A DNA stretch of 64,000 bases from assembly GCA_031253795.1 (NCBI GenBank), contig JAIRVR010000017.1, positions 124,001 to 188,000 on the forward strand, written 5' to 3'. Shown piece after piece: positions 1 through 64,000 of this stretch. Source of the stretch: Burkholderiaceae bacterium. Lineage in GTDB: Bacteria; Pseudomonadota; Gammaproteobacteria; Burkholderiales; Burkholderiaceae_C. The position numbers and the translations under genes are program-made. The notes under the pieces are model-generated. The model was not told where the DNA came from. It was given only the letters and a program-made list of their open reading frames with translations, and did no database searches. The stretch's first letter is position 1; each line of letters begins with the position of its first letter.

Positions 1-802
1 CACGCCCCAGCGTGACGCGGCCCAGGATGGTCGCGCCCGCGTAGATGACCACATCGTCCTCCACCACGGGGTGGCGCGGCAGGCCCTTGCGCAGCTGGCC
101 CTGCTCGTCGGTGGGAAAGCGCTTGGCCCCCAGGGTCACGGCCTGGTACAGGCGCACGCGCTCGCCGATGATGGCGGTCTCGCCGATCACCACGCCTGTG
201 CCGTGGTCGATGAAAAATCCCCGCCCGATCTGGGCCCCGGGGTGGATGTCGATGCCGGTCTGGCCATGGGCCAGCTCGGCCACGATGCGTGCCAGCAGCG
301 GCTGGCCCAGCAGGTACAGCTGGTGGGCCAGCCGGTGGTGGACCATGGCCAGCACGCCCGGATAGCACAGCAGCACCTCGTCCACGCTGCGCGCGGCGGG
401 GTCGCCGTGGAAGGCGGCCAGCACATCGCTGTCCAGCAGGCGCCGGATCTGGGGCAGGGCCTCGGCGAAGGCCCTTGCGATGTCCAGGGCCATGGCATCG
501 GCGCTCAGCGAGGAATGCGCGCCGCCCAGGCGAAGCTCCAGCCGTATCTGGCCCAGCAGGGCGTGCAGGGCCGTGTCCAGCTGGTGGGCCACGAAGATGT
601 CCTCGCTTTCCTGGCGCAGGTCATGGGGTCCGAGGCGCATGGGAAACAGGGCGCCCTTGAGCTGGTCGACGATGGTCGCCAGCGCTTCGCGCGAGGGAAA
701 TTCCCGGGCCCCGGGCTCCTGGGAGCGGCCGTGGGCCTCGCGCCATTCGCGGCGCACCGCGTGCAGGCTCTGGGTGAGGTGGGCGATGTCGAAGCTGGCC
801 AT
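1..802 (-). CDS. cysE: Serine O-acetyltransferase, EpsC/CysE type (3' end cut by window edge)
   Basis: Transfers acetyl from acetyl-CoA to serine, giving O-acetylserine for cysteine synthesis in the cytoplasm. I translated the minus strand from 802; the ORF track misses it because no stop lies inside the window. About 267 residues are visible. The first ~150 form the alpha-helical SAT N-terminal domain; then come left-handed beta-helix hexapeptide repeats (IHPGAQIGRGFFIDHGTG, VVIGETAIIGERVRLYQAVT) with the catalytic 'DHGTG' and 'LGAKRFP' loops. The start ATG follows a good AAGGACC ribosome-binding site. The protein is longer at its N-terminus than minimal CysE, as in the EpsC subfamily. It sits beside a rhodanese and a few kb from a sulfur-compound locus, which fits a sulfur-metabolism neighbourhood. 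The C-terminal tail, where cysteine feedback and CysK docking act, is outside the window. Confidence 0.93.
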   Translation of the reverse strand, partial: MASFDIAHLTQSLHAVRREWREAHGRSQEPGAREFPSREALATIVDQLKGALFPMRLGPHDLRQESEDIFVAHQLDTALHALLGQIRLELRLGGAHSSLSADAMALDIARAFAEALPQIRRLLDSDVLAAFHGDPAARSVDEVLLCYPGVLAMVHHRLAHQLYLLGQPLLARIVAELAHGQTGIDIHPGAQIGRGFFIDHGTGVVIGETAIIGERVRLYQAVTLGAKRFPTDEQGQLRKGLPRHPVVEDDVVIYAGATILGRVTLGR

Positions 803-958
803 GTTCTGGTCCTTTCAGTGATCCGTTGCGCTATGCGCCTGCCGCAGCGCATGAAATCGGCACGGCCCGCCCCGGAACTCCGGGAAAGGGCCAGGGCCGG
901 CCGCGCCGAGGCTGTGGCTTCGCCTCGGGGGAAGGCGCGAAGCGGCTCAGGGTGTGTT

Positions 959-1438
959 TCAGTCCTGCACCCAGGGCAGGCCGTGCAGGCGCCAGCCATC
1001 GCTGCTGCCGCGCTGCTGCCGGGCGTCGATCTCGCCCTCGAAGCCTTCGAGCACGTTGAAGACATGGGCGAAGCCTGCCTGGGCCGCCGCCTGGGCCGCA
1101 AGCACCGAGCGCTTTCCGCTGCGGCACAGCAGCAGGGCCACGGCCTGCTTGCCGCCGTGGGCAGCCAGCCGGGCCTCCAGTTCGCGCACGAAACGCGGGT
1201 TGCGGGTCAGCGCCGTCCCCGTGGCCCAGGCCACATGCAGGCTGCCGGGCACCTGGCCGACGAACTTGCGCTCCTCGGCCGTGCGCACATCGACCAGCAC
1301 GGCCTGACCGGCCTGGACCAGGGCCCAGGCCACGGGCGGGCGCACGCCGCCGGCGTGGCCCAGGCCCTGTTCATGGGCGTGCTCCTGCGCCTGTTCCAGT
1401 GCCTCGGGCAGGGTGGTTTCCAATGCGGGGGCTGTCAT
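959..1438 (-). CDS. Single-domain rhodanese (sulfurtransferase)
   Basis: 159 residues with one rhodanese fold. The active-site loop CRSGKRS carries the persulfide-forming Cys105, preceded by the conserved 'VLVDVRTAEE' strand near residue 50. Such proteins move sulfane sulfur between thiosulfate or cysteine persulfides and thiol acceptors in the cytoplasm. The first ~30 residues are His/Glu-rich (EHAHEQGLGHAGG) and probably not part of the fold. The ATG has an AGAGGA ribosome-binding site 6-8 bases upstream. It lies 156 bp upstream of cysE on the same strand and may be co-transcribed, but the gap is long enough for a separate promoter. The donor and acceptor cannot be read from sequence. Confidence 0.9.
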   Translation of the reverse strand: MTAPALETTLPEALEQAQEHAHEQGLGHAGGVRPPVAWALVQAGQAVLVDVRTAEERKFVGQVPGSLHVAWATGTALTRNPRFVRELEARLAAHGGKQAVALLLCRSGKRSVLAAQAAAQAGFAHVFNVLEGFEGEIDARQQRGSSDGWRLHGLPWVQD

Positions 1439-1596
1439 GGCTTCGTTGTCCTCTGTCTGCGGTGGTGGCTATAGGCACCAATCTAAGAACAGGAACCCTG
1501 CCGGACAACGAATGAAAGCTGGCGTTGATAGAAGCAAAACGTCTAAGGCGCGCCGGTCGCCCTGGCCGGTCACCCTCGCCGGTCGCCCTGCGCGGG

Positions 1597-2094
1597 CTAC
1601 GCCCGGCCGGCCAGCTTGGACAGGCGCCAGCGCACCAGGTCGTCGGCACCGGGACCGGCCTGTACGCGCAACTCGGACAGGGGCACGGCCTCGCCCGTGT
1701 CCTGCTCCACCAGGGCCAGGCGTACGGGGCGGCCCGTGCCGGCACGCACGAACTGCAGGGGGGCCGGCTCCCCCGACTGCCCGCGCCATTGGTCGCCGAC
1801 CTGGGCCAGGGCCTGGATCACCAGGGACAGCTCGCGGCCGCGGGCCGTGAGCAGGTATTCGTGGCGCTCGGGGCTGCTCTGGTAGGGGCGGCGCTCGATC
1901 AGGCCCGACTGCTCCAGCTGGCGCAGCCGGTCGGTCAGCGTGGCATTGGTGATGCCCGTGGATTTCTTCAGGTCGTCGTAGCGGCGCAGGCCCAGCATCA
2001 GATCGCGCAGCAGCAGCAGGGCCCAGCGGTCGCCTATGGCCTCCAGCGCGGTGGCGATCGAACAGGCCATGCCCTCGAAGCTCTTGGATCGCAT
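1597..2094 (-). CDS. HxlR-family winged-helix transcriptional regulator
   Basis: 165 residues. The N-terminal ~100 residues are a classic HxlR winged helix: Cys11 in 'GMACSIATALEAIGDRWALLLLRDLMLGLRRY', then 'ITNATLTDRLRQLEQSGLIERRPY' as recognition helix and wing. HxlR proteins bind DNA as dimers and often sense reactive electrophiles or quinones, some through the N-terminal cysteine. The C-terminal ~60 residues are an extension beyond the minimal family length. It is divergent from the short-chain dehydrogenase stub and the tautomerase gene, and a pair of TTGGAGT half-sites lies in the shared intergenic region, so it probably controls that side. Confidence 0.88.
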   Translation of the reverse strand: MRSKSFEGMACSIATALEAIGDRWALLLLRDLMLGLRRYDDLKKSTGITNATLTDRLRQLEQSGLIERRPYQSSPERHEYLLTARGRELSLVIQALAQVGDQWRGQSGEPAPLQFVRAGTGRPVRLALVEQDTGEAVPLSELRVQAGPGADDLVRWRLSKLAGRA

Positions 2095-2186
2095 CGGATT
2101 CCTCTTGGTTGGTTCGCGTTGTCTCGGCCCTGGAGTGTCTCAGCAAACCCCAAGACCGCACAGGGGTGGATGGATTTTCGGCTTGT

Positions 2187-2217
2187 AACTCTAATGATTG
2201 GAGTTTATATTTGGAGT
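2187..2217. promoter_or_regulatory. Candidate HxlR operator/promoter in divergent region
   Basis: An AACTC-N9-GAGTT inverted repeat (2187-2205) overlaps two direct TTGGAGT half-sites, at 2199-2205 and 2211-2217, spaced 12 bp apart. Between them lies TTATAT, a possible -10. The location between the HxlR gene and the plus-strand stub/tautomerase suits an autoregulated divergent operator. Binding is inferred only. Confidence 0.4.
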
Positions 2218-2262
2218 CACTTCGCAAACCGGGCAGCGCTGGCTGCCACAAGGCAAGTTCCC

Positions 2263-2427
2263 ATGCACTCTCCACAAGGCCTTGCCATCGTCACCGGCGC
2301 CTCGTCCGGCACAGGCGCCGCCTACGCCGACCGCCCGGCCGCGTGCCGCCAGGACCGCCTGCAGGCCCTGGCCCAGGCGCCGACCCGCAGCGGCATGCCC
2401 GCGCAGCGCTACCGCGCACGGCCCTGA
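2263..2427 (+). pseudogene. Truncated short-chain dehydrogenase (SDR) remnant
   Basis: An ATG opens a 54-residue frame. It starts exactly like an SDR (MHSPQGLAIVTGASSGTGAAYADR), with the Rossmann TGASSGxG cofactor loop, here TGASSGTG instead of the usual TGASSGIG. After ~25 residues the similarity jumps to what looks like the later 'RLQALAQ' helix, and the frame stops soon after, leaving no catalytic SYK region. I read it as an SDR gene shortened by internal deletion and truncation. It lies between the HxlR regulator and the tautomerase gene, where an intact SDR would be expected as a target of that regulator. It could still be translated as a short peptide upstream of the tautomerase. Confidence 0.6.
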
Positions 2428-2467
2428 AATCCTTTCCCAACCCCCAGGCAAGACCAGGAGAAACAAC

Positions 2468-2884
2468 ATGCCCCTGTGGAAGATCTACCACCCCGAAAAC
2501 GCCTTCAGCGACGAGGACAAGCAGGCCATGGCCCGGCGCATCACGGCGGTCTATGGCGACCTGCCGCGCTTTTACGTGGGCGTGGTCTTCGAGGCCGTTG
2601 CCAAGGCCTCGTTCTTCATCGGCGGCGAGCCCGCCGACGACTTCGTGCGCATATCCGTGGACCACATCGCGCGCCAGATCCGCGACGAGGAAACCAGGGT
2701 GCGCTTTCTCGAAGGCGTACGCCGCCAGCTCTCTCCCTACATCGCCGACCGGGGCCTGCGCTGGGAGATGCATGTGGACGAGACGCCCTTCAGCCTCTGG
2801 AGCATCCAGGGCCTGCGCCCGCCCGTGCCCGGAACACCCGAGGGCGAGCGGTGGCGCGCGGACAACCGGCCGTCGCCGTACTGA
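2468..2884 (+). CDS. Tautomerase-family protein (oxalocrotonate tautomerase-like)
   Basis: 138 residues beginning MPLWKIYHPENAF. Pro2, exposed after methionine removal, is the catalytic base of the tautomerase superfamily. I chose ATG 2468 over the longer ORF-track start because it places Pro2 correctly and follows a GGAGAAAC ribosome-binding site. The 'RFYVGVVFEA' and 'FVRISVDHIARQI' segments resemble the long-chain tautomerase group (cis-CaaD/Tautomerase_3-like), with 'RWEMHVDETPFSLWSIQGLRPP' near the C-terminus. The substrate is unknown. The tail of its leader overlaps the decayed SDR frame, and the gene converges on the second HxlR regulator with only 6 bp between the ends. Confidence 0.8.
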   Translation: MPLWKIYHPENAFSDEDKQAMARRITAVYGDLPRFYVGVVFEAVAKASFFIGGEPADDFVRISVDHIARQIRDEETRVRFLEGVRRQLSPYIADRGLRWEMHVDETPFSLWSIQGLRPPVPGTPEGERWRADNRPSPY

Positions 2885-2890
2885 GCCTTG

Positions 2891-3328
2891 CTAGGCGGAG
2901 CGCGGCGCTGCCCGGTCCGCGATGCGGTGCACGCCTGCGCGCGCCTGCAGCGCCTGTTCGGCGGCCGCGTCATAGGCGGCCTGGGCCGCGTGCACGCTGT
3001 CCATGTGGCGCTCGGCCCAGTGCGTCAGGGCGGACACGGTCTCGGTCAGCGTGCGGCCCAGGTCGGTCAGCGAGTATTCCACCGTGACCGGCGTGGTCGC
3101 GGACACGGCGCGCGCGATCAGGCCGTCGCGCTCCAGCCGGCGCAGCGTCTGGGTCAGCACCTTCTGGGTGATGCGCCGGATGTCGCGCTTGAGCAGGCTG
3201 AAGCGGGCAGGCCCGTCTTCGAGGCGGTCCAGCACCAGGAGCGCCCATTTGTCGGCCAGGCGTTCCAGCACCAGGCGCGTGGGGCAGCGGTCCTGGTAGA
3301 CATCGTAGGCGTGCAGCAAATGGCTCAT
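2891..3328 (-). CDS. HxlR-family transcriptional regulator (YtfH-like arrangement)
   Basis: 145 residues. 'CPTRLVLERLADKWALLVLDRLEDGPARFSLLKRDI' followed by 'ITQKVLTQTLRRLERDGLIAR' is the HxlR winged helix, with one N-terminal Cys15. It is divergent from an NmrA-type NAD(P)-binding oxidoreductase, the same layout as ytfH/ytfG (qorB) in enterobacteria, which suggests a redox or electrophile-sensing switch. The intergenic region holds inverted repeats that could be its operator. It is a distant paralogue of the HxlR protein at 1597-2094. Confidence 0.88.
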   Translation of the reverse strand: MSHLLHAYDVYQDRCPTRLVLERLADKWALLVLDRLEDGPARFSLLKRDIRRITQKVLTQTLRRLERDGLIARAVSATTPVTVEYSLTDLGRTLTETVSALTHWAERHMDSVHAAQAAYDAAAEQALQARAGVHRIADRAAPRSA

Positions 3329-3344
3329 GTCGGCGCTCCGTGGC

Positions 3345-3422
3345 GGTTTCCTGCGGGAAACCTGGTTTCATCCAGGTGCCTTCTTCCCTTGGGAAAAGGC
3401 CTTGCTGAAAATGTACCAGGTA
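3345..3422. promoter_or_regulatory. Divergent HxlR/NmrA control region with inverted repeats
   Basis: Three dyads lie between the two start codons: GGTTTCC-TGCG-GGAAACC (3345-3362, perfect 7-bp arms), CCTGG-N6-CCAGG (3361-3376), and TACCAGGTA (3414-3422). The last sits near the NmrA-gene start, in an AT-richer patch (AAAATGTACCAGGTATC). Any could be the regulator's operator; the function is inferred from position. Confidence 0.4.
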
Positions 3423-3465
3423 TCTTTTGGAAACCTTGAATGCCCGGTGGGGCAAGGAGTGCGAC

Positions 3466-4308
3466 ATGGATGGAAGAACGATTCTGGTGCTGGGCGCGGG
3501 CGGCAATGTGGGCCGCCCCCTGGTCCGGGCCCTGCGCTCGCGCGGCGAGACGGTGAGGGCGGCCAGCCGCTCGGGTGCGGCCGTGGAAGGTGCCGAGGGC
3601 GTGGCCTTCGACATCACGCAGCCCCAGGGCCTGACACCGGCCCTGGAGGGCGTGAGCCACGCCTATCTGATGCTGCCCGCCGGGCACGTGCAGGCCAGGG
3701 ATTTGCTGCTGCCCGTGGTCCAGGCCCTGGCCGGGCGGGGCATCAAGACGGTGTTCCAGAGCGTGTTCGGCGTGGATGCCGACGACGCCATTCCCTATCG
3801 CCAGGTGGAGCTGGCGCTGCAGCGCTCGGGCACGGCCCATGTCATCCTGCGGCCCAACTGGTTCGCCGACAACTTCCACACCTACTGGCAGCAGGGCGTG
3901 GCCAGGGGGCTGATCGCCGTGCCCGCGGGCCAGGGGCGTTCGAGCTTCATCGATGTGCGCGACATCGCGGCCAGCGCCGTGGCCGCCCTGACCGGCGAGC
4001 GCTTCGATGGCCAGGCCTTCAATCTCACGGGGCCCGAGGCCCTGGACTATGGCGAGGCGGCACAGGTGCTGGCCCGGGTCCTGGGCCGCAGCGTGTCCTA
4101 CCGGGCCGTCGATGACGCGGACTTCGTGGCGGAGCTGTCAGCGGCCGGCGTGGCCCCGGACTATGCCGGCTTCCTGGCCTCCATCTTCCACCCCGTGCGC
4201 GAGGGCTGGACGGCGGCCATCACCGACCATGTGCAACTGCTCACGGGCCGGCCCCCGCGGACGCTGCGCATCTATGCCGAGGACCATGCGGCCGAGCTGG
4301 CCGCCTGA
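3466..4308 (+). CDS. NmrA-family NAD(P)-binding oxidoreductase
   Basis: 280 residues. The N-terminal 'ILVLGAGGNVGRPLVRALRSRGETV' is an atypical-SDR Rossmann motif (GxxGxxG), and 'VFQSVFGVDADDAIPYRQVELALQRSG' and 'LRPNWFADNFH' are typical of NmrA/QorB-like proteins. Members bind NAD(P)H and act as quinone reductases or redox sensors. ATG 3466 was preferred over the TTG start at 3427 because GGAG sits 8 bases upstream and the Rossmann strand begins immediately after. Divergent from an HxlR regulator. The substrate is not identifiable. Confidence 0.85.
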   Translation: MDGRTILVLGAGGNVGRPLVRALRSRGETVRAASRSGAAVEGAEGVAFDITQPQGLTPALEGVSHAYLMLPAGHVQARDLLLPVVQALAGRGIKTVFQSVFGVDADDAIPYRQVELALQRSGTAHVILRPNWFADNFHTYWQQGVARGLIAVPAGQGRSSFIDVRDIAASAVAALTGERFDGQAFNLTGPEALDYGEAAQVLARVLGRSVSYRAVDDADFVAELSAAGVAPDYAGFLASIFHPVREGWTAAITDHVQLLTGRPPRTLRIYAEDHAAELAA

Positions 4309-4317
4309 ATCCGGCGT

Positions 4318-5307
4318 TCAGCGCAGCGACAGGCCGGCCGACTGGATGGCCCGGGCATAGCGCGGGCGTTCGCTTTGCAGGCTCTGGCCCAGGTCCGCGG
4401 GCGAGCCGCCGGCCACCTTGAAGCCCATGTGCTCCAGCTGGGCGCGCACGTCGGGCGCCTGCAGCACGGTCTGCAGGTCGCGGTTGATCTTGGCGACGAT
4501 GGGCGCGGGCGTGCCGGCCGGTGCGAAGTAGCCCTGCCAGCTTTCCACCGAAAAGCCCGGCACGCCGGCCTCGGCCATGGTCGGCACCTGGGGCAGGGCG
4601 TCGGAGCGGTAGGGCGTGGTCACGGCCAGGGCGCGCAGCTTGCCGGCGCGCACATACTCGGTCACGGCCGCCAGCGTGATCAGCGTGGCGTCCGTGTGGC
4701 CGCCCAGCACGTCCAGCGAGGCAGGGCCGCCGCCAGGGTACGGGATGTAGTTGACCTTGGCGCCCGTTTCCTGGCTCAGGATCTCATGGGCCACGTGGGC
4801 GATGCCGCCGTTGCCGGGCAGGCCCAGGCTGATGCTTTGCGGCCGGGCCTTGGCGCGCGCCAGGTAGTCGCCCAGGGTGTTGAGCCCCGTGCCCGGATGG
4901 ACCACCAGCACCTGGGGATTGACCACGGCCTTGATGATGGGCGTGAAGGCCTTTTGCGTGTCGTAGGGCAACTGGGCGAAGAGCAGGCCGTTGAGCGTCA
5001 GGCCTTCGCCCTGCTGCAGCAGGGTGTAGCCGTCTGGCGCGGCCTTGGCCACGCGCGCCGCGCCGATGGTGCCGCTGGCACCGGCCACGTTCTCCACCAC
5101 CACCGACTGGCCCCAGAGCGTGGCCAGCTTGTCGGCCAGGGTGCGCGTGAGCTTGTCGGCGCTGCCGCCGGGGGCCACGGGCACGATGATGCGCACGGGC
5201 TTGCTGGGGTAGTGGGCGGCATCGGTGGCGGAAGGGGCCGAGGCCTGGGCCGCGAAGGCGTGCAGGGCGAGGGCGGAAACGAGGGGAAGCAGCAGCGAAC
5301 GGATCAT
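4318..5307 (-). CDS. Bug-family periplasmic solute-binding protein (tripartite tricarboxylate transporter type)
   Basis: 329 residues with a Sec signal peptide (MIRSLLLPLVSALALHAFAAQASA). The mature protein opens 'YPSKPVRIIVPVAPGGSADKLTRTLADKL', the hallmark of the Bug/TctC family, followed by 'VVENVAGASGTIGAARVAKAAPDGYTLL'. These proteins bind carboxylates or amides for TTT transporters, but no TctA/TctB genes are nearby, as is usual for the many orphan Bug proteins of Comamonadaceae. I trimmed a 481-residue ORF to the ATG giving the signal peptide. It is divergent from the cupin-rhodanese gene and may share its control region. The ligand is unknown. Confidence 0.9.
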   Translation of the reverse strand: MIRSLLLPLVSALALHAFAAQASAPSATDAAHYPSKPVRIIVPVAPGGSADKLTRTLADKLATLWGQSVVVENVAGASGTIGAARVAKAAPDGYTLLQQGEGLTLNGLLFAQLPYDTQKAFTPIIKAVVNPQVLVVHPGTGLNTLGDYLARAKARPQSISLGLPGNGGIAHVAHEILSQETGAKVNYIPYPGGGPASLDVLGGHTDATLITLAAVTEYVRAGKLRALAVTTPYRSDALPQVPTMAEAGVPGFSVESWQGYFAPAGTPAPIVAKINRDLQTVLQAPDVRAQLEHMGFKVAGGSPADLGQSLQSERPRYARAIQSAGLSLR

Positions 5308-5374
5308 GGCAGGGCGGGAAGCGGAAAGCGGATGGCCGCAGTCTGGGTGCCGGGCGCCGCCGTGTGAACGACGC

Positions 5375-5405
5375 ATTGCGGCTATGCATATGCGGGACAC
5401 GCAAT
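5375..5405. promoter_or_regulatory. Co-centred dyad in the Bug / cupin-rhodanese intergenic region
   Basis: ATTGCG (5375-5380) and CGCAAT (5400-5405) form perfect 6-bp arms. The central palindrome GCATATGC (5386-5393) has almost the same centre, and another GCAAT lies at 5465. The pattern looks like an operator in the 238-bp divergent region. No other gene-like sequence is visible there. The regulator is not identified. Confidence 0.35.
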
Positions 5406-5545
5406 AGCGAATAGCGGGGCGTGCCGTGGGCCTGCGCTTGATCCCAAAGCTCATATCCATATCCGCAATGCTTCGTTGAAGCCGCGGGCACCGGGGCCTA
5501 CCGTCGGGGGCTTGCTGCAAAAGCCCTCTTCCGAAAGCCCTCCCC

Positions 5546-7759
5546 ATGACCCAGACACATCTTTCCATCGACTTCAGCGGCAGCGACGTGGCCAGCCGCC
5601 GCGCGGCCGCCATCTCGGCCTTTCTGGCAACGGCCCGGCACCTGGTGCCCGACCCCGAGCAGGCCCGGCCCGAGCAGCTGCAGGCCGTGGCCCGCGAGCT
5701 GGAGGCCCTGGGCCTGCGCCACGAACTCTTTCCCCACGGGCAGTTCCCCGTCTCGCCCGCCAACCCGGCCCAGGTCTACCGGCTCAGCGAGGACGCGGGC
5801 GGGCGCTACGCGCTGTATCTGTCGGCCGGCCTGCCGGGCAAGGCACAGCCGCCGCATGACCACACGACCTGGGCCATCATCGCGGGCGTGAGCGGCGTGG
5901 AGCGCAACGTCTTCTTCGCGCGCGGCAAGACCGATGATCCGCTGCGCGACACCCTGGCGGCCGGCCACACGGCCGACGTGGGGCGCGGCAGCTCGGTCGT
6001 GCTCTCGCCCACCGATGTGCACACCATCGAGCTGGTCGGCGAGCAGCCGGGCCTGCACCTGCATTTCTATGGCCGGGGCCTGGACCGCATGCCCGGGCGC
6101 GTGGTCTTCGAAGGACTGGAAGGCGGGAGCTTTCGCACCTTCGGCCCGCCGAAATCCATACGCCACGCCCTGGTAGCGCCGGCCGCTCTCCGGCAGGCCC
6201 TGGCCGATGGCGAGGAAATCGCCGTGCTCGATGTGCGCGAAGCCGGCGTCTTCGCCCACCGCCACATCCTGTTCGCGGCCCCGGCCCCCGCCTGGCGGCT
6301 GGAGCAGCTCATCGACCGGCTGGTGCCGCGCCGCGGCACGCGCATCGTGCTGGTGGATGGCGACGGCTCCCTGGCCCATGACGCGGCGGCCAAGCTGGTG
6401 CGACTGGGCTGGCCCAATGTGTCCGTGCTGGACGGCGGCACCGACGGCTGGGAGGCCACCGGCCTGGAAATCTTCAGCGGCACCAATGTGCCCACCAAGG
6501 CCTTCGGCGAAGTCATCGAACACGAAAAGCACACGCCCTGGATCACCTCCGAGCAGCTGCAGGCCCATGTGGAGCGCGGCGACAACATCGTGGTCGTGGA
6601 CAGCCGCACCCCGGAGGAATTCGCGGCCTTCAGCCTGCCCTTCGCGCACAGCCTGCCCGGCGCCGAGCTGGTCTACCGCATCGGCGGCATCGCGCCCGAT
6701 CCCGAGACCCTGGTGGTCGTCAACTGCGCAGGCCGCACGCGCTCCATCGTGGGCGCGCAGACGCTGATCGATGCGGGCATTCCCAACCGTGTCGTGTCCC
6801 TGCGCAATGGCACCATGGACTGGCTGCTGACGGGCCGCAAGCTGGCCCATGGCCGGCGCACGCCCCTGCCCGAGCCCACGGCCGCCCAACTGGCCACCGC
6901 GCGCGAACGCGCCGCCGATGTGGCGCGCCGGGCTGGCGTGCAGGCCATAGCGGGCGCCGAACTGGCACGCTTCGAGGCCGAGGCTGGCGAACGCACCCTG
7001 TACCGCTTCGACGTGCGCACCCGCGAGGAATACCAGGCCGGCCACCTGCCGGGCTGGCGCTGGGCCCCCGGTGGTCAGCTGGTCCAGGCCACGGACGAAT
7101 ACGCGGCCACGCGCGGTGCACGCATCGTGCTGGCCGACTGGGACGGCGTGCGCGCCCAGACCACGGGTGCCTGGCTGGCCCAGCTGGGCTGGGAAGTCTT
7201 CACCCATGTGCCGCCGGCCCTGGCCCCGCTGGAAACCGGCGCCGAACCCGTGCGCGTGCTCTCTTCCCATGCGCCGGCACCCCAGCTCTCGCCCCAGCAG
7301 GCCCAGTCCCTGCTGGCCGAGGGCCGCGCCACCGTCTTCGACGTGGACAGCCGGCCGGCCTTCGAAAGGCAGCACATCGCCGGCGCACGCTTTGCCGTCC
7401 CGGACCGCCTTCCCGCCTTTGTGCAGACCCTGGCCGACACGCAGACCGTGGTGCTCTCCTCGCCCGACGGCACCCTGGCCCGCAGCGTTGCCGCCGAACT
7501 CGCGGCCCGCACGGGCCGCGATGTGCGCTCCATCGTCGGCGGCACGGCGGCCTGGGTGGCTGCGGGGCTGCCGGTGGGGCAGGGGGATGCCGATGTGCTG
7601 ACGGGCGATGACGACCAGTGGTACAGCCCTTATGCGCATCGGGATCTGGCGTTGCGGGATGCGGGGTTCCAGGCGTATCTGGACTGGGAACTGGGGTTGG
7701 TGGCGCAGTTGGAGAGAGAGGGCTTTACGGGGATCCGGTTGTTGCCGGCTGCTGCCTGA
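5546..7759 (+). CDS. Cysteine dioxygenase-like cupin fused to four rhodanese domains
   Basis: 737 residues. Residues 1-200 are a thiol-dioxygenase-type cupin with the iron-binding pattern H104-x-H106 (PPHDHTTW) and H159 (DVHTIEL), plus 'LHLHFYGRGLDRM'. Rhodanese domains follow at about 205-310, 330-435, 465-560 and 578-680. Only the second has a catalytic cysteine (NCAGRTRS, Cys394); in the other three the loop starts with Asp or Ser (VDGDGS, ADWDGV, SSPDGT). A ~50-residue tail ending 'YLDWELGLVAQLEREGF' is shared with the paralogue at 17584-19239. The fusion suggests oxidation of a small thiol to a sulfinate coupled to persulfide transfer in one polypeptide. Substrate and product are inference. 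It converges on the large minus-strand operon across a bidirectional terminator. Confidence 0.88.
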   Translation: MTQTHLSIDFSGSDVASRRAAAISAFLATARHLVPDPEQARPEQLQAVARELEALGLRHELFPHGQFPVSPANPAQVYRLSEDAGGRYALYLSAGLPGKAQPPHDHTTWAIIAGVSGVERNVFFARGKTDDPLRDTLAAGHTADVGRGSSVVLSPTDVHTIELVGEQPGLHLHFYGRGLDRMPGRVVFEGLEGGSFRTFGPPKSIRHALVAPAALRQALADGEEIAVLDVREAGVFAHRHILFAAPAPAWRLEQLIDRLVPRRGTRIVLVDGDGSLAHDAAAKLVRLGWPNVSVLDGGTDGWEATGLEIFSGTNVPTKAFGEVIEHEKHTPWITSEQLQAHVERGDNIVVVDSRTPEEFAAFSLPFAHSLPGAELVYRIGGIAPDPETLVVVNCAGRTRSIVGAQTLIDAGIPNRVVSLRNGTMDWLLTGRKLAHGRRTPLPEPTAAQLATARERAADVARRAGVQAIAGAELARFEAEAGERTLYRFDVRTREEYQAGHLPGWRWAPGGQLVQATDEYAATRGARIVLADWDGVRAQTTGAWLAQLGWEVFTHVPPALAPLETGAEPVRVLSSHAPAPQLSPQQAQSLLAEGRATVFDVDSRPAFERQHIAGARFAVPDRLPAFVQTLADTQTVVLSSPDGTLARSVAAELAARTGRDVRSIVGGTAAWVAAGLPVGQGDADVLTGDDDQWYSPYAHRDLALRDAGFQAYLDWELGLVAQLEREGFTGIRLLPAAA

Positions 7760-7761
7760 GC

Positions 7762-7823
7762 GAGTCTTTTGGGCCTTGGTCGCGCCTCTGCCCCCAGAGG
7801 CGCGACAGAAACAAAAAAGACTC
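7762..7823. terminator. Nested bidirectional terminator between convergent sulfur genes
   Basis: A perfect 12-bp stem (GTCGCGCCTCTG / CAGAGGCGCGAC, CCCC loop, 7779-7806) is nested inside outer arms GAGTCTTTT (7762-7770) and AAAAGACTC (7815-7823). The outer arms supply T- or A-runs for both directions. The structure overlaps the stop codon of the PLP-enzyme gene. Confidence 0.85.
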
Positions 7824-9045
7824 AGGCAGCCAACCGGGCCTTCTCCAAAGCCACACCCAAACCACGCTCCAGATCCGCAATCAGATCAGCCGGATCCTCC
7901 AGCCCCACATGCAGGCGCACCACAGGCGCCGTACCGCCCCACACGCTGTGCTCGCGCAGCCGCTCAGGCTGCGCCACCAGCGCCAGGCTCTCATACCCGC
8001 CCCACGATGCTCCCTGCGCGAAATGCCGCAACGCATCGACGAACGCCGCACCCGCACCGGCATGGGTCCCTTCGGTGAAGGCGAACGACACCAGCCCGCT
8101 GGCCCCGCTGAAATCCCGCTGCCACAGCGCGTGGCCGGGATCGGACGGCAGGGCCGGGTAGAAGACGCGGCCGACCTGGGGCTGCTGCTCCAGCCATTGG
8201 GCGACTTCGGTGGCATGGCGCTGATGCTGGGCCAGGCGCACGGGCAGGGTGCGCAGGCCGCGCAGGGCCAGATAGGCGTCGTCGGCGCCGATGGTCAGGC
8301 CCAGGGCCTCGTAGGCCGTGGCGATTTTCCGGGACAGCGCGGGGCCGTCGGTGATGACGATGCCCTGCATCACGTCCGAGTGGCCGGCGATGTACTTGGT
8401 GGCGGCCTGGATGGACAGGTTGGCGCCATGCTCCAGGGGCTGGTAGAACCAGCCTCCGCTCCAGGTGTTGTCCGTGGCCACGGGGATGCCGCGCGCACGC
8501 GCCACAGCCGCCAGCGCCGGCAGGTCCAGCACTTCGTAGAGCAGGGAGCTGGGCGACTCCAGATAGACCAGGCGGGTGTTGTCGCGGATTTTGGCGGCCA
8601 GGTCATCGCGCGAGGGCGAAAAGTACTCCAGCGTGATGCCCAGGCGCTGCAGCAGCGTGGCGTCCACGCGGCGCACGGGCGAGTAGACGCTGTCGGCCAC
8701 CAGGGCGTGGTCGCCCGGCGAGAGCAGGGCGATCAGCACCAGGCTGATGGCCGACAGGCCCGAGGGCGTGAGGAAGGCGCGGTGGCCGCCCTCGAGGGCG
8801 ACCACGGCGTCTTCCAGCGCGCGGTGGGTGTCCAGCCCATGGCGGCCGTAGGAGGCCACGCGCTCGCCGGCCTCGCGGCGGTGGTGCAGGTCGGCATAGG
8901 CGGCGCTGTCGGCAAAGCGCACGGTGCTGGTGCGCACCACGGGCACATTGACGGGGCCGGAGCCGCCCTGCAACGGGGGCGTGCCGGCGTGCAGCAGGCG
9001 GGTGGAGGGCCCCAGGGCCCGTGCGTCGTCGTGCTGCGCGCTCAT
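7822..9045 (-). CDS. Cys/Met-metabolism PLP enzyme (cystathionine beta/gamma-lyase-like)
   Basis: 407 residues of the trans-sulfuration fold-type I family. 'ASYGRHGLDTHRALEDAVVALEGG' near residue 65, 'TPSGLSAISLVLIALLSPGDHALV', 'TDNTWSGGWFYQPLEHGANLSIQAATKYIAGHSD' with the PLP lysine in ATKY, and 'QGASWGGYESL' are MetC-like signatures. Members cleave C-S bonds of cystathionine or cysteine, giving pyruvate, ammonia and a thiol or sulfide. ATG 9045 overlaps the cupin stop by 4 bp (ATGA), so the two are translationally coupled. The context suggests a catabolic lyase acting with the thiol dioxygenase rather than methionine synthesis. It is the last gene of the eleven-gene operon. Confidence 0.9.
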   Translation of the reverse strand: MSAQHDDARALGPSTRLLHAGTPPLQGGSGPVNVPVVRTSTVRFADSAAYADLHHRREAGERVASYGRHGLDTHRALEDAVVALEGGHRAFLTPSGLSAISLVLIALLSPGDHALVADSVYSPVRRVDATLLQRLGITLEYFSPSRDDLAAKIRDNTRLVYLESPSSLLYEVLDLPALAAVARARGIPVATDNTWSGGWFYQPLEHGANLSIQAATKYIAGHSDVMQGIVITDGPALSRKIATAYEALGLTIGADDAYLALRGLRTLPVRLAQHQRHATEVAQWLEQQPQVGRVFYPALPSDPGHALWQRDFSGASGLVSFAFTEGTHAGAGAAFVDALRHFAQGASWGGYESLALVAQPERLREHSVWGGTAPVVRLHVGLEDPADLIADLERGLGVALEKARLAA

Positions 9046-9671
9046 GCCACGGCCTCGCTGGGGCGGAAGTAGGCGGCGTTGTAGTTCTTGACTTCGCCGG
9101 TCTCGGGGTCGATGGCCACACGGCCGCTCAGCGTTTCCAGCGGCTGGCCGTAGAGATGGAAATGCAGCGTGGGCTGGTCGCCGACCACGGCGATGGCATG
9201 GATGTCGTCGGGCAGGAAGGCGATGGAGGCGCCGGGCTGCACGGTGAACTCCCGCGCCAGGTGGATCCGGGCGTGCGTGGGGTCGCTGCGGTCGTCGGTG
9301 CGCTCGTACAGGCGGTTGATCTCCTGGCCTTCGACGGCCACGATCACGGCCCACGTCGTATGGTTGTGCGGCGCCGTGGTCTTGCCGGGGTTGATGGAGT
9401 TCAGGTACAGGGCCAGGCCGGCGTCGCCGTCGGCCGGGTTGAGCCGGTAGCGCGTGGAGGCGCCCACGCCCTCGGTCTGGGCCGGTGGCGGGAAGTCGGT
9501 GCGGTTGAACAAGGCCTTGTCGGTGGCCAGTTGTTCCAGGCGTTCGGTGATGGCGGCCAGGGCCTTGCGGTCCGGGGCGCCGGCCTGCAGCAGTCGGCGG
9601 ACGTCGGCCAGGGCCGCGTCAACGGCCTGGCGGCGCCGGTCGGCGAGGGGGGAGGAGGAAGAGGTGGTCAT
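9042..9671 (-). CDS. Cysteine dioxygenase-like cupin
   Basis: 209 residues, about the usual size for bacterial thiol dioxygenases. The probable 3-His iron site is H102-x-H104 (APHNHTTW) and H158 (DDIHAIA), followed by 'LHFHLYGQPLETL'. The family oxidises cysteine, 3-mercaptopropionate or related thiols to sulfinates with O2. It is related to the N-terminal domain of the 737-residue fusion at 5546-7759 (same HTTW and 'P.LH.H.YG' patterns), so the locus has two such cupins. An AGGAAC ribosome-binding site precedes the ATG. Substrate choice cannot be read from the sequence. Confidence 0.87.
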   Translation of the reverse strand: MTTSSSSPLADRRRQAVDAALADVRRLLQAGAPDRKALAAITERLEQLATDKALFNRTDFPPPAQTEGVGASTRYRLNPADGDAGLALYLNSINPGKTTAPHNHTTWAVIVAVEGQEINRLYERTDDRSDPTHARIHLAREFTVQPGASIAFLPDDIHAIAVVGDQPTLHFHLYGQPLETLSGRVAIDPETGEVKNYNAAYFRPSEAVA

Positions 9672-9705
9672 GGCGGGGTTCCTGGTGGGGTGGTTCCGGG
9701 ATGGT

Positions 9706-10561
<856 letters not shown>

Positions 10562-10575
<14 letters not shown>

Positions 10576-11383
10576 GGCGGTGCTCCAGGGCGCGCGTGGC
10601 GCGCGCAATGGGATAGCAATAGGCAAAGAAAAGCGCGAGCAGCGTGAAGTACACGAGGATGGTGAAGTCCGTGCGGGCCACGGTGTTGCTCGCGATCTGG
10701 GCGGTGTCCACCACGTCGTGCACGCCCACCAGGGAGGCCAGGGAGGTGCTCATGGTGATGCTGGCATACAGGTTCATCCAGGGCGGCAGCATGCGGCGCA
10801 CGCACTGGGGCAGGACGATGAGGCGGAAGATCTCGCTGCGGCGAAAGGCCAGGGACTGGGCGGCTTCCCACTGGGCGCTGGGAATGGACTGGATGGCGCC
10901 GCGGAAGATCTCGGCCACGTTGGCGCTGGTGGGCAGGGCCAGGCCCAGCACCACCTTGATCCAGTCGGGGAAGGGAAAGGTCCAGGACACCAGCTTCACC
11001 TCGAACGGAAACACATAGGTGGTGAAGTAGATGAGCACCAGGATGGGCGCATTGCGGAACAGCTGCACATACCAGCGCACGCCGATGCGCACGGCCGGTG
11101 CGGGCGACAGCGACAGGGCGCCCAGCACCAGGCCGACGGCCGTGCCCAGGGCCACGGCCAGCACGCTGATCTCGATGTTGACCCACAGGCCGCGCAGCAG
11201 GGCCGGCAGCCAGTTCCACAGGTGGACGAAGGCGGGCGGCGTGCTGCCGCTGGCGGTCCAGTAAAGGCACAGGGCCAGCAGGGCGGCCGCGCCGATCAGC
11301 CAGGGGCTGCGCGCGGCGCGCAGCAGGGCGGCGGGCGCCAGGCCCGCGGCGGGGCCGGGGTTCAGGGCGGCTTCATTGGCCAT
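10562..11383 (-). CDS. Amino-acid ABC transporter permease (HisM family) 1
   Basis: 273 residues, with an N-terminal Ala-rich stretch and multiple membrane segments (for example 'SPWLIGAAALLALCLYW', 'LLRGLWVNIEISVLAVALGTAVGLVLGAL', 'FTILVYFTLLALFFAYCYPIA'). The EAA-type coupling motif is 'EAAQSLAFRRSEIFRLIVLPQCVRRMLPP', and 'LFRNAPILVLIYF' is typical of polar amino-acid permeases. It partners the adjacent permease (11 bp overlap) as a heterodimer in the inner membrane. Confidence 0.92.
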
Positions 11384-12122
11384 AGCCGGGCATCCTCAGT
11401 TGTTGTTCCAGCCACCGGCCTGCCAGGCTGACCAGCCAGGTCAGCAGGCCGAACCACAGCAGGATGAGCAGCAGCAGCTCCAGCACGTTGTCGCGCTGGG
11501 ACCAGATCATGATGGACTCGTAGGTCACGTCGCCCACGGCGATGGCCGAGGCGACGGCCGTCATCTTCACCAGGTCCACCAGGTTGTTGACCAGGGAGGG
11601 CAGGGCAAAACGCAGGGCCAGCGGCAACTGCACGCGCGCCAGCAGCTGGCGCTGGGAAAAGCCCAGGGAACGTGCGGCCTCCAGCGTGGTGGCGGGCACG
11701 GCCTCGATGCCGGCGCGCAGGGCCTCGGCGTGGAACACGCCCTTGTGCAGCGAGACCACGACCACCACCCAGACGAAGGGCGTCAGCGGGTTGTTTCCCG
11801 CGCCCCAGTCGCGCAACTGCTGGGTGATGAGCATGTTGAGCACGAGAAAGGCGCAGTACAGCTGGACCAGGGTGGGCGTGTTGCGCGTGACCTCGACGAA
11901 GGCGCGCGCGGGGGTGGCCAGCCAGGGGCGGCCGGATGTCATGGCCGCCGCCAGGGCCACGCCGGCGGCCAGGCTACCGGGAATGGTCAGCAGGGCCAGC
12001 TGCACGGTCACCCACATGCCGCGCACAAAGGCCTGGCGTTCGCCTGCGTCCAGCACGAAGGCGTCGTTCAGGCCCAGGCCCTTGAGGGCCTGCACGGCCT
12101 GGGGCAGAAAGGCTTCGCTCAT
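11373..12122 (-). CDS. Amino-acid ABC transporter permease (HisM family) 2
   Basis: 249 residues with about five membrane segments. 'FVEVTRNTPTLVQLYCAFLVL' and the coupling loop 'EAARSLGFSQRQLLARVQLPLALRFALPSLVNN' are diagnostic. ATG 12122 overlaps the aminotransferase stop as ATGA, showing tight coupling of transport and metabolism. The ORF track starts further upstream in frame; the chosen start (MSEAFLPQAVQAL) has no competing conserved sequence before it. Confidence 0.92.
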   Translation of the reverse strand: MSEAFLPQAVQALKGLGLNDAFVLDAGERQAFVRGMWVTVQLALLTIPGSLAAGVALAAAMTSGRPWLATPARAFVEVTRNTPTLVQLYCAFLVLNMLITQQLRDWGAGNNPLTPFVWVVVVVSLHKGVFHAEALRAGIEAVPATTLEAARSLGFSQRQLLARVQLPLALRFALPSLVNNLVDLVKMTAVASAIAVGDVTYESIMIWSQRDNVLELLLLILLWFGLLTWLVSLAGRWLEQQLRMPGYGQ

Positions 12123-13375
12123 GCGGTGCTCTCCGCCTCGGCCAGGGGCCGGGGGCTGGGTGCGCGCAGCGCGGCCACGGCGCGCGCGATGCGGGCCGTG
12201 GCATCGGCCAGTACCCCGTCGCTGGTGGCGGTCGAAATGCGGAAGTAGGGCGACAGACCGTAGGAGGCGCCATCCACGGCGGCCACGCCCTCGGATTCGA
12301 GCAGCCACTCGACCAGGTCGGCCTCGGAGGCGATCGCCCGGCCATCGGGCCGCAGGTGGCCGAGCAGGCCGCCGCAGTGCACGAAGGCGAAGAAGGACCC
12401 CCCGGGCGGCAGCAGGCGCAGGCCGGGCACGGTGTTGATGGCCTCGGTGACCAGCCGCGCGCGGCGCGCATAGGCGGCGCGCGCCGTCTGCACGAAGGAC
12501 TGGTCGGCCGAGTCCAGCGCCGCCGTGGCCGCGGCCTGGCCCACGGAGTTGGGGCCGGACGAGGCCTGGGACTGGACCACGGCCATGGCCTGGACCAGGG
12601 CCGCGGGACCGGCGCCCCAGCCTATGCGCCAGCCCGTCATGGCATAGGTCTTGGACACGCCGTTGACCAGCAGGCTGCGCTCGCGCAGGTCGGGTGCCAC
12701 GGCCAGCCAGTGCGCGGGTGCCTCGGGCGTGAACCAGATGTGCTCGTAGAGCTCGTCCAGCAGCACCCAGACCTGGGGATGGCGGCGCAGCACGGCGGCC
12801 AGTGCCGCGAGTTCCTCGCGGCCATAGACGGCGCCCGAGGGATTGCCCGGGGTGTTGAGCACCAGCCAGCGCGTTCGCGGGGTGATGGCGGCCTCCAGCG
12901 CCTCGGGCCCGAGCTTGAAGCCCTGGTCCTGGCCCACGGGCACGATGACGGGCGTGCCGTCATTGATGCGCACGATGTCGGGAAAGGATGGCCAATAGGG
13001 CGCGGGCACGATGACCTCGTCGCCCGCATCCAGCGTGGCGGCCAGGGCGTTGTAGATGACCTGCTTGCCGCCGTTGCTGACGATGATCTGGTCCGTGCCG
13101 TAGGCCAGTGCATGCTCGCGCTGGTACTTGGCGGCGATGGCGCGGCGCAGCACGGCCGTGCCCTGGGTGGGTGTGTACCGGGTCTCGCCGCGCGCCATGG
13201 CGGCGATGGCGGCCTGCCGTATGGGCTCGGGCGTGTCGAAGTCAGGCTCGCCCGTGGTCAGCGCGATGATGTCGCGGCCCTGGGCGGCCAGGGCCGCGGC
13301 GCGTGCGCTGGCCGCCGCGTTGGCCGACAGCCTGGCGCGCTGCACGCGCCGCGAAAGATTCAGGGAAATGCTCAT
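12119..13375 (-). CDS. Class I/II PLP aminotransferase (AspC-like)
   Basis: 418 residues. 'ALTTGEPDFDTPEPIRQAAIAAMARGETRYTPTQG' at the N-terminus, 'NTPGNPSGAVYGREEL', and the PLP lysine in 'NGVSKTYAMTGWRIGW' are those of aspartate/aromatic aminotransferase subgroup Ib. A Pro/Glu-rich tail follows residue ~405. It transfers an amino group from an amino acid to a 2-oxo acid; in this operon a sulfur amino acid to mercaptopyruvate-type reaction would be logical, but that is inference. ATGA overlaps on both sides (with the permease and the FAD oxidase). Confidence 0.9.
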   Translation of the reverse strand: MSISLNLSRRVQRARLSANAAASARAAALAAQGRDIIALTTGEPDFDTPEPIRQAAIAAMARGETRYTPTQGTAVLRRAIAAKYQREHALAYGTDQIIVSNGGKQVIYNALAATLDAGDEVIVPAPYWPSFPDIVRINDGTPVIVPVGQDQGFKLGPEALEAAITPRTRWLVLNTPGNPSGAVYGREELAALAAVLRRHPQVWVLLDELYEHIWFTPEAPAHWLAVAPDLRERSLLVNGVSKTYAMTGWRIGWGAGPAALVQAMAVVQSQASSGPNSVGQAAATAALDSADQSFVQTARAAYARRARLVTEAINTVPGLRLLPPGGSFFAFVHCGGLLGHLRPDGRAIASEADLVEWLLESEGVAAVDGASYGLSPYFRISTATSDGVLADATARIARAVAALRAPSPRPLAEAESTA

Positions 13376-14829
13376 GTCGTGGGGCCTTGTTCTGGGAGCA
13401 GGGGCCGGGGCTGGTCCAGCACCTTGCCGGGGTTGAGCAGGCCCAGCGGATCGAAGGCCTGCTTGAGGCGGCGCATCAGCGCCAGCTCCACGCCGCTCTT
13501 GTAGCGCGGCAGCAGGTCGCGCTTGGTCTGGCCCACGCCGTGCTCGGCACTGATGGAGCCGCCATGGGCGTGCACGCTGTCGTGAACCAGGGCGTGGATG
13601 GCGTCTTCCTGCTCGAACAGCCGTGCCACGGGGCCGTCCGGCGCATGCGAGACGTTGTAGTGCAGGTTGCCGTCGCCCAGGTGGCCGAAGGCCACGGGCC
13701 GCACGCCGGGAAAGTGTGCCTGCAGCGCGCCAGCCGTGGCCGACAGGAAGTCGGGAATGCGCGAAATCGGCACCGAGATGTCGTGCTTGACGTTGCCGCC
13801 GTCGCGCCGCTGGGCCTCGCCCAGGGCCTGGTCGCGCAGGCGCCACAGGGCCTGGCTTTGCTGCAGGCTTTCGGCGATGGCGGCGTCGCTGACCAGGCCG
13901 TCCTCGAAGGCCTGGCCGACCACGGACTCGAAGCGCTGGCGCGCATGCTCCTCGCCTTCGCTGTCGGATAGCTCGACCAGGGCATACCAGGGCGCCTTGA
14001 GCGCGAGCGGCAGGGGCTGCTCCGGCACATGGCGGTCGATCAGGCCCAGGGCCGTGTCGGACAGCAGTTCGAAGGCCGTGAGGCTGGCGCCGAAGCCCGC
14101 GCGCGCCTGGCCCAGGAAGGCCACGGCATCGCATATGCAGCCGAAGGCCAGCAGGGCCGTGTGCTGGGCGCGCGGCAGCGGGTACAGCTTGAGCGTGGCC
14201 GCCGTGATGATGCCCAGCGTGCCTTCGCTGCCCACATACAGGTCGCGCAGCGCGTAGCCGGTATTGTCCTTGCGCAGTCCGCGCAGGCCGTCCCAGATCT
14301 CGCCTTCGGCGGTGACCACCTCCAGGCCCAGCACCAGTTCGCGCGCATTGCCGTAGCGCAGCACCTGGGTGCCGCCGGCATTGGTGGACAGGTTGCCGCC
14401 TATGGTGCAGCTGCCTTCCGAGCCCAGGCTCAGCGGGAACAGCCGGCCGGCATCGCGCGCGGCCTGCTGCACCTGGGCCAGTACGGCGCCGGCCTCCACG
14501 GTCAGCGTGTCGTTGTCGGTGTCGATGCTGCGTATGCGCTGCAGCCGGCCCAGCGACAGCAGCACGGCGCGGCCCGAGCCGTCAGGCGTGGCGCCGCCCA
14601 TGAGGCCGGTGTTGCCGCCCTGGGGCACGATGGGCGTTCCATGGGCACGGCACAGGCGCACGACCTGGGCCACCTGGCCGGTGTCGGCCGGCCGCACCAC
14701 GGCCAGGGCCTGGCCGGTGAGGCGGCGGTGCTGGTCGGTCAGGTAGCCGGCCGCATCCGCGCCCGTCAGCACATGGGCCTCGCCCAGGGCCTGGCGCAGG
14801 CCGGCGAGCAGATCGGAGGCGGTGCTCAT
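13372..14829 (-). CDS. FAD-linked D-2-hydroxyacid oxidase/dehydrogenase (GlcD/D-LDH-like)
   Basis: 485 residues. The N-terminal PP-loop FAD-binding domain is shown by 'VRLCRAHGTPIVPQGGNTGLMGGA' and 'LGSEGSCTIGGNLSTNAGG'; the C-terminal FAD-oxidase domain by 'VAFGHLGDGNLHYNVSH' and 'SISAEHGVGQTKRDLL'. The family oxidises D-lactate, D-2-hydroxyglutarate and similar 2-hydroxy acids to 2-oxo acids, passing electrons to quinone or cytochrome. In this setting a D-mercaptolactate-like or other 2-hydroxy acid is a reasonable but unproven substrate, whose oxo product could feed the aminotransferase or rhodaneses. ATGA overlaps on both sides. Confidence 0.9.
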   Translation of the reverse strand: MSTASDLLAGLRQALGEAHVLTGADAAGYLTDQHRRLTGQALAVVRPADTGQVAQVVRLCRAHGTPIVPQGGNTGLMGGATPDGSGRAVLLSLGRLQRIRSIDTDNDTLTVEAGAVLAQVQQAARDAGRLFPLSLGSEGSCTIGGNLSTNAGGTQVLRYGNARELVLGLEVVTAEGEIWDGLRGLRKDNTGYALRDLYVGSEGTLGIITAATLKLYPLPRAQHTALLAFGCICDAVAFLGQARAGFGASLTAFELLSDTALGLIDRHVPEQPLPLALKAPWYALVELSDSEGEEHARQRFESVVGQAFEDGLVSDAAIAESLQQSQALWRLRDQALGEAQRRDGGNVKHDISVPISRIPDFLSATAGALQAHFPGVRPVAFGHLGDGNLHYNVSHAPDGPVARLFEQEDAIHALVHDSVHAHGGSISAEHGVGQTKRDLLPRYKSGVELALMRRLKQAFDPLGLLNPGKVLDQPRPLLPEQGPTT

Positions 14830-15656
14830 GCGGGGGCCTTCCTGAATTTCTCGTGCAGCTCGTGCAGCAGCGGCGTGGGTGTCATGCCATTGCGCTTTTC
14901 CACCTCGATCAGCCAGCCCTTGCGGTGCCAGTCCTGGACGATGCGGTCGATGGCGGACTCGGTGTCGGATTCGCCCTTGCGCAGCCAGATCACCGAAGGC
15001 GAGGGGATGATGTCCGAGGGCGAGGCGATGGCATAGTCCTTCCACTCGGGGTTGCCGGCCACCAGCTCGCGCAGCGTGGGGCTGACGTGGACGGCGGCCG
15101 CGCAGTTGCCGCCCTTGAGGGCCAGCAGGGATTCGGGCTGGCCGCGGAAGGCCTTGATCTGGGCGCCATACTGCTCGGCCAGGGGCCTGGTGAAATTGCT
15201 GCCCTGGGACACGCAGACGGGCTTGCCGCGCAGGTCTTCCCACCGGGCGATGCCGCTGCCCTTCTTGGCGATGGCGGCGCCGCCCACTTCCTCGAAGGGC
15301 GTGGGCACGAAGGACAGGATTTCGCTGCGCTCCTGGGTCCACTGCATGTTGGCGATCAGGATGTCCACCTTGCCCTGCTGCAGGAACTGCACGCGGTTGG
15401 AGGGCTGGACCTGCACGGTCTCCAGGCCCACGCCCAGGCCCTTGGCCACGCCTTCGGACAGCTGCACGTTGTAGCCCACGTGCTTTTGCGTCACGGGGTC
15501 GATGGTGCCGAAGGGCGGACCAGAGAGCATGACGCCGACCACGATCTTGCCGCCCTGGCGGATCCTGTCCAGCGTGGCATCGGCATGTGCCGGCAGGGCG
15601 GAAATGGCGAAGAGCGCGGCCAGCGCGGCGGCGCAATGGGCGTTGCGCGGCTTCAT
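14826..15656 (-). CDS. Periplasmic amino-acid-binding protein, tandem paralogue 1
   Basis: 276 residues with a Sec signal peptide (MKPRNAHCAAALAALFAISALPAHA). SBP family 3: 'DATLDRIRQGGKIVVGVMLSGPPFGTID' and 'VQFLQQGKVDILIANMQWTQERSEILSF'. The mature protein has just two cysteines, in 'PVCVSQGSNF' and 'GGNCAAAVH', at the same places as in the two neighbouring paralogues, which suggests a disulfide near the ligand cleft. ATGA overlaps with the FAD oxidase and with paralogue 2. Presumably it delivers a ligand to the HisM-type permeases of this operon. Confidence 0.92.
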   Translation of the reverse strand: MKPRNAHCAAALAALFAISALPAHADATLDRIRQGGKIVVGVMLSGPPFGTIDPVTQKHVGYNVQLSEGVAKGLGVGLETVQVQPSNRVQFLQQGKVDILIANMQWTQERSEILSFVPTPFEEVGGAAIAKKGSGIARWEDLRGKPVCVSQGSNFTRPLAEQYGAQIKAFRGQPESLLALKGGNCAAAVHVSPTLRELVAGNPEWKDYAIASPSDIIPSPSVIWLRKGESDTESAIDRIVQDWHRKGWLIEVEKRNGMTPTPLLHELHEKFRKAPA

Positions 15657-16543
15657 GGCTTCTTCCCTTCGGCGGCCTGGGCTTCGGCGAAGACCGCGAA
15701 ATCGTTGGGCGCGCGGTCGAACTGGCCCTTGAGCGCACGCTGGTGGCGCTCGGCGATCCAGGTGTCGGGCACGCCGCTGGCGCGCGCCACCTTCAGCAGA
15801 AAGCCCGAGCGGTGCCAGTCCTGTATGGCCTTGTCCACGAAGGCCTGGGTGTCGGCCTCGCCGCGGCGCGTCCAGACCACGGTGGGCGAGGGAATGAGCT
15901 GGTCCTGGGTGCCCAGCTCGAAGTCCTTCCACTCGGCGGCGTTGGGGCCGGTGAGCTTTTCGTAGAGCGCGGGCTGGATGTGGACCGAGGCCGCGCAGGT
16001 GCCGCCCTTGAGGGCCAGCAGCGATTCGGGAATACCGCGCAGGCCCTTGACCACGGCACCATAGGACTCGGCCAGGGGCTTGGCGAAGTTGCTGCCCTGG
16101 GACACGCAGGCCACCTTGCCGCGCAGGTCTTCCCAGCGCTTGATGCCGCTGGCCTTGGCGACCAGGGCGCCGCCGCCGATCAGGTCGTAGGGGGTGGGCG
16201 CGAAGGACAGGATTTCGCTGCGCTCCTGGGTCCACTGGATGTTGGCGATCAGCAGGTCCACCTTGCCGCTTTGCAGGAACTGCACGCGCGTGGAGGCCGT
16301 GACGGGCACGGTCTCCAGCGTCACGCCCAGGCGGCGGGCGATGTCGGCGGCCAGCTCGGTCTGGTAGCCGCCGGTCTTGCCCGTGGCGGGGTCGAGCACG
16401 CCGAAGGGCGGGCTGGCGCCGTCGATGCCGACGGCCAGCTTGCCGCGCTGGCGGATCTTGTCGAGCGTGGCGTCGGCATGGGCAGCGCCCGCGCCCAGCA
16501 CCAGGGCCAGGGCGGCGGCGAAGGGGGAGAGAAGTCGGGACAT
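15653..16543 (-). CDS. Periplasmic amino-acid-binding protein, tandem paralogue 2
   Basis: 296 residues from MSRLLSPFAAALALVLGAGAAHA, a clean signal peptide; an in-frame ATG 12 bases upstream (16555, MDSPMSRLL) is equally possible because neither has an obvious ribosome-binding site. SBP family 3, with 'DATLDKIRQRGKLAVGIDGASPPFG', 'LLIANIQWTQERSEILSF', 'VACVSQGSNFAKPLAESYG' and 'LALKGGTCAASVH'. Again only two mature cysteines. It has a longer C-terminus than paralogue 1 (…FAVFAEAQAAEGKKP). A hairpin and a G-rich run separate it from paralogue 3 upstream. Confidence 0.9.
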   Translation of the reverse strand: MSRLLSPFAAALALVLGAGAAHADATLDKIRQRGKLAVGIDGASPPFGVLDPATGKTGGYQTELAADIARRLGVTLETVPVTASTRVQFLQSGKVDLLIANIQWTQERSEILSFAPTPYDLIGGGALVAKASGIKRWEDLRGKVACVSQGSNFAKPLAESYGAVVKGLRGIPESLLALKGGTCAASVHIQPALYEKLTGPNAAEWKDFELGTQDQLIPSPTVVWTRRGEADTQAFVDKAIQDWHRSGFLLKVARASGVPDTWIAERHQRALKGQFDRAPNDFAVFAEAQAAEGKKP

Positions 16544-16572
16544 GGGGGAATCCATCGGGGAACAGTCGGCCC

Positions 16573-16624
16573 GGCCCCGTCCTGCGGGGCCTGGGCCATG
16601 GTGGGGGGTGGTGGTGGTGGTGGC
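16573..16624. repeat. GC hairpin and G-rich (GGT) run between binding-protein genes
   Basis: A perfect 7-bp stem (GGCCCCG-TCCTG-CGGGGCC, 16573-16591) is followed on the plus strand by GGTGGGGGGTGG and further GGT repeats (16600-16624). The minus-strand transcript therefore carries CCACC repeats before the stem. There is no T-run, so it is not a standard terminator. It could be an mRNA-processing or stability element, or a G-quadruplex on the template strand. Confidence 0.5.
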
Positions 16625-16641
16625 GGGCCCGGCGGCGGGCG

Positions 16642-17496
16642 TCAGCCGGCGGTCTTGAAGCGGGCCTGCAGCTCGGGCAGCAGGGGGTTGGCGGGCGCGA
16701 TGCCCACGCGTTTTTCCGTGGCGATCAGCCAGCCCGTGCGGTGCCAGTCCTGCACCACCTTGTCCACGGCGGCGATGGTGTCGGCCTCGCCCTTGCGGGT
16801 CCAGACCACGGACAGGGCCGGCAGCACCTCGGTGGCGATGGGCGCCGTGTACTGGGCCCATTCGGGGTTGCTGCGCAGCAGGGGGTAGATCAGGGTGCCG
16901 TCGTGCACGGCGGCCACGCAGTTGCCGCCCTTGAGGGCCAGCAGGGAGTCCGAGGAGCTCTTGTAGCCATGGACCTGGGCGCCGTAGTCGTTGGCCAGGG
17001 GCTTGGCGAAGCTGCTGCCCTGGGACACGCAGACCGGCTTGCCGCGCAGGTCTTCCCACTTGGTGATGCCGCTGTCCTTGCGCACGGCGGCCGCGCCGCC
17101 CACGCGGTAGAAGGGCGTGGGCGCGTAGCCCAGGGTCTCGGCGCGGTCGGGGTTGAGTTCCATGGAGGCGATCAGCAGATCGACCTTGCCGGCCTGCAGG
17201 AACTGCACGCGGGTGGCGGTCTGCACCTGGACCAGCTCGGCTTCCACGCCCAGGCCCTTGGCCAGGGCGCGGGCCAGCTCGGGGTTCCAGCCGATCAGCT
17301 GCTGGCTGGCGGGATCGATGGAGCCGAAGGGCCCGCCATTGACCAGCACGCCGATGGTGACCTTGCCGCGCTGCCTGATCTTGTCCAGCGTGCCGTCGGC
17401 ATGGGCGCCGGCGCTGGCCAGGGTGAGGGCCACGCCCAGGGCGGCCAGAAGAGGGGAAACCGGGGGACGGCGAAGGGAAGTGGACAAAGGCAGCAT
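16642..17496 (-). CDS. Periplasmic amino-acid-binding protein, tandem paralogue 3
   Basis: 284 residues with a signal peptide (RRPPVSPLLAALGVALTLASAGAHA). SBP family 3: 'DGTLDKIRQRGKVTIGVLVNGGPFGSID', 'LIASMELNPDRAETLGYAPTPF', 'PVCVSQGSSFAKPLANDYG', 'LALKGGNCVAAVH'. It is more diverged than the other two in the 'SMELNPDRAETLGY' segment, where they read 'QWTQERSEILSF', so its ligand or affinity may differ. It is first of the three in transcription order, downstream of the rhodanese gene by 87 bp. Confidence 0.92.
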   Translation of the reverse strand: MLPLSTSLRRPPVSPLLAALGVALTLASAGAHADGTLDKIRQRGKVTIGVLVNGGPFGSIDPASQQLIGWNPELARALAKGLGVEAELVQVQTATRVQFLQAGKVDLLIASMELNPDRAETLGYAPTPFYRVGGAAAVRKDSGITKWEDLRGKPVCVSQGSSFAKPLANDYGAQVHGYKSSSDSLLALKGGNCVAAVHDGTLIYPLLRSNPEWAQYTAPIATEVLPALSVVWTRKGEADTIAAVDKVVQDWHRTGWLIATEKRVGIAPANPLLPELQARFKTAG

Positions 17497-17583
17497 GGCG
17501 GAGTCTCGGGACCAGGGGAAGATGGGTATGCCGCCATCTTCGAATGGCCCCGGTGGCGCGGCAACAAAGCTTTCAGAACATGT

Positions 17584-19239
17584 TTATGCGCTTTGCTTCG
17601 CTGCACCAGCCCGGGGCACGCCTTCGCCGCCTGCCGTGGGGGCGAAGGCCGGCGCCGGCGCCAGCGGGGGCGCGCCGGCCGGCAGGCGAAAGGCTGCCAG
17701 CTCGTCGGGCGCGCACTGGGCGATCAGGCCGGTTTCCCATGCCAGGTAGCGGCGCGCGGCGTCCAGGTTGCCCTCGTGGCGGTCGTGGACGAAGAACAGG
17801 TAGTCGATGGACCGGGCGTCGCTGGGCGATTGCGGCGAGCCTTCCTCGGCCAGCCCGGCGGCGCTCCAGTCCTGGCCACGGGTCCAGAACAGGGCCGTGT
17901 GTCCTGGCAGCTCGCTGGCGGCCAGGGCGGCGGTTTCCACGTCGGGTGCCACCAGCAGCAGGGTCTGTGCCGGCTCCAGGTCGGCCAGATCGCCGGCCAG
18001 GTGCGGACGCAGCGACCAGCGCGCCCCGGCCGCATGGCGCTGGCGGAACTCCTGCGAGGGGCGCAGGTCCACGATGGCCGGCCTGTGGGTGGCGACCCAA
18101 TCCGCCAGGGCCTGGGGCGGAATCTGCCCGGGCGGCGCCAGCGGCAGGGCGGATGCCGCATCCGGCAGGCGCAGGGCGGCGTGGATGCCGCCGGTCACGG
18201 TGGCGGCCTCATGGCCCAGCAGGCGCAGCCAGCCCGCCACCACGGGCGCGCGCACGGCCTCGGCGTCCAGCACCAGGATGCGCGCGCGGCGCACGCCCAC
18301 GGTCTGGTCGGTGGCCTGCAGCAACTGTCCGCCCGGCGCGTGCAGGGCGCCGGCCAGGGTGCCGGCCACGAATTCCTCGGCGCTGCGGATGTCCAGCACA
18401 TAGGTGGTGCGCGCGCCGTCGTCGATCCAGGCCTGGGCCTGTGCCGGTTCCAGCGCGGGAGCGCCGCTGTCGCGGGCAAAGCGCGCGGCGCGCTCGCGGT
18501 CCTGGTCGCTGGCGGCATCGGGCCCCTGGTGGCGGCGCGTGCTGCCGTGTTCGAGCTGCAGGCCGGCCAGAGCCCAGCCCTGGGTGCCGTTTTCCAGGGC
18601 CAGTACGGGGTTGGGAATGCCCAGGCTGCGCAGGATCTGGGCACCGATGATGGAGCGCGTGCGGCCCGCGCAGTGGATGACGATGGGGGTTTGCGGGTCC
18701 GGCGCCAGGGCGCTCCAGCGCAGGGCCAGCTCGCCATTGGGCAGGGAGATGGCGCCCGGGATGGCCATCTTGCGGTGTTCGGCGAAGGTGCGTCCGTCCA
18801 GCAGCACCAGGGGCTCGCCGCGTGCCTGGCGCTGGCGCAGCTCATGGGCGCTGATATGCGGCGTGCCGTAGGCCTGCTCGACCAGCTCGCCAAAGGTCTT
18901 GGACGGCAGGTTCACGCCCTGGAACAGGGTGTGGCCCGCAGCCGCCCACGCCGGCGCGCCGCCGTCCAGCAGGTGCAGATGGGTGTAGCCCAGGGCCTGC
19001 AGGCGCGCGGCGGCGCGCGCGGCCACGCCGTCGCCATCGTCCAGCAGCACGGTGCGCGTGCCGCGGCGCGGCACCAGCCGCGGCACATCGAGTTCGAGCC
19101 GGCTGTAGGGCGCGGGGATGGCGAAGAAGGGGTGGCCTTCGCCGAACTGGCCGGCCTCGCGGACGTCGAGCAGGGCGATTTCGGCACCGTCATTGAGCCA
19201 CTGGCGCAGCGCGGCGGGGGTCAGGGTGGGAAGGGGCAT
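17584..19239 (-). CDS. Four-domain rhodanese (paralogue of the cupin-rhodanese fusion, without the cupin)
   Basis: 551 residues from MPLPTLTPAALRQWL; the ORF-track start adds 109 unrelated residues. Four rhodanese domains sit at about 5-110, 125-225, 260-355 and 375-460. Only domain 2 has the catalytic loop (HCAGRTRS, Cys190). Domain 1 has LDDGDG, domain 3 LDAEAV and domain 4 APDVET. The tail 'AARRYLAWETGLIAQCAPDELAAFRL' matches the end of the 737-residue fusion. The order and pattern of dead and live domains is the same in both proteins, so they are duplicates differing by the cupin. First gene of the minus-strand operon. Probably a persulfide-handling sulfurtransferase in the cytoplasm; the partner is unknown. 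Confidence 0.87.
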   Translation of the reverse strand: MPLPTLTPAALRQWLNDGAEIALLDVREAGQFGEGHPFFAIPAPYSRLELDVPRLVPRRGTRTVLLDDGDGVAARAAARLQALGYTHLHLLDGGAPAWAAAGHTLFQGVNLPSKTFGELVEQAYGTPHISAHELRQRQARGEPLVLLDGRTFAEHRKMAIPGAISLPNGELALRWSALAPDPQTPIVIHCAGRTRSIIGAQILRSLGIPNPVLALENGTQGWALAGLQLEHGSTRRHQGPDAASDQDRERAARFARDSGAPALEPAQAQAWIDDGARTTYVLDIRSAEEFVAGTLAGALHAPGGQLLQATDQTVGVRRARILVLDAEAVRAPVVAGWLRLLGHEAATVTGGIHAALRLPDAASALPLAPPGQIPPQALADWVATHRPAIVDLRPSQEFRQRHAAGARWSLRPHLAGDLADLEPAQTLLLVAPDVETAALAASELPGHTALFWTRGQDWSAAGLAEEGSPQSPSDARSIDYLFFVHDRHEGNLDAARRYLAWETGLIAQCAPDELAAFRLPAGAPPLAPAPAFAPTAGGEGVPRAGAAKQSA

Positions 19240-19396
19240 GGGATTCGGGGAAGGGAACAAACCTGCCACCATAGGCGTGGTGCGCCGCCCTGGCTTAGAA
19301 CATGTGGGCGCATGCTGCTGCACACCGGGTTCTTGCGCCCGCGTGCATTGATGGTGTAATCGCGACGGTCCAGCCCGTGTCCCTGGTGCCCACTCC

Positions 19397-19807
19397 ATGA
19401 ACCACGCCCTTTTGTCCCTTGCCCCCGCGGCCTGTGCTTCCCTGTTGCTGTACGGCTCCGTGGCCATGGCGGCCAATCCCACCAGCTCCGGCAGCTGCGA
19501 GGACGGCGCCGCGAACATGGCCGACGTGCGCGCCTGCCTGTCCGAGCGCAACAAGAACCAGGTCAAGGAGGCCTATGCCGCCCTGTCCGTCAAGATCAAG
19601 GCGCGCATGCCCCAGGCATCGGCGGCGCTGGAGGAATCGCAGCGGAACTGGGTGCTGTTCGCGCGCAACTCCTGCGACTTCTATGCCGAATTCAATGCCG
19701 AGTCCATGCTGCGCGAGGACGCGCGCAGCAATTGCTGGACCGACTTCACGCGCGCGCGCACCAAGGTGCTCAAGGCCTGGGAAATGCAGCTGGACAAGCG
19801 GCCCTAA
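19397..19807 (+). CDS. LprI/DUF1311-family secreted protein
   Basis: 136 residues with a signal peptide ending SVAMAA. The mature part contains 'ADVRACLSERNKNQVKEAYAALSVKIKARMPQASAALEESQRNWVLFARNSCDFYAEF', the LprI N-terminal-like (DUF1311) helical hairpin with 'Q..W...R...C' and conserved cysteines (probable disulfides). Some family members inhibit lysozyme; most are uncharacterised. The ATG is 157 bp from the rhodanese start. Its stop overlaps the convergent ADP-ribosylglycohydrolase stop by 4 bp. Confidence 0.82.
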   Translation: MNHALLSLAPAACASLLLYGSVAMAANPTSSGSCEDGAANMADVRACLSERNKNQVKEAYAALSVKIKARMPQASAALEESQRNWVLFARNSCDFYAEFNAESMLREDARSNCWTDFTRARTKVLKAWEMQLDKRP

Positions 19808-20730
19808 GCGCCTGTCCGGCCTCCCGCCTGCGCCGCGTGCCACAGCGATCCGGCCATGGCGCCGATCTCCTGATGCAGGTGCAGGCGCTGCAGCCAGCGG
19901 GCGGGAATGGCGCTGGCGCCCCAGGTGGCGCCGGCCAGCTGGCCGGTGATGGCGGCCGTGGTGTCGGCGTCGTCGCCCAGGTTGGCGGCCTGCAGCACGG
20001 CACCCTCGAAACTGTCGTGGCGCGCGAAGCACCACAGCGCGGCTTCCAGGCTGTCCACCACATAGCCGCTGCCGCGGATTTGCGCGATCGGCCTGTCCCG
20101 GTAGCCACCCCTGGCGATGTCCCGCAGCCGCGGGCTGGCGCCATCGTCCAGAACGCCGCCCAGGTCCAGCACCTGCGGCCGGGGCAGTCCGCGCAACGCA
20201 CGGCCCAGCGCCACGGCGAAAAGCCGGCATGCCTGCAGGCATTCGGGGGCGGCATGCGTGGTGCGGGAGCTGAGCTCGGCCATGCGTTGCACCAGATCTT
20301 CGTCCTGGCCGAAGAACATGGGCACGGGCGCCAGCCGCATCAGCGAGCCGTTGCCGGCCTGGTCCGGGTCGGGTGAGCCGGCCAGGGGGTCGCCGCTGGC
20401 CAGAAAGCGCTGGATGGCGGCCTTGGTGGCCATGCCGATGTCAAAGCAGTTGCCGGTTGAACTCCAGTAGCCCCATTCGTACCAGTTCGCATAGCGCGCC
20501 ATCTGGTCCTGCGGGTCGCAGCCGCCGCGCTGCAGCAGGCTTTCGGCCAGGCACAGGGCCATCGAGGTGTCGTCGGTCCACTTGCCCGCGGGCAGGGCGA
20601 ACGGCCCGCCGCCCACCATGTCGGTCAGCGGCGCGAAGCTGCCGCGCGGCTGGAATTCCACCGCCGTGCCCACGGCATCGCCGCAGGCCAGGCCCAGCAG
20701 GGCGCCGCGGTAGCGGTCCAGGCGGCTCAT
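19804..20730 (-). CDS. ADP-ribosylglycohydrolase (DraG/ARH family)
   Basis: 308 residues. 'RYRGALLGLACGDAVGTAVEF' at the N-terminus, the metal site 'KWTDDTSMALCLAESL', 'GNGSLMRLAPVPMFF', and 'NLGDDADTTAAITGQLAGATWG' form the dinuclear Mg/Mn site of ARH enzymes. They remove ADP-ribose from protein side chains, nucleic acids or small ADP-ribose derivatives. The ATG overlaps the upstream NADAR stop (ATGA), so the two are coupled. Last gene of a four-gene operon with an NAD-kinase-like and an SPFH protein. The substrate in this module is unknown. Confidence 0.93.
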   Translation of the reverse strand: MSRLDRYRGALLGLACGDAVGTAVEFQPRGSFAPLTDMVGGGPFALPAGKWTDDTSMALCLAESLLQRGGCDPQDQMARYANWYEWGYWSSTGNCFDIGMATKAAIQRFLASGDPLAGSPDPDQAGNGSLMRLAPVPMFFGQDEDLVQRMAELSSRTTHAAPECLQACRLFAVALGRALRGLPRPQVLDLGGVLDDGASPRLRDIARGGYRDRPIAQIRGSGYVVDSLEAALWCFARHDSFEGAVLQAANLGDDADTTAAITGQLAGATWGASAIPARWLQRLHLHQEIGAMAGSLWHAAQAGGRTGA

Positions 20731-21308
20731 GGCTGTCCGCCCGGGCGCAGTTGCCCGCGCACCTGCATCAGCGCAAAGCCCAGCAGGTTCAGTCCGCGCC
20801 ATTGCGCGGGGTCGGTGGCGCGTGCATCGTCGGCGGCCAGGCCGATGCCCCAGATGGCGTCCACGGGGCTGGCCTCCACCAGCACGCGATCGCCGGTGGA
20901 CAGCAGATAGCCCGCCAGCGCCGGGTTCTGCGAGAACTTGGCCAGGTTGGCCTGCACGACGATGCCGAAGCGGGCCTGCTCCCAGCGGGCGTCATCGAAG
21001 CCCTGGATGCCGCGCCCCAGCTTCTTGGCCTCGCCCGGCGTGCGGCAGCGCACGATGGCGGCGTGCGCCGCCTCGTCGCCAAACAGCCGCGCCTTGCCCG
21101 CCATCATGCAATGCTCGGCCGTGGCGTAGTGCTGGCCATCGACCTCGAAGCCCGCTTCGAACCACTGGCTCATGCAGGTCTTGCCGATGGAGCCGTCGGC
21201 CGCCGGCTGGTGGCCCCAGAAGGGCAGGAAGCGGGGGGCGAGGCCCTGCGCCATGGCGTGCAACAGCTCCTGGACGGACGCCGGTGTGATTGTGTTCATG
21301 TCGTTCAT
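20727..21308 (-). CDS. NADAR-domain protein (YbiA/RibX-like)
   Basis: 193 residues. 'FLPFWGHQPAADGSIGKTCMSQWF', 'YATAEHCMMAGKARLFGDEAAHAAIVRCRTPGEAKKLGRGIQGFDDARWEQARFGIV', 'KFSQNPALAGYLLSTGDRVLVEASPVDAIWGIGLA' are canonical NADAR motifs, including the E-H-x-M-x-x-K-A core. NADAR proteins are linked to NAD-derived and ADP-ribose chemistry; some remove ADP-ribose from guanine in DNA, and YbiA acts in riboflavin-intermediate damage control. ATG 21308 (MNDMNTIT) follows AAGAAAG; ATG 21299 is an alternative. It is coupled by ATGA to the ARH gene. Confidence 0.93.
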   Translation of the reverse strand: MNDMNTITPASVQELLHAMAQGLAPRFLPFWGHQPAADGSIGKTCMSQWFEAGFEVDGQHYATAEHCMMAGKARLFGDEAAHAAIVRCRTPGEAKKLGRGIQGFDDARWEQARFGIVVQANLAKFSQNPALAGYLLSTGDRVLVEASPVDAIWGIGLAADDARATDPAQWRGLNLLGFALMQVRGQLRPGGQP

Positions 21309-21358
21309 GTCTTGCGTGCTTTCTTGTCGATGACTTTGCATTGGCGGCGGCCAGCCCA

Positions 21359-22291
21359 TCACACCACCAGGCAGCCCTGCCGGTCGGAAAGCCCGATGGT
21401 GGCCTCCATGCCCGCCGTGAACTGCAGGTAGTCGGCCTCCATGCCGTCCGAGAAGATGATGCCGTGCTCGGGCATGCGCGAGCGCAGCCTCAAAGGCTGG
21501 CCGGCCGTGACCTGGCCGTAGACCAGTTCGGCGGTGGAGGAACGGCTGGGAAAGGGTTCGCGCACCGCGAAGTCCAGGTGCCCGGCATCCCAGGCAAAGG
21601 GCTGGTAGTCGAAGTCGCCCGCCGCGCCCCGGACCGCGCGGGCGATGCCCAGGGAGCCGGTGACGATGCTCTTGATCCAGGCCGACGAGCCCAGGCCCGT
21701 GGACACGATCAGGCCCGAGGACGACTGCGATTCCTGCCGCTCGCCCAGCGCGATGTCGTACAGCGCCGAGGTGTGGCTGCGCGGGCCGATGAACAGGTCG
21801 TTGGCGGCGCGCAGCACCTGTCCGTCGGACAGGCGGGCTTCGGCCAGGGTCACGGCCCGTGTGGGGCGGCGGCCGGCGGCCACATCGCCCAGCAGGGGGG
21901 CCATGTCGGCCGGTGCGAAGGGCAGCAGCACGCCGTCCCAGCGTTGCGGGTCGGGGTTGACGCCGATCAGGGGCTGGCCGTCCAGGTACTTCATGGTGTT
22001 GGCCACCATGCCGTCCTGGCCCAGGGCCACCACGATGTCGTCGGGGGCGAAGACGAAGTTGGGCACCAGGGCGCGGTCCACGATCTGGTAGCGGCCGCGT
22101 GCCTCCAGCGCCTGGACCACGGACTGCAGGGCGGTGGCGTAGGCGGCGCTTTCGCGCAGGTAGTCGCCGAAGTCGGCGCCCAGGTGCTCGATGTAGAAGC
22201 GCGCCTGCGACAGCGTGTGGTACCTGGCCAGCAGCTCGTCGAGCCGCGTGCGGCGCACCACGAGAACGGTCTTGCGGTCATGGGCGTTCAC
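21359..22291 (-). CDS. Divergent NAD-kinase-like protein
   Basis: 310 residues. An ATP-NAD kinase fold is suggested by 'DDIVVALGQDGMVANTMKYLDGQPLIGVNPDP' (GGDG-like loop, here GQDG) and 'GLIVSTGLGSSAWIKSI', in place of the usual 'STPTGSTAY'; the C-terminus has 'LRLRSRMPEHGIIFSDGMEADYLQF'. The GQDG and STGLGSSAW changes set it apart from housekeeping NadK, so it may phosphorylate a different NAD- or ADP-ribose-like nucleotide, or only bind one. It overlaps the SPFH gene by 14 bp and lies 50 bp before the NADAR gene, which points to NAD/ADP-ribose metabolism. Confidence 0.8.
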   Translation of the reverse strand: MNAHDRKTVLVVRRTRLDELLARYHTLSQARFYIEHLGADFGDYLRESAAYATALQSVVQALEARGRYQIVDRALVPNFVFAPDDIVVALGQDGMVANTMKYLDGQPLIGVNPDPQRWDGVLLPFAPADMAPLLGDVAAGRRPTRAVTLAEARLSDGQVLRAANDLFIGPRSHTSALYDIALGERQESQSSSGLIVSTGLGSSAWIKSIVTGSLGIARAVRGAAGDFDYQPFAWDAGHLDFAVREPFPSRSSTAELVYGQVTAGQPLRLRSRMPEHGIIFSDGMEADYLQFTAGMEATIGLSDRQGCLVV

Positions 22292-23345
22292 GGCGGCTCC
22301 TTGCGGGTTCGGGCTCGGCGGCTGCAGGGCCCGCGCCGGCCCCCATCAGCGACTGCAGCAGCTCGGGCGAGACGTTGAGCTGGCCGATGCGCTCGGCCTT
22401 CTCGGCGATGCCGCCAAAGGCCTGGGCGATGAGCTGGCCCGGCTGCATGCCGGACGCGGCCAGGGCCTGCACGGTGCGCGGGTCGGCCTTGTCCAGCGCG
22501 TTCATGACGGCGCCCACGCGGTAGGCCTCGGCGTCGGCCAGGGTGCGGCTGTTGGCGGCCTGGCCTTCGACGAAGTCCCTGCGGCTGCTCTCCAGCGCCA
22601 CGTCGGCCGCCATCTGTTCGGCGCGCAGCTCGTTGTCCTTGCGCATCTGGGCGGCCTTGGCCTCCAGCTGGGCCTCGCGGATCTGGCGCTTTTTCTTCTC
22701 GACGGCCACATCGGTGTCCAGCTCGTTCTGGCGGATGGCGCGCTCGTTTTCCACGGCCGCCATGCGGCGCGTGTAGACGGCGTCGTCGGCGGCCTTGAGG
22801 TGGGATTCGCGTGCCTCGGCCTCCAGCGCGCGGGCGATGTCGGGCGTGGGTTTGACGGCCATGACGGACACGCCCAGGATTTCCAGGCCCAGGGCCGCGA
22901 TGGCGGGCTGGGCGGCCAGGCCGGCCTGGGCCGTGCGCGCGATCAGCGCCGAGGAGCGCAGGGCCTGCTGGAGGTCCAGCGCCTGCACGGCCTGCTGGAT
23001 GATGACCTCGGCCTGCAGGGTCACGCGGTCGCCCAGGCGCCGCGGGTCTTCCGACACATAGCTCTGCCCGTCGCGCGCCAGTGCGAAGTCCATCAGCGTG
23101 GCGGTCTGGCGCGGCGCGCTGATGCGGTAGGTGACCTGGCCCTGCACGGTGACGCTCTGGAAGTCGGCCGTGGCCAGTTCCAGCATGAAGTGGCAGTCCT
23201 GGCTGGCCACGGGCACGGCCACCAGGGTGGTGGTGGGCGCGTAGTAGAAAAAGGACTGGCCCACGCCTTCGCGCACCACCTTGCCGGCGCGGAACTGCAT
23301 GAGGTGGACCGTGGGCGCGGATTTGATGAAACGGATGCCGAACAT
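22278..23345 (-). CDS. SPFH/band-7 domain protein
   Basis: 355 residues. The N-terminal band-7 region (MFGIRFIKSAPTVHLMQFRAGKVVREGVGQSFFY, then 'VTVQGQVTYRISAP') is followed by a long charged coiled coil rich in Arg/Glu/Ala ('AVEKKKRQIREAQLEAKAAQMRKDNELRAEQ'). No N-terminal membrane helix is visible, unlike HflK/C or stomatin, so it may form soluble or peripherally bound oligomers. It has a strong AAAGGAG ribosome-binding site and is the first gene of the minus operon, divergent from the Nudix regulator. Role unknown; SPFH proteins scaffold membrane assemblies. Confidence 0.88.
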   Translation of the reverse strand: MFGIRFIKSAPTVHLMQFRAGKVVREGVGQSFFYYAPTTTLVAVPVASQDCHFMLELATADFQSVTVQGQVTYRISAPRQTATLMDFALARDGQSYVSEDPRRLGDRVTLQAEVIIQQAVQALDLQQALRSSALIARTAQAGLAAQPAIAALGLEILGVSVMAVKPTPDIARALEAEARESHLKAADDAVYTRRMAAVENERAIRQNELDTDVAVEKKKRQIREAQLEAKAAQMRKDNELRAEQMAADVALESSRRDFVEGQAANSRTLADAEAYRVGAVMNALDKADPRTVQALAASGMQPGQLIAQAFGGIAEKAERIGQLNVSPELLQSLMGAGAGPAAAEPEPARSRRERP

Positions 23346-23360
23346 GCTGCTTCTCCTTTA

Positions 23361-23402
23361 AGTGGCACTGAACAACTTATATGGGTGGTACAGTACAACT
23401 TA
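23361..23402. promoter_or_regulatory. Repeated operator-like site between SPFH and Nudix-regulator genes
   Basis: Two direct copies 23 bp apart, 23361-23379 and 23384-23402, match at 15 of 19 positions and both end in ACAACTTA. The second contains the near-palindrome GTGGTACAGTACAAC (6 of 7 arm pairs match). A TATAAG -10-like box for the SPFH side and TTAATA for the regulator side lie within or next to the copies. It is the only non-coding DNA between the divergent starts and is a good candidate site for the Nudix-HTH regulator. Confidence 0.6.
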
Positions 23403-23432
23403 ATAAATCGGACGTCAAGCACAATCCCTTCC

Positions 23433-24182
23433 ATGGCTGGCAACACTTCTTTCTTCCCCGGGGCCGCGCTGGACTTCCCGCGGCCTTTCACCACGGTGGA
23501 CGTGGTCATCTTCACCGTGGCCGACGAGGCGCTGCAGGTGCTGCTGGTGCAGCGGCCCACGGGCGGCGGCGAGCCGTTCGCGGGGCAATGGGCCCTGCCC
23601 GGCGGTTTTGTCGATGTGGATCGCGACGCGGATCTGCTGGCCTGCGCGCGGCGCAAGCTGCTGGAAAAGACCGGCGTGGACAGCCCTTATCTGGAGCAGC
23701 TGGGCAGTTGGGGCGGGGCGTCGCGCGACCCGCGTGGCTGGTCGGCCACCCATGTGTATTTCGCGCTGATCCCGGGCCATGACCTGGTCCTGGCCCGGGG
23801 CGCCAACGCGGCCGATGTGTCCTGGTTCGCGGTCGATGGCCTGCTGCGCGCGCCCGCGTCGGGCGCCGGCGCACTGGCCTTCGACCACGGGGAGATCCTG
23901 CGCGCGGCCGTGGAGCGCTTGCGCGGCAAGGTGGAGTACACCTCGCTGCCGGCCTTTTTGCTGCCCGAACCCTTTACGCTGCCGCAGCTGCAGCAGGCCT
24001 ACGAGGTGGTGCTGGGCCGGCCGGTGGACAAGAGCGGCTTTCGCACGCGCATGCTCTCGGCCGGATTCCTGGAGGAGGCCGGCCTGGTCGACGGCAGCTC
24101 GCGCCGGCCGGCCATGGGCTATCGGCTGGCCGACCGCAGCGCGCCGGTGGTGTTTCCGCGCACCTTCAGTCCGCGCGGGTGA
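23433..24182 (+). CDS. nrtR: Nudix-related transcriptional regulator (NrtR-like)
   Basis: 249 residues. Residues ~15-150 form a Nudix fold ('TTVDVVIFTVADEALQVLLVQRP', 'QWALPGGFVDVDRDADLLACARRKLLEKTGV'). The Nudix box is degenerate: the catalytic REx2EE helix reads RRKLLEKTG, so hydrolysis is unlikely and ligand sensing more likely. Residues ~170-249 are the winged-helix part typical of NrtR ('FTLPQLQQAYEVVLGRPVDKSGFRTRMLSAGFLEEAG'). NrtR proteins bind ADP-ribose or NAD-related ligands and repress NAD genes. It is divergent from the SPFH/NADK-like/NADAR/ARH operon, which it presumably controls through the adjacent repeats. Confidence 0.87.
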   Translation: MAGNTSFFPGAALDFPRPFTTVDVVIFTVADEALQVLLVQRPTGGGEPFAGQWALPGGFVDVDRDADLLACARRKLLEKTGVDSPYLEQLGSWGGASRDPRGWSATHVYFALIPGHDLVLARGANAADVSWFAVDGLLRAPASGAGALAFDHGEILRAAVERLRGKVEYTSLPAFLLPEPFTLPQLQQAYEVVLGRPVDKSGFRTRMLSAGFLEEAGLVDGSSRRPAMGYRLADRSAPVVFPRTFSPRG

Positions 24183-24206
24183 GGGCGGCTGGCCGGCGCC
24201 GAGGCC

Positions 24207-25163
24207 TTACTGGCAGTAAGCGTAGGCCTTGACGTTGGTGGCGATGCCACACCCGAAGGTGCAACTCCATTGGGTGGTGCCGACGCGCTGGAAGCTGGCC
24301 AGATTTTGCTGGACCGTATCACCGGCCTCGCACCCTCCCGAAACCACGGACCCGCTGCCGCATGTTGCAGTCACGGTGACCGATGCGGCGTTGCATGCCT
24401 GGCTGTTGGGATACGAGGTCAGGGACCCCACGCTGCCTGCGGGGCCGGTGGCGCCCGTGGGCCCGGTCGCACCGGTGCTGCCGTTGGCGCCGGTGTTGCC
24501 TGTGGCCCCGGTCACTCCCTGTATGCCCTGTATGCCTTGCGATCCGGTAGGGCCGGTCGCTCCCGTCGTGCCCTGCAGGCCCGTGGTCCCGGTGGCGCCC
24601 GTGACGCCTGTCGCTCCCACGGCACCTGTGGGGCCGGTCGCGCCCGTGGCCCCGGTGGTGCCTGTCGAACCCGTCGCGCCGGTGGGCCCCGTATTGCCGG
24701 TCACACCCGTGGCGCCGATCGTCCCCGTTGCGCCCGTGGGCCCCGTGACACCGGTGACACCCGTGGCGCCGGCACCCGTGGCACCGGTCACGCCGGTGGC
24801 TCCCGTGGCACCCGTCGGACCCGTGGCACCGGTCACACCGGTGGCCCCGGTGGCGCCGGTCGCTCCCGTGGCTCCGGTTGCGCCCACGCCCGTGCCTGCA
24901 GCGCACTGCACGAGCTGGCCTGTGGTGCCGTCATGGCAGGTCAGCTGGTTGCCGGGCGTGGTGGCGGGCAGGCCGGGCACATAGACCTGGCCGCTGTCCT
25001 GGACGCGGAACCGCTCCTGGCCGCCCTGGTTCTTGATGACGAAGCCACCGCCGGCTGGCGGCGTGAGCGTGATGTCCGCCGCCAGAACGCCTGCGCTGTA
25101 CAGGGCGAAGACGGAGCACAGGGCAGATGCCATCCAGGGACGCGATTTCGGGGTCTTGGGCAT
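24207..25163 (-). CDS. Secreted collagen-like GXT-repeat protein
   Basis: 318 residues. The signal peptide is '[17 protein letters not shown]'. A ~70-residue beta-rich N-domain ('[28 protein letters not shown]') is followed by about 45-50 G-x-x triplets, mostly GAT, GVT, GPT and GNT, with one GIQGIQGVT patch. A ~70-residue C-terminal domain has six cysteines ('[18 protein letters not shown]', 'GGCEAGD', 'WSCTFGCGI', 'AYCQ'). The triplets are Thr-rich rather than Pro-rich, like bacterial collagen-like surface proteins, and would form a triple helix between a stalk and a disulfide-bonded trimer head. Trimmed from the longer ORF to ATG 25163, which has an AAGGAAG ribosome-binding site. Its end lies 24 bp from the convergent nrtR end. 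Confidence 0.88.
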
Positions 25164-25354
25164 GGAGCTTCCTTGTCGACGTGGAGTGCAGGACCGGCAG
25201 CGGCCCGCGCCGCAAGAGACCAATGTGTGCTGGGGAAACATTGGTTAACAATTGCAGCGCGAGTATAGAAGGCCGGTCGGCCCCGGTGTCACGCCCATGG
25301 GCGGACCTGTGGCGAAATCGCATCGGTGGCCGGCGCCCCCCCGGCGCCCGGATC

Positions 25355-26317
25355 TCAGTGGGCGAGCAGGCTGCAAAAGCGCTGCAGGTCCACGTTGCCG
25401 CCGCTCAGCACAATGCCCACGCGCCGGCCCCGCAGCTGGCCGGCGCGCTGGCGTGCCGCGGCCAGGCCCAGGCAGCCCGTGGGTTCGACGATGAGCTTCA
25501 TGCGCGTGGCCAGAAAGCCCATGCAGTCCACCAGCTCGGCGTCGCTGGCGGTGAGGATGGCCTGGACGTCGCGCCGGATGATGGCAAAGGTCAGGTGCCC
25601 CAGGTGCTGGGTCTGGGCGCCGTCGGCGATGGTCTGGGGCGTGTCGATGTGGACGATGCGGCCTTCGCTCAACGACTGCTGGCCATCGTTGCCTGCCTCG
25701 GGCTCGACGCCATAGAGCTCGCAACCGGGGCTGAGCGCGCGCGTGGCCAGGGCCGTGCCCGACAGCAGGCCGCCGCCGCCCAGCGGCACGAACAGCGCGT
25801 CCAGCGGCCCCACTTCCTCGAACAGCTCCCGGGCCGCCGTGCCCTGGCCGGCCAGCACGTCGGCGTGGTCGTAGGGCGGGATCAGGGTCAGTCCATGCCT
25901 TTGCGCCAGATCGCGGCCGATCTGCTCGCGGTCCTCGGTGTAGCGGTCGTAGCGGACCACCTGGCCGCCGTAGCCCAGCGTGGCTTGCACCTTGGCCGCG
26001 GGTGCGTCATGGGGCATGACGATGGTGGCGGGAATGCCCAGCAGGCGCGCCGCCAGCGCGATGGCCTGGGCATGGTTGCCCGAGGAAAACGCCACCACGC
26101 CGGCCCTGCGCTGCGCGGCGTCGAAGCGCGACAGTGCGTTGAAGGCACCGCGGAACTTGAAGGCGCCCATGCGCTGCAGGTTCTCGCACTTGAGAAAGAC
26201 CTGGGCGCCCAGTTCCTCGTCCAGCGTGCGCGAGGTCATGACCGGTGTGCGGTGGGCATGGCCCTGGATGCGCGCGGCGGCGGCGGCCACGTCTTCGTAG
26301 GTGGGAAGGCTTGTCAT
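25355..26317 (-). CDS. Threonine dehydratase-family PLP enzyme (3-hydroxyaspartate ammonia-lyase-like)
   Basis: 320 residues, fold-type II PLP enzyme. The PLP lysine Lys54 is in 'NLQRMGAFKFRGAFNAL', with 'FSSGNHAQAIALAARLLGIPATIVMP' and the phosphate loop 'PLGGGGLLSG'. 'MGAFKFRGA' is typical of hydroxyaspartate dehydratases, EutB and serine racemase-like enzymes rather than biosynthetic IlvA; there is no ACT domain. It deaminates a beta-hydroxy amino acid to an imine/2-oxo acid. It is coupled by ATGA to an ornithine-cyclodeaminase-family gene, the same pair as EutB/EutC (ectoine breakdown) or BhcB/BhcD (beta-hydroxyaspartate cycle), so iminosuccinate chemistry is likely. The upstream 190 bp (25164-25354) holds no gene. 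Confidence 0.85.
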   Translation of the reverse strand: MTSLPTYEDVAAAAARIQGHAHRTPVMTSRTLDEELGAQVFLKCENLQRMGAFKFRGAFNALSRFDAAQRRAGVVAFSSGNHAQAIALAARLLGIPATIVMPHDAPAAKVQATLGYGGQVVRYDRYTEDREQIGRDLAQRHGLTLIPPYDHADVLAGQGTAARELFEEVGPLDALFVPLGGGGLLSGTALATRALSPGCELYGVEPEAGNDGQQSLSEGRIVHIDTPQTIADGAQTQHLGHLTFAIIRRDVQAILTASDAELVDCMGFLATRMKLIVEPTGCLGLAAARQRAGQLRGRRVGIVLSGGNVDLQRFCSLLAH

Positions 26318-27321
26318 TGCGGTGTGTCCTTGTCGGTGCAGCGGTGGGCCAGCCAGGGCCAGGGCAGGCAGGTGCCCGCGCCACTGGCCATGGCGGCCTG
26401 ATGGAGGTGGCGGGCCAGGACCAGGTCCTGCAGGGCCAGGCCCGTCATGTCGAAGATGCTGATGTCGGTGGCCTGGCGCTGGAACAGGGCCTGGCCCGCG
26501 ACCAGGCCGCCCAGTTCCTGGCAGGGCGTGTCGGGCGACCATTGCAGCTCGCCCAGCTGGCGGGCCTGGTCCGCATCGTCCACGACCAGGCGGCACCGTG
26601 GCAGCAGGCCCGGCGGCAGCTCGCGCTTGCCGCGCGTGTCGGCGCCCACGCAGTTCAGATGGGTGCCCGGGCGCACGCAGCGGGCGTCGAACAGGGGGCC
26701 GGCGCCTGGCGTGGCCGTGATGACCAGGTCGCTGCGCGCCACGGCCGCGTCGGCATCGGCCGTCCATTGCAGGTCGCAGCGGCCCGCGAAGGCGGCCTCG
26801 AAGCCGGTGTCGGCCACGCCGGCGCGGCTGGCATAGAAGACCTTGCGCAGCGTGGGCAGGGTGCGCAGCGCGAAGTCCAGCTGCACGCGCGCCTGCACGC
26901 CCGTGCCGAAGACCGTGGCCGTGGCGCTGTCCGGGCGGGCCAGGCATTGCAGGCCCAGGGCGCCGGCCGCGCCGGTGCGCAAGGTGGTCAGGGCATTGCC
27001 GTCGATCACGCACTGTGGCCGGCCCGTGGCCGGGTCGAACAGCAGCACCGTGGCCTGGTGGGGCTCGGCCCCGCGCGCGCGGTTGCCGGGCCAGAAACCC
27101 GCGGCCTTGAAGCCCAGCAGGTCCTGGCCGGCCACATCGCCCGACTTGATGCCGAAGACGCCTCCCGTGGGCAGGGCTTCGCGCACCACGGGAAAGCCGC
27201 GGCCCTCGCGCCGTGCATGCAGGACGAAGGCCTCGCGCACGGCGGCCAGGGCCATGTCCGGTGTCAGTAGGCGCTGGACGCTGTCGCGGTCCAGCAGCAG
27301 CAGATGTTCCTCATTTGGCAT
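26314..27321 (-). CDS. Ornithine cyclodeaminase/mu-crystallin family reductase (EutC/BhcD-like)
   Basis: 335 residues. 'AVREAFVLHARREGRGFPVVREALP', 'FGIKSGDVAGQDLLGFKAAGFWPGN' with the substrate Lys, and the Rossmann segment 'ATVFGTGVQARVQLDFALRTLPTLRKVFYASR' then 'DLVITATPGAGPLFDARCVRPGTHLNCVGAD' define the family. Members reduce or form cyclic and open imines with NAD(P)H (ornithine cyclodeaminase, iminosuccinate reductase, ketimine reductase). Next to a hydroxyaspartate-type dehydratase, reduction of an imine such as iminosuccinate is the best guess. It overlaps the regulator by 11 bp upstream and the dehydratase by 4 bp downstream. Confidence 0.87.
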   Translation of the reverse strand: MPNEEHLLLLDRDSVQRLLTPDMALAAVREAFVLHARREGRGFPVVREALPTGGVFGIKSGDVAGQDLLGFKAAGFWPGNRARGAEPHQATVLLFDPATGRPQCVIDGNALTTLRTGAAGALGLQCLARPDSATATVFGTGVQARVQLDFALRTLPTLRKVFYASRAGVADTGFEAAFAGRCDLQWTADADAAVARSDLVITATPGAGPLFDARCVRPGTHLNCVGADTRGKRELPPGLLPRCRLVVDDADQARQLGELQWSPDTPCQELGGLVAGQALFQRQATDISIFDMTGLALQDLVLARHLHQAAMASGAGTCLPWPWLAHRCTDKDTPQ

Positions 27322-27952
27322 AGCTGTACACCGTGGCCCGTGACACGCCCAGGTGGGCGGCAATGGTTTCCATGGCCCGGCGCAGGTCCAGCAGGCCCGC
27401 GGCCTTGAGCTCCTGTACCAGGGCACGCCGGTCCTCTGGACGCAGGGCGCGTGGCGTGGTGGCGAGCCTGGCCGCGAAGGCGTCCATGCGCGCGCGGATG
27501 GTGTCGGCGCCACCGGCGTCCAGCGACTCGTGGGCCGGCGTCTGGCCGCTGACGGCGGCAAACCGGTCGAGCATGCCCTGGAAGCCCTGGAACAGCGTCA
27601 GGTCCACGTTCAGGCACAGGGCGGCGATGTAGCGGCCCTCGCCGTCCTTGATGCCTATGGACGTGCTCTTGGCCTGGCGGCCGTCGGCGAACTGGTTGGG
27701 ATAGTTGGCGATGACCTGTTCGTAGCCCGGGTCCAGGATGCGGGCCAGGCCCAGGGCCGTGGCCGGCTGGCCGGCTTCGCGGCCCGACAGGTTGTTGTGG
27801 ATGGCCAGCACGGCCTGGTCGGGGTCCAGCAGGTCGTGGACCACGACCTCGCAGAAGGGGGCCAGGGTCCGGCCCAGGCCGTCGGCAATGTGGCGCAGCT
27901 GTTCCAGCAGCAGGGCCTGTTCGGGAGTGCGGGGCGTGGTCATGGTGGACAT
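27311..27952 (-). CDS. YheO/DauR-type PAS-HTH transcriptional regulator
   Basis: 213 residues. The N-terminal YheO-like PAS domain ('IADGLGRTLAPFCEVVVHDLLDPDQAVLAIHNNLSGREAG', 'KSTSIGIKDGEGRYIAALCLNVDLTLFQ') is followed by a C-terminal HTH ('MDAFAARLATTPRALRPEDRRALVQELKAAGLLDLRRAMETIAAHLGVSRATVYSYAK'). The family includes DauR, which controls D-arginine catabolic genes that also contain an ornithine cyclodeaminase-type enzyme. First gene of a three-gene unit it probably autoregulates. I chose ATG 27952; ATG 27943 is possible. Confidence 0.87.
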   Translation of the reverse strand: MSTMTTPRTPEQALLLEQLRHIADGLGRTLAPFCEVVVHDLLDPDQAVLAIHNNLSGREAGQPATALGLARILDPGYEQVIANYPNQFADGRQAKSTSIGIKDGEGRYIAALCLNVDLTLFQGFQGMLDRFAAVSGQTPAHESLDAGGADTIRARMDAFAARLATTPRALRPEDRRALVQELKAAGLLDLRRAMETIAAHLGVSRATVYSYAK

Positions 27953-27961
27953 TGTGTTGAG

Positions 27962-27998
27962 AATTGGACAAAATGTCAAAAATTGGAAATTTCGTCCA
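27962..27998. promoter_or_regulatory. Direct-repeat candidate operator upstream of YheO-type regulator
   Basis: Two AATTGGA copies (27962-27968 and 27981-27987), 19 bp apart, are each followed after 6-8 bases by GTC. GACA-AAA-TGTC and GAAATTTC mini-palindromes overlap them. This AT-rich island lies between the regulator and the divergent ybaK-like gene, so it probably contains both promoters. Confidence 0.4.
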
Positions 27999-28003
27999 GA
28001 TCC

Positions 28004-28486
28004 ATGTCCATCTTCGACACCCTCGTTCACTTCCTCAGCTCCCAGGGCGCGCGCTTTCGCGTGCTGGAGCATCCGGCCGAAGGCCGCTCCGACCTGGTGG
28101 CCCGGATCCGCGGCACCGCGCCCGGCCAGGGCGCCAAGGCCATGCTGTGCAAGAGCCGCGACGGCGAAGGCGGCCTGTTCCTGGCCGTGCTGCCCGGCGA
28201 CCGCAAGCTGGATTTCAAGCAGCTGGCCCAGGCCGTGGGCGTGCGCCGGGCCACCCTGGCCACGCCCGAGGAGGCCATGGCCGGCACCGGCTGCGCCATC
28301 GGCGCCATACCGCCTTTTTCCTTCCAGGACGGCGTGCGCCTGGTCGTCGATCCTGCCCTGGTCCGGGACTTCGCCGAGATCGCCTTCAACGCCGGCCGGC
28401 TGGACCGCTCCATCGTGCTGGACTCGGCCGACTATGTGCGCGTGGCCCGGCCCCTTCTGCATGCGCTGAGCACGGACCCGCATTGA
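28004..28486 (+). CDS. YbaK/ProX-type aminoacyl-tRNA deacylase
   Basis: 160 residues of the YbaK/EbsC fold: 'MLCKSRDGEGGLFLAVLPGDRKLDFKQLAQAVGVRRATLATPEEAMAGTGCAIGAIPPFSF'. The conserved Lys in AKAMLCK and the 'G.IPPF' loop fit the free-standing editing domain family, which hydrolyses mischarged aminoacyl-tRNA (Cys-, Ala- or other on tRNA-Pro). The exact specificity is unclear, because family members with 'SKDR'-like variations differ in substrate. The start was trimmed from a longer ORF to the ATG just before the fold. Divergent from the YheO-type regulator. Confidence 0.82.
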   Translation: MSIFDTLVHFLSSQGARFRVLEHPAEGRSDLVARIRGTAPGQGAKAMLCKSRDGEGGLFLAVLPGDRKLDFKQLAQAVGVRRATLATPEEAMAGTGCAIGAIPPFSFQDGVRLVVDPALVRDFAEIAFNAGRLDRSIVLDSADYVRVARPLLHALSTDPH

Positions 28487-28541
28487 CCCTGGCGGTGGCG
28501 GCGGCTCACAATCGGCGCGAGAGCATCCACCGGACCGCGCC

Positions 28542-29498
28542 ATGCCGGAGTCCCCAGAACCACCCCCCGCCACTCCCGCCATACGCGCCCAGCCCGTGCG
28601 GTGGCCGGCTCCGCCCGATGCGGCCGGCTTCATGCGCGCGGCCCTCGGCTCGGCGCTGGACCAGGTGCAGGCCAATGCCCAGGCCCTGGCCGGCGGGCAG
28701 GGCGACGAGGAAACCGTCCACCAGCTGCGCGTGGGGCTGAGGCGGCTGCGCAGCCTGCTGCGCGACTGTGCGGCCCTGGTGCCCGGCTGGCCGGCCACCT
28801 GGCAGCTGCCCCTGCAGCATGCCTTTGCCCGGCTGGGCGCACTGCGCGACGAGCACACGCTGGCCGGCGTGGTGGAGCCGCTGCTGCAGGCGGCCGGCGC
28901 ACCGGGTGTGGCCAAGGCAGGCGCACCGTTGACGGGTGCAACGGCGCCCGACGCGGCGGCGCCCGACGCAGCGGGGCCCGACGCAACGGCGCTCGACGCA
29001 TCGGCGCCCGACGCGGCGGCCGTGGTTCTGGCGCCCGACTTCCAGCTGGCCCTGGCCGCGCTGGCGCTCCTGGTCCGGGGAGACGAGGGCTTTGCCACGC
29101 TGTCGCCGCGGCGCACGCGCCAGCTGCTGGCCCGGCGCCTGGCGCGTCTGCACCGCCAGGTCATGCGCGCCGGCCGGCACTTTCACCGCCTGCCGGTGCA
29201 GGAGCAGCACCGGGTGCGCAAGCGGCTCAAGCGCCTTCGCTACCTGGCCGAGCTCTGCGCGCCGCTGTGGCCGGGCAAGACCGGCCGGCGCTACCTGCGC
29301 GCACTCGAACCGGCCCAGGATGCGCTGGGCCTGCACAACGACATCGCCGTGGCGGCCGAGCGCCTGCGGGCCACGGCATCGTGCGATGCGCGGGCCTGGT
29401 TCGCCGCCGGCTACCTGCAGGCCCACCTGGCCACCACGGGACGCGCCGGGCGCAAGGCCCTGGGCCGGGTGGCCGGTACGCCGGTGTTCTGGGCTTAG
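28542..29498 (+). CDS. CHAD-domain protein with an Ala/Asp repeat insertion
   Basis: 318 residues. CHAD is an alpha-helical domain with conserved histidines and basic residues that binds polyphosphate. Visible motifs are 'ETVHQLRVGLRRLRSLLRDCAALVPGW', 'RLGALRDEHTLAGVVEPLL' and 'RHFHRLPVQEQHRVRKRLKRLRYLAELCAPLW'. No CYTH (triphosphatase) domain is fused, so it may only bind polyphosphate. In the middle (residues ~127-165) a low-complexity linker of five near-identical APDAA-type pentapeptides interrupts the domain. It lies 55 bp downstream of the ybaK-like gene on the same strand. Confidence 0.87.
   Translation: MPESPEPPPATPAIRAQPVRWPAPPDAAGFMRAALGSALDQVQANAQALAGGQGDEETVHQLRVGLRRLRSLLRDCAALVPGWPATWQLPLQHAFARLGALRDEHTLAGVVEPLLQAAGAPGVAKAGAPLTGATAPDAAAPDAAGPDATALDASAPDAAAVVLAPDFQLALAALALLVRGDEGFATLSPRRTRQLLARRLARLHRQVMRAGRHFHRLPVQEQHRVRKRLKRLRYLAELCAPLWPGKTGRRYLRALEPAQDALGLHNDIAVAAERLRATASCDARAWFAAGYLQAHLATTGRAGRKALGRVAGTPVFWA
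28948..29022 (+). repeat. Five-copy 15-bp tandem repeat inside the CHAD gene
   Basis: Five successive 15-bp units of the type GCGCCCGACGCGGCG (variants with GGGCCCGACGCAACG, GCGCTCGACGCATCG) encode (A/G)(P/L)D-A-(A/T/S) pentapeptides. The unit keeps the reading frame, so copy-number change would lengthen the linker without a frameshift. Confidence 0.8.
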
Positions 29499-29692
29499 GC
29501 CGGCGCCAGGTCCGCCGCCGTCTGGCCGGGGTCGTGGCCCGGGCCTGTGAGGCCGTCAGGGCCGGCCCCGGCGTCGGCTGGCGCCGAAGCTTCGCCGCCG
29601 TTGGCCGGGTCGGCCATGGGCATCCGGGGAGCCCAGGGGGCGTGGGGCGTGTGGCCCTGCCCCAGGGCGTTGATCGCAATCCAAAGACGCAT
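29495..29692 (-). CDS. Possible small protein downstream of the RND pump
   Basis: 65-residue frame, MRLWIAINALGQGHTPHAPW…, starting 3 bp after the RND stop codon on the same strand. The N-terminus 'MRLWIAINALGQG' looks protein-like; the rest is Gly/Ala/Pro/Asp-rich and could be chance in high-GC DNA. No ribosome-binding site beyond the RND tail. I do not recognise it. If it is not real, this 197-bp stretch is simply the space between the convergent CHAD and RND genes. Confidence 0.25.
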   Translation of the reverse strand: MRLWIAINALGQGHTPHAPWAPRMPMADPANGGEASAPADAGAGPDGLTGPGHDPGQTAADLAPA

Positions 29693-29695
29693 ATT

Positions 29696-32600
29696 TCAGT
29701 GGTCTGCGGCCGCAGGAGGCGGGCCGGCCCTGCCGCGCCGGCCCGCCATCCGCTGCTGCCATTCGAGAACGAAGACGAAGAACACGGGCACGAAGAACAC
29801 GGCCAGCAGGGTGCCGCTGACCATGCCGCCGAACACGCCCGTGCCGATGGCGTGCTGGGTTTCCGCGCTGGCCCCGGAGGCCAGCATCAGCGGCACCACG
29901 CCCAGGGCGAAGGCCAGCGATGTCATCACGATGGGCCGTAGCCGCAGGCGTGCCGCACGGATGGCGGCCTCGCGCAGCCCCATGCCTTGCTCGCGCAGCT
30001 GCTTGGCGAACTCCACGATGAGGATGGCGTTCTTGGCCGACAGGCCGATGATGGTGATCAGACCCACCTTGAAGAACACGTCGTTGGGCATGCCGCGCAG
30101 CAGCACGGCGGCCACGGCGCCGACCAGGCCCAGGGGCACGACCAGCATCACCGACAGCGGGATGGACCAGCTTTCATACAGCGCGGCCAGCACCAGGAAG
30201 ACCACCAGCATGGACAGGGCCATGAGCAGGGGGGCCTGGGCGGCCGATTGGCGCTCCTGCAGCGACTGGCCGGTCCAGGCCACGGCAAAGCCCGGGGGCA
30301 GCTGGGCCGCCAGCCGCTCCATTTCGGCCATGGCCGCGCCGCTGGCCTGGCCGGGCGCGGGCGTGCCTGAAATGCGCGAGGCCAGAAAGCCCTGGTAGCG
30401 CACCAGCTGCAGCGGTGCCTCGGACCAGACGGGCGTGGCGAACTCGCCCAGGGGCACCATGCCGCCCGCGGTATTGCGCACGTTCAGCCGCAGCACGTCG
30501 TCGACCTGCATGCGCGCGGACGCGTCGGCCTGGACGATGACCTGCTGCATGCGGCCCGCGTTGGGGAAGTCGTTGACATACAGCGATCCCATGGCCGTGG
30601 ACAGGGTCTCGCTGATGGCTGCGAAGCCCACGCCCAGGGCCTGGGCCTTCTGGCGGTCCACGTCCAGGCGCACGCTGGTGCCCGAGGGCAGGCTGTCCTG
30701 GTAGGCCGAGCCCAGCACGCTGCTGTCGGCCGCCAGGGCCAGCAGCTGGTCGGTGGCGGACTTGAGCGCGGCATGGCCCTGGCCCATGCGGTCCTGCAGG
30801 TACATGGTGAAGCCCGAGGAGGTGCCCAGCTCTTCGATGGCCGGGGGCTGCAGCACCATGATGGCGCCTTCGGGCGCATGCTCCATGGCCTTTTGCGCCA
30901 GCGCGACTTCCTCGCCGGCCGTGGCGCCGTCGCGGCGGTCCCAGTCCTTGAGCGTGGTGAAGGCCATGGCCGCGTTCGGGCCCGAGCCCGCGAAGCTGAA
31001 GCCCAGCACCGAAATGCTGGAGGCGATGCCGGGCCGTGACGCCACATGCTCCTCGTAGCGCTTGACGATGTCCAGCGTGCGCTCGGCCGTGGCGTCGGCC
31101 GGCAGCTGTATCGAGGCCATGAAGTAGCCCTGGTCCTCCTCGGGCAGAAAGGCCGAGGGCAGCTGGCGCAGCGCCACGAACAGGATGGCCACGATGGCCG
31201 CGAACACCAGCATCATGCGGCCGGAGCGCCGGACCAGGCCGGCGACATGGCCCTCGTAGCGGCTGGTCAGCCGCTCGAAGCCACGGTTGAACCAGCCGAA
31301 GAAGCCCTTCTTCTCATGGTGGCCCGCGGCCACGGGTTTCAGCAGGGTGGCGCACAGGGCCGGTGTCAGGCTCAGGGCCAGAAAGGCCGAGAACAGGATG
31401 GACACGGCCATGGACAGCGTGAACTGCTGGTAGATCACGCCCACCGATCCGCTGGCGAAGGCCATGGGAATGAAGACGGCGGTGAGCACCAGGGTGATGC
31501 CGACGATGGCGCCCGTGATCTCGCGCATGGCCTGCAGCGTGGCTTCGCGCGGCGACAGGCCCTGCTCGGCCATGAGGCGCTCCACGTTCTCGACCACGAC
31601 GATGGCGTCGTCCACGATGATGCCGATGGCCAGCACCATGCCGAACATGGTCAGCACATTGATGGAAAAGCCCGCCGCCAGCATCACCGCGAACGTGCCC
31701 AGCAGGGCCACGGGCGCCACGATGGCCGGGATCAGGGTGTAGCGCATGTTCTGCAGGAACAGGTACATCACCAGGAAGACCAGGACCATGGCCTCGACCA
31801 GGGTCTGCACCACCTTTTCGATGGAAATCTTGACGAAGGGCGCGGTGTTGAACGAGATGGTGTGCTCCATGCCCTGGGGCAGGATGGCGGCCAGCTCGGC
31901 CATGCGCGCCTGCACGGCCGCGGCCGTGCGCACGGCGTTGGCGCCCGGCGACAGCTGGACGGCGGCGCTGGTCGCGGGCCGTCCGTCCTCGCGGTTGGAA
32001 AAGGCATAGGACTGGGCGCCCAGTTCCACGCGCGCCACGTCGCCCAGCACCAGGCGTGAGCCGTCGGCGTTGGCGCGCAGCACGATGGCTGCGAATTGCT
32101 CGGGGGATGTCAGCTGGCCCTGCACCGTCAGCGGCGTGGTCACGCGCTGGCCCGGCACCGTGGGCGAATCGCCGACGCGGCCCGGTGCGATCTGCATGTT
32201 CTGCTGCTGTATGGCCTGGGTCAGGTCGCCCATGGACAGGCCGTAGGCAAGAAGCCGGGCCGGATCGACCCAGACGCGCATGGCGCGCTCGGTGCCGAAC
32301 AGCTGCACGCGGCCCACGCCCTCGATGCGGCGCAGCTCCTCGACGATGTTGCGGGCCATATAGTCGTTGAGGGCCAGTTCGTCGAACTCGCCGGCCGGTG
32401 AAACCAGGCCCACCAGCAGCAGAAAGCTCGAGGTGGCCGACTCCACCTGCAGGCCGTTCTGGCGCACGGCCTGGGGCAGGCGCGGCTCCACGGCCTTGAT
32501 GCGGTTTTGCACATCGACCTGGGCCAGCTCGGGGTTGGTGCCGGGCTTGAAGGTGGCCTTGATTTCGGCCGAGCCCGTGGTATCCACCGAGGACTCGAAG

Positions 32601-32830
32601 TACAGCAGGTGCTTGACGCTGGACAGCTCGCGCTCGATCAGCGAGACCACGGAGTCGTTGAGCGTCTTGGGCGTGGCTCCCGGATACGTCGCATACAGGC
32701 TCACCGTGGGCGGCGCCACCGTGGGGTAGCGCGAGATCGGCAGCTGCGGAATGGCCAGCACGCCCAGCAGGACGATGAACAGCGCGATGACCCAGGCAAA
32801 GACGGGACGGTGGATGAAGAACTGTGGCAT
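29696..32830 (-). CDS. RND multidrug efflux transporter (HAE1 family)
   Basis: 1044 residues, full length for AcrB/MexB/AdeB. N-terminal 'FFIHRPVFAWVIALFIVLLGVLAIPQLPISRYPTVAPP', the TM4 proton-relay pair in 'IGIIVDDAIVVVENVERLM', and TM10-12 segments ('NDVFFKVGLITIIGLSAKNAILIVEFAKQL') are all present. It exports lipophilic drugs across inner and outer membranes when joined with a periplasmic adaptor and TolC-like channel. Neither partner gene is adjacent: upstream lies 347 bp of non-coding DNA, then a divergent two-component system; downstream only a small ORF. It must borrow an adaptor from elsewhere. The two-component pair suggests AdeRS-like control. Confidence 0.95.
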   Translation of the reverse strand: MPQFFIHRPVFAWVIALFIVLLGVLAIPQLPISRYPTVAPPTVSLYATYPGATPKTLNDSVVSLIERELSSVKHLLYFESSVDTTGSAEIKATFKPGTNPELAQVDVQNRIKAVEPRLPQAVRQNGLQVESATSSFLLLVGLVSPAGEFDELALNDYMARNIVEELRRIEGVGRVQLFGTERAMRVWVDPARLLAYGLSMGDLTQAIQQQNMQIAPGRVGDSPTVPGQRVTTPLTVQGQLTSPEQFAAIVLRANADGSRLVLGDVARVELGAQSYAFSNREDGRPATSAAVQLSPGANAVRTAAAVQARMAELAAILPQGMEHTISFNTAPFVKISIEKVVQTLVEAMVLVFLVMYLFLQNMRYTLIPAIVAPVALLGTFAVMLAAGFSINVLTMFGMVLAIGIIVDDAIVVVENVERLMAEQGLSPREATLQAMREITGAIVGITLVLTAVFIPMAFASGSVGVIYQQFTLSMAVSILFSAFLALSLTPALCATLLKPVAAGHHEKKGFFGWFNRGFERLTSRYEGHVAGLVRRSGRMMLVFAAIVAILFVALRQLPSAFLPEEDQGYFMASIQLPADATAERTLDIVKRYEEHVASRPGIASSISVLGFSFAGSGPNAAMAFTTLKDWDRRDGATAGEEVALAQKAMEHAPEGAIMVLQPPAIEELGTSSGFTMYLQDRMGQGHAALKSATDQLLALAADSSVLGSAYQDSLPSGTSVRLDVDRQKAQALGVGFAAISETLSTAMGSLYVNDFPNAGRMQQVIVQADASARMQVDDVLRLNVRNTAGGMVPLGEFATPVWSEAPLQLVRYQGFLASRISGTPAPGQASGAAMAEMERLAAQLPPGFAVAWTGQSLQERQSAAQAPLLMALSMLVVFLVLAALYESWSIPLSVMLVVPLGLVGAVAAVLLRGMPNDVFFKVGLITIIGLSAKNAILIVEFAKQLREQGMGLREAAIRAARLRLRPIVMTSLAFALGVVPLMLASGASAETQHAIGTGVFGGMVSGTLLAVFFVPVFFVFVLEWQQRMAGRRGRAGPPPAAADH

Positions 32831-33177
32831 GGACGCAGGGTCAGGAAGTCAAGAGGGCCGGCAGGGCACGGCGGTCGGCAGGTGGATGCGCACGGGGACT
32901 GCAAATCCAGATTGCCAGGAGGCATGGGGATGGAGGACACTGCGGCCGGTGCGGTTCCGGCCCGCGGCGTCGTGCCGTCGTGGCCCCATTGATGGAGCCG
33001 CCGCCACTCCCTCCCAGATCAACGGCATAGCCGCTGTGGCTTCATCTTCATTGATTGTTTTGCATGCCAGCCAATGTGGACGGCACAGGGAAACAGCTTG
33101 CGTTGCTTCGATGGCATTTCGACCCAGGAAATGTGGAAGAACGATGGAGATGAGGACATGCCCCGCCGCGTTCCAAA
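32831..33177. other. 347-bp divergent intergenic region, no gene seen
   Basis: Between the RND start and the response-regulator start. Track ORFs here (32751-33248 plus, 32701-32940 minus) lack family features and look like chance. I looked for a membrane-fusion-protein remnant and found none. An AT-richer stretch (around 33040-33070, TTCATTGATTGTTTTGC) may carry promoters. No clear inverted repeat was found. Confidence 0.6.
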
Positions 33178-33912
33178 ATGGCTTCTATCATTGCCCGGCC
33201 TTCGCTTTTTCAGCCATCGACTTCGCTCATCCTGATCGCCGAGGATGAACCCGAGATCGCCGACATCCTGTGCGCCTACCTGGCGCGCAGCGACTTGCGC
33301 ACCGCCCACGCGGCGGATGGCGCGCAGGCCGTCGAACTCCACAAGACCTTGAAACCCGACCTTGTTCTTCTTGATGTGCAAATGCCCCGCCTCGACGGCT
33401 GGCAGGTGCTTTCCGAAATACGCCGGCGCGGCGATACGCCCGTCATCATGCTCACGGCCCTGGACCAGGACATGGACAAGCTGATCGGCCTGCGCATGGG
33501 GGCCGACGATTACGTGGCCAAGCCCTTCAATGCCGCCGAGGTGGTGGCGCGCGTGCAGGCCGTCCTGCGCCGTACAGGCCAGGCCCGGATGCGCGAGGCC
33601 CAGCTGCTGCAGGCCGGCCCCTTCCGCGTGGACCTGGAAAGCCGCGAGGTGTCCGTGCAGGTGCAGGGCGCCTCCCATGTGCCCGAGCTCACCGTGACCG
33701 AGTTCAACCTGCTGGCCAGCCTGGTGCGCTCGCCGCGCCGCGTGTTCAGCCGTGCCGAGCTGCTGCTCAGCTGCCTGCCCGAGGGCCATACCCTGGAGCG
33801 CACGGTGGACAGCCACATCAGCAAGCTGCGCAAAAAGCTCGAAAGCCTGGGCCTGCACGGCATGCCCGTGGGTGTGCGCAGCCTGGGTTACCGGCTGGGG
33901 CTGGATCCATGA
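33178..33912 (+). CDS. OmpR-family response regulator (AdeR/BaeR-like)
   Basis: 244 residues. Receiver domain: acidic pocket 'AEDEPE', phospho-acceptor Asp66 in 'PDLVLLDVQMPRLDGWQVL', switch Thr in 'VIMLTALD', Lys in 'DDYVAKPFNAAEV'. The C-terminal winged helix is 'LTVTEFNLLASLVRSPRRVFSRAELL', then 'ERTVDSHISKLRKKLESLG' and 'GVRSLGYRL'. It pairs with the kinase gene overlapping by ATGA and is divergent from the RND pump, matching the adeRS/adeB layout, so the pump is the likely target. The N-terminus has ~14 residues before the receiver. Confidence 0.93.
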   Translation: MASIIARPSLFQPSTSLILIAEDEPEIADILCAYLARSDLRTAHAADGAQAVELHKTLKPDLVLLDVQMPRLDGWQVLSEIRRRGDTPVIMLTALDQDMDKLIGLRMGADDYVAKPFNAAEVVARVQAVLRRTGQARMREAQLLQAGPFRVDLESREVSVQVQGASHVPELTVTEFNLLASLVRSPRRVFSRAELLLSCLPEGHTLERTVDSHISKLRKKLESLGLHGMPVGVRSLGYRLGLDP

Positions 33913-34964
33913 GTGCCGCCGCCGGCCTGCGCCGGCAGGTGGTGATGACCATGTCGGCCGTGACCCTGGCCGTGGTCCTGCTGTGCGTGCTGGGCTCGTA
34001 TGCCTTTTACGCGCTGTTGCTGACCTTCCACCCGGCCAGCGTCTCGGACAGCTGGATGCCCTCCAGCGTCGAGCTGGCCTGGGTCATGATCACCCTGGTC
34101 CTGGCCCTGCTGATCGCCGTCTATGTGGCCACGCGGCTGTCGCGGCGCATTCTGCCGCCGCTCGATTCCGTGGCCATCAGCCTGCGCCAGCTGGCCCAGG
34201 GCGACCTGTCGGCACGCGCCAGCGCCGACGACCGCGCCCTGCACGAGGCCGCCCAGCTGGTGCATGACTTCAATGCCACGGCCCAGCGCCTGGAGCGCAT
34301 GGCCCAGGAGCGTGCCTTCTGGAGCGCGGCCATCGCCCATGAGCTGCGCACGCCTGTCACCATCCTCAGCGGCCGGCTGCAAGGCCTGTCCGATGGCGTG
34401 TTCGAACCCAGTGCCGCCATGCTGGCCAGCCTCATGACCCAGGTCGAGGGGCTGACGCGCCTGATCGACGACCTGCGCGTGCTGGGCCTGCAGGAAAGCG
34501 GCCATCTGCAGCTGCAGCTGCAGACCACCTGCCTGGCCGGGGAGATACGGTCCATGGTGCTGGCCGTGGAGCCGGCGCTGCAGGCTTCGGGCATGGCGCT
34601 GACGCTGGATCTGGCCGACCAGCCCGTGCTCTGCGACCCCGTGCGCATACGCCAGGCCCTGCTGGCCCTGCTCGAAAACGCCATGCAGCATGCACAGCCC
34701 GGTGCCCTGCATGTGGCTGCCAGCGTGCGCGCCGGCATGTGCACGGTGCGTGTGGAAGACAGTGGCCCTGGCGTGGATGCCGAGCTGGCGCCGCGCATTT
34801 TCGACGCCTTCCAGCGTGGCGAGCTGGCGCGTGCGCGCCGCGCCGGGGGCAGCGGTCTGGGCCTGGCCGTGGTCCAGGCCATTGCCCAGGCCCATGGCGG
34901 CCAGGCGCGCTGTCTGGCCGGCAGCCGTGGCGGCGCCGCCTTCGAATTGAGCTGGCCGGCCTGA
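33909..34964 (+). CDS. Sensor histidine kinase of the RND-linked two-component system
   Basis: 351 residues. Two membrane helices (~12-40 and ~57-75) enclose a very short ~17-residue periplasmic loop. A HAMP region follows, then the H-box 'AIAHELRTPVTIL' with His144, the N-box 'ALLENAMQHA', 'VRVEDSGPGVD' and 'GGSGLGLAVVQAIAQAHGG'. The short loop suggests it senses a signal within or near the membrane rather than a periplasmic ligand. Phosphotransfer partner: the response regulator just upstream (4-bp overlap). Confidence 0.93.
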   Translation: MSAAAGLRRQVVMTMSAVTLAVVLLCVLGSYAFYALLLTFHPASVSDSWMPSSVELAWVMITLVLALLIAVYVATRLSRRILPPLDSVAISLRQLAQGDLSARASADDRALHEAAQLVHDFNATAQRLERMAQERAFWSAAIAHELRTPVTILSGRLQGLSDGVFEPSAAMLASLMTQVEGLTRLIDDLRVLGLQESGHLQLQLQTTCLAGEIRSMVLAVEPALQASGMALTLDLADQPVLCDPVRIRQALLALLENAMQHAQPGALHVAASVRAGMCTVRVEDSGPGVDAELAPRIFDAFQRGELARARRAGGSGLGLAVVQAIAQAHGGQARCLAGSRGGAAFELSWPA

Positions 34965-35054
34965 ACCGGTCATGGCAAGCATGCCAACCATCGGCCGCTT
35001 GGGCGATAATCCGCGCCGGGTGCACCAGGCAGCGGCCACCGCTGCCGGTCACCA

Positions 35055-35305
35055 CAGTCGAAGGTGCCTCCGCCGCCAGCCGGCAGGGGGTTAAACGGGA
35101 AGCAGGTGCGGGAAGGCCATGGCAATGGCCTTCGCAAAGCCTGCGCTGCCCCCGCAACGGTCGGCGGAAAACCCAGCCCCTCCACGCAGGCGCCATGCCG
35201 TGCCTGCAAGCCACTGTGTCCCCGGCGGACATGGGAAGGCGGAGGGACTGCCGGCGCGCACCACGGCGCGCCGGCCCTCCGCGAGCCCGGATACCGGCCT
35301 TGGAC
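35055..35305 (+). promoter_or_regulatory. Cobalamin (adenosylcobalamin-type) riboswitch
   Basis: In order: 'GAAGGTGCC', 'TTAAACGGGAAGCAGGTG', 'GCTGCCCCCGCAAC' (35145-35157), the B12-box-like 'AAGCCACTG' (35208-35216), 'GGGAAGGC' (35233-35240), and 'GCCCGGATACCGGCC' (35285-35299). These are the conserved blocks of class I cobalamin riboswitches in the right order and spacing. When B12 binds, expression of the downstream uptake operon falls. A perfect hairpin GCAGCGG-CCA-CCGCTGC (35029-35045) sits just upstream, and GATAAT at 35005 is a possible -10. The 35306-35448 leader contains GC stems and a T6 run (35400-35405) that could be the expression platform, but I could not resolve one clear terminator. 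Confidence 0.93.
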
Positions 35306-35448
35306 CTGATGGAGGACGTCGCGGGAGTGCGCCTGTCCGGACCGGCCGCAGCCAGGCGCTGCCCTGGCCGGCCCTGGCCTGTGCGCTGACGCGGCGTGGT
35401 TTTTTGGCTGACGGCCCCGCGGGTGAGCAGGGCCTCTGGAATCAACGC

Positions 35449-37656
35449 ATGCGCTTCGCAACCCTGGCCCCGGCTCCTACTCTTGCCGGTCTTTTCCCTT
35501 CCCTGCACGGCCTGCGCCGGGCCACGGCCGCCGGCGGACTGGCATGCTGTGCCGGACTGGCCGCCGCGGCGCCCGCGGACGCCGCCATGGAGGAGGTCTT
35601 CGTCACGGCCACGGCGCGCCCCGAGGCGCGCAGCCGCATCGCGGGCACCACGCAGACCATAGACCGCGAGGCCATAGAACGCTCCAGCGCCCGCTCGGTC
35701 ACCGACCTGCTGGCCGAGAATGCCGTCGGCTTTCTCAGCGAATGGACGGCGGCCCAGACCTCGATGAATCTGCGCGGCGCCTCCACCGACGGCCAGGGAC
35801 GCGATTTCCGCAGCCAGGTTCTGGTCCTGGTCAACGGCCGGCGCGCGGGCACGGCCAACCTGTCCAAGCTCAGCCCCTCGGATGTGGAGCGCATCGAAAT
35901 CGTGCGCGGCCCCTCGTCGGTGATCTATGGCAGCCAGGCCATGGGCGGCGTGGTCAACATCATCATGAAAACGGGGGCCACGGCACCCGGCACACGCGCC
36001 CAGGTCTCGGCCGGTTCCTGGGACCTGTGGCGCACCGATGCCCAGACGGCGGGCGCCAGCGATCGCTTCGACTGGTATGTGGGCGTCAGCGGCGGCGGAC
36101 GCGACGACTACGAGTCCGGCAAGGGCGGCACGCGCATGGACAACACGGCCTGGAAGCGGCGCGGCGCCAGCGGGGCCTTCGGCTGGCAGCTGCACGAGCT
36201 GCACCGCGTGGAGCTGCAGCTGCGCACGGACGGCATCTACAACGCGGGCTTCCGTGGATCGGGTGCCAACGTCTACAGCCGCGACAACCGCAGCAACCGC
36301 TCGCTGGACCTGACCTACGAGGGCGCCTTGCCCGGCCAGCGCCTGAGCTGGCTGGCCCACCTGTACAGCTTTGCCGACATCGACGAATTCAACTGGGCCT
36401 CGCCCGTGATCCGCTCGGGCAACAGCGCCGTGCCCGGCACCTCGCTGGACTACAACCACCGCCAGCTCGACGCCACGGGCCTGCGCTTCCAACCGCGCCT
36501 GCGCCTGAGCCAGACCAATGACCTGCTCATGGGCTTCGACTGGGAGCGCAGCAAGCTGCGCTCGGACCGTTTCCGCGTGGCCATGCCCGGAGGCCCCTCG
36601 GGCCAGGTCGCGCCCTATGACAACAACCAGACCGAGCAGGTCCACGCGCTCTACCTGGAAGATGCGCAAACCCTGTTCGATGACCGCCTGACCCTGCGCG
36701 CCGGCCTGCGCAAGACCTGGGGCACGACGCGCTTCGACGACACGCCCAACCTGGCCCTGGCCCAGCGCAGCACGCGCGACTACGACAACCACACCTGGTC
36801 GGCCGGCGCCACCTGGAAGGCCACGCAGCAGCTGACCCTGCGCGCCGCGGCCTCCACGGGCTTTCGCGCACCCACCGCCACCGAACTGGCCTCGGACTTC
36901 ACCGCCGTGGGCGGTGGCCGCACCTTCGGCAATCCCAACCTCAAGCCCGAGAGCAGCCGCCAGATCGAGGTCGGCGCCACGCTGCAGCAGCCGGGCTGGC
37001 GCCTGGACACGGCCCTGTTCCAGAACACCATCAGCGACCGCATCATCACCGTCTCGCGCGGGCCCACGACCAATACCTCGGACTACGCCAACAACGCGGC
37101 CGACATCGTGGCGCGCGGCCTGGAAATGCAGGCCGACTGGGACCTGGCCCGCGCCCTGGACCTGACGGGCCATCAGCTCAAGGCCTGGGCCGGCGGCTAC
37201 TACCACTTCAGCATGCGCGACAAGGGGGCTGCGGCCTCGGCCAACACCGACAAGGTGCAGCGCATGTACCGCTACGAGGCGTCGGCCGGCGTGCGCTATG
37301 GCCGCGGCGGCGGCCGCCTGCAGGGCGACTGGAGCCTGCAGCTGTCCACCCTGTTGCGCGGTCCCATGTGGTATGACACCGAAGAGGCCCTGCTCATCCC
37401 CCAGGGTGAGCCCAGCAGCACCTTCATCCACCGCAAGGGGGCCTTCACGGTCTGGAATCTGCGCGCCGACTACCGCGTCGCGCCTGGCGTCAAGCTGTTC
37501 GCGGCCGTCAACAACCTGTTCGACATCAACCGCCACCCCATCTTCATCGCCCTGGACCGCGCGCCGTGCATCGCCAATCCGGCCTACCAGAACGGCGGCT
37601 GCGGCACATCGATGGCAGGCCGGGAACTGGTCGTGGGTCTGCAGGCCGAGTTCTGA
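35449..37656 (+). CDS. btuB: TonB-dependent outer-membrane receptor (BtuB-like, cobalamin)
   Basis: 735 residues from ATG 35449. Signal region to ~45, then a TonB-box-like 'MEEVFVTATARPEARSR'; plug domain ('SRIAGTTQTIDREAIERSSARSVTDLLAENAVGFL', 'SQVLVLVNGRRAGTANLSKLSPSDVERIEIVRGPSSVIYGSQAMGGVVNIIMK'); then the 22-strand barrel, ending in an aromatic residue 'GLQAEF'. Directly behind a cobalamin riboswitch and ahead of B12 ABC-transporter genes, so cobalamin or a corrinoid is the likely cargo. A Cys pair near the C-terminus (APCIANPAYQNGGCGTS) may form a disulfide in a surface loop. Confidence 0.92.
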   Translation: MRFATLAPAPTLAGLFPSLHGLRRATAAGGLACCAGLAAAAPADAAMEEVFVTATARPEARSRIAGTTQTIDREAIERSSARSVTDLLAENAVGFLSEWTAAQTSMNLRGASTDGQGRDFRSQVLVLVNGRRAGTANLSKLSPSDVERIEIVRGPSSVIYGSQAMGGVVNIIMKTGATAPGTRAQVSAGSWDLWRTDAQTAGASDRFDWYVGVSGGGRDDYESGKGGTRMDNTAWKRRGASGAFGWQLHELHRVELQLRTDGIYNAGFRGSGANVYSRDNRSNRSLDLTYEGALPGQRLSWLAHLYSFADIDEFNWASPVIRSGNSAVPGTSLDYNHRQLDATGLRFQPRLRLSQTNDLLMGFDWERSKLRSDRFRVAMPGGPSGQVAPYDNNQTEQVHALYLEDAQTLFDDRLTLRAGLRKTWGTTRFDDTPNLALAQRSTRDYDNHTWSAGATWKATQQLTLRAAASTGFRAPTATELASDFTAVGGGRTFGNPNLKPESSRQIEVGATLQQPGWRLDTALFQNTISDRIITVSRGPTTNTSDYANNAADIVARGLEMQADWDLARALDLTGHQLKAWAGGYYHFSMRDKGAAASANTDKVQRMYRYEASAGVRYGRGGGRLQGDWSLQLSTLLRGPMWYDTEEALLIPQGEPSSTFIHRKGAFTVWNLRADYRVAPGVKLFAAVNNLFDINRHPIFIALDRAPCIANPAYQNGGCGTSMAGRELVVGLQAEF

Positions 37657-37659
37657 TGA

Positions 37660-37790
37660 AGCACTCCCTGCGTCGCTTCACGCCTTCCCCCGTGTGCACG
37701 GCGCCCGTGTGCACGGCGCGCTCTCTCGCTTCGCGGGAGGGGGCGTCCGGGCAGCCGGTGCGGCGCGGCCGGCACAGGCCCTTCATCGGT
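37660..37790. repeat. Degenerate copy of the CGCTTCGCGGGAGGGGG intergenic repeat
   Basis: Between btuB and the binding-protein gene. 'CGTCGCTTCACGCCTTCCCC…CTCTCTCGCTTCGCGGGAGG' resembles the clearer copies at 41554-41640 and 57636-57740, but an inserted GTGTGCACGGCGCCC duplication and drift obscure it. No gene is visible in the ~216 bp between the two coding regions. Confidence 0.5.
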
Positions 37791-37872
37791 GTCTCCGGCA
37801 TGGGGCCGCGCCGGTTTCGTGGGGCATGCACGGCATTTTGTGCCATGGAGTACTGAGTTGAGAGCTGTCTGC

Positions 37873-38787
37873 ATGCCACGCCGGCAATGGCTGCGCCAGG
37901 GCGCTGCCGCGGCCCTGGCCTGTGCGCTGCCGCAGGCCAGGGCACAGGGCGGGGCCGTGGTGCTGCACGATGCGCTGGGCCGGCGCGTGGAGATCGCCGC
38001 GCCGCCGCAGCGCATCGTGTCCATCTTCGCCTCCAATACCGAGCTGGTGGCCTCGCTGGGCCTGCTGGACCGCGTGGTGGGCGTGGAGGATTTCACGCGG
38101 TTTCCGCCGGGCGTGGAGCGCATTCCCAAGGTGGGCGGGCGGCTGGGATTTTCCGTGGACGCCGTGGTGGCGCGGCGGCCGGACCTGGTCATCGTCACGC
38201 CGGCGCGTCAGGCGGCCCACCAGCTGGTCGACCCCATGGAGCGCATCGGCGTGCCCGTGATCGTGCTGCTCAGCCGCACGCTGGACGAGGTCATGGGCAA
38301 TCTGCGGCTGGTGGGCCTGGCCACGGGCGTGGCCGCACGTGGCCAGGCGCTGGCCGCTGCGCTGCAGCAGCGGCTGCAGGCCGTGGACCGCCGCGTGGCC
38401 GCGCAGCGGCGGCCGCGCGCCCTCATGGTCACGGGCCGGCTGGGCAACGGCATGCTGCTGGTGGCGCGCCCCGGAACCTATACGGGCGAAGCCATGCTGC
38501 GCGCGGGCAGCCGCTTCGCGCTCGACGGCCTGGGCACCGTGCCCCAGGTCTCGCCCGAGGCCGTGCTGGCCGCCGATCCCGACGTGCTGCTGTTCGCCGG
38601 CACGCGCGAGGGCCTGCAGGACCTGGCCGGCCAGCGCGGCTGGCGCGATCTGCGCGCCGTGCGCGAAGGCCGGGCCACCACGGTGGCGCGCGCCGAATTC
38701 CTCATCCCGGGGCCGCGCACCTTCGATGGCATCGAGGCCTTCTCGCGCTGGCTGCATCCGGCCGCGTGGGCGAAGGAGAACGCATGA
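37873..38787 (+). CDS. btuF: Cobalamin-binding periplasmic protein (BtuF-like)
   Basis: 304 residues. The N-terminus 'MPRRQWLRQGAAAALACALPQARA' resembles a twin-arginine signal. The mature protein has the periplasmic-binding fold of the B12/siderophore class ('DALGRRVEIAAPPQRIVSIFASNTELVASLGLLDRVVGVEDFTRFPPGVERIPKVGG', 'RPDLVIVTPARQ'). It hands corrinoid to the BtuC-type permease encoded next, whose start overlaps by 4 bp. An upstream in-frame TTG at 37858 is possible but less likely. Confidence 0.88.
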   Translation: MPRRQWLRQGAAAALACALPQARAQGGAVVLHDALGRRVEIAAPPQRIVSIFASNTELVASLGLLDRVVGVEDFTRFPPGVERIPKVGGRLGFSVDAVVARRPDLVIVTPARQAAHQLVDPMERIGVPVIVLLSRTLDEVMGNLRLVGLATGVAARGQALAAALQQRLQAVDRRVAAQRRPRALMVTGRLGNGMLLVARPGTYTGEAMLRAGSRFALDGLGTVPQVSPEAVLAADPDVLLFAGTREGLQDLAGQRGWRDLRAVREGRATTVARAEFLIPGPRTFDGIEAFSRWLHPAAWAKENA

Positions 38788-39779
38788 CGGCGATCTGGCG
38801 CCCCTGGACCGGGGCCGGCCTGTTTCTGCTGGCCTGCCTGCTGCTGGCCGCCTGTGCGGGCCACCAATGGGCCAGCCCGGCCGATCTGCTGTCCGCCCTG
38901 GCGGGCGAGGACAGCCTGCGCAGCCGCCTGCTGCTGCAGTGGCGCGTGCCGCGTGTGCTGGCCGCGGCCCTGGTGGGCGCGCTGCTGGGTCTGTCGGGCG
39001 CCATCTTCCAGGGCGTGTTCCGCAATCCGCTGGCCGAGCCCTATCTGCTGGGCGCCTCGGGCGGCGCGGCCCTGGGCGCCACCGTGGCCTTGCTGGTCCC
39101 GCTGGGCATGCCGCAGTCCCTGACCCTGCCGGCCCTGGCCTTCGCGGGGGCCTGGGGATCGACCATGCTGGTGCTGGCCGTGGCGCGCGTGGCCGGGGCG
39201 CTGGATGCCGCCGGCATGCTGCTGGCCGGCGTGGCCCTGGCCGCCATGCTGGGCGCGCTGCGTTCCTTTCTGATGCTGGCGCTGTCGGACGAGACGGTCA
39301 GCCTGCAGGTGGTGCTCAGCTGGGTGCTGGGTGGCATACAGACGCCTTCCTGGAGCGGCCTGGGCCTGCTGGCGGCGGCCTCGGCCGCCTGCCTGGGGGT
39401 CTCGCTGGCACTGGCGCGTGGCCTGGACCTGCTGGGCCTGGGCACCGAGGCGGCCCAGGGCTTCGGCCTGGATGTGGCGCGCTTCACGCCGCGTGCCGTG
39501 CTGGCCGGCTCCCTGGTGGTGGCCGTGGCCGTGGCCTATGGCGGTCTGGTGGCCTTCGTGGGTCTGGCGGCACCGCACATCGCACGCTGGCTGGTGGGGC
39601 CGCTGCACCGCGCCGTGCTGCCCGCATCGGCCCTGACGGGAGCCATCGTGGTGACCCTGGCCGATGCCATTGCGCGCAGCGTGCTGCCGCCGGCCGAAAT
39701 CCCTCTGGGCCTGGTCACGGCCGTGGCCGGCGGTCCCTTCTTCATCGTGCTGCTGGCACGCAGGCTGAGGTCGGCATGA
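38784..39779 (+). CDS. btuC: FecCD/BtuC-family ABC permease (cobalamin)
   Basis: 331 residues, about ten hydrophobic helices. 'LLQWRVPRVLAAALVGALLGLSGAIFQGVFRNPLAEPYLLGASGGAALGA' and 'VAFVGLAAPHIARWLVGPLHRAVLPASALTGA' are the FecCD signature regions including the coupling helix for the ATPase. Overlaps btuF (ATGA) and the ATPase gene (4 bp), so all three are one unit under the riboswitch. Confidence 0.92.
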   Translation: MTAIWRPWTGAGLFLLACLLLAACAGHQWASPADLLSALAGEDSLRSRLLLQWRVPRVLAAALVGALLGLSGAIFQGVFRNPLAEPYLLGASGGAALGATVALLVPLGMPQSLTLPALAFAGAWGSTMLVLAVARVAGALDAAGMLLAGVALAAMLGALRSFLMLALSDETVSLQVVLSWVLGGIQTPSWSGLGLLAAASAACLGVSLALARGLDLLGLGTEAAQGFGLDVARFTPRAVLAGSLVVAVAVAYGGLVAFVGLAAPHIARWLVGPLHRAVLPASALTGAIVVTLADAIARSVLPPAEIPLGLVTAVAGGPFFIVLLARRLRSA

Positions 39780-40540
39780 GCGCGCTGTCCACCACCTCCA
39801 CGCCCCGCCTGCAGGCCCGGGACCTGGCGCTGCACCGGCGCGGCCGCAGCGTGCTCGGCGGCATTTCGCTGGCCCTGCCCGCCCGGGGTGCCGTGGCCCT
39901 GGTCGGGCCCAATGGCGCGGGCAAGTCCACGCTGCTGTCGCTGCTGGCGGGCCTGCAGGCCCCCGATGCCGGCCAGGTGCTGCTGGATGGCCGGGACCTG
40001 GGCACGCTGTCCGTGGCCGAGCGCGCGCGCCACATCGGCCACATGCCGCAGCGCTTTGCACCGCACTGGGATCTGACGCTGGCCGAACTCATGGACATGC
40101 GGCTGGCGGGGCAGGGCGGCGCAGGCCGGGCCATGGACCGTGCCGGCCTGCTGGGTTTCGCGCGGCGTCGCTGGTCCACGCTGTCGGGCGGCGAGCAGGC
40201 ACGTGCCCTGCTGGCCACGGTACTGGCCACCGACCCACCCGTGCTGCTGGCCGACGAGCCCGGCGCGGCCCTGGATGTGCGCCACCGCCTGGCCCTGGTC
40301 CAGGATCTGGCACGGCGTGGCCGCGAGCGCCTGGTCCTGGTGGTGATGCACGATCTGGAACTGGCGCTGCAGCATTTCGAGCGGGTCATCGTACTGGACC
40401 AGGGCCGCATCTCCCTGGATGGCACGCCGGCCGAGCTGTGGCACGCGCCGGCGCTGGACGCCGTGTTCGGCGTGGATTTCGAACGCATAGACGCGCCGCC
40501 GCAGACCCTGTTGAGGGCCCGGCTGAGAACGGAGGACTGA
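39776..40540 (+). CDS. btuD: ABC transporter ATP-binding protein (BtuD-like)
   Basis: 254 residues. Walker A 'GPNGAGKST', Q-loop 'GHMPQRFAPHWDLT', signature 'LSGGEQARALLATVLATDPPVLLADEPGAALD', H-loop 'VVMHDLELA'. The helical subdomain is shorter than usual. Pairs with the FecCD permease immediately upstream. The end of the gene leads straight into the flavoenzyme gene with a GGAGG ribosome-binding site. Confidence 0.92.
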   Translation: MSALSTTSTPRLQARDLALHRRGRSVLGGISLALPARGAVALVGPNGAGKSTLLSLLAGLQAPDAGQVLLDGRDLGTLSVAERARHIGHMPQRFAPHWDLTLAELMDMRLAGQGGAGRAMDRAGLLGFARRRWSTLSGGEQARALLATVLATDPPVLLADEPGAALDVRHRLALVQDLARRGRERLVLVVMHDLELALQHFERVIVLDQGRISLDGTPAELWHAPALDAVFGVDFERIDAPPQTLLRARLRTED

Positions 40541-40542
40541 CC

Positions 40543-41553
40543 ATGCGCATCGACCTGGCCGGCTGGTCGCGCGAAGCCACGCGCGGCAGCCACCGCGAAT
40601 TCCTGGCCCTGTTCGAGCGGGCGGAGCGCCTGGGCTTTCACGGCGTGTGGTTCCATGAATTCCGCCTGCCCTCCACGGCCTGGCCCTACCCCTCGCCCCT
40701 GCTGCTGGCGGCGGCCCTGCTGGCACGCACCGAACGGCTGCGCGTGGGCACCTCGGTCCTGGTCCTGCCCCTGCACCATCCGCTGGTCCTGGCCGAGGAT
40801 CTGGCCCAGCTCGACCTGCAAAGCGGCGGACGCATCGACGTGGGCGTGGGCCGCGGCACGGAGCCGGCCGCGCTGCGTGCCCTGCAGGTCGATGCCGACA
40901 CCACGCGCGAGCGCTTCGAGCAGTCCTGCCGCATCCTGGTCCAGGCCCTGTCGGGCCGGCCGGTATCGGCGGGTCCGGGGCCCTGGCGCTTCGAGGACCG
41001 CGCGCCGCTGTGCACGCCCGTGCAACGCCCCCATGTGCCGCTGTACGTGGGCGGCTCCACGCCTGAGACCCTGGGCTTTGCCATGGACCAGGACCTGCCC
41101 CTGCTGCTGAGCCTGGAGCCGCCCGAGGGCGCCCAGCTCGAGCGCCTGGATGCCGCGGCGCGGTCGCGCGGCCGCGATGCCGCGGGCCTGCGGGCGCGCT
41201 CGTCGCTGGCGCGCTATGTCTGCATAGGCCGCAACACGGCTGAAGTGCAGTCCCGGCTGCAGGCGCTGTGGCCGCTGCTGTACCAGCGCCGCGTCCATTT
41301 CGCGGGCCTGCGCGGCGTACCGGCCGACCAGGTGCCACCCATCGACGTGGCACGCGTGCTCGAGGAACAATTCATCCATGGCACGCCCGAGCAATGCCAT
41401 GCCCGGATCACCGCCCTGGGCGAGCGCACCGGCGTGGGCCAGCTGCGCTGCGTCTTCAATGCCAATGGCCTGTGGAGCGATGCCCAGGCCATCCAGGGCA
41501 TGGAACTGTTTGCCAGCGAGGTCCTCCCGTCGCTGGGTGAAAGACCCCCCTGA
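40543..41553 (+). CDS. Luciferase-like flavin-dependent monooxygenase in the B12 uptake operon
   Basis: 336 residues. The bacterial-luciferase (LLM) TIM barrel is visible in 'EFLALFERAERLGFHGVWFHEFRLP', 'LAAALLARTERLRVGTSVLVLPLHHPLVLAEDLAQLDLQSGGRIDVGVGRG' and 'RPHVPLYVGGSTPETLGFA'. Such enzymes use FMNH2 from a partner reductase to oxidise organic or sulfur compounds. Only 2 bp after the BtuD-like stop, with its own GGAGG, so it is co-transcribed with corrinoid uptake. A role in B12 handling is inference; its substrate is unknown. Start trimmed to ATG 40543. Confidence 0.87.
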   Translation: MRIDLAGWSREATRGSHREFLALFERAERLGFHGVWFHEFRLPSTAWPYPSPLLLAAALLARTERLRVGTSVLVLPLHHPLVLAEDLAQLDLQSGGRIDVGVGRGTEPAALRALQVDADTTRERFEQSCRILVQALSGRPVSAGPGPWRFEDRAPLCTPVQRPHVPLYVGGSTPETLGFAMDQDLPLLLSLEPPEGAQLERLDAAARSRGRDAAGLRARSSLARYVCIGRNTAEVQSRLQALWPLLYQRRVHFAGLRGVPADQVPPIDVARVLEEQFIHGTPEQCHARITALGERTGVGQLRCVFNANGLWSDAQAIQGMELFASEVLPSLGERPP

Positions 41554-41640
41554 GCGGCTTCGCCGCTTCCCCCTCTCTCGCTGCGCGGGAGGGGGACGAC
41601 GCCCTCGCTGCGGGGCGGCCCTTGCTTGGCGTCCCCGCGC
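41554..41640. repeat. Comamonadaceae-type GC intergenic repeat, copy 2
   Basis: CCCCCTGAGCGGCTTCGCCG, CTCTCTCGCTGCGCGGGAGG and CCCTCGCTGCGGGGCGG in order, with TTGGCGTCCCC at the end. Copies with the same order of blocks occur at 57636-57740 and, degenerate, at 37660-37790. It contains several small inverted repeats (CGGCTTCGCCG, CCCCCTC…GAGGGGG). It begins at the end of the preceding gene and sits between the B12 uptake and cobW units. Confidence 0.7.
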
Positions 41641-41716
41641 CAGGGCATGCCAGTTCCAGGCGTAGGGGCTGACCCGCAGCATCATGATCGATTGAATTTT
41701 TCCTGGAGAACCCTTC

Positions 41717-42766
41717 ATGCAAACCGCCAAGATTCCCGCCACCATCGTCACCGGCTTTCTCGGCAGCGGCAAGACCACGCTGCTGCGCCACATCCTCGAC
41801 AACGCCGAAGGCCGGCGCATCGCCGTCATCGTCAATGAGTTCGGCGAGCTGGGCATCGACGGCGAAATCCTCAAGGGCTGCGGCATCGGCTGCGACGACG
41901 AGGGCAACGAGAGCGAAGGCGCGCTCTACGAACTGGCCAACGGCTGCATGTGCTGCACGGTGCAGGAGGAGTTCTTTCCCGTGATGAAGCAGCTGGCCGA
42001 ACGCCGCGACCAGATCGACGCCGTCATCATCGAGACCTCGGGCCTGGCCCTGCCCAAACCCCTGGTCCAGGCCTTCCAGTGGCCCGAGATCGCCAATGTG
42101 TTCACGGTGGACGCGGTGGTCACCGTGGTGGATACGCCGGCGGCCGCCTCCGGCCAGTTCGCGGCCAATCCCGTGGCCGTGGACGAGCAGCGCCGCGCCG
42201 ACCCCAACCTGGACCACGAATCGCCGCTGCACGAGCTGTTCGAGGACCAGTTGGGCGCGGCCGACCTGGTGGTGCTCAACAAGACCGACCTGGCCGACGC
42301 CCAGGCCCTGGAGCGTGTCACGGCCCTGGTGCGCGAGGAACTGCCGCCCGAGGTCAAGATCGTGCATGCCTCCCAGGGCCGGCTGCCGCTGGACGTGGTG
42401 CTGGGCCTGGCCCGTGCCGCCGAGACCACCATCGATCAGCGCGTCAGCCACCATGACCACGAGGAAGACCATGACCACGACGAGTTCGACTCGCACGTGA
42501 TCGACCTGCCAGCCGTGGACCGCGACCGCCTGCTGGCCGCGCTGGAAACGCTGGTGGAGCAGCACGACATCCTGCGCGTCAAGGGCTTTGCCGAGATCCC
42601 CGGCAAGCCCATGCGCTGGCTGCTGCAGGGCGTGGGCCGCCGCTTCGACCACCATTTCGACCGCGCCTGGCGCGAGGGTGAGGTACGCGGAACGCGCCTG
42701 GTCTTCATCGGACAAGACCTTGACGAAGCAGCGCTGCGCAGCGGGCTGGACAATGTCGCGGCCTGA
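41717..42766 (+). CDS. cobW: CobW GTPase (cobalamin biosynthesis metal chaperone)
   Basis: 349 residues. Walker A 'GFLGSGKTTLL', the metal-binding 'CMCC' in 'ELANGCMCCTVQEEF', the G-domain motif 'NKTD' and a His/Asp-rich stretch 'HHDHEEDHDHDEFDSH' suited to metal binding. The CobW C-terminal domain includes 'RVKGFAEIPGKPMRWLLQGVGRRFDHHFD'. CobW delivers cobalt to CobN in the aerobic pathway; the cobN gene follows 29 bp later. A ribosome-binding site CTGGAGAA precedes the ATG. Confidence 0.95.
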   Translation: MQTAKIPATIVTGFLGSGKTTLLRHILDNAEGRRIAVIVNEFGELGIDGEILKGCGIGCDDEGNESEGALYELANGCMCCTVQEEFFPVMKQLAERRDQIDAVIIETSGLALPKPLVQAFQWPEIANVFTVDAVVTVVDTPAAASGQFAANPVAVDEQRRADPNLDHESPLHELFEDQLGAADLVVLNKTDLADAQALERVTALVREELPPEVKIVHASQGRLPLDVVLGLARAAETTIDQRVSHHDHEEDHDHDEFDSHVIDLPAVDRDRLLAALETLVEQHDILRVKGFAEIPGKPMRWLLQGVGRRFDHHFDRAWREGEVRGTRLVFIGQDLDEAALRSGLDNVAA

Positions 42767-42795
42767 CCTTCCGATTCCGCACTGAAACCCGTTCC

Positions 42796-45700
42796 ATGCA
42801 CCTGCTGTCCACGCGCCCCGGCGGCTTCGTCGAGGACGAGAGCATCGTCACCCGTCTCGACCAGACGCCGGCCGACATCGTCATCCTGAGTTCGGCCGAC
42901 ACCACGCTGGCCCTTCTCTCCTCGGCCATGCAGTCGCTGGCCGGCGCGCCCGGCGGCTTTCCCTCGGTGCGCGTGGCCAACCTGCTGCACCTGCGCCAGC
43001 CCGCCTCGCTGGACCTATACGTGGACGAGGTGCTGCGCCATGCGCGCGTGGTCATCGTCGACCACCTGGGTTCGGAATCGACCTGGCCCTACGGCATCGA
43101 GCAGATCGGCGCGCTGGCGCGCCGCCAGGGACAGCGCCTGGCCATGTTCTCGGGCGATTTGCAGGAGGATCCGCAACTGCTGGCGCGCAGCACCCTGCCG
43201 CTGTCGGCCTGCCGCCTGCTGTGGCAATACCTGCGCTCGGGCGGCGCGGCCAATGCGCGCGAATTCCTGCGCGCCGTGGCCTTCCACGGCCTGGACCGCG
43301 GCGAGGCCCCGCTGCCGCCGCGCACCCTGCCCCAGGCAGCCGTCCATGTGCCGGCCGCGCTCGGCGCCCAGGCCCATGCCGTGGCCGGCATCGACGATCT
43401 GCTCCGCGCCTGGACGCCGGGCGCGCCCACGGTGGCCCTGGTGTTCTACCGCTCCCACCTGCTGGCCGGCAATACGGCCGCCTTCGACGCCATGGCCCTG
43501 GCCCTGCAGCGCCAGGGCATGAACCCCTTGCCGGTGGCGCTGGACTCGCTCAAGGACCCGCTGTGCCTGGCCACCTTCCAGCAGCTGTGCACGGACCATG
43601 GCGTGCAGCTGGTGCTCAACACCACGGCGTTTTCGGCGCTGGAGTCCGGAGCAGCCCTGGCCGGCGATGCGCCCGTGCTCCAGGTCATTGCCAGCGGCGG
43701 CAACCGCGAGGACTGGTGGGCCGACAGCCAGGGCCTGCGCCCGCGCGACATCGCCATGCAGGTGGTGCTGCCTGAAATGGATGGCCGCATCATCACGCGC
43801 GCCATCAGCTTCAAGGGCCTGTCCCACCGCTGCCCCGTGACCCAGGCCGATGTCGTGGCCTACCAGCCCGAACCCGACCGCGTGGACTTCGTGGCCGAGC
43901 TGGCGCGCCGCTGGTGCCGCCTGCGCGGCCAGTCCGCCGGCGAACGGCGCCTGGCCCTGGTGCTGGCCAACTATCCGGGCAGCGAGGGCCGCATGGGCAG
44001 CGGCGTGGGCCTGGACACGCCGGCTTCGGTGGTCGCCATCCTGCGCCGCCTGGCGGCCGAAGGCCATGACCTCGGTGATCCCGCGCAGTGGCCCGCCGAT
44101 GGCGAGGCGCTGATGCGCCGGCTGCAACAGGGCATTGCCAACGACCCGGCCCAGTGGCCGCTGCGCCCGGCCTGGCAGAGCTATGCGCTGCAGGATTACC
44201 GCGCGCGCCTGGCCACGCTGCCGGCCGGCATGGCCGAGGCCATCACGGCGCGCTGGGGCGAGCCCGAGGCCGATCCGCTGCTGCGCCAGGGCCGCTTCAT
44301 GATCGCCGGCCTGCGCCTGGGCCATGTCTTCGTCGGCATACAGCCGGCGCGCGCCTTGGCCGGCGCGGGCATGGGCGCCCAGGACTATGCGAGCTACCAC
44401 GACGCCGAACTGGTGCCGCCCCATGGCTACCTGGCCTTTTATTTCTGGCTGCGCGACCGCTTCGCCGTGGACGCCATGGTCCATGTGGGCAAGCACGGCA
44501 ACCTCGAATGGCTGCCGGGCAAGAGCCTGGCCCTGTCCCAGGCCTGCTGGCCCGATGCCATCCTGGGGCCGCTTCCCCATCTCTACCCCTTCATCGTCAA
44601 CGATCCCGGCGAGGGCGCCCAGGCCAAGCGCCGCAGCCAGGCCGTCATCATCGACCACCTCATGCCGCCGCTGACGCGGGCCGAGAACCACGGCCCGATG
44701 CAGGACCTGGAGCGCCTGGTGGATGAGTACTACGACGCCCTGCTGGTCGATGCCAGGCGCGCTGCCCTGCTGCGCCGCCAGATCCTGGACAGCGTGCGCC
44801 GCCAGCACCTGGACCAGGAACTGGCGCTGAAGCTGGACCTGGCGCCCGAGGCGGCACGCGACGACGAGGCCTTGCTCGAGCGCGTGGATGCCTACCTCTG
44901 CGAGCTCAAGGAGACCCAGATCCGCGACGGCCTGCATGTGTTCGGCGCCTCGCCCGCGGGCCGCCAGCGGCGCGACACGCTGCTGGCGCTGGCGCGCTTT
45001 CCCGCCGGCCCGTTCCCGGGGCTGCTCAATGCCCTGGCTGCCGACCTGCTGGACAGCCCGCAGTTCGACCCGCTGCGCATCGAGGCCGCACGTCCCTGGA
45101 CCGGCTCGCGGCCCGCGGCGCTGCAGGCCGTCAGCGACCAGCCCTGGCGCCATGAGGGCGACACGCGCGAGCGCCTGGAGCTGCTGGCCCAGCAACTGCT
45201 GGAGCAGGGGGCGCCGGCCCGGGACTGGCCCGGCACCCAGGCCGCGCTGGACCATGTGCACGGCGTGCTCGCCCCCGCGCTGGACGCCTGTGGCGGCCAG
45301 GAGCTGGACCAGCTGCTGCGCGGCCTGCAGGGCCGCTTCGTGCCGCCCGGACCCAGCGGCTCGCCTTCGCGCGGACGGCCCGACGTGCTGCCCACGGGGC
45401 GCAACTTCTACACCCTGGACACGCGCGCCATCCCCACCCAGGCCGCCTGGGAGCTGGGGCAGCAGGCCACGCGCCGCCTGATCGAGCGCTATCTGCAGGA
45501 ACATGGCGAGTACCCGCGCAGCCTGGGCCTGTCGGTCTGGGGCACGGCCACCATGCGCACGGGCGGCGACGACATCGCCCAGGCCTTCGCGCTGATCGGC
45601 GTGCGGCCCAAGTGGGCGCCCGGCAGCCAGCGCGTGGTGGATTTCGAGGTCGTGCCGCGCGTCGGGCTGGGCCGGCCGCGCGTGGACGTGACGCTGCGCA

Positions 45701-46605
45701 TTTCCGGCTTTTTCCGCGATGCCTTTCCGGGCGCCGTGCAGATGTTCGACGCGGCCGTGCAGGCCGTGGCCGCGCAGGAAGAAGATGCCGAGGACAACCC
45801 CATCCGCGAACGCATCCTGGCCGAAGCCGCCGAACTGCAGGCGGGCGGTGCCAGCGCCGAGGATGCGCGCCGCCAGGCCGGCTGGCGCGTGTTCGGCGCG
45901 CCGCCCGGCCACTATGGCTCGGGCCTGGGCGCGCTGTTCCAGAGCGGCGACTGGCAGGGCGACGCCGATCTGGCCCGGGCCTACCTGGGCTGGAGCCAGC
46001 ATGCCTATGGCCAGGAGGTGGAGGGCGTGCCCGCCGGCGACGCGCTGCGCCGGCGGCTGGGCGGGCTGGACATCGTCGCCCAGAACCAGGACAGCCGCGA
46101 GCACGACATCCTGGACTCGGGCGACTACTTCCAGTTCCAGGGCGGCATGGCAGCGGCGGCGCGCCATCTGTCGGGCCGCCAGCCCGCGCTCTACCATGGC
46201 GACCATGCCAACCCCACCCAGCCACGCGTGCGCTCGCTGAAGGAGGAGATCGGCCGCGTGGTGCGCGCGCGCGTCACCAATCCCAAATGGATGGACGGCG
46301 CCAAGCGCCATGGCTACAAGGGCGCCTTCGAGATGGCGGCCACGGTGGACTATCTGTTCGGCTTCGACGCCACCACCGGCCAGGTGGGCGACCACCACTA
46401 CGCCCTGGTGGCCGACGCCTATGTGCTGGACGCGGCCACGCGCGATTTCCTGCAGCAGCACAATCCCCGGGCGCTGCGCGACATGCTGGAGCGCCTGCTG
46501 GAAGCCATGCAGCGCGGCCTGTGGGCGCAGCCTGGCGGCTACCGCCAGCAGCTCGAAGACCTGCTGCTGGACCAGGAACACCATCTTGAAGGACTGCAGG
46601 GATGA
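42796..46605 (+). CDS. cobN: Cobaltochelatase subunit CobN
   Basis: 1269 residues, full length. Large subunit of the ATP-dependent cobalt insertion complex acting on hydrogenobyrinic acid a,c-diamide in the cytoplasm. Recognised by 'VGKHGNLEWLPGKSLALS', 'YPFIVNDPGEGAQAKRRSQAVIIDHLMPPLTRAE', 'LSVWGTATMRTGGDDIAQAFALIGVRPKW', 'GFFRDAFPGAVQMFDAAVQ' and, near the end, 'WMDGAKRHGYKGAFEMAATVDYLFGFDATT'. Overlaps the AAA+ gene by ATGA. The antisense 1189-residue ORF is a shadow. Confidence 0.97.
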   Translation: MHLLSTRPGGFVEDESIVTRLDQTPADIVILSSADTTLALLSSAMQSLAGAPGGFPSVRVANLLHLRQPASLDLYVDEVLRHARVVIVDHLGSESTWPYGIEQIGALARRQGQRLAMFSGDLQEDPQLLARSTLPLSACRLLWQYLRSGGAANAREFLRAVAFHGLDRGEAPLPPRTLPQAAVHVPAALGAQAHAVAGIDDLLRAWTPGAPTVALVFYRSHLLAGNTAAFDAMALALQRQGMNPLPVALDSLKDPLCLATFQQLCTDHGVQLVLNTTAFSALESGAALAGDAPVLQVIASGGNREDWWADSQGLRPRDIAMQVVLPEMDGRIITRAISFKGLSHRCPVTQADVVAYQPEPDRVDFVAELARRWCRLRGQSAGERRLALVLANYPGSEGRMGSGVGLDTPASVVAILRRLAAEGHDLGDPAQWPADGEALMRRLQQGIANDPAQWPLRPAWQSYALQDYRARLATLPAGMAEAITARWGEPEADPLLRQGRFMIAGLRLGHVFVGIQPARALAGAGMGAQDYASYHDAELVPPHGYLAFYFWLRDRFAVDAMVHVGKHGNLEWLPGKSLALSQACWPDAILGPLPHLYPFIVNDPGEGAQAKRRSQAVIIDHLMPPLTRAENHGPMQDLERLVDEYYDALLVDARRAALLRRQILDSVRRQHLDQELALKLDLAPEAARDDEALLERVDAYLCELKETQIRDGLHVFGASPAGRQRRDTLLALARFPAGPFPGLLNALAADLLDSPQFDPLRIEAARPWTGSRPAALQAVSDQPWRHEGDTRERLELLAQQLLEQGAPARDWPGTQAALDHVHGVLAPALDACGGQELDQLLRGLQGRFVPPGPSGSPSRGRPDVLPTGRNFYTLDTRAIPTQAAWELGQQATRRLIERYLQEHGEYPRSLGLSVWGTATMRTGGDDIAQAFALIGVRPKWAPGSQRVVDFEVVPRVGLGRPRVDVTLRISGFFRDAFPGAVQMFDAAVQAVAAQEEDAEDNPIRERILAEAAELQAGGASAEDARRQAGWRVFGAPPGHYGSGLGALFQSGDWQGDADLARAYLGWSQHAYGQEVEGVPAGDALRRRLGGLDIVAQNQDSREHDILDSGDYFQFQGGMAAAARHLSGRQPALYHGDHANPTQPRVRSLKEEIGRVVRARVTNPKWMDGAKRHGYKGAFEMAATVDYLFGFDATTGQVGDHHYALVADAYVLDAATRDFLQQHNPRALRDMLERLLEAMQRGLWAQPGGYRQQLEDLLLDQEHHLEGLQG

Positions 46606-47723
46606 CCGACTCCTCGCACACCATGGAGCAGCCCGCGCTGCCCCCGCTGTTTCCCTTTGCCGCCATCGCGGGCCAGCCCGCGCTGCGCCAGGCCCTGCTG
46701 CTGGCCGCCATCGATCCGCAGATCGGCGGCGTTCTGGTCGAGGGGCCGCGCGGCACGGCCAAATCCACGGCCGCGCGTGCCCTGGCCGAGCTGATGGACG
46801 GTGCGCCCTTCGTCACCCTGCCGCTGGGTGCCTCGCTGGAGCACCTGGCGGGTTCGCTGGACCTGGGCCAGGCGCTCGCCGGCCATGCGCTGAAATTCGC
46901 GCCCGGCCTGCTGGCGCGCGCCCATGGCGGCCTGCTCTACGTGGATGAAGTCAACCTGCTGCCCGACGCCCTGGTCGACGTCCTGCTGGACGCAGCCGCC
47001 AGCGGCGTCAACCTGGTCGAGCGCGACGGCATCTCCCACCGCCATGCGGCGCGCTTCGTGCTGGTGGGCACCATGAACCCCGAGGAAGGCCAGCTGCGCC
47101 CGCAGTTGCTGGACCGCCTGGGCCTGTGCGTGCGCCTGGCCAATGTGGACGACCCGGCCGAACGCCAGGCCATCGTGCGCGCGCGCCTGCAGTTCGATGC
47201 CGATGCCCCGGCCTTCCGTGCCCGCCATGCGGCGGCCCAGGACGCCCTGGCCGGCCAGCTGCGCGCCGCGCGCGCCCGCCTGCTGCAGGCCGGCGCCCTG
47301 CCATGGTCCGACGAGGTGCTGCAGGCCGCGGGCGCGCTGTGCATTGCCGCCCAGGTGGACGGCCTGCGCGCCGACCTGGTGCTGCTGCGCGCCGCGCGCG
47401 CCTGGGCCGCCTGGCAGGGCGATGCCGCCGTGCTGCCCACCCATGTGCACGCCGTGGCCGAACTGGTGCTGGCCCACCGGCGCAAGCCCGGCATCCCCCG
47501 GGCGGAGGCGCCGCCGCCGACGCCGCCACAGGCATCCGTGCCGCCACAGGCATCGGCCGGATCCCCGGACACCGACCCGCCACAGGGAACCGGCCGTGAC
47601 GACGGCGCGTCCGGTGAATCCGATTGGGGCGCCCTGCCGCCCGAGCCCGTGGGCACGCGGCGCGTGGACCTGCCCGCGCTGCTGGCGCGCGAGGCCGGAG
47701 GCCTTTCCGCAAAAAAAGCCTGA
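46602..47723 (+). CDS. ChlI/BchI-like AAA+ ATPase, chelatase subunit
   Basis: 373 residues. AAA+ domain: Walker A 'VEGPRGTAKSTAARALAEL', Walker B 'GGLLYVDEVNLLPDALVDVLLDAAASGVN', sensor 'GTMNPEEGQLRPQLLDRLGL'. After ~310 comes a Pro/Gly/Asp-rich acidic linker similar to the linker of ChlD, so it looks like ChlI plus the ChlD linker. In magnesium-chelatase-type complexes it would drive CobN. Between cobN (ATGA overlap) and a small VWA gene. There is no CobS/CobT here, so this is the ChlID-type cobaltochelatase arrangement. Confidence 0.88.
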   Translation: MTDSSHTMEQPALPPLFPFAAIAGQPALRQALLLAAIDPQIGGVLVEGPRGTAKSTAARALAELMDGAPFVTLPLGASLEHLAGSLDLGQALAGHALKFAPGLLARAHGGLLYVDEVNLLPDALVDVLLDAAASGVNLVERDGISHRHAARFVLVGTMNPEEGQLRPQLLDRLGLCVRLANVDDPAERQAIVRARLQFDADAPAFRARHAAAQDALAGQLRAARARLLQAGALPWSDEVLQAAGALCIAAQVDGLRADLVLLRAARAWAAWQGDAAVLPTHVHAVAELVLAHRRKPGIPRAEAPPPTPPQASVPPQASAGSPDTDPPQGTGRDDGASGESDWGALPPEPVGTRRVDLPALLAREAGGLSAKKA

Positions 47724-47770
47724 GCCCCCGCCGGCCCGCACAGGGCCGGCTTGCGGGGGCGGCACCCGCC

Positions 47771-48391
47771 ATGCCGGGCCAGCCACGCCTGGCCCAATCG
47801 CCGGACGCAGGCCCCGCCACGGGCGGCTGGGACTGGCCGCGCACCCTGGCCGCGCGCGGCGGCGCCGCGCTGCAGCCTGCCCACCTGCGTCGCCGCCCCG
47901 AACCGCCCCAGGGCACGCGGCTGCACTGCTTCGTGCTGGACTGCTCCGCCTCCATGGCCGCGGGCGGCGCACTGGCACGTGCCAAGGGCGTGCTCCTGGC
48001 TCTCATGGACGAGGCCTACCGGCGGCGCGAACAGGTGGCCCTGCTGTGCTTTGCCGGCACGCGCGTGGAACTGCGCCTGCCCCCGCGCAAGGCCGCGGCA
48101 TGGAACGACGACTGGATCGCTCCCATAGGCGCTGGCGGCGGTACGCCGCTGTCGGTCGCCGTGGCCGAAGCCGGCCAACTCCTGGCCCGCCATGGCGGGC
48201 CGGCACGGGCCTGCGAAGGCTGGCTGTGGCTGCTGACCGACGGCCGCACCCGCGAGCGCCCCGCGCGGCCGGCGGCGGCGGACCAGGCGGCGGTGGTGGA
48301 CTTCGAGTCGGGGAGGGTGGTGCTGGGCAGGGCCAGGGGCCTGGCCCAGGACTGGGGATGCCGGTATATGTTGGCTTCGCAGTGGGGGTGA
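47771..48391 (+). CDS. VWA-domain chelatase subunit (ChlD/BchD C-terminal-like)
   Basis: 206 residues from ATG 47771. The von Willebrand A domain MIDAS motif is 'FVLDCSASM' (DxSxS), completed by 'GAGGGTPLSVAV' (Thr) and 'WLWLLTDGRTRERPA' (Asp). It corresponds to the integrin-I domain of ChlD/CobT, which docks to CobN. The 47 bp after the AAA+ stop leave the start uncertain; upstream in-frame non-ATG starts exist. Together, the AAA+ and VWA genes split the ChlD functions in two. Confidence 0.85.
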   Translation: MPGQPRLAQSPDAGPATGGWDWPRTLAARGGAALQPAHLRRRPEPPQGTRLHCFVLDCSASMAAGGALARAKGVLLALMDEAYRRREQVALLCFAGTRVELRLPPRKAAAWNDDWIAPIGAGGGTPLSVAVAEAGQLLARHGGPARACEGWLWLLTDGRTRERPARPAAADQAAVVDFESGRVVLGRARGLAQDWGCRYMLASQWG

Positions 48392-48662
48392 GCCGCTTGT
48401 TTTTTGTCCCTGTGGAGGCACGTTCGGAGGCCGGGCCGCAGGCAGGCCTCGAAAAGCAAGCTCCCGATACGGGCAAGAAAAGGCTCTCCCGCAAATCCCG
48501 CGCCTATCCCCCATAATTCCCACTCCCCATCCCTCCAGGAGCACCCCGTCCCATGCGCCATTGATGCCGCCGCCCCCCAGCGGCCCGCTTTCCCGCCCTG
48601 CCTTTGCATGCGCTTTTGCGCGTCCCGGCACGGCCCTGCGTTGGCAATCCTTGGCATGCACG
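48392..48662. other. 271-bp gap with a GCCTCGAAAAGCAAGCTC repeat fragment
   Basis: Around 48440-48465 the sequence AGGCCTCGAAAAGCAAGCTC matches the block CGGCCTCGAAAAACAAGCTC near 62760, so both carry part of the same repeat. No gene or clear terminator is seen. ABC-F translation starts inside the window's 48663 ATG. Confidence 0.5.
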
Positions 48663-50300
48663 ATGACGAGCACCTCCACCATAACGCTGGACCACGTGTC
48701 CTGCGTACTGCCCGACGGCAGAACCCTTTTTTCCGACCTCTGTGAACACTTCGACCAGCGCCGCACCGGCCTGGTCGGCCGCAATGGCGTGGGCAAGTCC
48801 TGGCTGGCGCGGATTCTGGCCGGGCTGCAGGCGCCTTCGCAGGGCCGGTGCCTGCGCAGCGGCACGGTATGGCATCTGGCCCAGTGCACGGACTGGCATG
48901 GCCAGCCTTCGGTCGCCGCGCTGGCCGGGCTGAAGCCGGCGTTCGATGCGCTGGCGCGCATCGAGGCCGGCAGCACGGACCCGGCCGATTTCGAGCGGCT
49001 GGCGGACCGCTGGGATCTGCGCCAGCGATTGCAGGCGCAGCTGGAGATCGAGGGCCTGGGCCATGTGAACGCCGATACGCCCGGCCATGCGCTCAGCGGT
49101 GGCGAGGCCGTGCGCGTGGCCCTGGTGGGGGCCTTGCTGTCGGGGGCCGACCACCTGGTGCTGGACGAGCCCAGCAACCACCTGGATGGCGCCAGCCGCG
49201 CCGCCCTGGCGCGTCAGCTGCAGCGCTGGCCGCGCGGTCTGATCGTGGTCAGCCATGACCGCCGCCTGCTGGAAGGCATGGAACGCACGGTGGAGCTGTC
49301 ACCGCTGGGTCTGCGCAGCCATGGCGGCGGCTACGGCCTGTATGCCGAGGCCAAGGCGCGCGACCTGGCCCGGGCTGGCGAGCAATTGGCGCAACGCAAG
49401 CTGGAGCGCCGCCGCGAAACGCAGCAGCTGCGCGAGCAGCAGGAGCGCCAGGAACGGCGCCAGGCGCGCGGGAGCCGCCAGGGCCAGGAAGCCAACCAGG
49501 CGCGCATTCTGCTGGACCGCCAGAAGGAGCGCAGCGAAGACTCGGCGGGTCGGCTGCGCCTGCAGCAGGCGGCGGCGCGCGAGCGGCTGGACCTGCGCGT
49601 GCGCGAGGCGGCCGGCCAGGTCGAGCAGGCCATGCCCATCCATCTGCAGGGACTGCCCGTGGCGGCGGGCGCAGGCCAGCGTGTCGTGGCCTGGCTGGAG
49701 CAGGTGGTCCTGCCGGGTGCGGACGGCCAGGCGCCGCTCGATCTGTCGCTGCGCGGCGGCCAGCGGCTGGCCATCACCGGGCCCAACGGCTGCGGCAAGA
49801 CCCGGCTGCTCGAGGTGCTGGCGGGCCGGCTGCAGCCCGCCGCCGGCCGGGCCGGCCTGTGCGTCCCCAGCGCCTGCCTCGATCAGCGGCTGTCGGGTCT
49901 GGACGGTACGCTGCCCGTGCTGGACCTGGTGCGCCAGGCCTGCCCCGGCCTGGCCGAGGACCTGCTGCGCACGCGGCTGGCCCAGCTGGGCCTGGGGCCG
50001 CAGCAACTGGCGCTGTCGGGCGAGCAGCTCAGCGGCGGAGAACGGCTCAAGGCCGCCCTGGCCTGTGCCCTGCATGCCGAACCGCCAGCCCAGCTGCTGC
50101 TGCTGGACGAACCCTGCAACCACCTGGACCTGGCTTCCATGCAGGCGCTGGAGGCCATGCTGTGCGATTACCAGGGCGCCCTGGTGGTGGTCTCGCATGA
50201 CGAGGCCTTTCTCGCCGCGCTGGCGCTGACCGACAGGCTGGAGCACCTGCCCGGCGGCTGGCGGCTGGGGCCGGGCGGGGAGGGGGCGCCCGCAACCTAG
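48663..50300 (+). CDS. ABC-F family ATPase (Uup/Ydi-type, translation-associated)
   Basis: 545 residues with two ABC cassettes: Walker A1 'GRNGVGKSW', signature 'LSGGEAVRVALVGALLSGADHLVLDEPSNHLDG'; a long Gln/Arg-rich coiled linker ('ERRRETQQLREQQERQERRQARGSRQGQEANQARILLDRQKERS'); Walker A2 'GPNGCGKTRLL', signature 'LSGGERLKAALAC', then 'LLLLDEPCNHLDLASMQ'. No membrane domain. ABC-F proteins bind ribosomes or act in antibiotic resistance or translational control. Start trimmed to put the first Walker A at the usual position. Its stop overlaps the Crp-family gene end (convergent). Confidence 0.92.
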   Translation: MTSTSTITLDHVSCVLPDGRTLFSDLCEHFDQRRTGLVGRNGVGKSWLARILAGLQAPSQGRCLRSGTVWHLAQCTDWHGQPSVAALAGLKPAFDALARIEAGSTDPADFERLADRWDLRQRLQAQLEIEGLGHVNADTPGHALSGGEAVRVALVGALLSGADHLVLDEPSNHLDGASRAALARQLQRWPRGLIVVSHDRRLLEGMERTVELSPLGLRSHGGGYGLYAEAKARDLARAGEQLAQRKLERRRETQQLREQQERQERRQARGSRQGQEANQARILLDRQKERSEDSAGRLRLQQAAARERLDLRVREAAGQVEQAMPIHLQGLPVAAGAGQRVVAWLEQVVLPGADGQAPLDLSLRGGQRLAITGPNGCGKTRLLEVLAGRLQPAAGRAGLCVPSACLDQRLSGLDGTLPVLDLVRQACPGLAEDLLRTRLAQLGLGPQQLALSGEQLSGGERLKAALACALHAEPPAQLLLLDEPCNHLDLASMQALEAMLCDYQGALVVVSHDEAFLAALALTDRLEHLPGGWRLGPGGEGAPAT

Positions 50301-51034
50301 GGTGCGGGCGGGATCAGGGCGCGCAGGGCCTGCACATCCGTCACCAGCAGGGCCTGGCGGCCTTCCTTGCGCAGCAGGCCGCGCCGCGTGAGCGCGCCCA
50401 GTTCGCGCGTGACCTGTTCGCGGTTGGTGCTGATCTTGCTGGCCAGCGTGGCGTGGGAGGGGGCGGGGTCCAGGCGGGCCGATCGGTCGGGGGCCACGCC
50501 GGCCTCCTGGGCCAGGCGCAGCAGCTCGGCATGCAGGCGCGTGGGCACGCCCTGCGTGCTCAGTTCCATGACGCGGTCGGTCAGGCGCCGCACCAGGCCG
50601 GCCAGGTCGACCATCACGCGCATGGCGATGGCGGGTTCGCGCGCCAGCAGGGCCAGGAAGTCCTCGCGCGTGAGGCTGGCCAGCAGCGAGGATTCGAGGG
50701 TGACCACATCGGTGGAGCGTGCATGGCCGTCGATGGCCGCCAGGTCCCCGAAATGCTCGCCCGCACCATGATCGCGGAAGCTGACCTCGCGACCGCCTGG
50801 CGAGTAGGTGGTGATGCGCACGCGGCCCGAGACCAGGAAGAAGACATCGCTGCCCGTGGAGCAGCGGCTGAACACGGGCTGGCGGGCCGCCAGCGGCCGC
50901 CATTCGCAATCGGCCGCGATGCGGTCCAGGCTGGCGTCCGCCAGTCCGTCGAACAGGGCGATGCGGCGCAGGGCGAAGCTCGATGGCGTGTGTGCGGCAG
51001 AGGTGGACATCGGGGCGGGTGTCGAAGAAGCCAT
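50297..51034 (-). CDS. Crp/Fnr-family transcriptional regulator
   Basis: 245 residues. A cyclic-nucleotide-binding domain ('PVFSRCSTGSDVFFLVSGRVRITTYSPGGREVSFRDHGAGEHFGDLAAIDGHARSTDVVTLESSLLASL') is followed by a winged helix ('APSHATLASKISTNREQVTRELGALTRRGLLRKEG'). The cassette 'GEHFGDLAAIDG..RSTDV' resembles the phosphate-binding cassette of cAMP-responsive Crp (GE…RS). No N-terminal four-cysteine cluster, so not Fnr. ATG 51034 is a choice between two in-frame starts. It is divergent from a membrane adenylate cyclase across 102 bp, so it likely responds to that cAMP. Confidence 0.9.
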   Translation of the reverse strand: MASSTPAPMSTSAAHTPSSFALRRIALFDGLADASLDRIAADCEWRPLAARQPVFSRCSTGSDVFFLVSGRVRITTYSPGGREVSFRDHGAGEHFGDLAAIDGHARSTDVVTLESSLLASLTREDFLALLAREPAIAMRVMVDLAGLVRRLTDRVMELSTQGVPTRLHAELLRLAQEAGVAPDRSARLDPAPSHATLASKISTNREQVTRELGALTRRGLLRKEGRQALLVTDVQALRALIPPAP

Positions 51035-51136
51035 GGGAACCAAAACGGGGGCCGGCGCCACCAAGAGAACCTGGACCGGCTGCCGGTTTTGCCCGATTAT
51101 CGGCCTGCCGTGCTCCGGCGGCCCCTTACCCCTTTC

Positions 51137-52777
51137 ATGGCCCGCGTACCCCGTCCCTCCCTGGCATTTCCCTTTCTGCGCAGCCTGCACTGGTCCAGCG
51201 GCCTGGTGCTGTGGCTGTATGCGGCCCTGCACCTGGGCAACCATGCCCTGGGCCTGGTGTCGCTGCAGGTGGCCGAGTCGGCGCGCGCGGTCATCCACGG
51301 GCTGTGGCGTTCGGCGCCGGGCACGGTGCTGCTGTATGGGGCGCTGGCCCTGCACATGGCCATGGCCCTGCATGCGCTGTGGCAACGGCGCAGCCTGCGC
51401 ATGCCGCCCCTGGAGGGGCTGCGCCTGGCCCTGGGCCTGTGCCTGCCCCTGCTGCTGGCCCTGCATGTGCCGGCCACGCGCCTGGCGCAGGAACTGTGGT
51501 CCGTCGAGCCTTCGTACGACCGCATCGTGCGCTCGTTCTGGAACCCTTCGAGCATGGCCGCCCAGTTGCTGCTGCTGTGCGCGGCCTGGGCCCATGGCTG
51601 CATGGGCCTGCATCTGGCGCTGCGCGCACGCCCGGCCTGGCGGCGCTGGCAGCCGCTGCTGCTGACCGGGGCCGTGCTGCTGCCCGTGCTGGCGGCCCTG
51701 GGCATTCTGTCCATGGTGCGCGAAATCCAGGCCGCGGACCTGCCGGCACCGCCCGTGCCTTCGCCCGAGGCTGCGCAATGGCTGCGCGGCCTGACGGCGG
51801 ACCTGCGCGAGGGCTGGCTGGCACTGCTGGCCATTCCCCTGGTCGGGCGCGGCCTGTGGCGCATGTTGCGCGCCCGCGGCGGCGCCCGCGTGCAGCTGCA
51901 CTATCCGGGCCGCACGGTCCAGGTGCCGCGCGGCCTGAGCGTGCTGGAGGCCAGCCGCGAGCACGGCATCGCGCACCTGTCGCTGTGCGGTGGCAAGGCG
52001 CGCTGTTCCACCTGCCGAGTGCGTGTCAGCGGTCCCCCGGCCCACCTGCCCCGGAGCCGGCGCGCCGAGCGCCTGACGCTGGAGCGCGTGGGCGCGCCTG
52101 ACGATGTGCGCCTGGCCTGCCAGCTGCGGCCCACGGGCGACATCCAGGTGGTGCCGCTGTTTTCCGCGGCCGCATCGCAGCGTCCGGCGCGCCGGGGCGA
52201 GGAGCGCGAGGTGGCGATCCTGTTCGTGGACCTGCGCCGCTGGTCCGGCCTGGCCGAGCGCCAGTGGCCCGTGGACCTGTCCTGGGTGCTGGACCAGTAT
52301 TTCGAGCTGGTGGGCCAGGCCGTGCGCGACAGCGGGGGGCTGGCCAACCAGTTCATCGGCGACAGCGTGATGGCCATCTTCGGCCTGGACCAGGACCTGG
52401 ACACGGCCTGCCGCCAGGCCGTGCATGCCAGCGCCCTCATCGACCGGCGCATGCAGGACTGGAGCAGCGGCTTCGAGGCCCAGTTCGGCCAGCCGCTGGA
52501 CTTCGGCATGGGCCTGCACGCGGGCCGCGCGGCCGTGGGCCGCGTGGGCTTCGAGCAGACGACCAGCTTCACCGCCGTGGGCGAGGTGGTCAATACCGCC
52601 AGCCGCCTGCAGGAGCACACCAAGCGCGCCGAAGCCCGCCTGGTGCTGTCGCAGGAGGTGGCGCGCCGCGCCGGGGTGGAAGCCGGGCTGGGACGGGCCA
52701 CCGAGGTCCAGGTGCGCGGGCGCTCGCGGCCGCTGTGGGTGCTGCAGGTGTCAAGGCCGGCGCTGCAGTGGCCCTGA
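51137..52777 (+). CDS. Membrane-anchored ferredoxin-linked class III adenylate cyclase
   Basis: 546 residues. Residues ~10-245 form about six membrane helices with clustered His residues (H32, H36, H73, H79, H110, H153, H159), reminiscent of the diheme-b anchor of succinate:quinone reductases. Next, a 2Fe-2S ferredoxin at ~250-350: 'CGGKARCSTC' (Cys284, 290, 293) and a fourth Cys in 'RLACQL'. Then a class III cyclase, ~360-540: metal Asp in 'ILFVDLRRWSGL' and 'FIGDSVMAIFG', plus 'FTAVGEVVNTASRLQ'. A redox-gated cyclase like S. meliloti CyaC is the closest idea I know. Divergent from the Crp-family gene. Confidence 0.9.
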   Translation: MARVPRPSLAFPFLRSLHWSSGLVLWLYAALHLGNHALGLVSLQVAESARAVIHGLWRSAPGTVLLYGALALHMAMALHALWQRRSLRMPPLEGLRLALGLCLPLLLALHVPATRLAQELWSVEPSYDRIVRSFWNPSSMAAQLLLLCAAWAHGCMGLHLALRARPAWRRWQPLLLTGAVLLPVLAALGILSMVREIQAADLPAPPVPSPEAAQWLRGLTADLREGWLALLAIPLVGRGLWRMLRARGGARVQLHYPGRTVQVPRGLSVLEASREHGIAHLSLCGGKARCSTCRVRVSGPPAHLPRSRRAERLTLERVGAPDDVRLACQLRPTGDIQVVPLFSAAASQRPARRGEEREVAILFVDLRRWSGLAERQWPVDLSWVLDQYFELVGQAVRDSGGLANQFIGDSVMAIFGLDQDLDTACRQAVHASALIDRRMQDWSSGFEAQFGQPLDFGMGLHAGRAAVGRVGFEQTTSFTAVGEVVNTASRLQEHTKRAEARLVLSQEVARRAGVEAGLGRATEVQVRGRSRPLWVLQVSRPALQWP

Positions 52778-52905
52778 GGGCAAGACGGGGGCCGCTGTTT
52801 GCGAAAGACTGTGCGTTTAGGCACTGACGCGCAGGCACCCCCGGGGAGAGACTTCAGGCATGCAGAAAGCAATCACGCGCTGCAGGTTTTGATCAAGGAA
52901 TCGCC

Positions 52906-53268
52906 ATGAAGCACACCAAGCAACTCCTCGCCATCGTCGCACTGTCCGCCGCCGCATGGTCGGGCCTGGCCTCGGCCGCCCCGGCAGGCGCCCAGGTCTC
53001 CTCGGAAACCTGGTTCGGCGACCAACCCGTCAGCACCGGCCGCGCCCTGTCGCGTGCCGAAGTGGAGGCCGATCTGGCCATGTGGAAGCGCGCCGGCCTC
53101 GATCTGTACCAGAACATCGATGGCAACTACTGGGATGCCGACTACCAGCAGCACCTGGCCCAGTACCAGCGCCTGCGCAGCGGCCCCGAGTACCTGGCCG
53201 AGCTGCAGCGCCTCGGTGGTTCCGTGACGGCGGCCGAAGGCCAGGGAGCCGGCCGTGTCCCGGGCTGA
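52906..53268 (+). CDS. DUF4148-type secreted protein
   Basis: 120 residues with a signal peptide (MKHTKQLLAIVALSAAAWSGLASA). The mature part 'TGRALSRAEVEADLAMWKRAGLDLYQNIDGNYWDADYQQHLAQYQRLRSGPEYLAEL' resembles the DUF4148 family, small periplasmic or exported proteins common in Burkholderiales and of unknown function. An AAGGAATCGCC ribosome-binding site is present. It overlaps the DoxX gene by 14 bp. Confidence 0.8.
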   Translation: MKHTKQLLAIVALSAAAWSGLASAAPAGAQVSSETWFGDQPVSTGRALSRAEVEADLAMWKRAGLDLYQNIDGNYWDADYQQHLAQYQRLRSGPEYLAELQRLGGSVTAAEGQGAGRVPG

Positions 53269-53689
53269 AGCATTGTCGCGTTCCGCACCGGCCCAGGGTG
53301 CCAATGACCTGGGCCCGCTGGTGGCCCGGGTGCTGCTGAGCCTGCTGTTCCTGTACAGCGGGGTCGGCAAGCTGCTGGGGCCGGAGGCCACCATGGCCTA
53401 TATCGCCAAGGCCGGCCTGCCTCTGCCCATGCTGTCCTATGCCATGGCCCTGGTGGTGGAACTGGGGGTGGCAACCGCCCTGCTGCTGGGCTACCGGACG
53501 CGGGAGGCCGCGGCCGTGATGGCGGTGTTCAGCATCGCTTCGGCGCTGATGTTCCACAACCAGTTCGCCGACAAGGGCCAGCTGATCCAGTTCCTCAAGA
53601 ACCTGGCGATCGCCGGGGGTTTTGTGCAGCTGATGCTGGGCCCCGTGGGCCGGCTGGGCTGGGATGGACGGCGCCAGGGCACACGCTGA
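53255..53689 (+). CDS. DoxX-family membrane protein
   Basis: 144 residues with a GTG start and a CCAGGGAGCC ribosome-binding site. Four helices: 'LVARVLLSLLFLYSGVGKLLGPEATMAYIAKAGLP', 'MLSYAMALVVELGVATALLLGYRTREAAAVMAVFSIASALMFHNQF', and 'NLAIAGGFVQLML', with 'F..SG..K' and 'FH..F' typical of DoxX/YphA-like proteins. Role unknown; relatives associate with quinone or thiosulfate redox. Overlap with DUF4148 suggests co-transcription. Confidence 0.85.
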   Translation: MSRAEALSRSAPAQGANDLGPLVARVLLSLLFLYSGVGKLLGPEATMAYIAKAGLPLPMLSYAMALVVELGVATALLLGYRTREAAAVMAVFSIASALMFHNQFADKGQLIQFLKNLAIAGGFVQLMLGPVGRLGWDGRRQGTR

Positions 53690-53708
53690 AAAAAGACGGT
53701 CCATGCGC

Positions 53709-53742
53709 GGGCCACCGAGGGATCGGTGGCCCGTTGCGTTTT
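53709..53742. terminator. Terminator hairpin between DoxX and GntR genes
   Basis: Perfect 10-bp stem GGGCCACCGA / TCGGTGGCCC with a 4-base loop, followed by GTTGCGTTTT on the plus strand. A short A-run (TGAAAAAAG) at 53688-53696 lies on the other side, so it may serve both convergent genes. Confidence 0.8.
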
Positions 53743-53749
53743 CTGCGGG

Positions 53750-54424
53750 TCAGACCCGGATGCCTTTTTCGGCCAGGCGGCGCGCATAGGCCGCCAGGAT
53801 CAGGCGCTCGGAGTGCACCAGGTAGTCGTTGAGCGCGGACGCGGCCTCGGCGGGCTGGCCGGCCTCGAACTGCTGCAGGATGCGGGCATTCATGTCCACG
53901 TAGGGTGCGTGCAGGAAATGCGGATCGCGCAGCAGTCCGAAGGCCAGGCGCAGTTCGGCCAGCAGGTGCTCGAACATGGTGTTCAGGCGCTCGCTGTCGG
54001 CCAACTGCACGATGGCCTTGTGGAAGGACATGTTGGCCGTGCCCACGCCCGACCAGTCCTGGGCTTCGCGGTTGCGCTGGGCGGTGTCCACGGCCTCGCG
54101 CATGAGTGCGCGCGCGGGATGCATGGGATAGGCCTGTGCCAGGGCCTGGCATTCCACCATGCGGCGCACGCGGTAGATGTCGATGATGGAGGCGATGCTG
54201 GGCGCGGCCACCGATACGCCCTTGTTGGGCTCGTGCACCAGCAGGCCTTCCTTGGTCAGCAGCCGGAAGGCCTCGCGCAAGGTGTTGCGCGAGATGGCCA
54301 GGCTTTCGCTGAGAGCGGCCTCCGACAGCTTTTGCCCGGGTTCCCAGGCCCCGTCGATGAGCTTGCTGCGCAGCTGCTCGGTCACGCGGTCGGTCAGGTT
54401 CTGGATCTCGGTGCTACGGGTCAT
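53750..54424 (-). CDS. FadR/FCD-type GntR transcriptional regulator
   Basis: 224 residues. N-terminal winged helix 'LTDRVTEQLRSKLIDGAWEPGQKLSEAALSESLAISRNTLREAFRLLTKEGLLVHEPNKGVSVA'; the C-terminal FCD domain holds metal-ligand-like residues ('NMSFHKAIV', 'DMNARILQQFEAG', 'YLVHSERLI'). Ligand probably a small carboxylate. Located on the edge of the binding-protein and 5-oxoproline genes; the TTGTAAGACAA site upstream of the DUF969 gene has the FadR-type TNGTNNNACNA form, so that promoter is a candidate target. Confidence 0.9.
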   Translation of the reverse strand: MTRSTEIQNLTDRVTEQLRSKLIDGAWEPGQKLSEAALSESLAISRNTLREAFRLLTKEGLLVHEPNKGVSVAAPSIASIIDIYRVRRMVECQALAQAYPMHPARALMREAVDTAQRNREAQDWSGVGTANMSFHKAIVQLADSERLNTMFEHLLAELRLAFGLLRDPHFLHAPYVDMNARILQQFEAGQPAEAASALNDYLVHSERLILAAYARRLAEKGIRV

Positions 54425-54472
54425 GGTGGAGCGGATGTGAAGGCCAGAGCGCAGTGTAGCGAGGGCCGGGGC

Positions 54473-55627
54473 TCAGCCCAGCAATCGCCCGCCCGTGCCC
54501 AGCACGCCCAGATCGATGAAGCCCGATCCCACATAAGGGGCCTGGCTGCCGTAGTCGATGGCAAAGCCGCCCAGGTCCCACTGGCGTATGCCGGCCAGCG
54601 CCGTGCGCAGCCGGGCCTGGCCGGGGTCGCGGCCTGCGCGTTCCAGGCCTTCGGCCAGCACCCGTGTGTTGACATAGGCCTCCAGGCTGCCCAGCGAAAA
54701 CTCCTGCTGCCGGTTGGCGCGCATGGCCGCCTGGTAGTCGCGCACCAGCTGCAGCCTGGCCAGATGGGGCGAGGGCACGACCATGGTCATGGCCAGGCCG
54801 CGTGCATCCTCGCCAAGCCGGGCCAGGCTGTCGTGGGGCAGGGTCACGCTCAGGCCCGACAGCAGCATGCCCGGAGCGCTTTTGCGCAGGCCGCGCACCA
54901 GGTCGGCCGATACCGTGCCGGCCGTGGCCAGCAGCAGGGCTGAGGGGTGGGCGCCGGCGGCCTTGTCCACCACATCGGCCAGATTCTTGCCGTCGGTGGC
55001 CACGGCCAGTTGCAGGGCCGGCTTCATGTTCAGGCCGGCCAGAGCGCGCGTGGCGTCCTCCAGCATTTCGCGGCCATAGCCGTTGTCCAGGTGGACGATG
55101 CCTATGCTCTTGAGCCCCATGCCGGCCAGGCGCTGGACCAGACGGTTGACTTCCGTGGTGTAGCTGGCGCGCACATGAAAGACGTTGCGCGAGGGCTGGC
55201 GCAGCGAAGACGCGCCTGTCCAGGGCGCCACATAGGGGATGCCGGCCTCCTCGACCAGGGGCAGGATGGCCGTGTTGTTGGGTGTGCCCACGCAGGACAG
55301 CAGGGCAAAGGCGGAGCCCTGGGACAGCATCTTCTTCACGTTGTCGGCCGTTCGCTGGGGCACGTAGCCGTCGTCCACCAGCTGCAGGCGCAGCGTGCGG
55401 CCGTGGATGCCTCCGCGCGCATTGATCTGGGCCATGGCGGCCTCGGCACCCTGCTGTATGTCCTTGCCGAAGCTGGCCAGCGGCCCCGTCATGGCGGCCG
55501 AACAGCCGATGGTCAGTGTCCTGGCGGCCAGGCCGGGTTCATCGGCCAGTGCGTGGCGCACCAGGGCCGGTGCCGCCAGCAGGGTCGCGGCGCGGGGAAG
55601 GGCGGAGACAAGTTGGCGGCGGCGCAT
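54473..55627 (-). CDS. LivK-type periplasmic ligand-binding protein (orphan)
   Basis: 384 residues with a Tat- or Sec-like leader (MRRRQLVSALPRAATLLAAPALVRHALA). Type I periplasmic fold: 'TIGCSAAMTGPLASFGKDIQQGAEAAMAQINARGGIHGRTLRLQLVDDGYVPQRTADNVKKML' and 'GIVHLDNGYGREMLEDATRALAG'. Branched-chain amino-acid or amide binding is typical. No LivHMGF permease or ATPase genes nearby. 48 bp downstream lies the GntR gene on the same strand. Possibly linked to the 5-oxoproline locus. Confidence 0.88.
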   Translation of the reverse strand: MRRRQLVSALPRAATLLAAPALVRHALADEPGLAARTLTIGCSAAMTGPLASFGKDIQQGAEAAMAQINARGGIHGRTLRLQLVDDGYVPQRTADNVKKMLSQGSAFALLSCVGTPNNTAILPLVEEAGIPYVAPWTGASSLRQPSRNVFHVRASYTTEVNRLVQRLAGMGLKSIGIVHLDNGYGREMLEDATRALAGLNMKPALQLAVATDGKNLADVVDKAAGAHPSALLLATAGTVSADLVRGLRKSAPGMLLSGLSVTLPHDSLARLGEDARGLAMTMVVPSPHLARLQLVRDYQAAMRANRQQEFSLGSLEAYVNTRVLAEGLERAGRDPGQARLRTALAGIRQWDLGGFAIDYGSQAPYVGSGFIDLGVLGTGGRLLG

Positions 55628-55806
55628 GGATGTCGGTGCGGGCGGCGGCAGTGGAGGTGCGGCCCATTGTAGGAAGCGGTCTTGCGCCAGGACCGGCGCG
55701 GTGCCTGGGTTTTACCCGGGGGGCGGGCACCGTGCATGCCGTCTTCCCAGCGAAGCGCTGAGCTTGTAGGCAAGGATATGCGGGTTTGTACTATGTCTAT
55801 GCAAAG

Positions 55807-55863
55807 ATTGTCATGCTCACAATTCGTTCTTGTAAGACAACTTTCATTTTTTGTTGAACAAAA
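55807..55863 (+). promoter_or_regulatory. Promoter with three palindromes upstream of the 5-oxoproline transporter
   Basis: An AT-rich island within the 295-bp gap 55628-55922, which has no gene. ATTGT-N7-ACAAT (55807-55823), TTGTAAGACAA (55830-55840, FadR-type TNGTNNNACNA) and TTTTGTT-G-AACAAAA (55849-55863, perfect 7-bp arms) follow each other. TTGTCA (55808-55813) and TGTAAG (55831-55836) form a 17-bp-spaced sigma70-like promoter, its -10 box inside the middle palindrome. The GntR regulator encoded nearby is the natural candidate; binding is inference. Confidence 0.6.
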
Positions 55864-55922
55864 CCGGGCTGTGGCAGGAACAGGCCATTGCGTTCCCAGG
55901 GGGTGTTCGACGGGAGGTATTC

Positions 55923-56669
55923 ATGCCGACTGACATCAATCTGTGGCCGCTCATAGGCGTGGCCATTATCGTGGCGGGCTTTGTGCTGCGCTTCAACCCC
56001 ATGATGGTCGTGATCGTCACGGCCATCGGCACGGCGCTGGCGGCGGGCTTTCCCGTCGACAAGGTGCTGGCCACCATAGGCACGGGCTTCATCAAGACGC
56101 GCAACCTGCCGCTGATCATCCTGCTGCCGCTGGCCGTCATCGGCTTGCTGGAGCGCCATGGCCTGCGCCAGCATGCGCAGCGCTGGATCAGTTCGATCAA
56201 GTCGGCCACGGCGGGCCGCCTGCTCATCGTTTACCTGGCCGCGCGCCAGCTCACGGCCGCCGTGGGCCTGACCAGCCTGGGCGGCCATCCTCAGATGGTG
56301 CGTCCGCTGCTGGCGCCCATGGCCGAAGGCGCGACCCAGTCGCGCTATGGCGTGCTGCCCGCCAAGGTGCGCGACAAGCTGCGCGCCTATTCGGCCGCCA
56401 CGGACAATGTGGGCCTGTTCTTCGGCGAGGACATCTTCGTGGCCTTCGGCGCCATCGTGCTGATGACCACCTTCCTGAAGGAAGCCGGCATCGAGGTCGA
56501 GCCCATCCACGTGGCGCTGTGGGGCATTCCCACGGCCATCTGCGCCTTCATCATCCACGCCTGGCGCCTGAACCGCCTGGACCGCACGCTGCAGCGCGAA
56601 CTGGCCGCTTACCAGGCCAGCCAGGCCAGCGCCCAACCCGCGGCCGCCACCGAAGCCAAGGGAGCCTGA
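55923..56669 (+). CDS. DUF969-family membrane protein (5-oxoproline transporter subunit)
   Basis: 248 residues; helices near 5-25, 30-60, 65-85, 185-215 and others. 'NPMMVVIVTAIGTALAAGFPVDKVLATIGTGFIKTRNLPLIILLPLAVIGLLER' and 'LRAYSAATDNVGLFFGEDIFVAFGAIVLM' are family marks. DUF969 pairs with DUF979 as a two-subunit transporter associated with 5-oxoproline genes. GGGAGGT sits just ahead of ATG 55923; the ORF-track start is 24 codons earlier, inside the regulatory palindromes. One-base gap to the DUF979 gene. Confidence 0.88.
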   Translation: MPTDINLWPLIGVAIIVAGFVLRFNPMMVVIVTAIGTALAAGFPVDKVLATIGTGFIKTRNLPLIILLPLAVIGLLERHGLRQHAQRWISSIKSATAGRLLIVYLAARQLTAAVGLTSLGGHPQMVRPLLAPMAEGATQSRYGVLPAKVRDKLRAYSAATDNVGLFFGEDIFVAFGAIVLMTTFLKEAGIEVEPIHVALWGIPTAICAFIIHAWRLNRLDRTLQRELAAYQASQASAQPAAATEAKGA

Positions 56670-56670
56670 C

Positions 56671-57624
56671 ATGACGCTGAGCATCCAACACCTGTACTAC
56701 CTGGTCGGCTTCGTCCTGGCCGTCACGGCCGTGATGACGCTGCGCGACGCCAGCAATCCCAAGCGCTGGTCCAGCGGCCTGTTCTGGGCCCTGTATGCCG
56801 CCGTTTTTCTGGTGGGCAACGAGCTGTCGCCCGTGGTGGTCGGCGTCATCGCCGTGGCCATGGCCCTGATCGCGGGCTTTGGCGGCGTGGGCAGCGGCCG
56901 CCACACACCGCGCAGCGATGCCGACTACCTGGCCAGCGCACGGCGTCTGGGCAACAAGCTGTTCGCCCCGGCCCTGGCGATTCCTCTGATCACCATGGTC
57001 GGCACGCTCAGCGCCTCGCACCTGGTGTTCGGCGGCACGCCCCTGCTCGATCCCAAGAACACCACCCTGGTCAGCCTGGGCGTGGGCTGTGTGCTGGCCC
57101 TGGCCCTGGCCTGCTGGCTGACCCGCGAGACGCCTGCCCAGGGCATGCGCGAGTCGCGCCGCCTGACCGACGCCCTGGGCTGGGCCCTGGTCCTGCCCCA
57201 GATGCTGGGCATGCTGGGCCTGGTGTTCTCCGATGCCGGCGTGGGCAAGGCCGTGGCCTATGTGACCACCACCTATATCAACATGGACATCCGCTTCGTG
57301 GCCGTGGCCGTCTACGTGATCGGCATGGCGCTGTTCACCGTGGTCATGGGCAATGGCTTCGCGGCCTTCCCGGTGATGACGGGCGGCGTGGGCGTGCCCG
57401 TGCTGGTGGGCGTCTACCATGGCGATCCCGCCGTGATGGCTGCCGTCGGCATGCTGTCGGGCTACTGCGGCACCCTGCTGACCCCCATGGCCGCCAATTT
57501 CAACCTGGTGCCTGCGGCCCTGCTGGAGATCGACAAGAACGCGGTGATCCGCGCCCAGGTGCCCACGGCCCTGGCGCTGCTGACGGCCAATGTGTTCCTG
57601 CTGTATTTCCTGATGTTCCGCTGA
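56671..57624 (+). CDS. DUF979-family membrane protein (5-oxoproline transporter subunit)
   Basis: 317 residues, about nine membrane helices ('YYLVGFVLAVTAVMTLRD', 'SGLFWALYAAVFLVGNELSPVVVGVIAVAMALIAGFGGV', 'FVAVAVYVIGMALFTVVMGNGFAAFPVMTGGVGVPVLVGVYHGDP', 'MLSGYCGTLLTPMAANFNLVPAALLEI'). The partner of DUF969. Followed by a repeat and then the pyroglutamyl peptidase gene, consistent with uptake of 5-oxoproline or pyroglutamyl peptides. Confidence 0.88.
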   Translation: MTLSIQHLYYLVGFVLAVTAVMTLRDASNPKRWSSGLFWALYAAVFLVGNELSPVVVGVIAVAMALIAGFGGVGSGRHTPRSDADYLASARRLGNKLFAPALAIPLITMVGTLSASHLVFGGTPLLDPKNTTLVSLGVGCVLALALACWLTRETPAQGMRESRRLTDALGWALVLPQMLGMLGLVFSDAGVGKAVAYVTTTYINMDIRFVAVAVYVIGMALFTVVMGNGFAAFPVMTGGVGVPVLVGVYHGDPAVMAAVGMLSGYCGTLLTPMAANFNLVPAALLEIDKNAVIRAQVPTALALLTANVFLLYFLMFR

Positions 57625-57635
57625 GGAATCAGTAC

Positions 57636-57740
57636 CCCCTGAGTCGCTTCGCGCCTTCCCCTCCCGCTTCGCGGGGGGAGCGGCACCCTCGGTGCGGGGC
57701 GGCGCGGCTGGCCCAGGCCCTTCCTCGGCGTCCCCGGGTT
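57636..57740. repeat. Comamonadaceae-type GC intergenic repeat, copy 3
   Basis: CCCCCTGAGTCGCTTCGCGC, CTCCCGCTTCGCGGGGGGAG, CCCTCGGTGCGGGGCGG and TCGGCGTCCCC blocks occur in the same order as in 41554-41640. It separates the transporter genes from the pyroglutamyl peptidase gene; no gene in the 172 bp. Confidence 0.7.
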
Positions 57741-57796
57741 TCGGTCAGGGGGTGCAGGTGGAACAAGAATCGCCGAGATACCCATAAGACCTGGAT

Positions 57797-58468
57797 ATGA
57801 CGACCCAACCCACAAGCCTCCGTGTCCTGGTGACCGGCTTCGAACCCTTCGAGCAGGACCCCGTCAACCCTTCCTGGGAAGTGGCGCGCGCCCTGCACGG
57901 GGAGGTCATTGCCGGCGCCACGGTGCATGCGGAGCAGCTGCCCTGCGTGTTCGGCGCGGCCATCGCCCAATTGCACCAGTCCCTTGAGCAGGTGCGGCCG
58001 GTGCTGATCATCTGCCTGGGCATGGCCGGCGGGCGGGTGGATTTCACACCCGAGCGTGTGGCCATCAATGTGGACGATGCACGCATTCCCGACCACGCGG
58101 ACTACCAGCCCGTGGACGTGCCCGTGGTGCCCGGCGCACCCGCGGCCTATTTTTCCACCCTGCCCATCAAGGCCGTGGTGCACCAGCTGCGCGAGAAAGG
58201 CATTCCGTCGTCCGTGTCGAACACGGCGGGCACCTTTGTATGCAACCATGTGTTTTTCGCGCTGATGCACTGGCTGGCGCAAGGACGTGGCGAAGCCGGC
58301 GCGCGCGGCGGCTTCATCCATGTGCCGGCCCTGCCCGAGCAGGCGGCACGCCGGCCCGGCATGGCCAGCATGGCCCTGGCCACCCAGGTGGCCGCCCTGC
58401 GCGAAACCATTCGCACGTCCCTGACCGTGGCGCAGGACCTGAAGGAAACCGCCGGCCAGCTGCATTGA
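57797..58468 (+). CDS. pcp: Pyroglutamyl-peptidase I
   Basis: 223 residues of the C15 cysteine peptidase family. 'VLVTGFEPFEQDPVNPSWEVARAL' at the start, 'ICLGMAGGRVDFTPERVAINVDDARIPDHADYQP', and the nucleophile Cys in 'SNTAGTFVCNHVFFALMHW', followed by 'FIHVPALPEQA' with the catalytic His. It removes N-terminal pyroglutamate from peptides, releasing 5-oxoproline for PxpABC. A slightly extended C-terminus. It lies 27 bp before pxpA. Confidence 0.95.
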   Translation: MTTQPTSLRVLVTGFEPFEQDPVNPSWEVARALHGEVIAGATVHAEQLPCVFGAAIAQLHQSLEQVRPVLIICLGMAGGRVDFTPERVAINVDDARIPDHADYQPVDVPVVPGAPAAYFSTLPIKAVVHQLREKGIPSSVSNTAGTFVCNHVFFALMHWLAQGRGEAGARGGFIHVPALPEQAARRPGMASMALATQVAALRETIRTSLTVAQDLKETAGQLH

Positions 58469-58495
58469 TGCGCTGGAACCGGCGAGGAGAGAACG

Positions 58496-59254
58496 ATGAA
58501 AATGGATTTGAACAGCGACCTGGGTGAAAGCCTGGGCGCATGGCGCATGGGCGATGACGCGGCCATGCTGGATATCGTCAGCAGTGCCAACGTGGCCTGC
58601 GGCTTCCATGGCGGTGACCCGGCCGGCATCCTGGAGACGCTGAAGGCGGCCCAGGGGCGCGGCGTCATGGTCGGTGCCCATGTGTCCTACCCCGACCTGG
58701 TGGGCTTTGGCCGTCGCAACATGGACGTGGCCAGCAGCGACCTGGTGGCCAGCATCATCTACCAGATCGGCGCCCTGCAGGGTCTGGCGCAGGCGGCCGG
58801 CACGCGCGTGCGCTATGTCAAGCCGCATGGCGCCCTGTACAACACCATTGCCCAGGACCGGCGCCAGGCCGGCGATGTGATCGCGGCCATCCGCGCCATC
58901 GACCCCAGCCTGGTCCTGGTGGCCCTGGCCGGCTCGCCCCTGATCGACTGGGCGCGCGACGCGGGCCTGACCGTGGTGGCCGAGGCCTTTGCCGATCGCG
59001 GCTACACGCCCGAGGGCGCCCTGGTGTCGCGCCGCGAGCCGGGTGCGGTGCTGCACGACGTGGACCAGATCGCCGAGCGCATGCTGACCCTGGTGCGCGA
59101 CGGCGTGGTCCGGGCCGTGGACGGCAGCCTGGTGCGCATTGCCGCCGACTCCATCTGCGTGCACGGCGACAGCCCCGGCGCCGTGGCCATTGCCCGACAC
59201 CTGCGCGAACGCTTCGAACGGGAAGGCGTGCGCATCTCTTCTTTCGTGGGCTGA
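58496..59254 (+). CDS. pxpA: 5-oxoprolinase subunit A (LamB/YcsF family)
   Basis: 252 residues. '[43 protein letters not shown]', '[20 protein letters not shown]', '[17 protein letters not shown]' and '[22 protein letters not shown]' are the LamB/YcsF signatures. With PxpBC it hydrolyses 5-oxoproline to glutamate using ATP. Three bp separate it from the pxpBC ORF-track start. A GAGGAGAGAACG ribosome-binding site is present. Confidence 0.95.
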
Positions 59255-59263
59255 GGAATGTCC

Positions 59264-60844
59264 ATGCGTTTTCTACCCGTCAACCGCCAGGCCCTGATGG
59301 TGGAGCTGGCCGATCTCGACGAGACGCTGGCCCTGCTGGGGTCGCTGCAGCGCGACCCCATCGCGGGCGTGCAGGAGCTGGTGCCCGCCGCGCGCACCGT
59401 GCTCGTGCAGTTCGCGCCGACCCAGGTGGGCGTGGCCGACCTGGTGCGCCGCATCGCCGCGCGCGACCTGGGCCAGCGGGCCCGGCGCAGCGATGTCCTG
59501 ATCGACATCCCCGTGCAATATGACGGCGAGGACCTGGCCGACGTGGCCCGGCTGCTGGGCATCACGCCCGAGGAAGTCGTGCGCCGCCACACGGGCAGCG
59601 AGTACACCGTGGCCTTCACCGGCTTCGCGCCCGGCTTCGCCTACCTCAGCGGCGGCGATCCGATTTTCAACGTGCCGCGCCGCAGTTCGCCGCGCACGCG
59701 CGTGCCTGCCGGCGCCGTGGCCCTGGGCGGTACGTTCAGCGCCGTCTATCCCCAGGCCAGCCCCGGCGGCTGGCAACTGATAGGTCGCACGTCGGAGCGC
59801 ATGTGGGACCTGGCACGCGCGCTTCCAGCGCTGCTGCAGCCCGGCTACCGCGTGCGCTTTGTCGATGCCGCAGGCATGGAGCATGCGGACGCCGAATCCG
59901 CGCCCGCTGCCGTGCAAGCCGAAGTGCCCGCGGGCAACGCGCTGCTTGTGAAGGCCACGGGGCTGATGACGCTGTTCCAGGACCGTGGCCGCCTGGGCCA
60001 GGCGGGGCAGGGCGTGTCGGCCTCGGGCGCCATGGACCAGGCGGCCTTCAAGGCCGCCAACCGCCTGGTCGGCAATGCCAGCGACCTGGCCGTGCTCGAA
60101 ACCGTGGGCGGTGGCCTGTCCCTGCAAAGCCGGGGCGAAACCGTGGTGGCCGTCACGGGTGCCGACGCGCCGCTGACCGTGACCACGGCCCAGGGTAGGC
60201 GCTGGAGCGTGCAGCGCTACCAGGCCCTGGCCCTGGCCGATGGCGACCAGCTTTCCCTGGGCCAGCCCGTGGCCGGTGCGCGCTGCTACGTGGCCGTGCG
60301 CGGCGGCTTCGAGGTGGCGCCCGTGCTGGGCAGTGCCTGTACCGACACCCTGGCCCATGTGGGGCCCGAGCCGCTGGCCATGGGCCAGATCCTGCCCGTG
60401 CGGCCTGCAGGTCGCACGGCCGTGGCCGCACCGGAGCTGCCGCCGCCGTTCCTGCCCGTCGCGGGCCAGGACGTGGTGCTGGACGTGGAGCTGGGCCCGC
60501 GCACCGACTGGTTCACCCCCGAGGCCGTGGCCTTGCTGGCTGGCCAGCGCTGGCAGGTCACGCCCCAGTCCAACCGCGTGGGCCTGCGCCTGGCCGGCGA
60601 AGCCGCGCTCACGCGCGCCGTGGACGGCGAGCTGCCCAGCGAGGGCACGCCCCTGGGCGCCATCCAGGTGCCGCCCAATGGCCAGCCCGTGCTGTTTCTG
60701 GCCGACCACCCGCTGACCGGCGGCTACCCCGTCATCGGCTGCGTGGCACCCCACCACCTGGACCTTGCGGGCCAGATTCCCGTGGGAGCCTGGATACGTT
60801 TCAACCCCCTGCGTGCCTTCGCGCCCTACCGGCCCGAGGCCTGA
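59264..60844 (+). CDS. pxpBC: Fused 5-oxoprolinase subunits B and C
   Basis: 526 residues from ATG 59264, chosen because GAGGA sits 6 bases before it; the track ATG at 59258 has no space for a ribosome-binding site. Residues ~1-205 are PxpB/KipI ('VLVQFAPTQVGVADLVRRIAA', 'FTGFAPGFAYLSGGDPIFNVPRRSSPRTRVPAGAVALGGTFSAVYP'). Residues ~220-526 are PxpC/KipA ('LMTLFQDRGRLGQAGQGVSASGAMDQAAFKAANRLVGN', 'TPQSNRVGLRLAGE', 'LADHPLTGGYPVIGCVA'). In E. coli these are separate proteins. The fusion keeps the two halves in fixed ratio. Confidence 0.93.
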   Translation: MRFLPVNRQALMVELADLDETLALLGSLQRDPIAGVQELVPAARTVLVQFAPTQVGVADLVRRIAARDLGQRARRSDVLIDIPVQYDGEDLADVARLLGITPEEVVRRHTGSEYTVAFTGFAPGFAYLSGGDPIFNVPRRSSPRTRVPAGAVALGGTFSAVYPQASPGGWQLIGRTSERMWDLARALPALLQPGYRVRFVDAAGMEHADAESAPAAVQAEVPAGNALLVKATGLMTLFQDRGRLGQAGQGVSASGAMDQAAFKAANRLVGNASDLAVLETVGGGLSLQSRGETVVAVTGADAPLTVTTAQGRRWSVQRYQALALADGDQLSLGQPVAGARCYVAVRGGFEVAPVLGSACTDTLAHVGPEPLAMGQILPVRPAGRTAVAAPELPPPFLPVAGQDVVLDVELGPRTDWFTPEAVALLAGQRWQVTPQSNRVGLRLAGEAALTRAVDGELPSEGTPLGAIQVPPNGQPVLFLADHPLTGGYPVIGCVAPHHLDLAGQIPVGAWIRFNPLRAFAPYRPEA

Positions 60845-60899
60845 CGAACCGCATGCCGCGAGGCGCCCGCCGGCGCCTTGCGGCCCCTGAAAGCAGAGC

Positions 60900-62627
60900 A
60901 TGAAAAAAGTACTGATCGCCAACCGGGGCGAAATCGCCGTCCGCATCGCCCGCGCCTGTGCCGACTACGGCGTGCAGTCCGTGGCCGTCTACGCCGATGC
61001 CGACATCGACGCCCTGCATGTGCGCATGGCCGACGAGGCCTACGGCCTCGATGGCGAGCGCCCGGCCGACACCTATCTGAATGTCGCCAAGCTCATCGCC
61101 ATCGCACGCAAAAGCGGTGCCGATGCCGTCCATCCCGGCTATGGCTTTCTCTCGGAGAGCGAGGCCTTTGCGCGCGCCGTGCTCGATGCCGGCCTGCGCT
61201 GGGTCGGCCCTTCGCCCGAGACCATTGCCCAGCTGGGCGACAAGGTCGAGGCGCGCAAGATCGCCCTGAAGGTCGGCGCCCCGCTGGTGGCCGGCACGCC
61301 CGATCCCGTCAGGGATGCCAGCGAGGTGCTGGCCTTCGCCGAGCAGCATGGCCTGCCCATCATCATCAAGGCGGCCTTCGGCGGCGGTGGCCGTGGCATG
61401 AAGATCGCATGGCGCATGGACGAGGTCGAGGAGCTGTACCACTCGGCCGTGCGCGAGGCCGTCACGGCCTTTGGCCGCGGCGAATGCTTTGTCGAACAGT
61501 TCCTGGACCGGCCCCGCCACATCGAGGCCCAGGTGCTGGCCGATACCCACGGCAACGTGGTGGTGCTGGGCACGCGCGACTGCTCGCTGCAGCGGCGCAA
61601 CCAGAAGCTGGTCGAAGAGGCTCCGGCGCCCTTCCTGAGCGACGATCAACGCCAGCGGATCCACGCGGCAGCCCGAGACATCTGCGCGGCGGCCGGCTAT
61701 GTGAGCGCGGGCACGGTGGAGTTCCTGCTCAGCCAGACCGGCGCCATTTCCTTCCTGGAGGTCAATACGCGCCTGCAGGTGGAGCACCCCGTGACCGAAC
61801 AGACCACGGGCGTGGACCTGGTGATCGAGCAGCTGCGCGTCGCCGACGGCCTGGCCCTGTCCCTGACCGAAACACCGGCACCGCTGGGCCACTCCATCGA
61901 GTTCCGCATCAACGCCGAGGACGTGGGCCGCGGCTTTCTGCCGACGCCCGGCCCCGTGGTGCGCTTCGATCCGCCCTCGGGCCCCGGTGTGCGCCTGGAT
62001 TCGGGTGTGCAGGCCGGCTCGGTGGTGCCGGGCAGCTTCGATTCGCTGATGGCCAAGCTCATCGTCAGCGGCGCCACGCGCGAGCAGGCCCTGGCCCGCG
62101 CGCGCCGCGCCCTGGCCGAGTTCCGCATCGAGGGCCTGTCCTCGGTCCTGCCCTTCCACCGCGCCGTGATTGCCCACGCCGACTTCGTGGGCCAGGACGG
62201 CTTCAAGGTCCACACGCGCTGGATCGAGTCCGACTTCGCCGAGCCCCTGGCCGCCGCCGTGCGTGCCGAGCCCATGCCCGACGCCAGCCTGGTGCGCTGC
62301 GCCGTCGAGATCGACGGGCGCCGCGTGGCGCTGGGCCTGCCGGCCGTGCTGCTGCAGGGCCTGGCCTCGGCGGGCGGGGGCGTGGCGGCCGTGCCTGCCG
62401 CCGAAGCCGTGGCCGATCCCGCCGCCGTGACCTCGCCGATCGCCGGGAACCTGCATGCCTGGAAGGTCGCGGATGGCGATACGGTCCAGGAAGGCGATGT
62501 GATCGCCGTCATGGAGGCCATGAAGATGGAGATGCAGGTGGCTGCGCACCGCAGCGGTAAGGTTTCTTTGGTGGCCGAGGCGGGGAAGGCGCAGGCGCTG
62601 GGGGCTGTGATCGCTCGGATTGGTTGA
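60900..62627 (+). CDS. Biotin carboxylase with C-terminal biotin carrier domain
   Basis: 575 residues. Residues ~1-445 are an AccC-type biotin carboxylase: '[28 protein letters not shown]', '[18 protein letters not shown]', the ATP-grasp loop '[15 protein letters not shown]', '[24 protein letters not shown]'. Residues ~500-575 are a biotinyl domain with the '[10 protein letters not shown]' lysine. The middle is short and contains no carboxyltransferase, as in acyl-CoA carboxylase alpha subunits. Downstream of pxpBC by 55 bp, a linkage seen in other bacteria; its acceptor is unknown and no beta subunit is in the window. Confidence 0.9.
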
Positions 62628-62700
62628 GTTGTTGGTGGTGGTGGTCTTTTTGTGACCCTGCCCAGGGGTTGTGTTCCAAGGTCGGGTCTCGCCCCGGCAG

Positions 62701-62785
62701 GCGACTTGCCTACTTTCTTGCTGCAGGGCAAGAAAGTAGGTCGGCCGCCGGGCCGAAACCCGGCCTCGAAAAACAAGCTCCGGCA
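62701..62785. repeat. Structured intergenic repeat with a 13-bp perfect stem
   Basis: CCTACTTTCTTGC (62709-62721) and GCAAGAAAGTAGG (62728-62740) are perfect inverted arms with a 6-base loop, followed by a second stem GCCGGG-CCGAAA-CCCGGC and a CGGCCTCGAAAAACAAGCTC block also found near 48445. It lies between the convergent biotin carboxylase and nucleotidase genes and may act as a terminator for either strand as well as a dispersed repeat. Confidence 0.7.
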
Positions 62786-62823
62786 GGGATCAGAACCAGA
62801 CCCCTGACCGAACCAGGGAAGGC

Positions 62824-64000
62824 TCAGCGACCACCCTGGAAACTGCGCGTGCTGTACAGGTCCGTGGACAGGCGCGACAGGGTCGGCAGGCCGGAGACCG
62901 CGTCCACCGGCTGGCGCTCGATGTAGTTGAAGAACACATCGGAATCGAGCACGCCGATATCCAGGCGGCGTGCATCGGGCACGGCGGCCAGGGTCTTGTA
63001 GCCGTCGCCGCCCGTGGCATTGAAGCTCAGCACGAACAGCTTGTAGGTGCGGGCCGAGTCCAGGGGTTTCCAGGTCTTGCTGGTGTTGTCGAAGACTTCC
63101 ACGCCCGACACGCGCTGGCCGGCGGCCGCCGCGGCGTTCACGTCGAAGCGCAGGCCACCCGTGTAGGGGTAGGGGCCGGTCGTGCCGCTGGCGCCGTAGA
63201 CGGCTTCCAGCCCGTCTTCCAGCATGCTCTTGACCTCGGTGCCCGTGATGTCCAGGCGGAACAGCTTGTTGCCGAAGGGCAGGACCTGGATGACCTGGGC
63301 CGCCGTGGTCTGGCCCAGCAGCGGAATGCGCACGCCGCCGCCGCTTTGCAGCGAGATGTCGGCGCCGCCATAGTGGCGGTTGGCTTCCTCCAGGTAGGCC
63401 TGGGCCACCAGCTGCTGGATGTCGCCGCCGCGCACGCTCACGCTGCCTTCGGCGTTGCAGGCCGCGCTGGACTGGCTGTAGTTCATGGTGCCGACGCCGC
63501 CGGGGACGCGGCGCGAGCACAGTTCCTGGGGCACGGTGGCGACCTGCTTGAGGTTGAACTGGGCGACCTTGTCCTTGAACGGCTGGAGCACGGCCGTGGC
63601 CTTGGCCGAGGGCTGGGTCACGCGCAGCACGCCGGTGGCGGCGACGCTGGCCTTGAGGGCCGTCTTCTGGGCATCGGTGGCGGCCTTGCCGCCGACGGTG
63701 AAGTTGTCGCCGATCAGCACATGGGGCGTTCCCGTGCACTGGGTGACGCGGCCATCGGCATCGAACTGGACCTTGAGGTCACCGACCACCTGGGCGTATT
63801 CCCAGGCCTGGACCACGCAGACGGGGCTGCCGTCCTTGTCGGTCAGGCGCGTGGGGTAGGCGCCGCCGGGCGTTCCCACGCCCGTGGTGTTGAGCACATC
63901 GGGGCCCAGCAGGGTATGGGAGTCGCCGCCCACGACCACGTCCACGCCGCTGAGCTTGGGCACGATCTGGCGGTCGTACTCGTAGCCCACGTGGCTCATG
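62824..64000 (-). CDS. Periplasmic 5'-nucleotidase/UDP-sugar hydrolase family (5' end cut by window edge)
   Basis: At least 391 residues, continuing past the window's right edge. 'VVVGGDSHTLL' is part of the metallophosphatase active site of UshA/NadN; the C-terminal 5'-nucleotidase domain holds 'ADISLQSGGGVRIPL', 'NKLFRLDITGTEVKSMLEDGLEAVYG' and 'YPYTGGLRFDVNA'. Three cysteine-bearing segments (CVVQAWEY, QCTGTPHV, LCSRR/ACNAEG) suggest an exported protein with disulfides. It hydrolyses nucleotides (and in NadN, NAD) in the periplasm. Signal peptide and N-domain are outside the window. Confidence 0.88.
   Translation of the reverse strand, partial: MSHVGYEYDRQIVPKLSGVDVVVGGDSHTLLGPDVLNTTGVGTPGGAYPTRLTDKDGSPVCVVQAWEYAQVVGDLKVQFDADGRVTQCTGTPHVLIGDNFTVGGKAATDAQKTALKASVAATGVLRVTQPSAKATAVLQPFKDKVAQFNLKQVATVPQELCSRRVPGGVGTMNYSQSSAACNAEGSVSVRGGDIQQLVAQAYLEEANRHYGGADISLQSGGGVRIPLLGQTTAAQVIQVLPFGNKLFRLDITGTEVKSMLEDGLEAVYGASGTTGPYPYTGGLRFDVNAAAAAGQRVSGVEVFDNTSKTWKPLDSARTYKLFVLSFNATGGDGYKTLAAVPDARRLDIGVLDSDVFFNYIERQPVDAVSGLPTLSRLSTDLYSTRSFQGGR

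Follow-up and report, generated by a model that had tools for sequence, protein, structure and literature searches.

In a window of 64,000 nucleotides from the genome of a Burkholderiaceae bacterium, we found a gene for a Crp-family regulator lying divergent from a gene for a CyaC-type nucleotide cyclase, with a CRP-type operator in front of a neighboring pair of DUF4148 and DoxX genes (Table 1). We consider it probable that these elements make up a local redox-to-transcription circuit, in which a redox-gated cyclase acts through a dedicated Crp to activate DUF4148-doxX. By analogy with published CyaC, the membrane anchor would hold two b hemes in redox equilibrium with the quinone pool, while the [2Fe-2S] ferredoxin and cyclase domains would convert redox state into cyclic-nucleotide output. 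The nucleotide would load the divergently encoded Crp, which would occupy the operator at 52810-52825, in a class II position, and from there activate the DUF4148-doxX operon. Of this scheme, the layout of the genes and the conservation of the operator are read directly from sequences, and the later steps are inferred. The sensor, reader, operator, promoter geometry and target operon all lie within about 3.4 kb. Coding sequence calls agree with the original prediction of a Crp-cyclase pair at 50297-52777, and the two genes are separated by 102 bp. The assembly that holds the window is 2.9 Mb in size and 59% complete, and Delftia acidovorans and D. tsuruhatensis are among its closest relatives that carry the locus.

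Table 1. Features of the crp-cyaC locus and its predicted target operon (positions in the window).
Feature	Position	Strand	Description
Crp-family regulator gene	50297..51034	-	245 aa; cyclic-nucleotide cassette and HTH_Crp_2; recognition helix R-E-xxx-R as in CRP
Near-palindrome CGATTATCG	51094..51102	.	crp-cya intergenic; GATAAT, -10-like in the crp direction; likely promoter element
CyaC-type class III nucleotide cyclase gene	51137..52777	+	546 aa
Six-helix membrane anchor	51170..51880	+	Residues 12-248; H32, H36, H73, H110, H153; predicted diheme b
[2Fe-2S] ferredoxin domain	51908..52135	+	Residues 258-333; predicted ligands C284, C290, C293, C328
Class III cyclase domain	52193..52747	+	Residues 353-537; D365, D409, N486, R490; Q405/T479 at substrate-specifying positions
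CRP-type operator TGTGCGTTTAGGCACT	52810..52825	+	Predicted Crp binding site
-10-like GAGACT	52848..52853	+	Operator end to A.ACT, 23 nt; class II geometry
DUF4148 small exported protein	52906..53268	+	Predicted target gene; PF13663, 5.6e-9
DoxX membrane protein	53255..53689	+	Overlaps DUF4148; predicted second gene of target operon; PF07681, 5.9e-17

By sequence, the window cyclase belongs to the published CyaC group and its architecture is not new. A 2016 eLife paper grouped 30 class IIIb cyclases of alpha- and beta-proteobacterial origin into one cluster. According to its account, a ferredoxin in these proteins follows an SDH/FRD-like cytochrome b anchor and precedes the catalytic domain, and two hemes are predicted (PMC4821796). 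Sinorhizobium meliloti CyaC is stated to carry a [2Fe-2S] cluster (PMC10463352, Fig. 6 legend), and its activity is reported to be sensitive to quinone and redox state (PMC10463352 and a 2019 paper cited therein). The original prediction of a CyaC-like redox cyclase was right, as seen from membership of the CyaC group and from His and Cys residues that are invariant in 57 relatives, but it also treated the ferredoxin as something extra relative to CyaC. This was wrong, as CyaC itself has the [2Fe-2S] cluster (PMC10463352; for the cyclase cluster, PMC4821796, as described there); because the window protein belongs to a ferredoxin-containing cluster, the domain is not an addition to the CyaC plan. 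At least 546 relatives of the cyclase are encoded in the genome collection.

The six-helix anchor with clustered histidines that had been read from the letters holds up in a structural model and in an alignment of 57 family members, which takes in sequences from Ensifer and Rhizobium. AlphaFold2 models the anchor as helical with six long helices (pLDDT 93.0, pTM 0.87). H32, H73, H110 and H153 are kept in all 57 members and H36 in 56, a level of conservation that exceeds chance occurrence in these sequences; H32 and H36 are both candidates for a predicted heme ligand. The tetra-His signature of the six-helix anchors in the 2016 cluster is present. In a Foldseek search with the anchor model, the only confident matches were to the diheme cytochrome subunit of Wolinella succinogenes quinol:fumarate reductase (QFR): the top solved match was FrdC (2bs4_C, probability 1.00, TM 0.56), with a non-significant E-value of 0.16, and another was the same subunit in 1e7p_C (probability 0.97). 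A profile search of the anchor against the PDB gave no matches, and Pfam Sdh_cyt was weakly matched in 2 of 41 members (best 0.012). By analogy with the known diheme anchors, we infer that this one binds two b hemes.

The ferredoxin domain matches Pfam Fer2 over its whole extent (1.4e-9), and its four cysteines, which would bind the [2Fe-2S] cluster, are invariant in the 57 members and have adrenodoxin-type spacing (CX5CX2CX34C). Cys284, Cys290 and Cys293 had been correctly picked out beforehand as part of a [2Fe-2S] ferredoxin, and the fourth ligand, Cys328, had not been named. The earlier class III cyclase call also stands: residues 357-529 match Pfam Guanylate_cyc (1e-11), the domain matches the solved structures 1wc1, 3r5g and 2w01, and the catalytic residues–the metal-binding D365 and D409 and the transition-state residues N486 and R490–are all present. 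Two distant beta-proteobacterial homologs (L008:1501-3042 and L041:1501-3081) have kept the His anchor and ferredoxin and have lost some catalytic positions in the cyclase domain; they are possibly redox proteins or pseudo-cyclases.

ATP-specific class III cyclases have Lys together with Thr or Asp at the substrate-specifying positions. In the window cyclase, Gln405 replaces the canonical ATP-specifying Lys of the VDKFIGD motif, with Thr479 still at the second specifying position. Gln is found at this position throughout the Burkholderiales homologs, whereas the aligned alpha-proteobacterial CyaCs keep Lys. We ruled out the change as a mark of Crp-linked cyclases, because beta-proteobacterial homologs that lack an adjacent Crp carry Gln too. 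Given the Lys-to-Gln change, the sequence does not establish cAMP as the product; cAMP may be what the cyclase makes. An alternative is that it makes cGMP, or both nucleotides, and that the Crp reads cGMP or either one. The distribution of Gln and Lys among the homologs points in this direction, as does the replacement by Leu of the Thr that contacts the purine in CRP, but Thr479 is as in adenylate cyclases, the Glu/Cys pair of guanylate cyclases is absent, and Gln occurs at the base-specifying position in some mycobacterial adenylate cyclases. The related regulator Clr accepts either nucleotide, both cAMP and cGMP engaging its TT motif (PMC10127613), which favors the alternative; on the whole we think it rather unlikely.

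The regulator has the features of the Crp family, with a cNMP cassette (Pfam cNMP_binding, 5.7e-18), an HTH_Crp domain (HTH_Crp_2, 5.6e-11) and the DNA-contacting R-E-xxx-R recognition residues of CRP, which are invariant in 49 orthologs. The original prediction of a divergent Crp-family gene with a cyclic-nucleotide cassette is therefore upheld. The set of canonical cAMP contacts (Glu72, Arg82, Ser83, Thr127 and Ser128 in CRP) is incomplete, the window Crp having Asp, Arg, Ser, Leu and Thr at these positions. Among the orthologs, the equivalents of Arg82 and Ser83 are invariant, Glu72 is replaced by Asp in 40 of 49, and Thr127 by Leu in all 49. With the first pair invariant and Glu72 and Thr127 changed, cyclic-nucleotide binding by the Crp is likely, and the ligand may be cAMP, cGMP or either.

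The association between the regulator and the cyclase is tight. Almost all relatives with about 48% identity or more, which are all Burkholderiales, have a divergent Crp next to the cyclase; the exceptions are two loci without Crp (L107 and L183) and one that is cut short (L108). At every Crp-bearing cyclase locus (49 distinct Crp sequences) the two genes are divergent, and no Crp was found beside any of the alpha-proteobacterial or distant cyclase homologs examined. Among 401 family genomes, the Crp is present in all 21 that encode a cyclase with 51% identity or more (Fisher P about 6e-30, a value that ignores shared ancestry). Six of the 401 have the Crp without a window-type cyclase, so the Crp can persist without it. 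In a phylum-wide sample of 299 genomes, the Crp was present only in the window genome and two relatives, with no close relatives in the other 296.

These data bear on a second alternative, that the Crp is a nucleotide-independent or other-ligand Crp/Fnr regulator of DUF4148-doxX, placed beside cyaC through shared regulation or hitchhiking. The universal Leu at the Thr127 position and the prevalent Asp at Glu72 would fit such a protein, as would the six genomes with Crp alone, at least two of which have the operator at DUF4148. Against it stand the invariant equivalents of the phosphate-binding Arg and Ser, the tight co-occurrence with the window-type cyclase, and a locus (L166:5825-9619) in which a related Crp (48%) has as its divergent neighbor a 996-aa protein resembling a different class III cyclase. 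The latter locus suggests that pairing with cyclases is a more general trait of this Crp subfamily. We therefore doubt that the Crp is indifferent to the cyclase: the co-occurrence (21/21) and a matching operator at the locus make it very probable that the neighboring Crp reads the cyclase's output locally, as had been proposed.

The operator lies 3' of the cyclase gene, 80 bp before the DUF4148 gene. Allowing up to 2 mismatches in 12 positions, the palindrome TGTGCG-N4-CGCACA occurs in 63 of 70 regions upstream of Crp-adjacent DUF4148/DoxX genes, whereas 100 dinucleotide shuffles gave 2.4 on average and never more than 7; with at most 1 mismatch it is in 48 regions, against 0.23 expected from shuffles. 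Because the relatives are not independent, these counts overstate the number of independent events. The position of the operator tracks the target genes: it is 3' of the cyclase in Delftia and Acidovorax and beyond crp in many Variovorax, it precedes a DUF4148 gene downstream of crp in two loci (L062 and L103), and it is kept between crp and DUF4148 in two others from which the cyclase is missing (L158 and L159). It is absent at DoxX starts that are internal to an operon. The distance from the operator to an A(C/G)ACT element is 22 nt in 53 of 64 cases and 23 nt in 4 (57/64 together), which as read from sequence is the geometry of a class II CRP-activated promoter, with a predicted center near -41.5/-42.5.

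We noticed the operator first in a subset of loci and afterwards counted it across all, so sites at unlinked DoxX genes are the cleanest independent check. In three other genomes with the Crp, the composite pattern of operator and -10 element also stands before an unlinked DoxX gene, and therefore gene neighborhood alone cannot account for the association between operator and DoxX. The window genome, D. acidovorans and D. tsuruhatensis have a single occurrence of the composite apiece, always at this locus; the window genome being incomplete, uniqueness is better judged from the complete relatives. Several composite matches in genomes without Crp proved to be coding sequence, mainly in a succinate dehydrogenase flavoprotein-like gene. 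Sites of the TGTGCGCAAATGCACA type with a -10-like element recur in genomes without this cyclase (L203, and also G007, G020 and G048). In a genome without cyaC (L219:4076-5286), a 48% Crp relative lies beside a small exported protein that has the same operator. The operator proposed for the window Crp could also be bound by a related Crp paralog.

A large Crp regulon is unsupported, since TGTGCG-N4-CGCACA is not enriched genome-wide relative to a reversed-pattern control in 10 genomes. Weaker targets could have escaped this search, because operators of the Crp type may depart from the consensus, and the cyclase might then feed a general cyclic-nucleotide pool in which the local operator is one target among many; the lack of enrichment, the single composite promoter in each of the three genomes above, and the one class III cyclase found in the window's own 59%-complete genome make this improbable. 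We entertain only tentatively the narrower reading of a private circuit of one cyclase, one Crp and one promoter, in which a cyclic nucleotide, perhaps cGMP or a mixture in place of cAMP, would carry the redox state of quinone and heme to a Crp with an altered purine pocket, and this Crp would turn on the DoxX and DUF4148 genes.

In the crp-cya intergenic region, the best match to the operator had at least 3 mismatches in 12 in all 49 relatives, and we dismissed a Crp operator there. An element of the type [GC]NATTAT[GC]N is present in 35 of the 49, in most of them as GCATTATGC, and is missing from the D. acidovorans group. We read this conserved ATTAT near-palindrome as a promoter element; in the window, CGATTATCG may be a shared -10 for divergent transcription.

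Work on other bacteria has linked DoxX-like proteins with thiol and oxidative stress (PMC7907618), a link whose fit to a redox signal is only suggestive. Many Variovorax-type loci (L060, L074-L076 and L091-L100) have a gene resembling TauE/SafE sulfite exporters, which lies divergent from the DoxX/DUF4148 gene under operator control. In the open-licence literature on DoxX, DUF4148, Crp, adenylate cyclase, Delftia and Variovorax we found no description of the circuit. The enzyme type is known from a root-nodule bacterium, and it is the downstream half–Crp, operator and DUF4148-doxX–that is new. CyaC is documented as a cyclase that reads the quinone pool, and its target genes are not established. 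Here, a whole path from sensor to target operon can be proposed from sequence in the culturable genera Delftia, Acidovorax and Variovorax, which makes the locus a simple system in which to study how a class III cyclase is gated by the redox state of heme or Fe-S. The proposed circuit would also give the DUF4148 and DoxX proteins, which are poorly understood, a link to respiratory redox signaling.

Compared to known systems, the window cyclase shares with S. meliloti CyaC (SMc01818) a six-transmembrane anchor of predicted diheme type, a [2Fe-2S] ferredoxin and a class III cyclase, and differs from the aligned alpha homologs in having Gln instead of Lys at the ATP-specifying position. The neighboring regulator of S. 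meliloti CyaC is the TetR-type CycR, in contrast to the divergent Crp here. The 6TM adenylate cyclases of the 2016 cluster (cluster 1; for example, Rhodopseudomonas palustris Q132R4) likewise have a ferredoxin before a class IIIb cyclase, four spaced His in the anchor, and a distribution across alpha- and beta-proteobacteria, and their anchor is of the SDH/FRD-like cytochrome b kind, which the window anchor may resemble in fold; relative to the account of cluster 1 in PMC4821796 we found no differences in the protein, and the Crp, operator and DoxX targets are absent from that account. The best solved relative of the window Crp is S. meliloti Clr (PDB 7pza/7pzb; E = 6.7e-22, about 27% identity), a cyclic-nucleotide receptor that works with cyclases, as proposed for the window Crp. 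Clr regulates broadly and has GE and, as its purine-contact motif, TT, whereas window-type Crps have LT or LS and mostly GD, adjoin their cyclase and appear to have one main target. In E. coli, CRP uses an R-E-xxx-R recognition helix, and its class II promoters have a 16-bp TGTG...CACA palindrome centered at about -41.5. The operator here resembles these sites in its 16-bp palindrome and in its placement at about -41.5 as judged by the -10, but half-site position five is C rather than the A of E. coli CRP sites, and the -10 is A(C/G)ACT-like, unlike that of E. coli CRP class II promoters.
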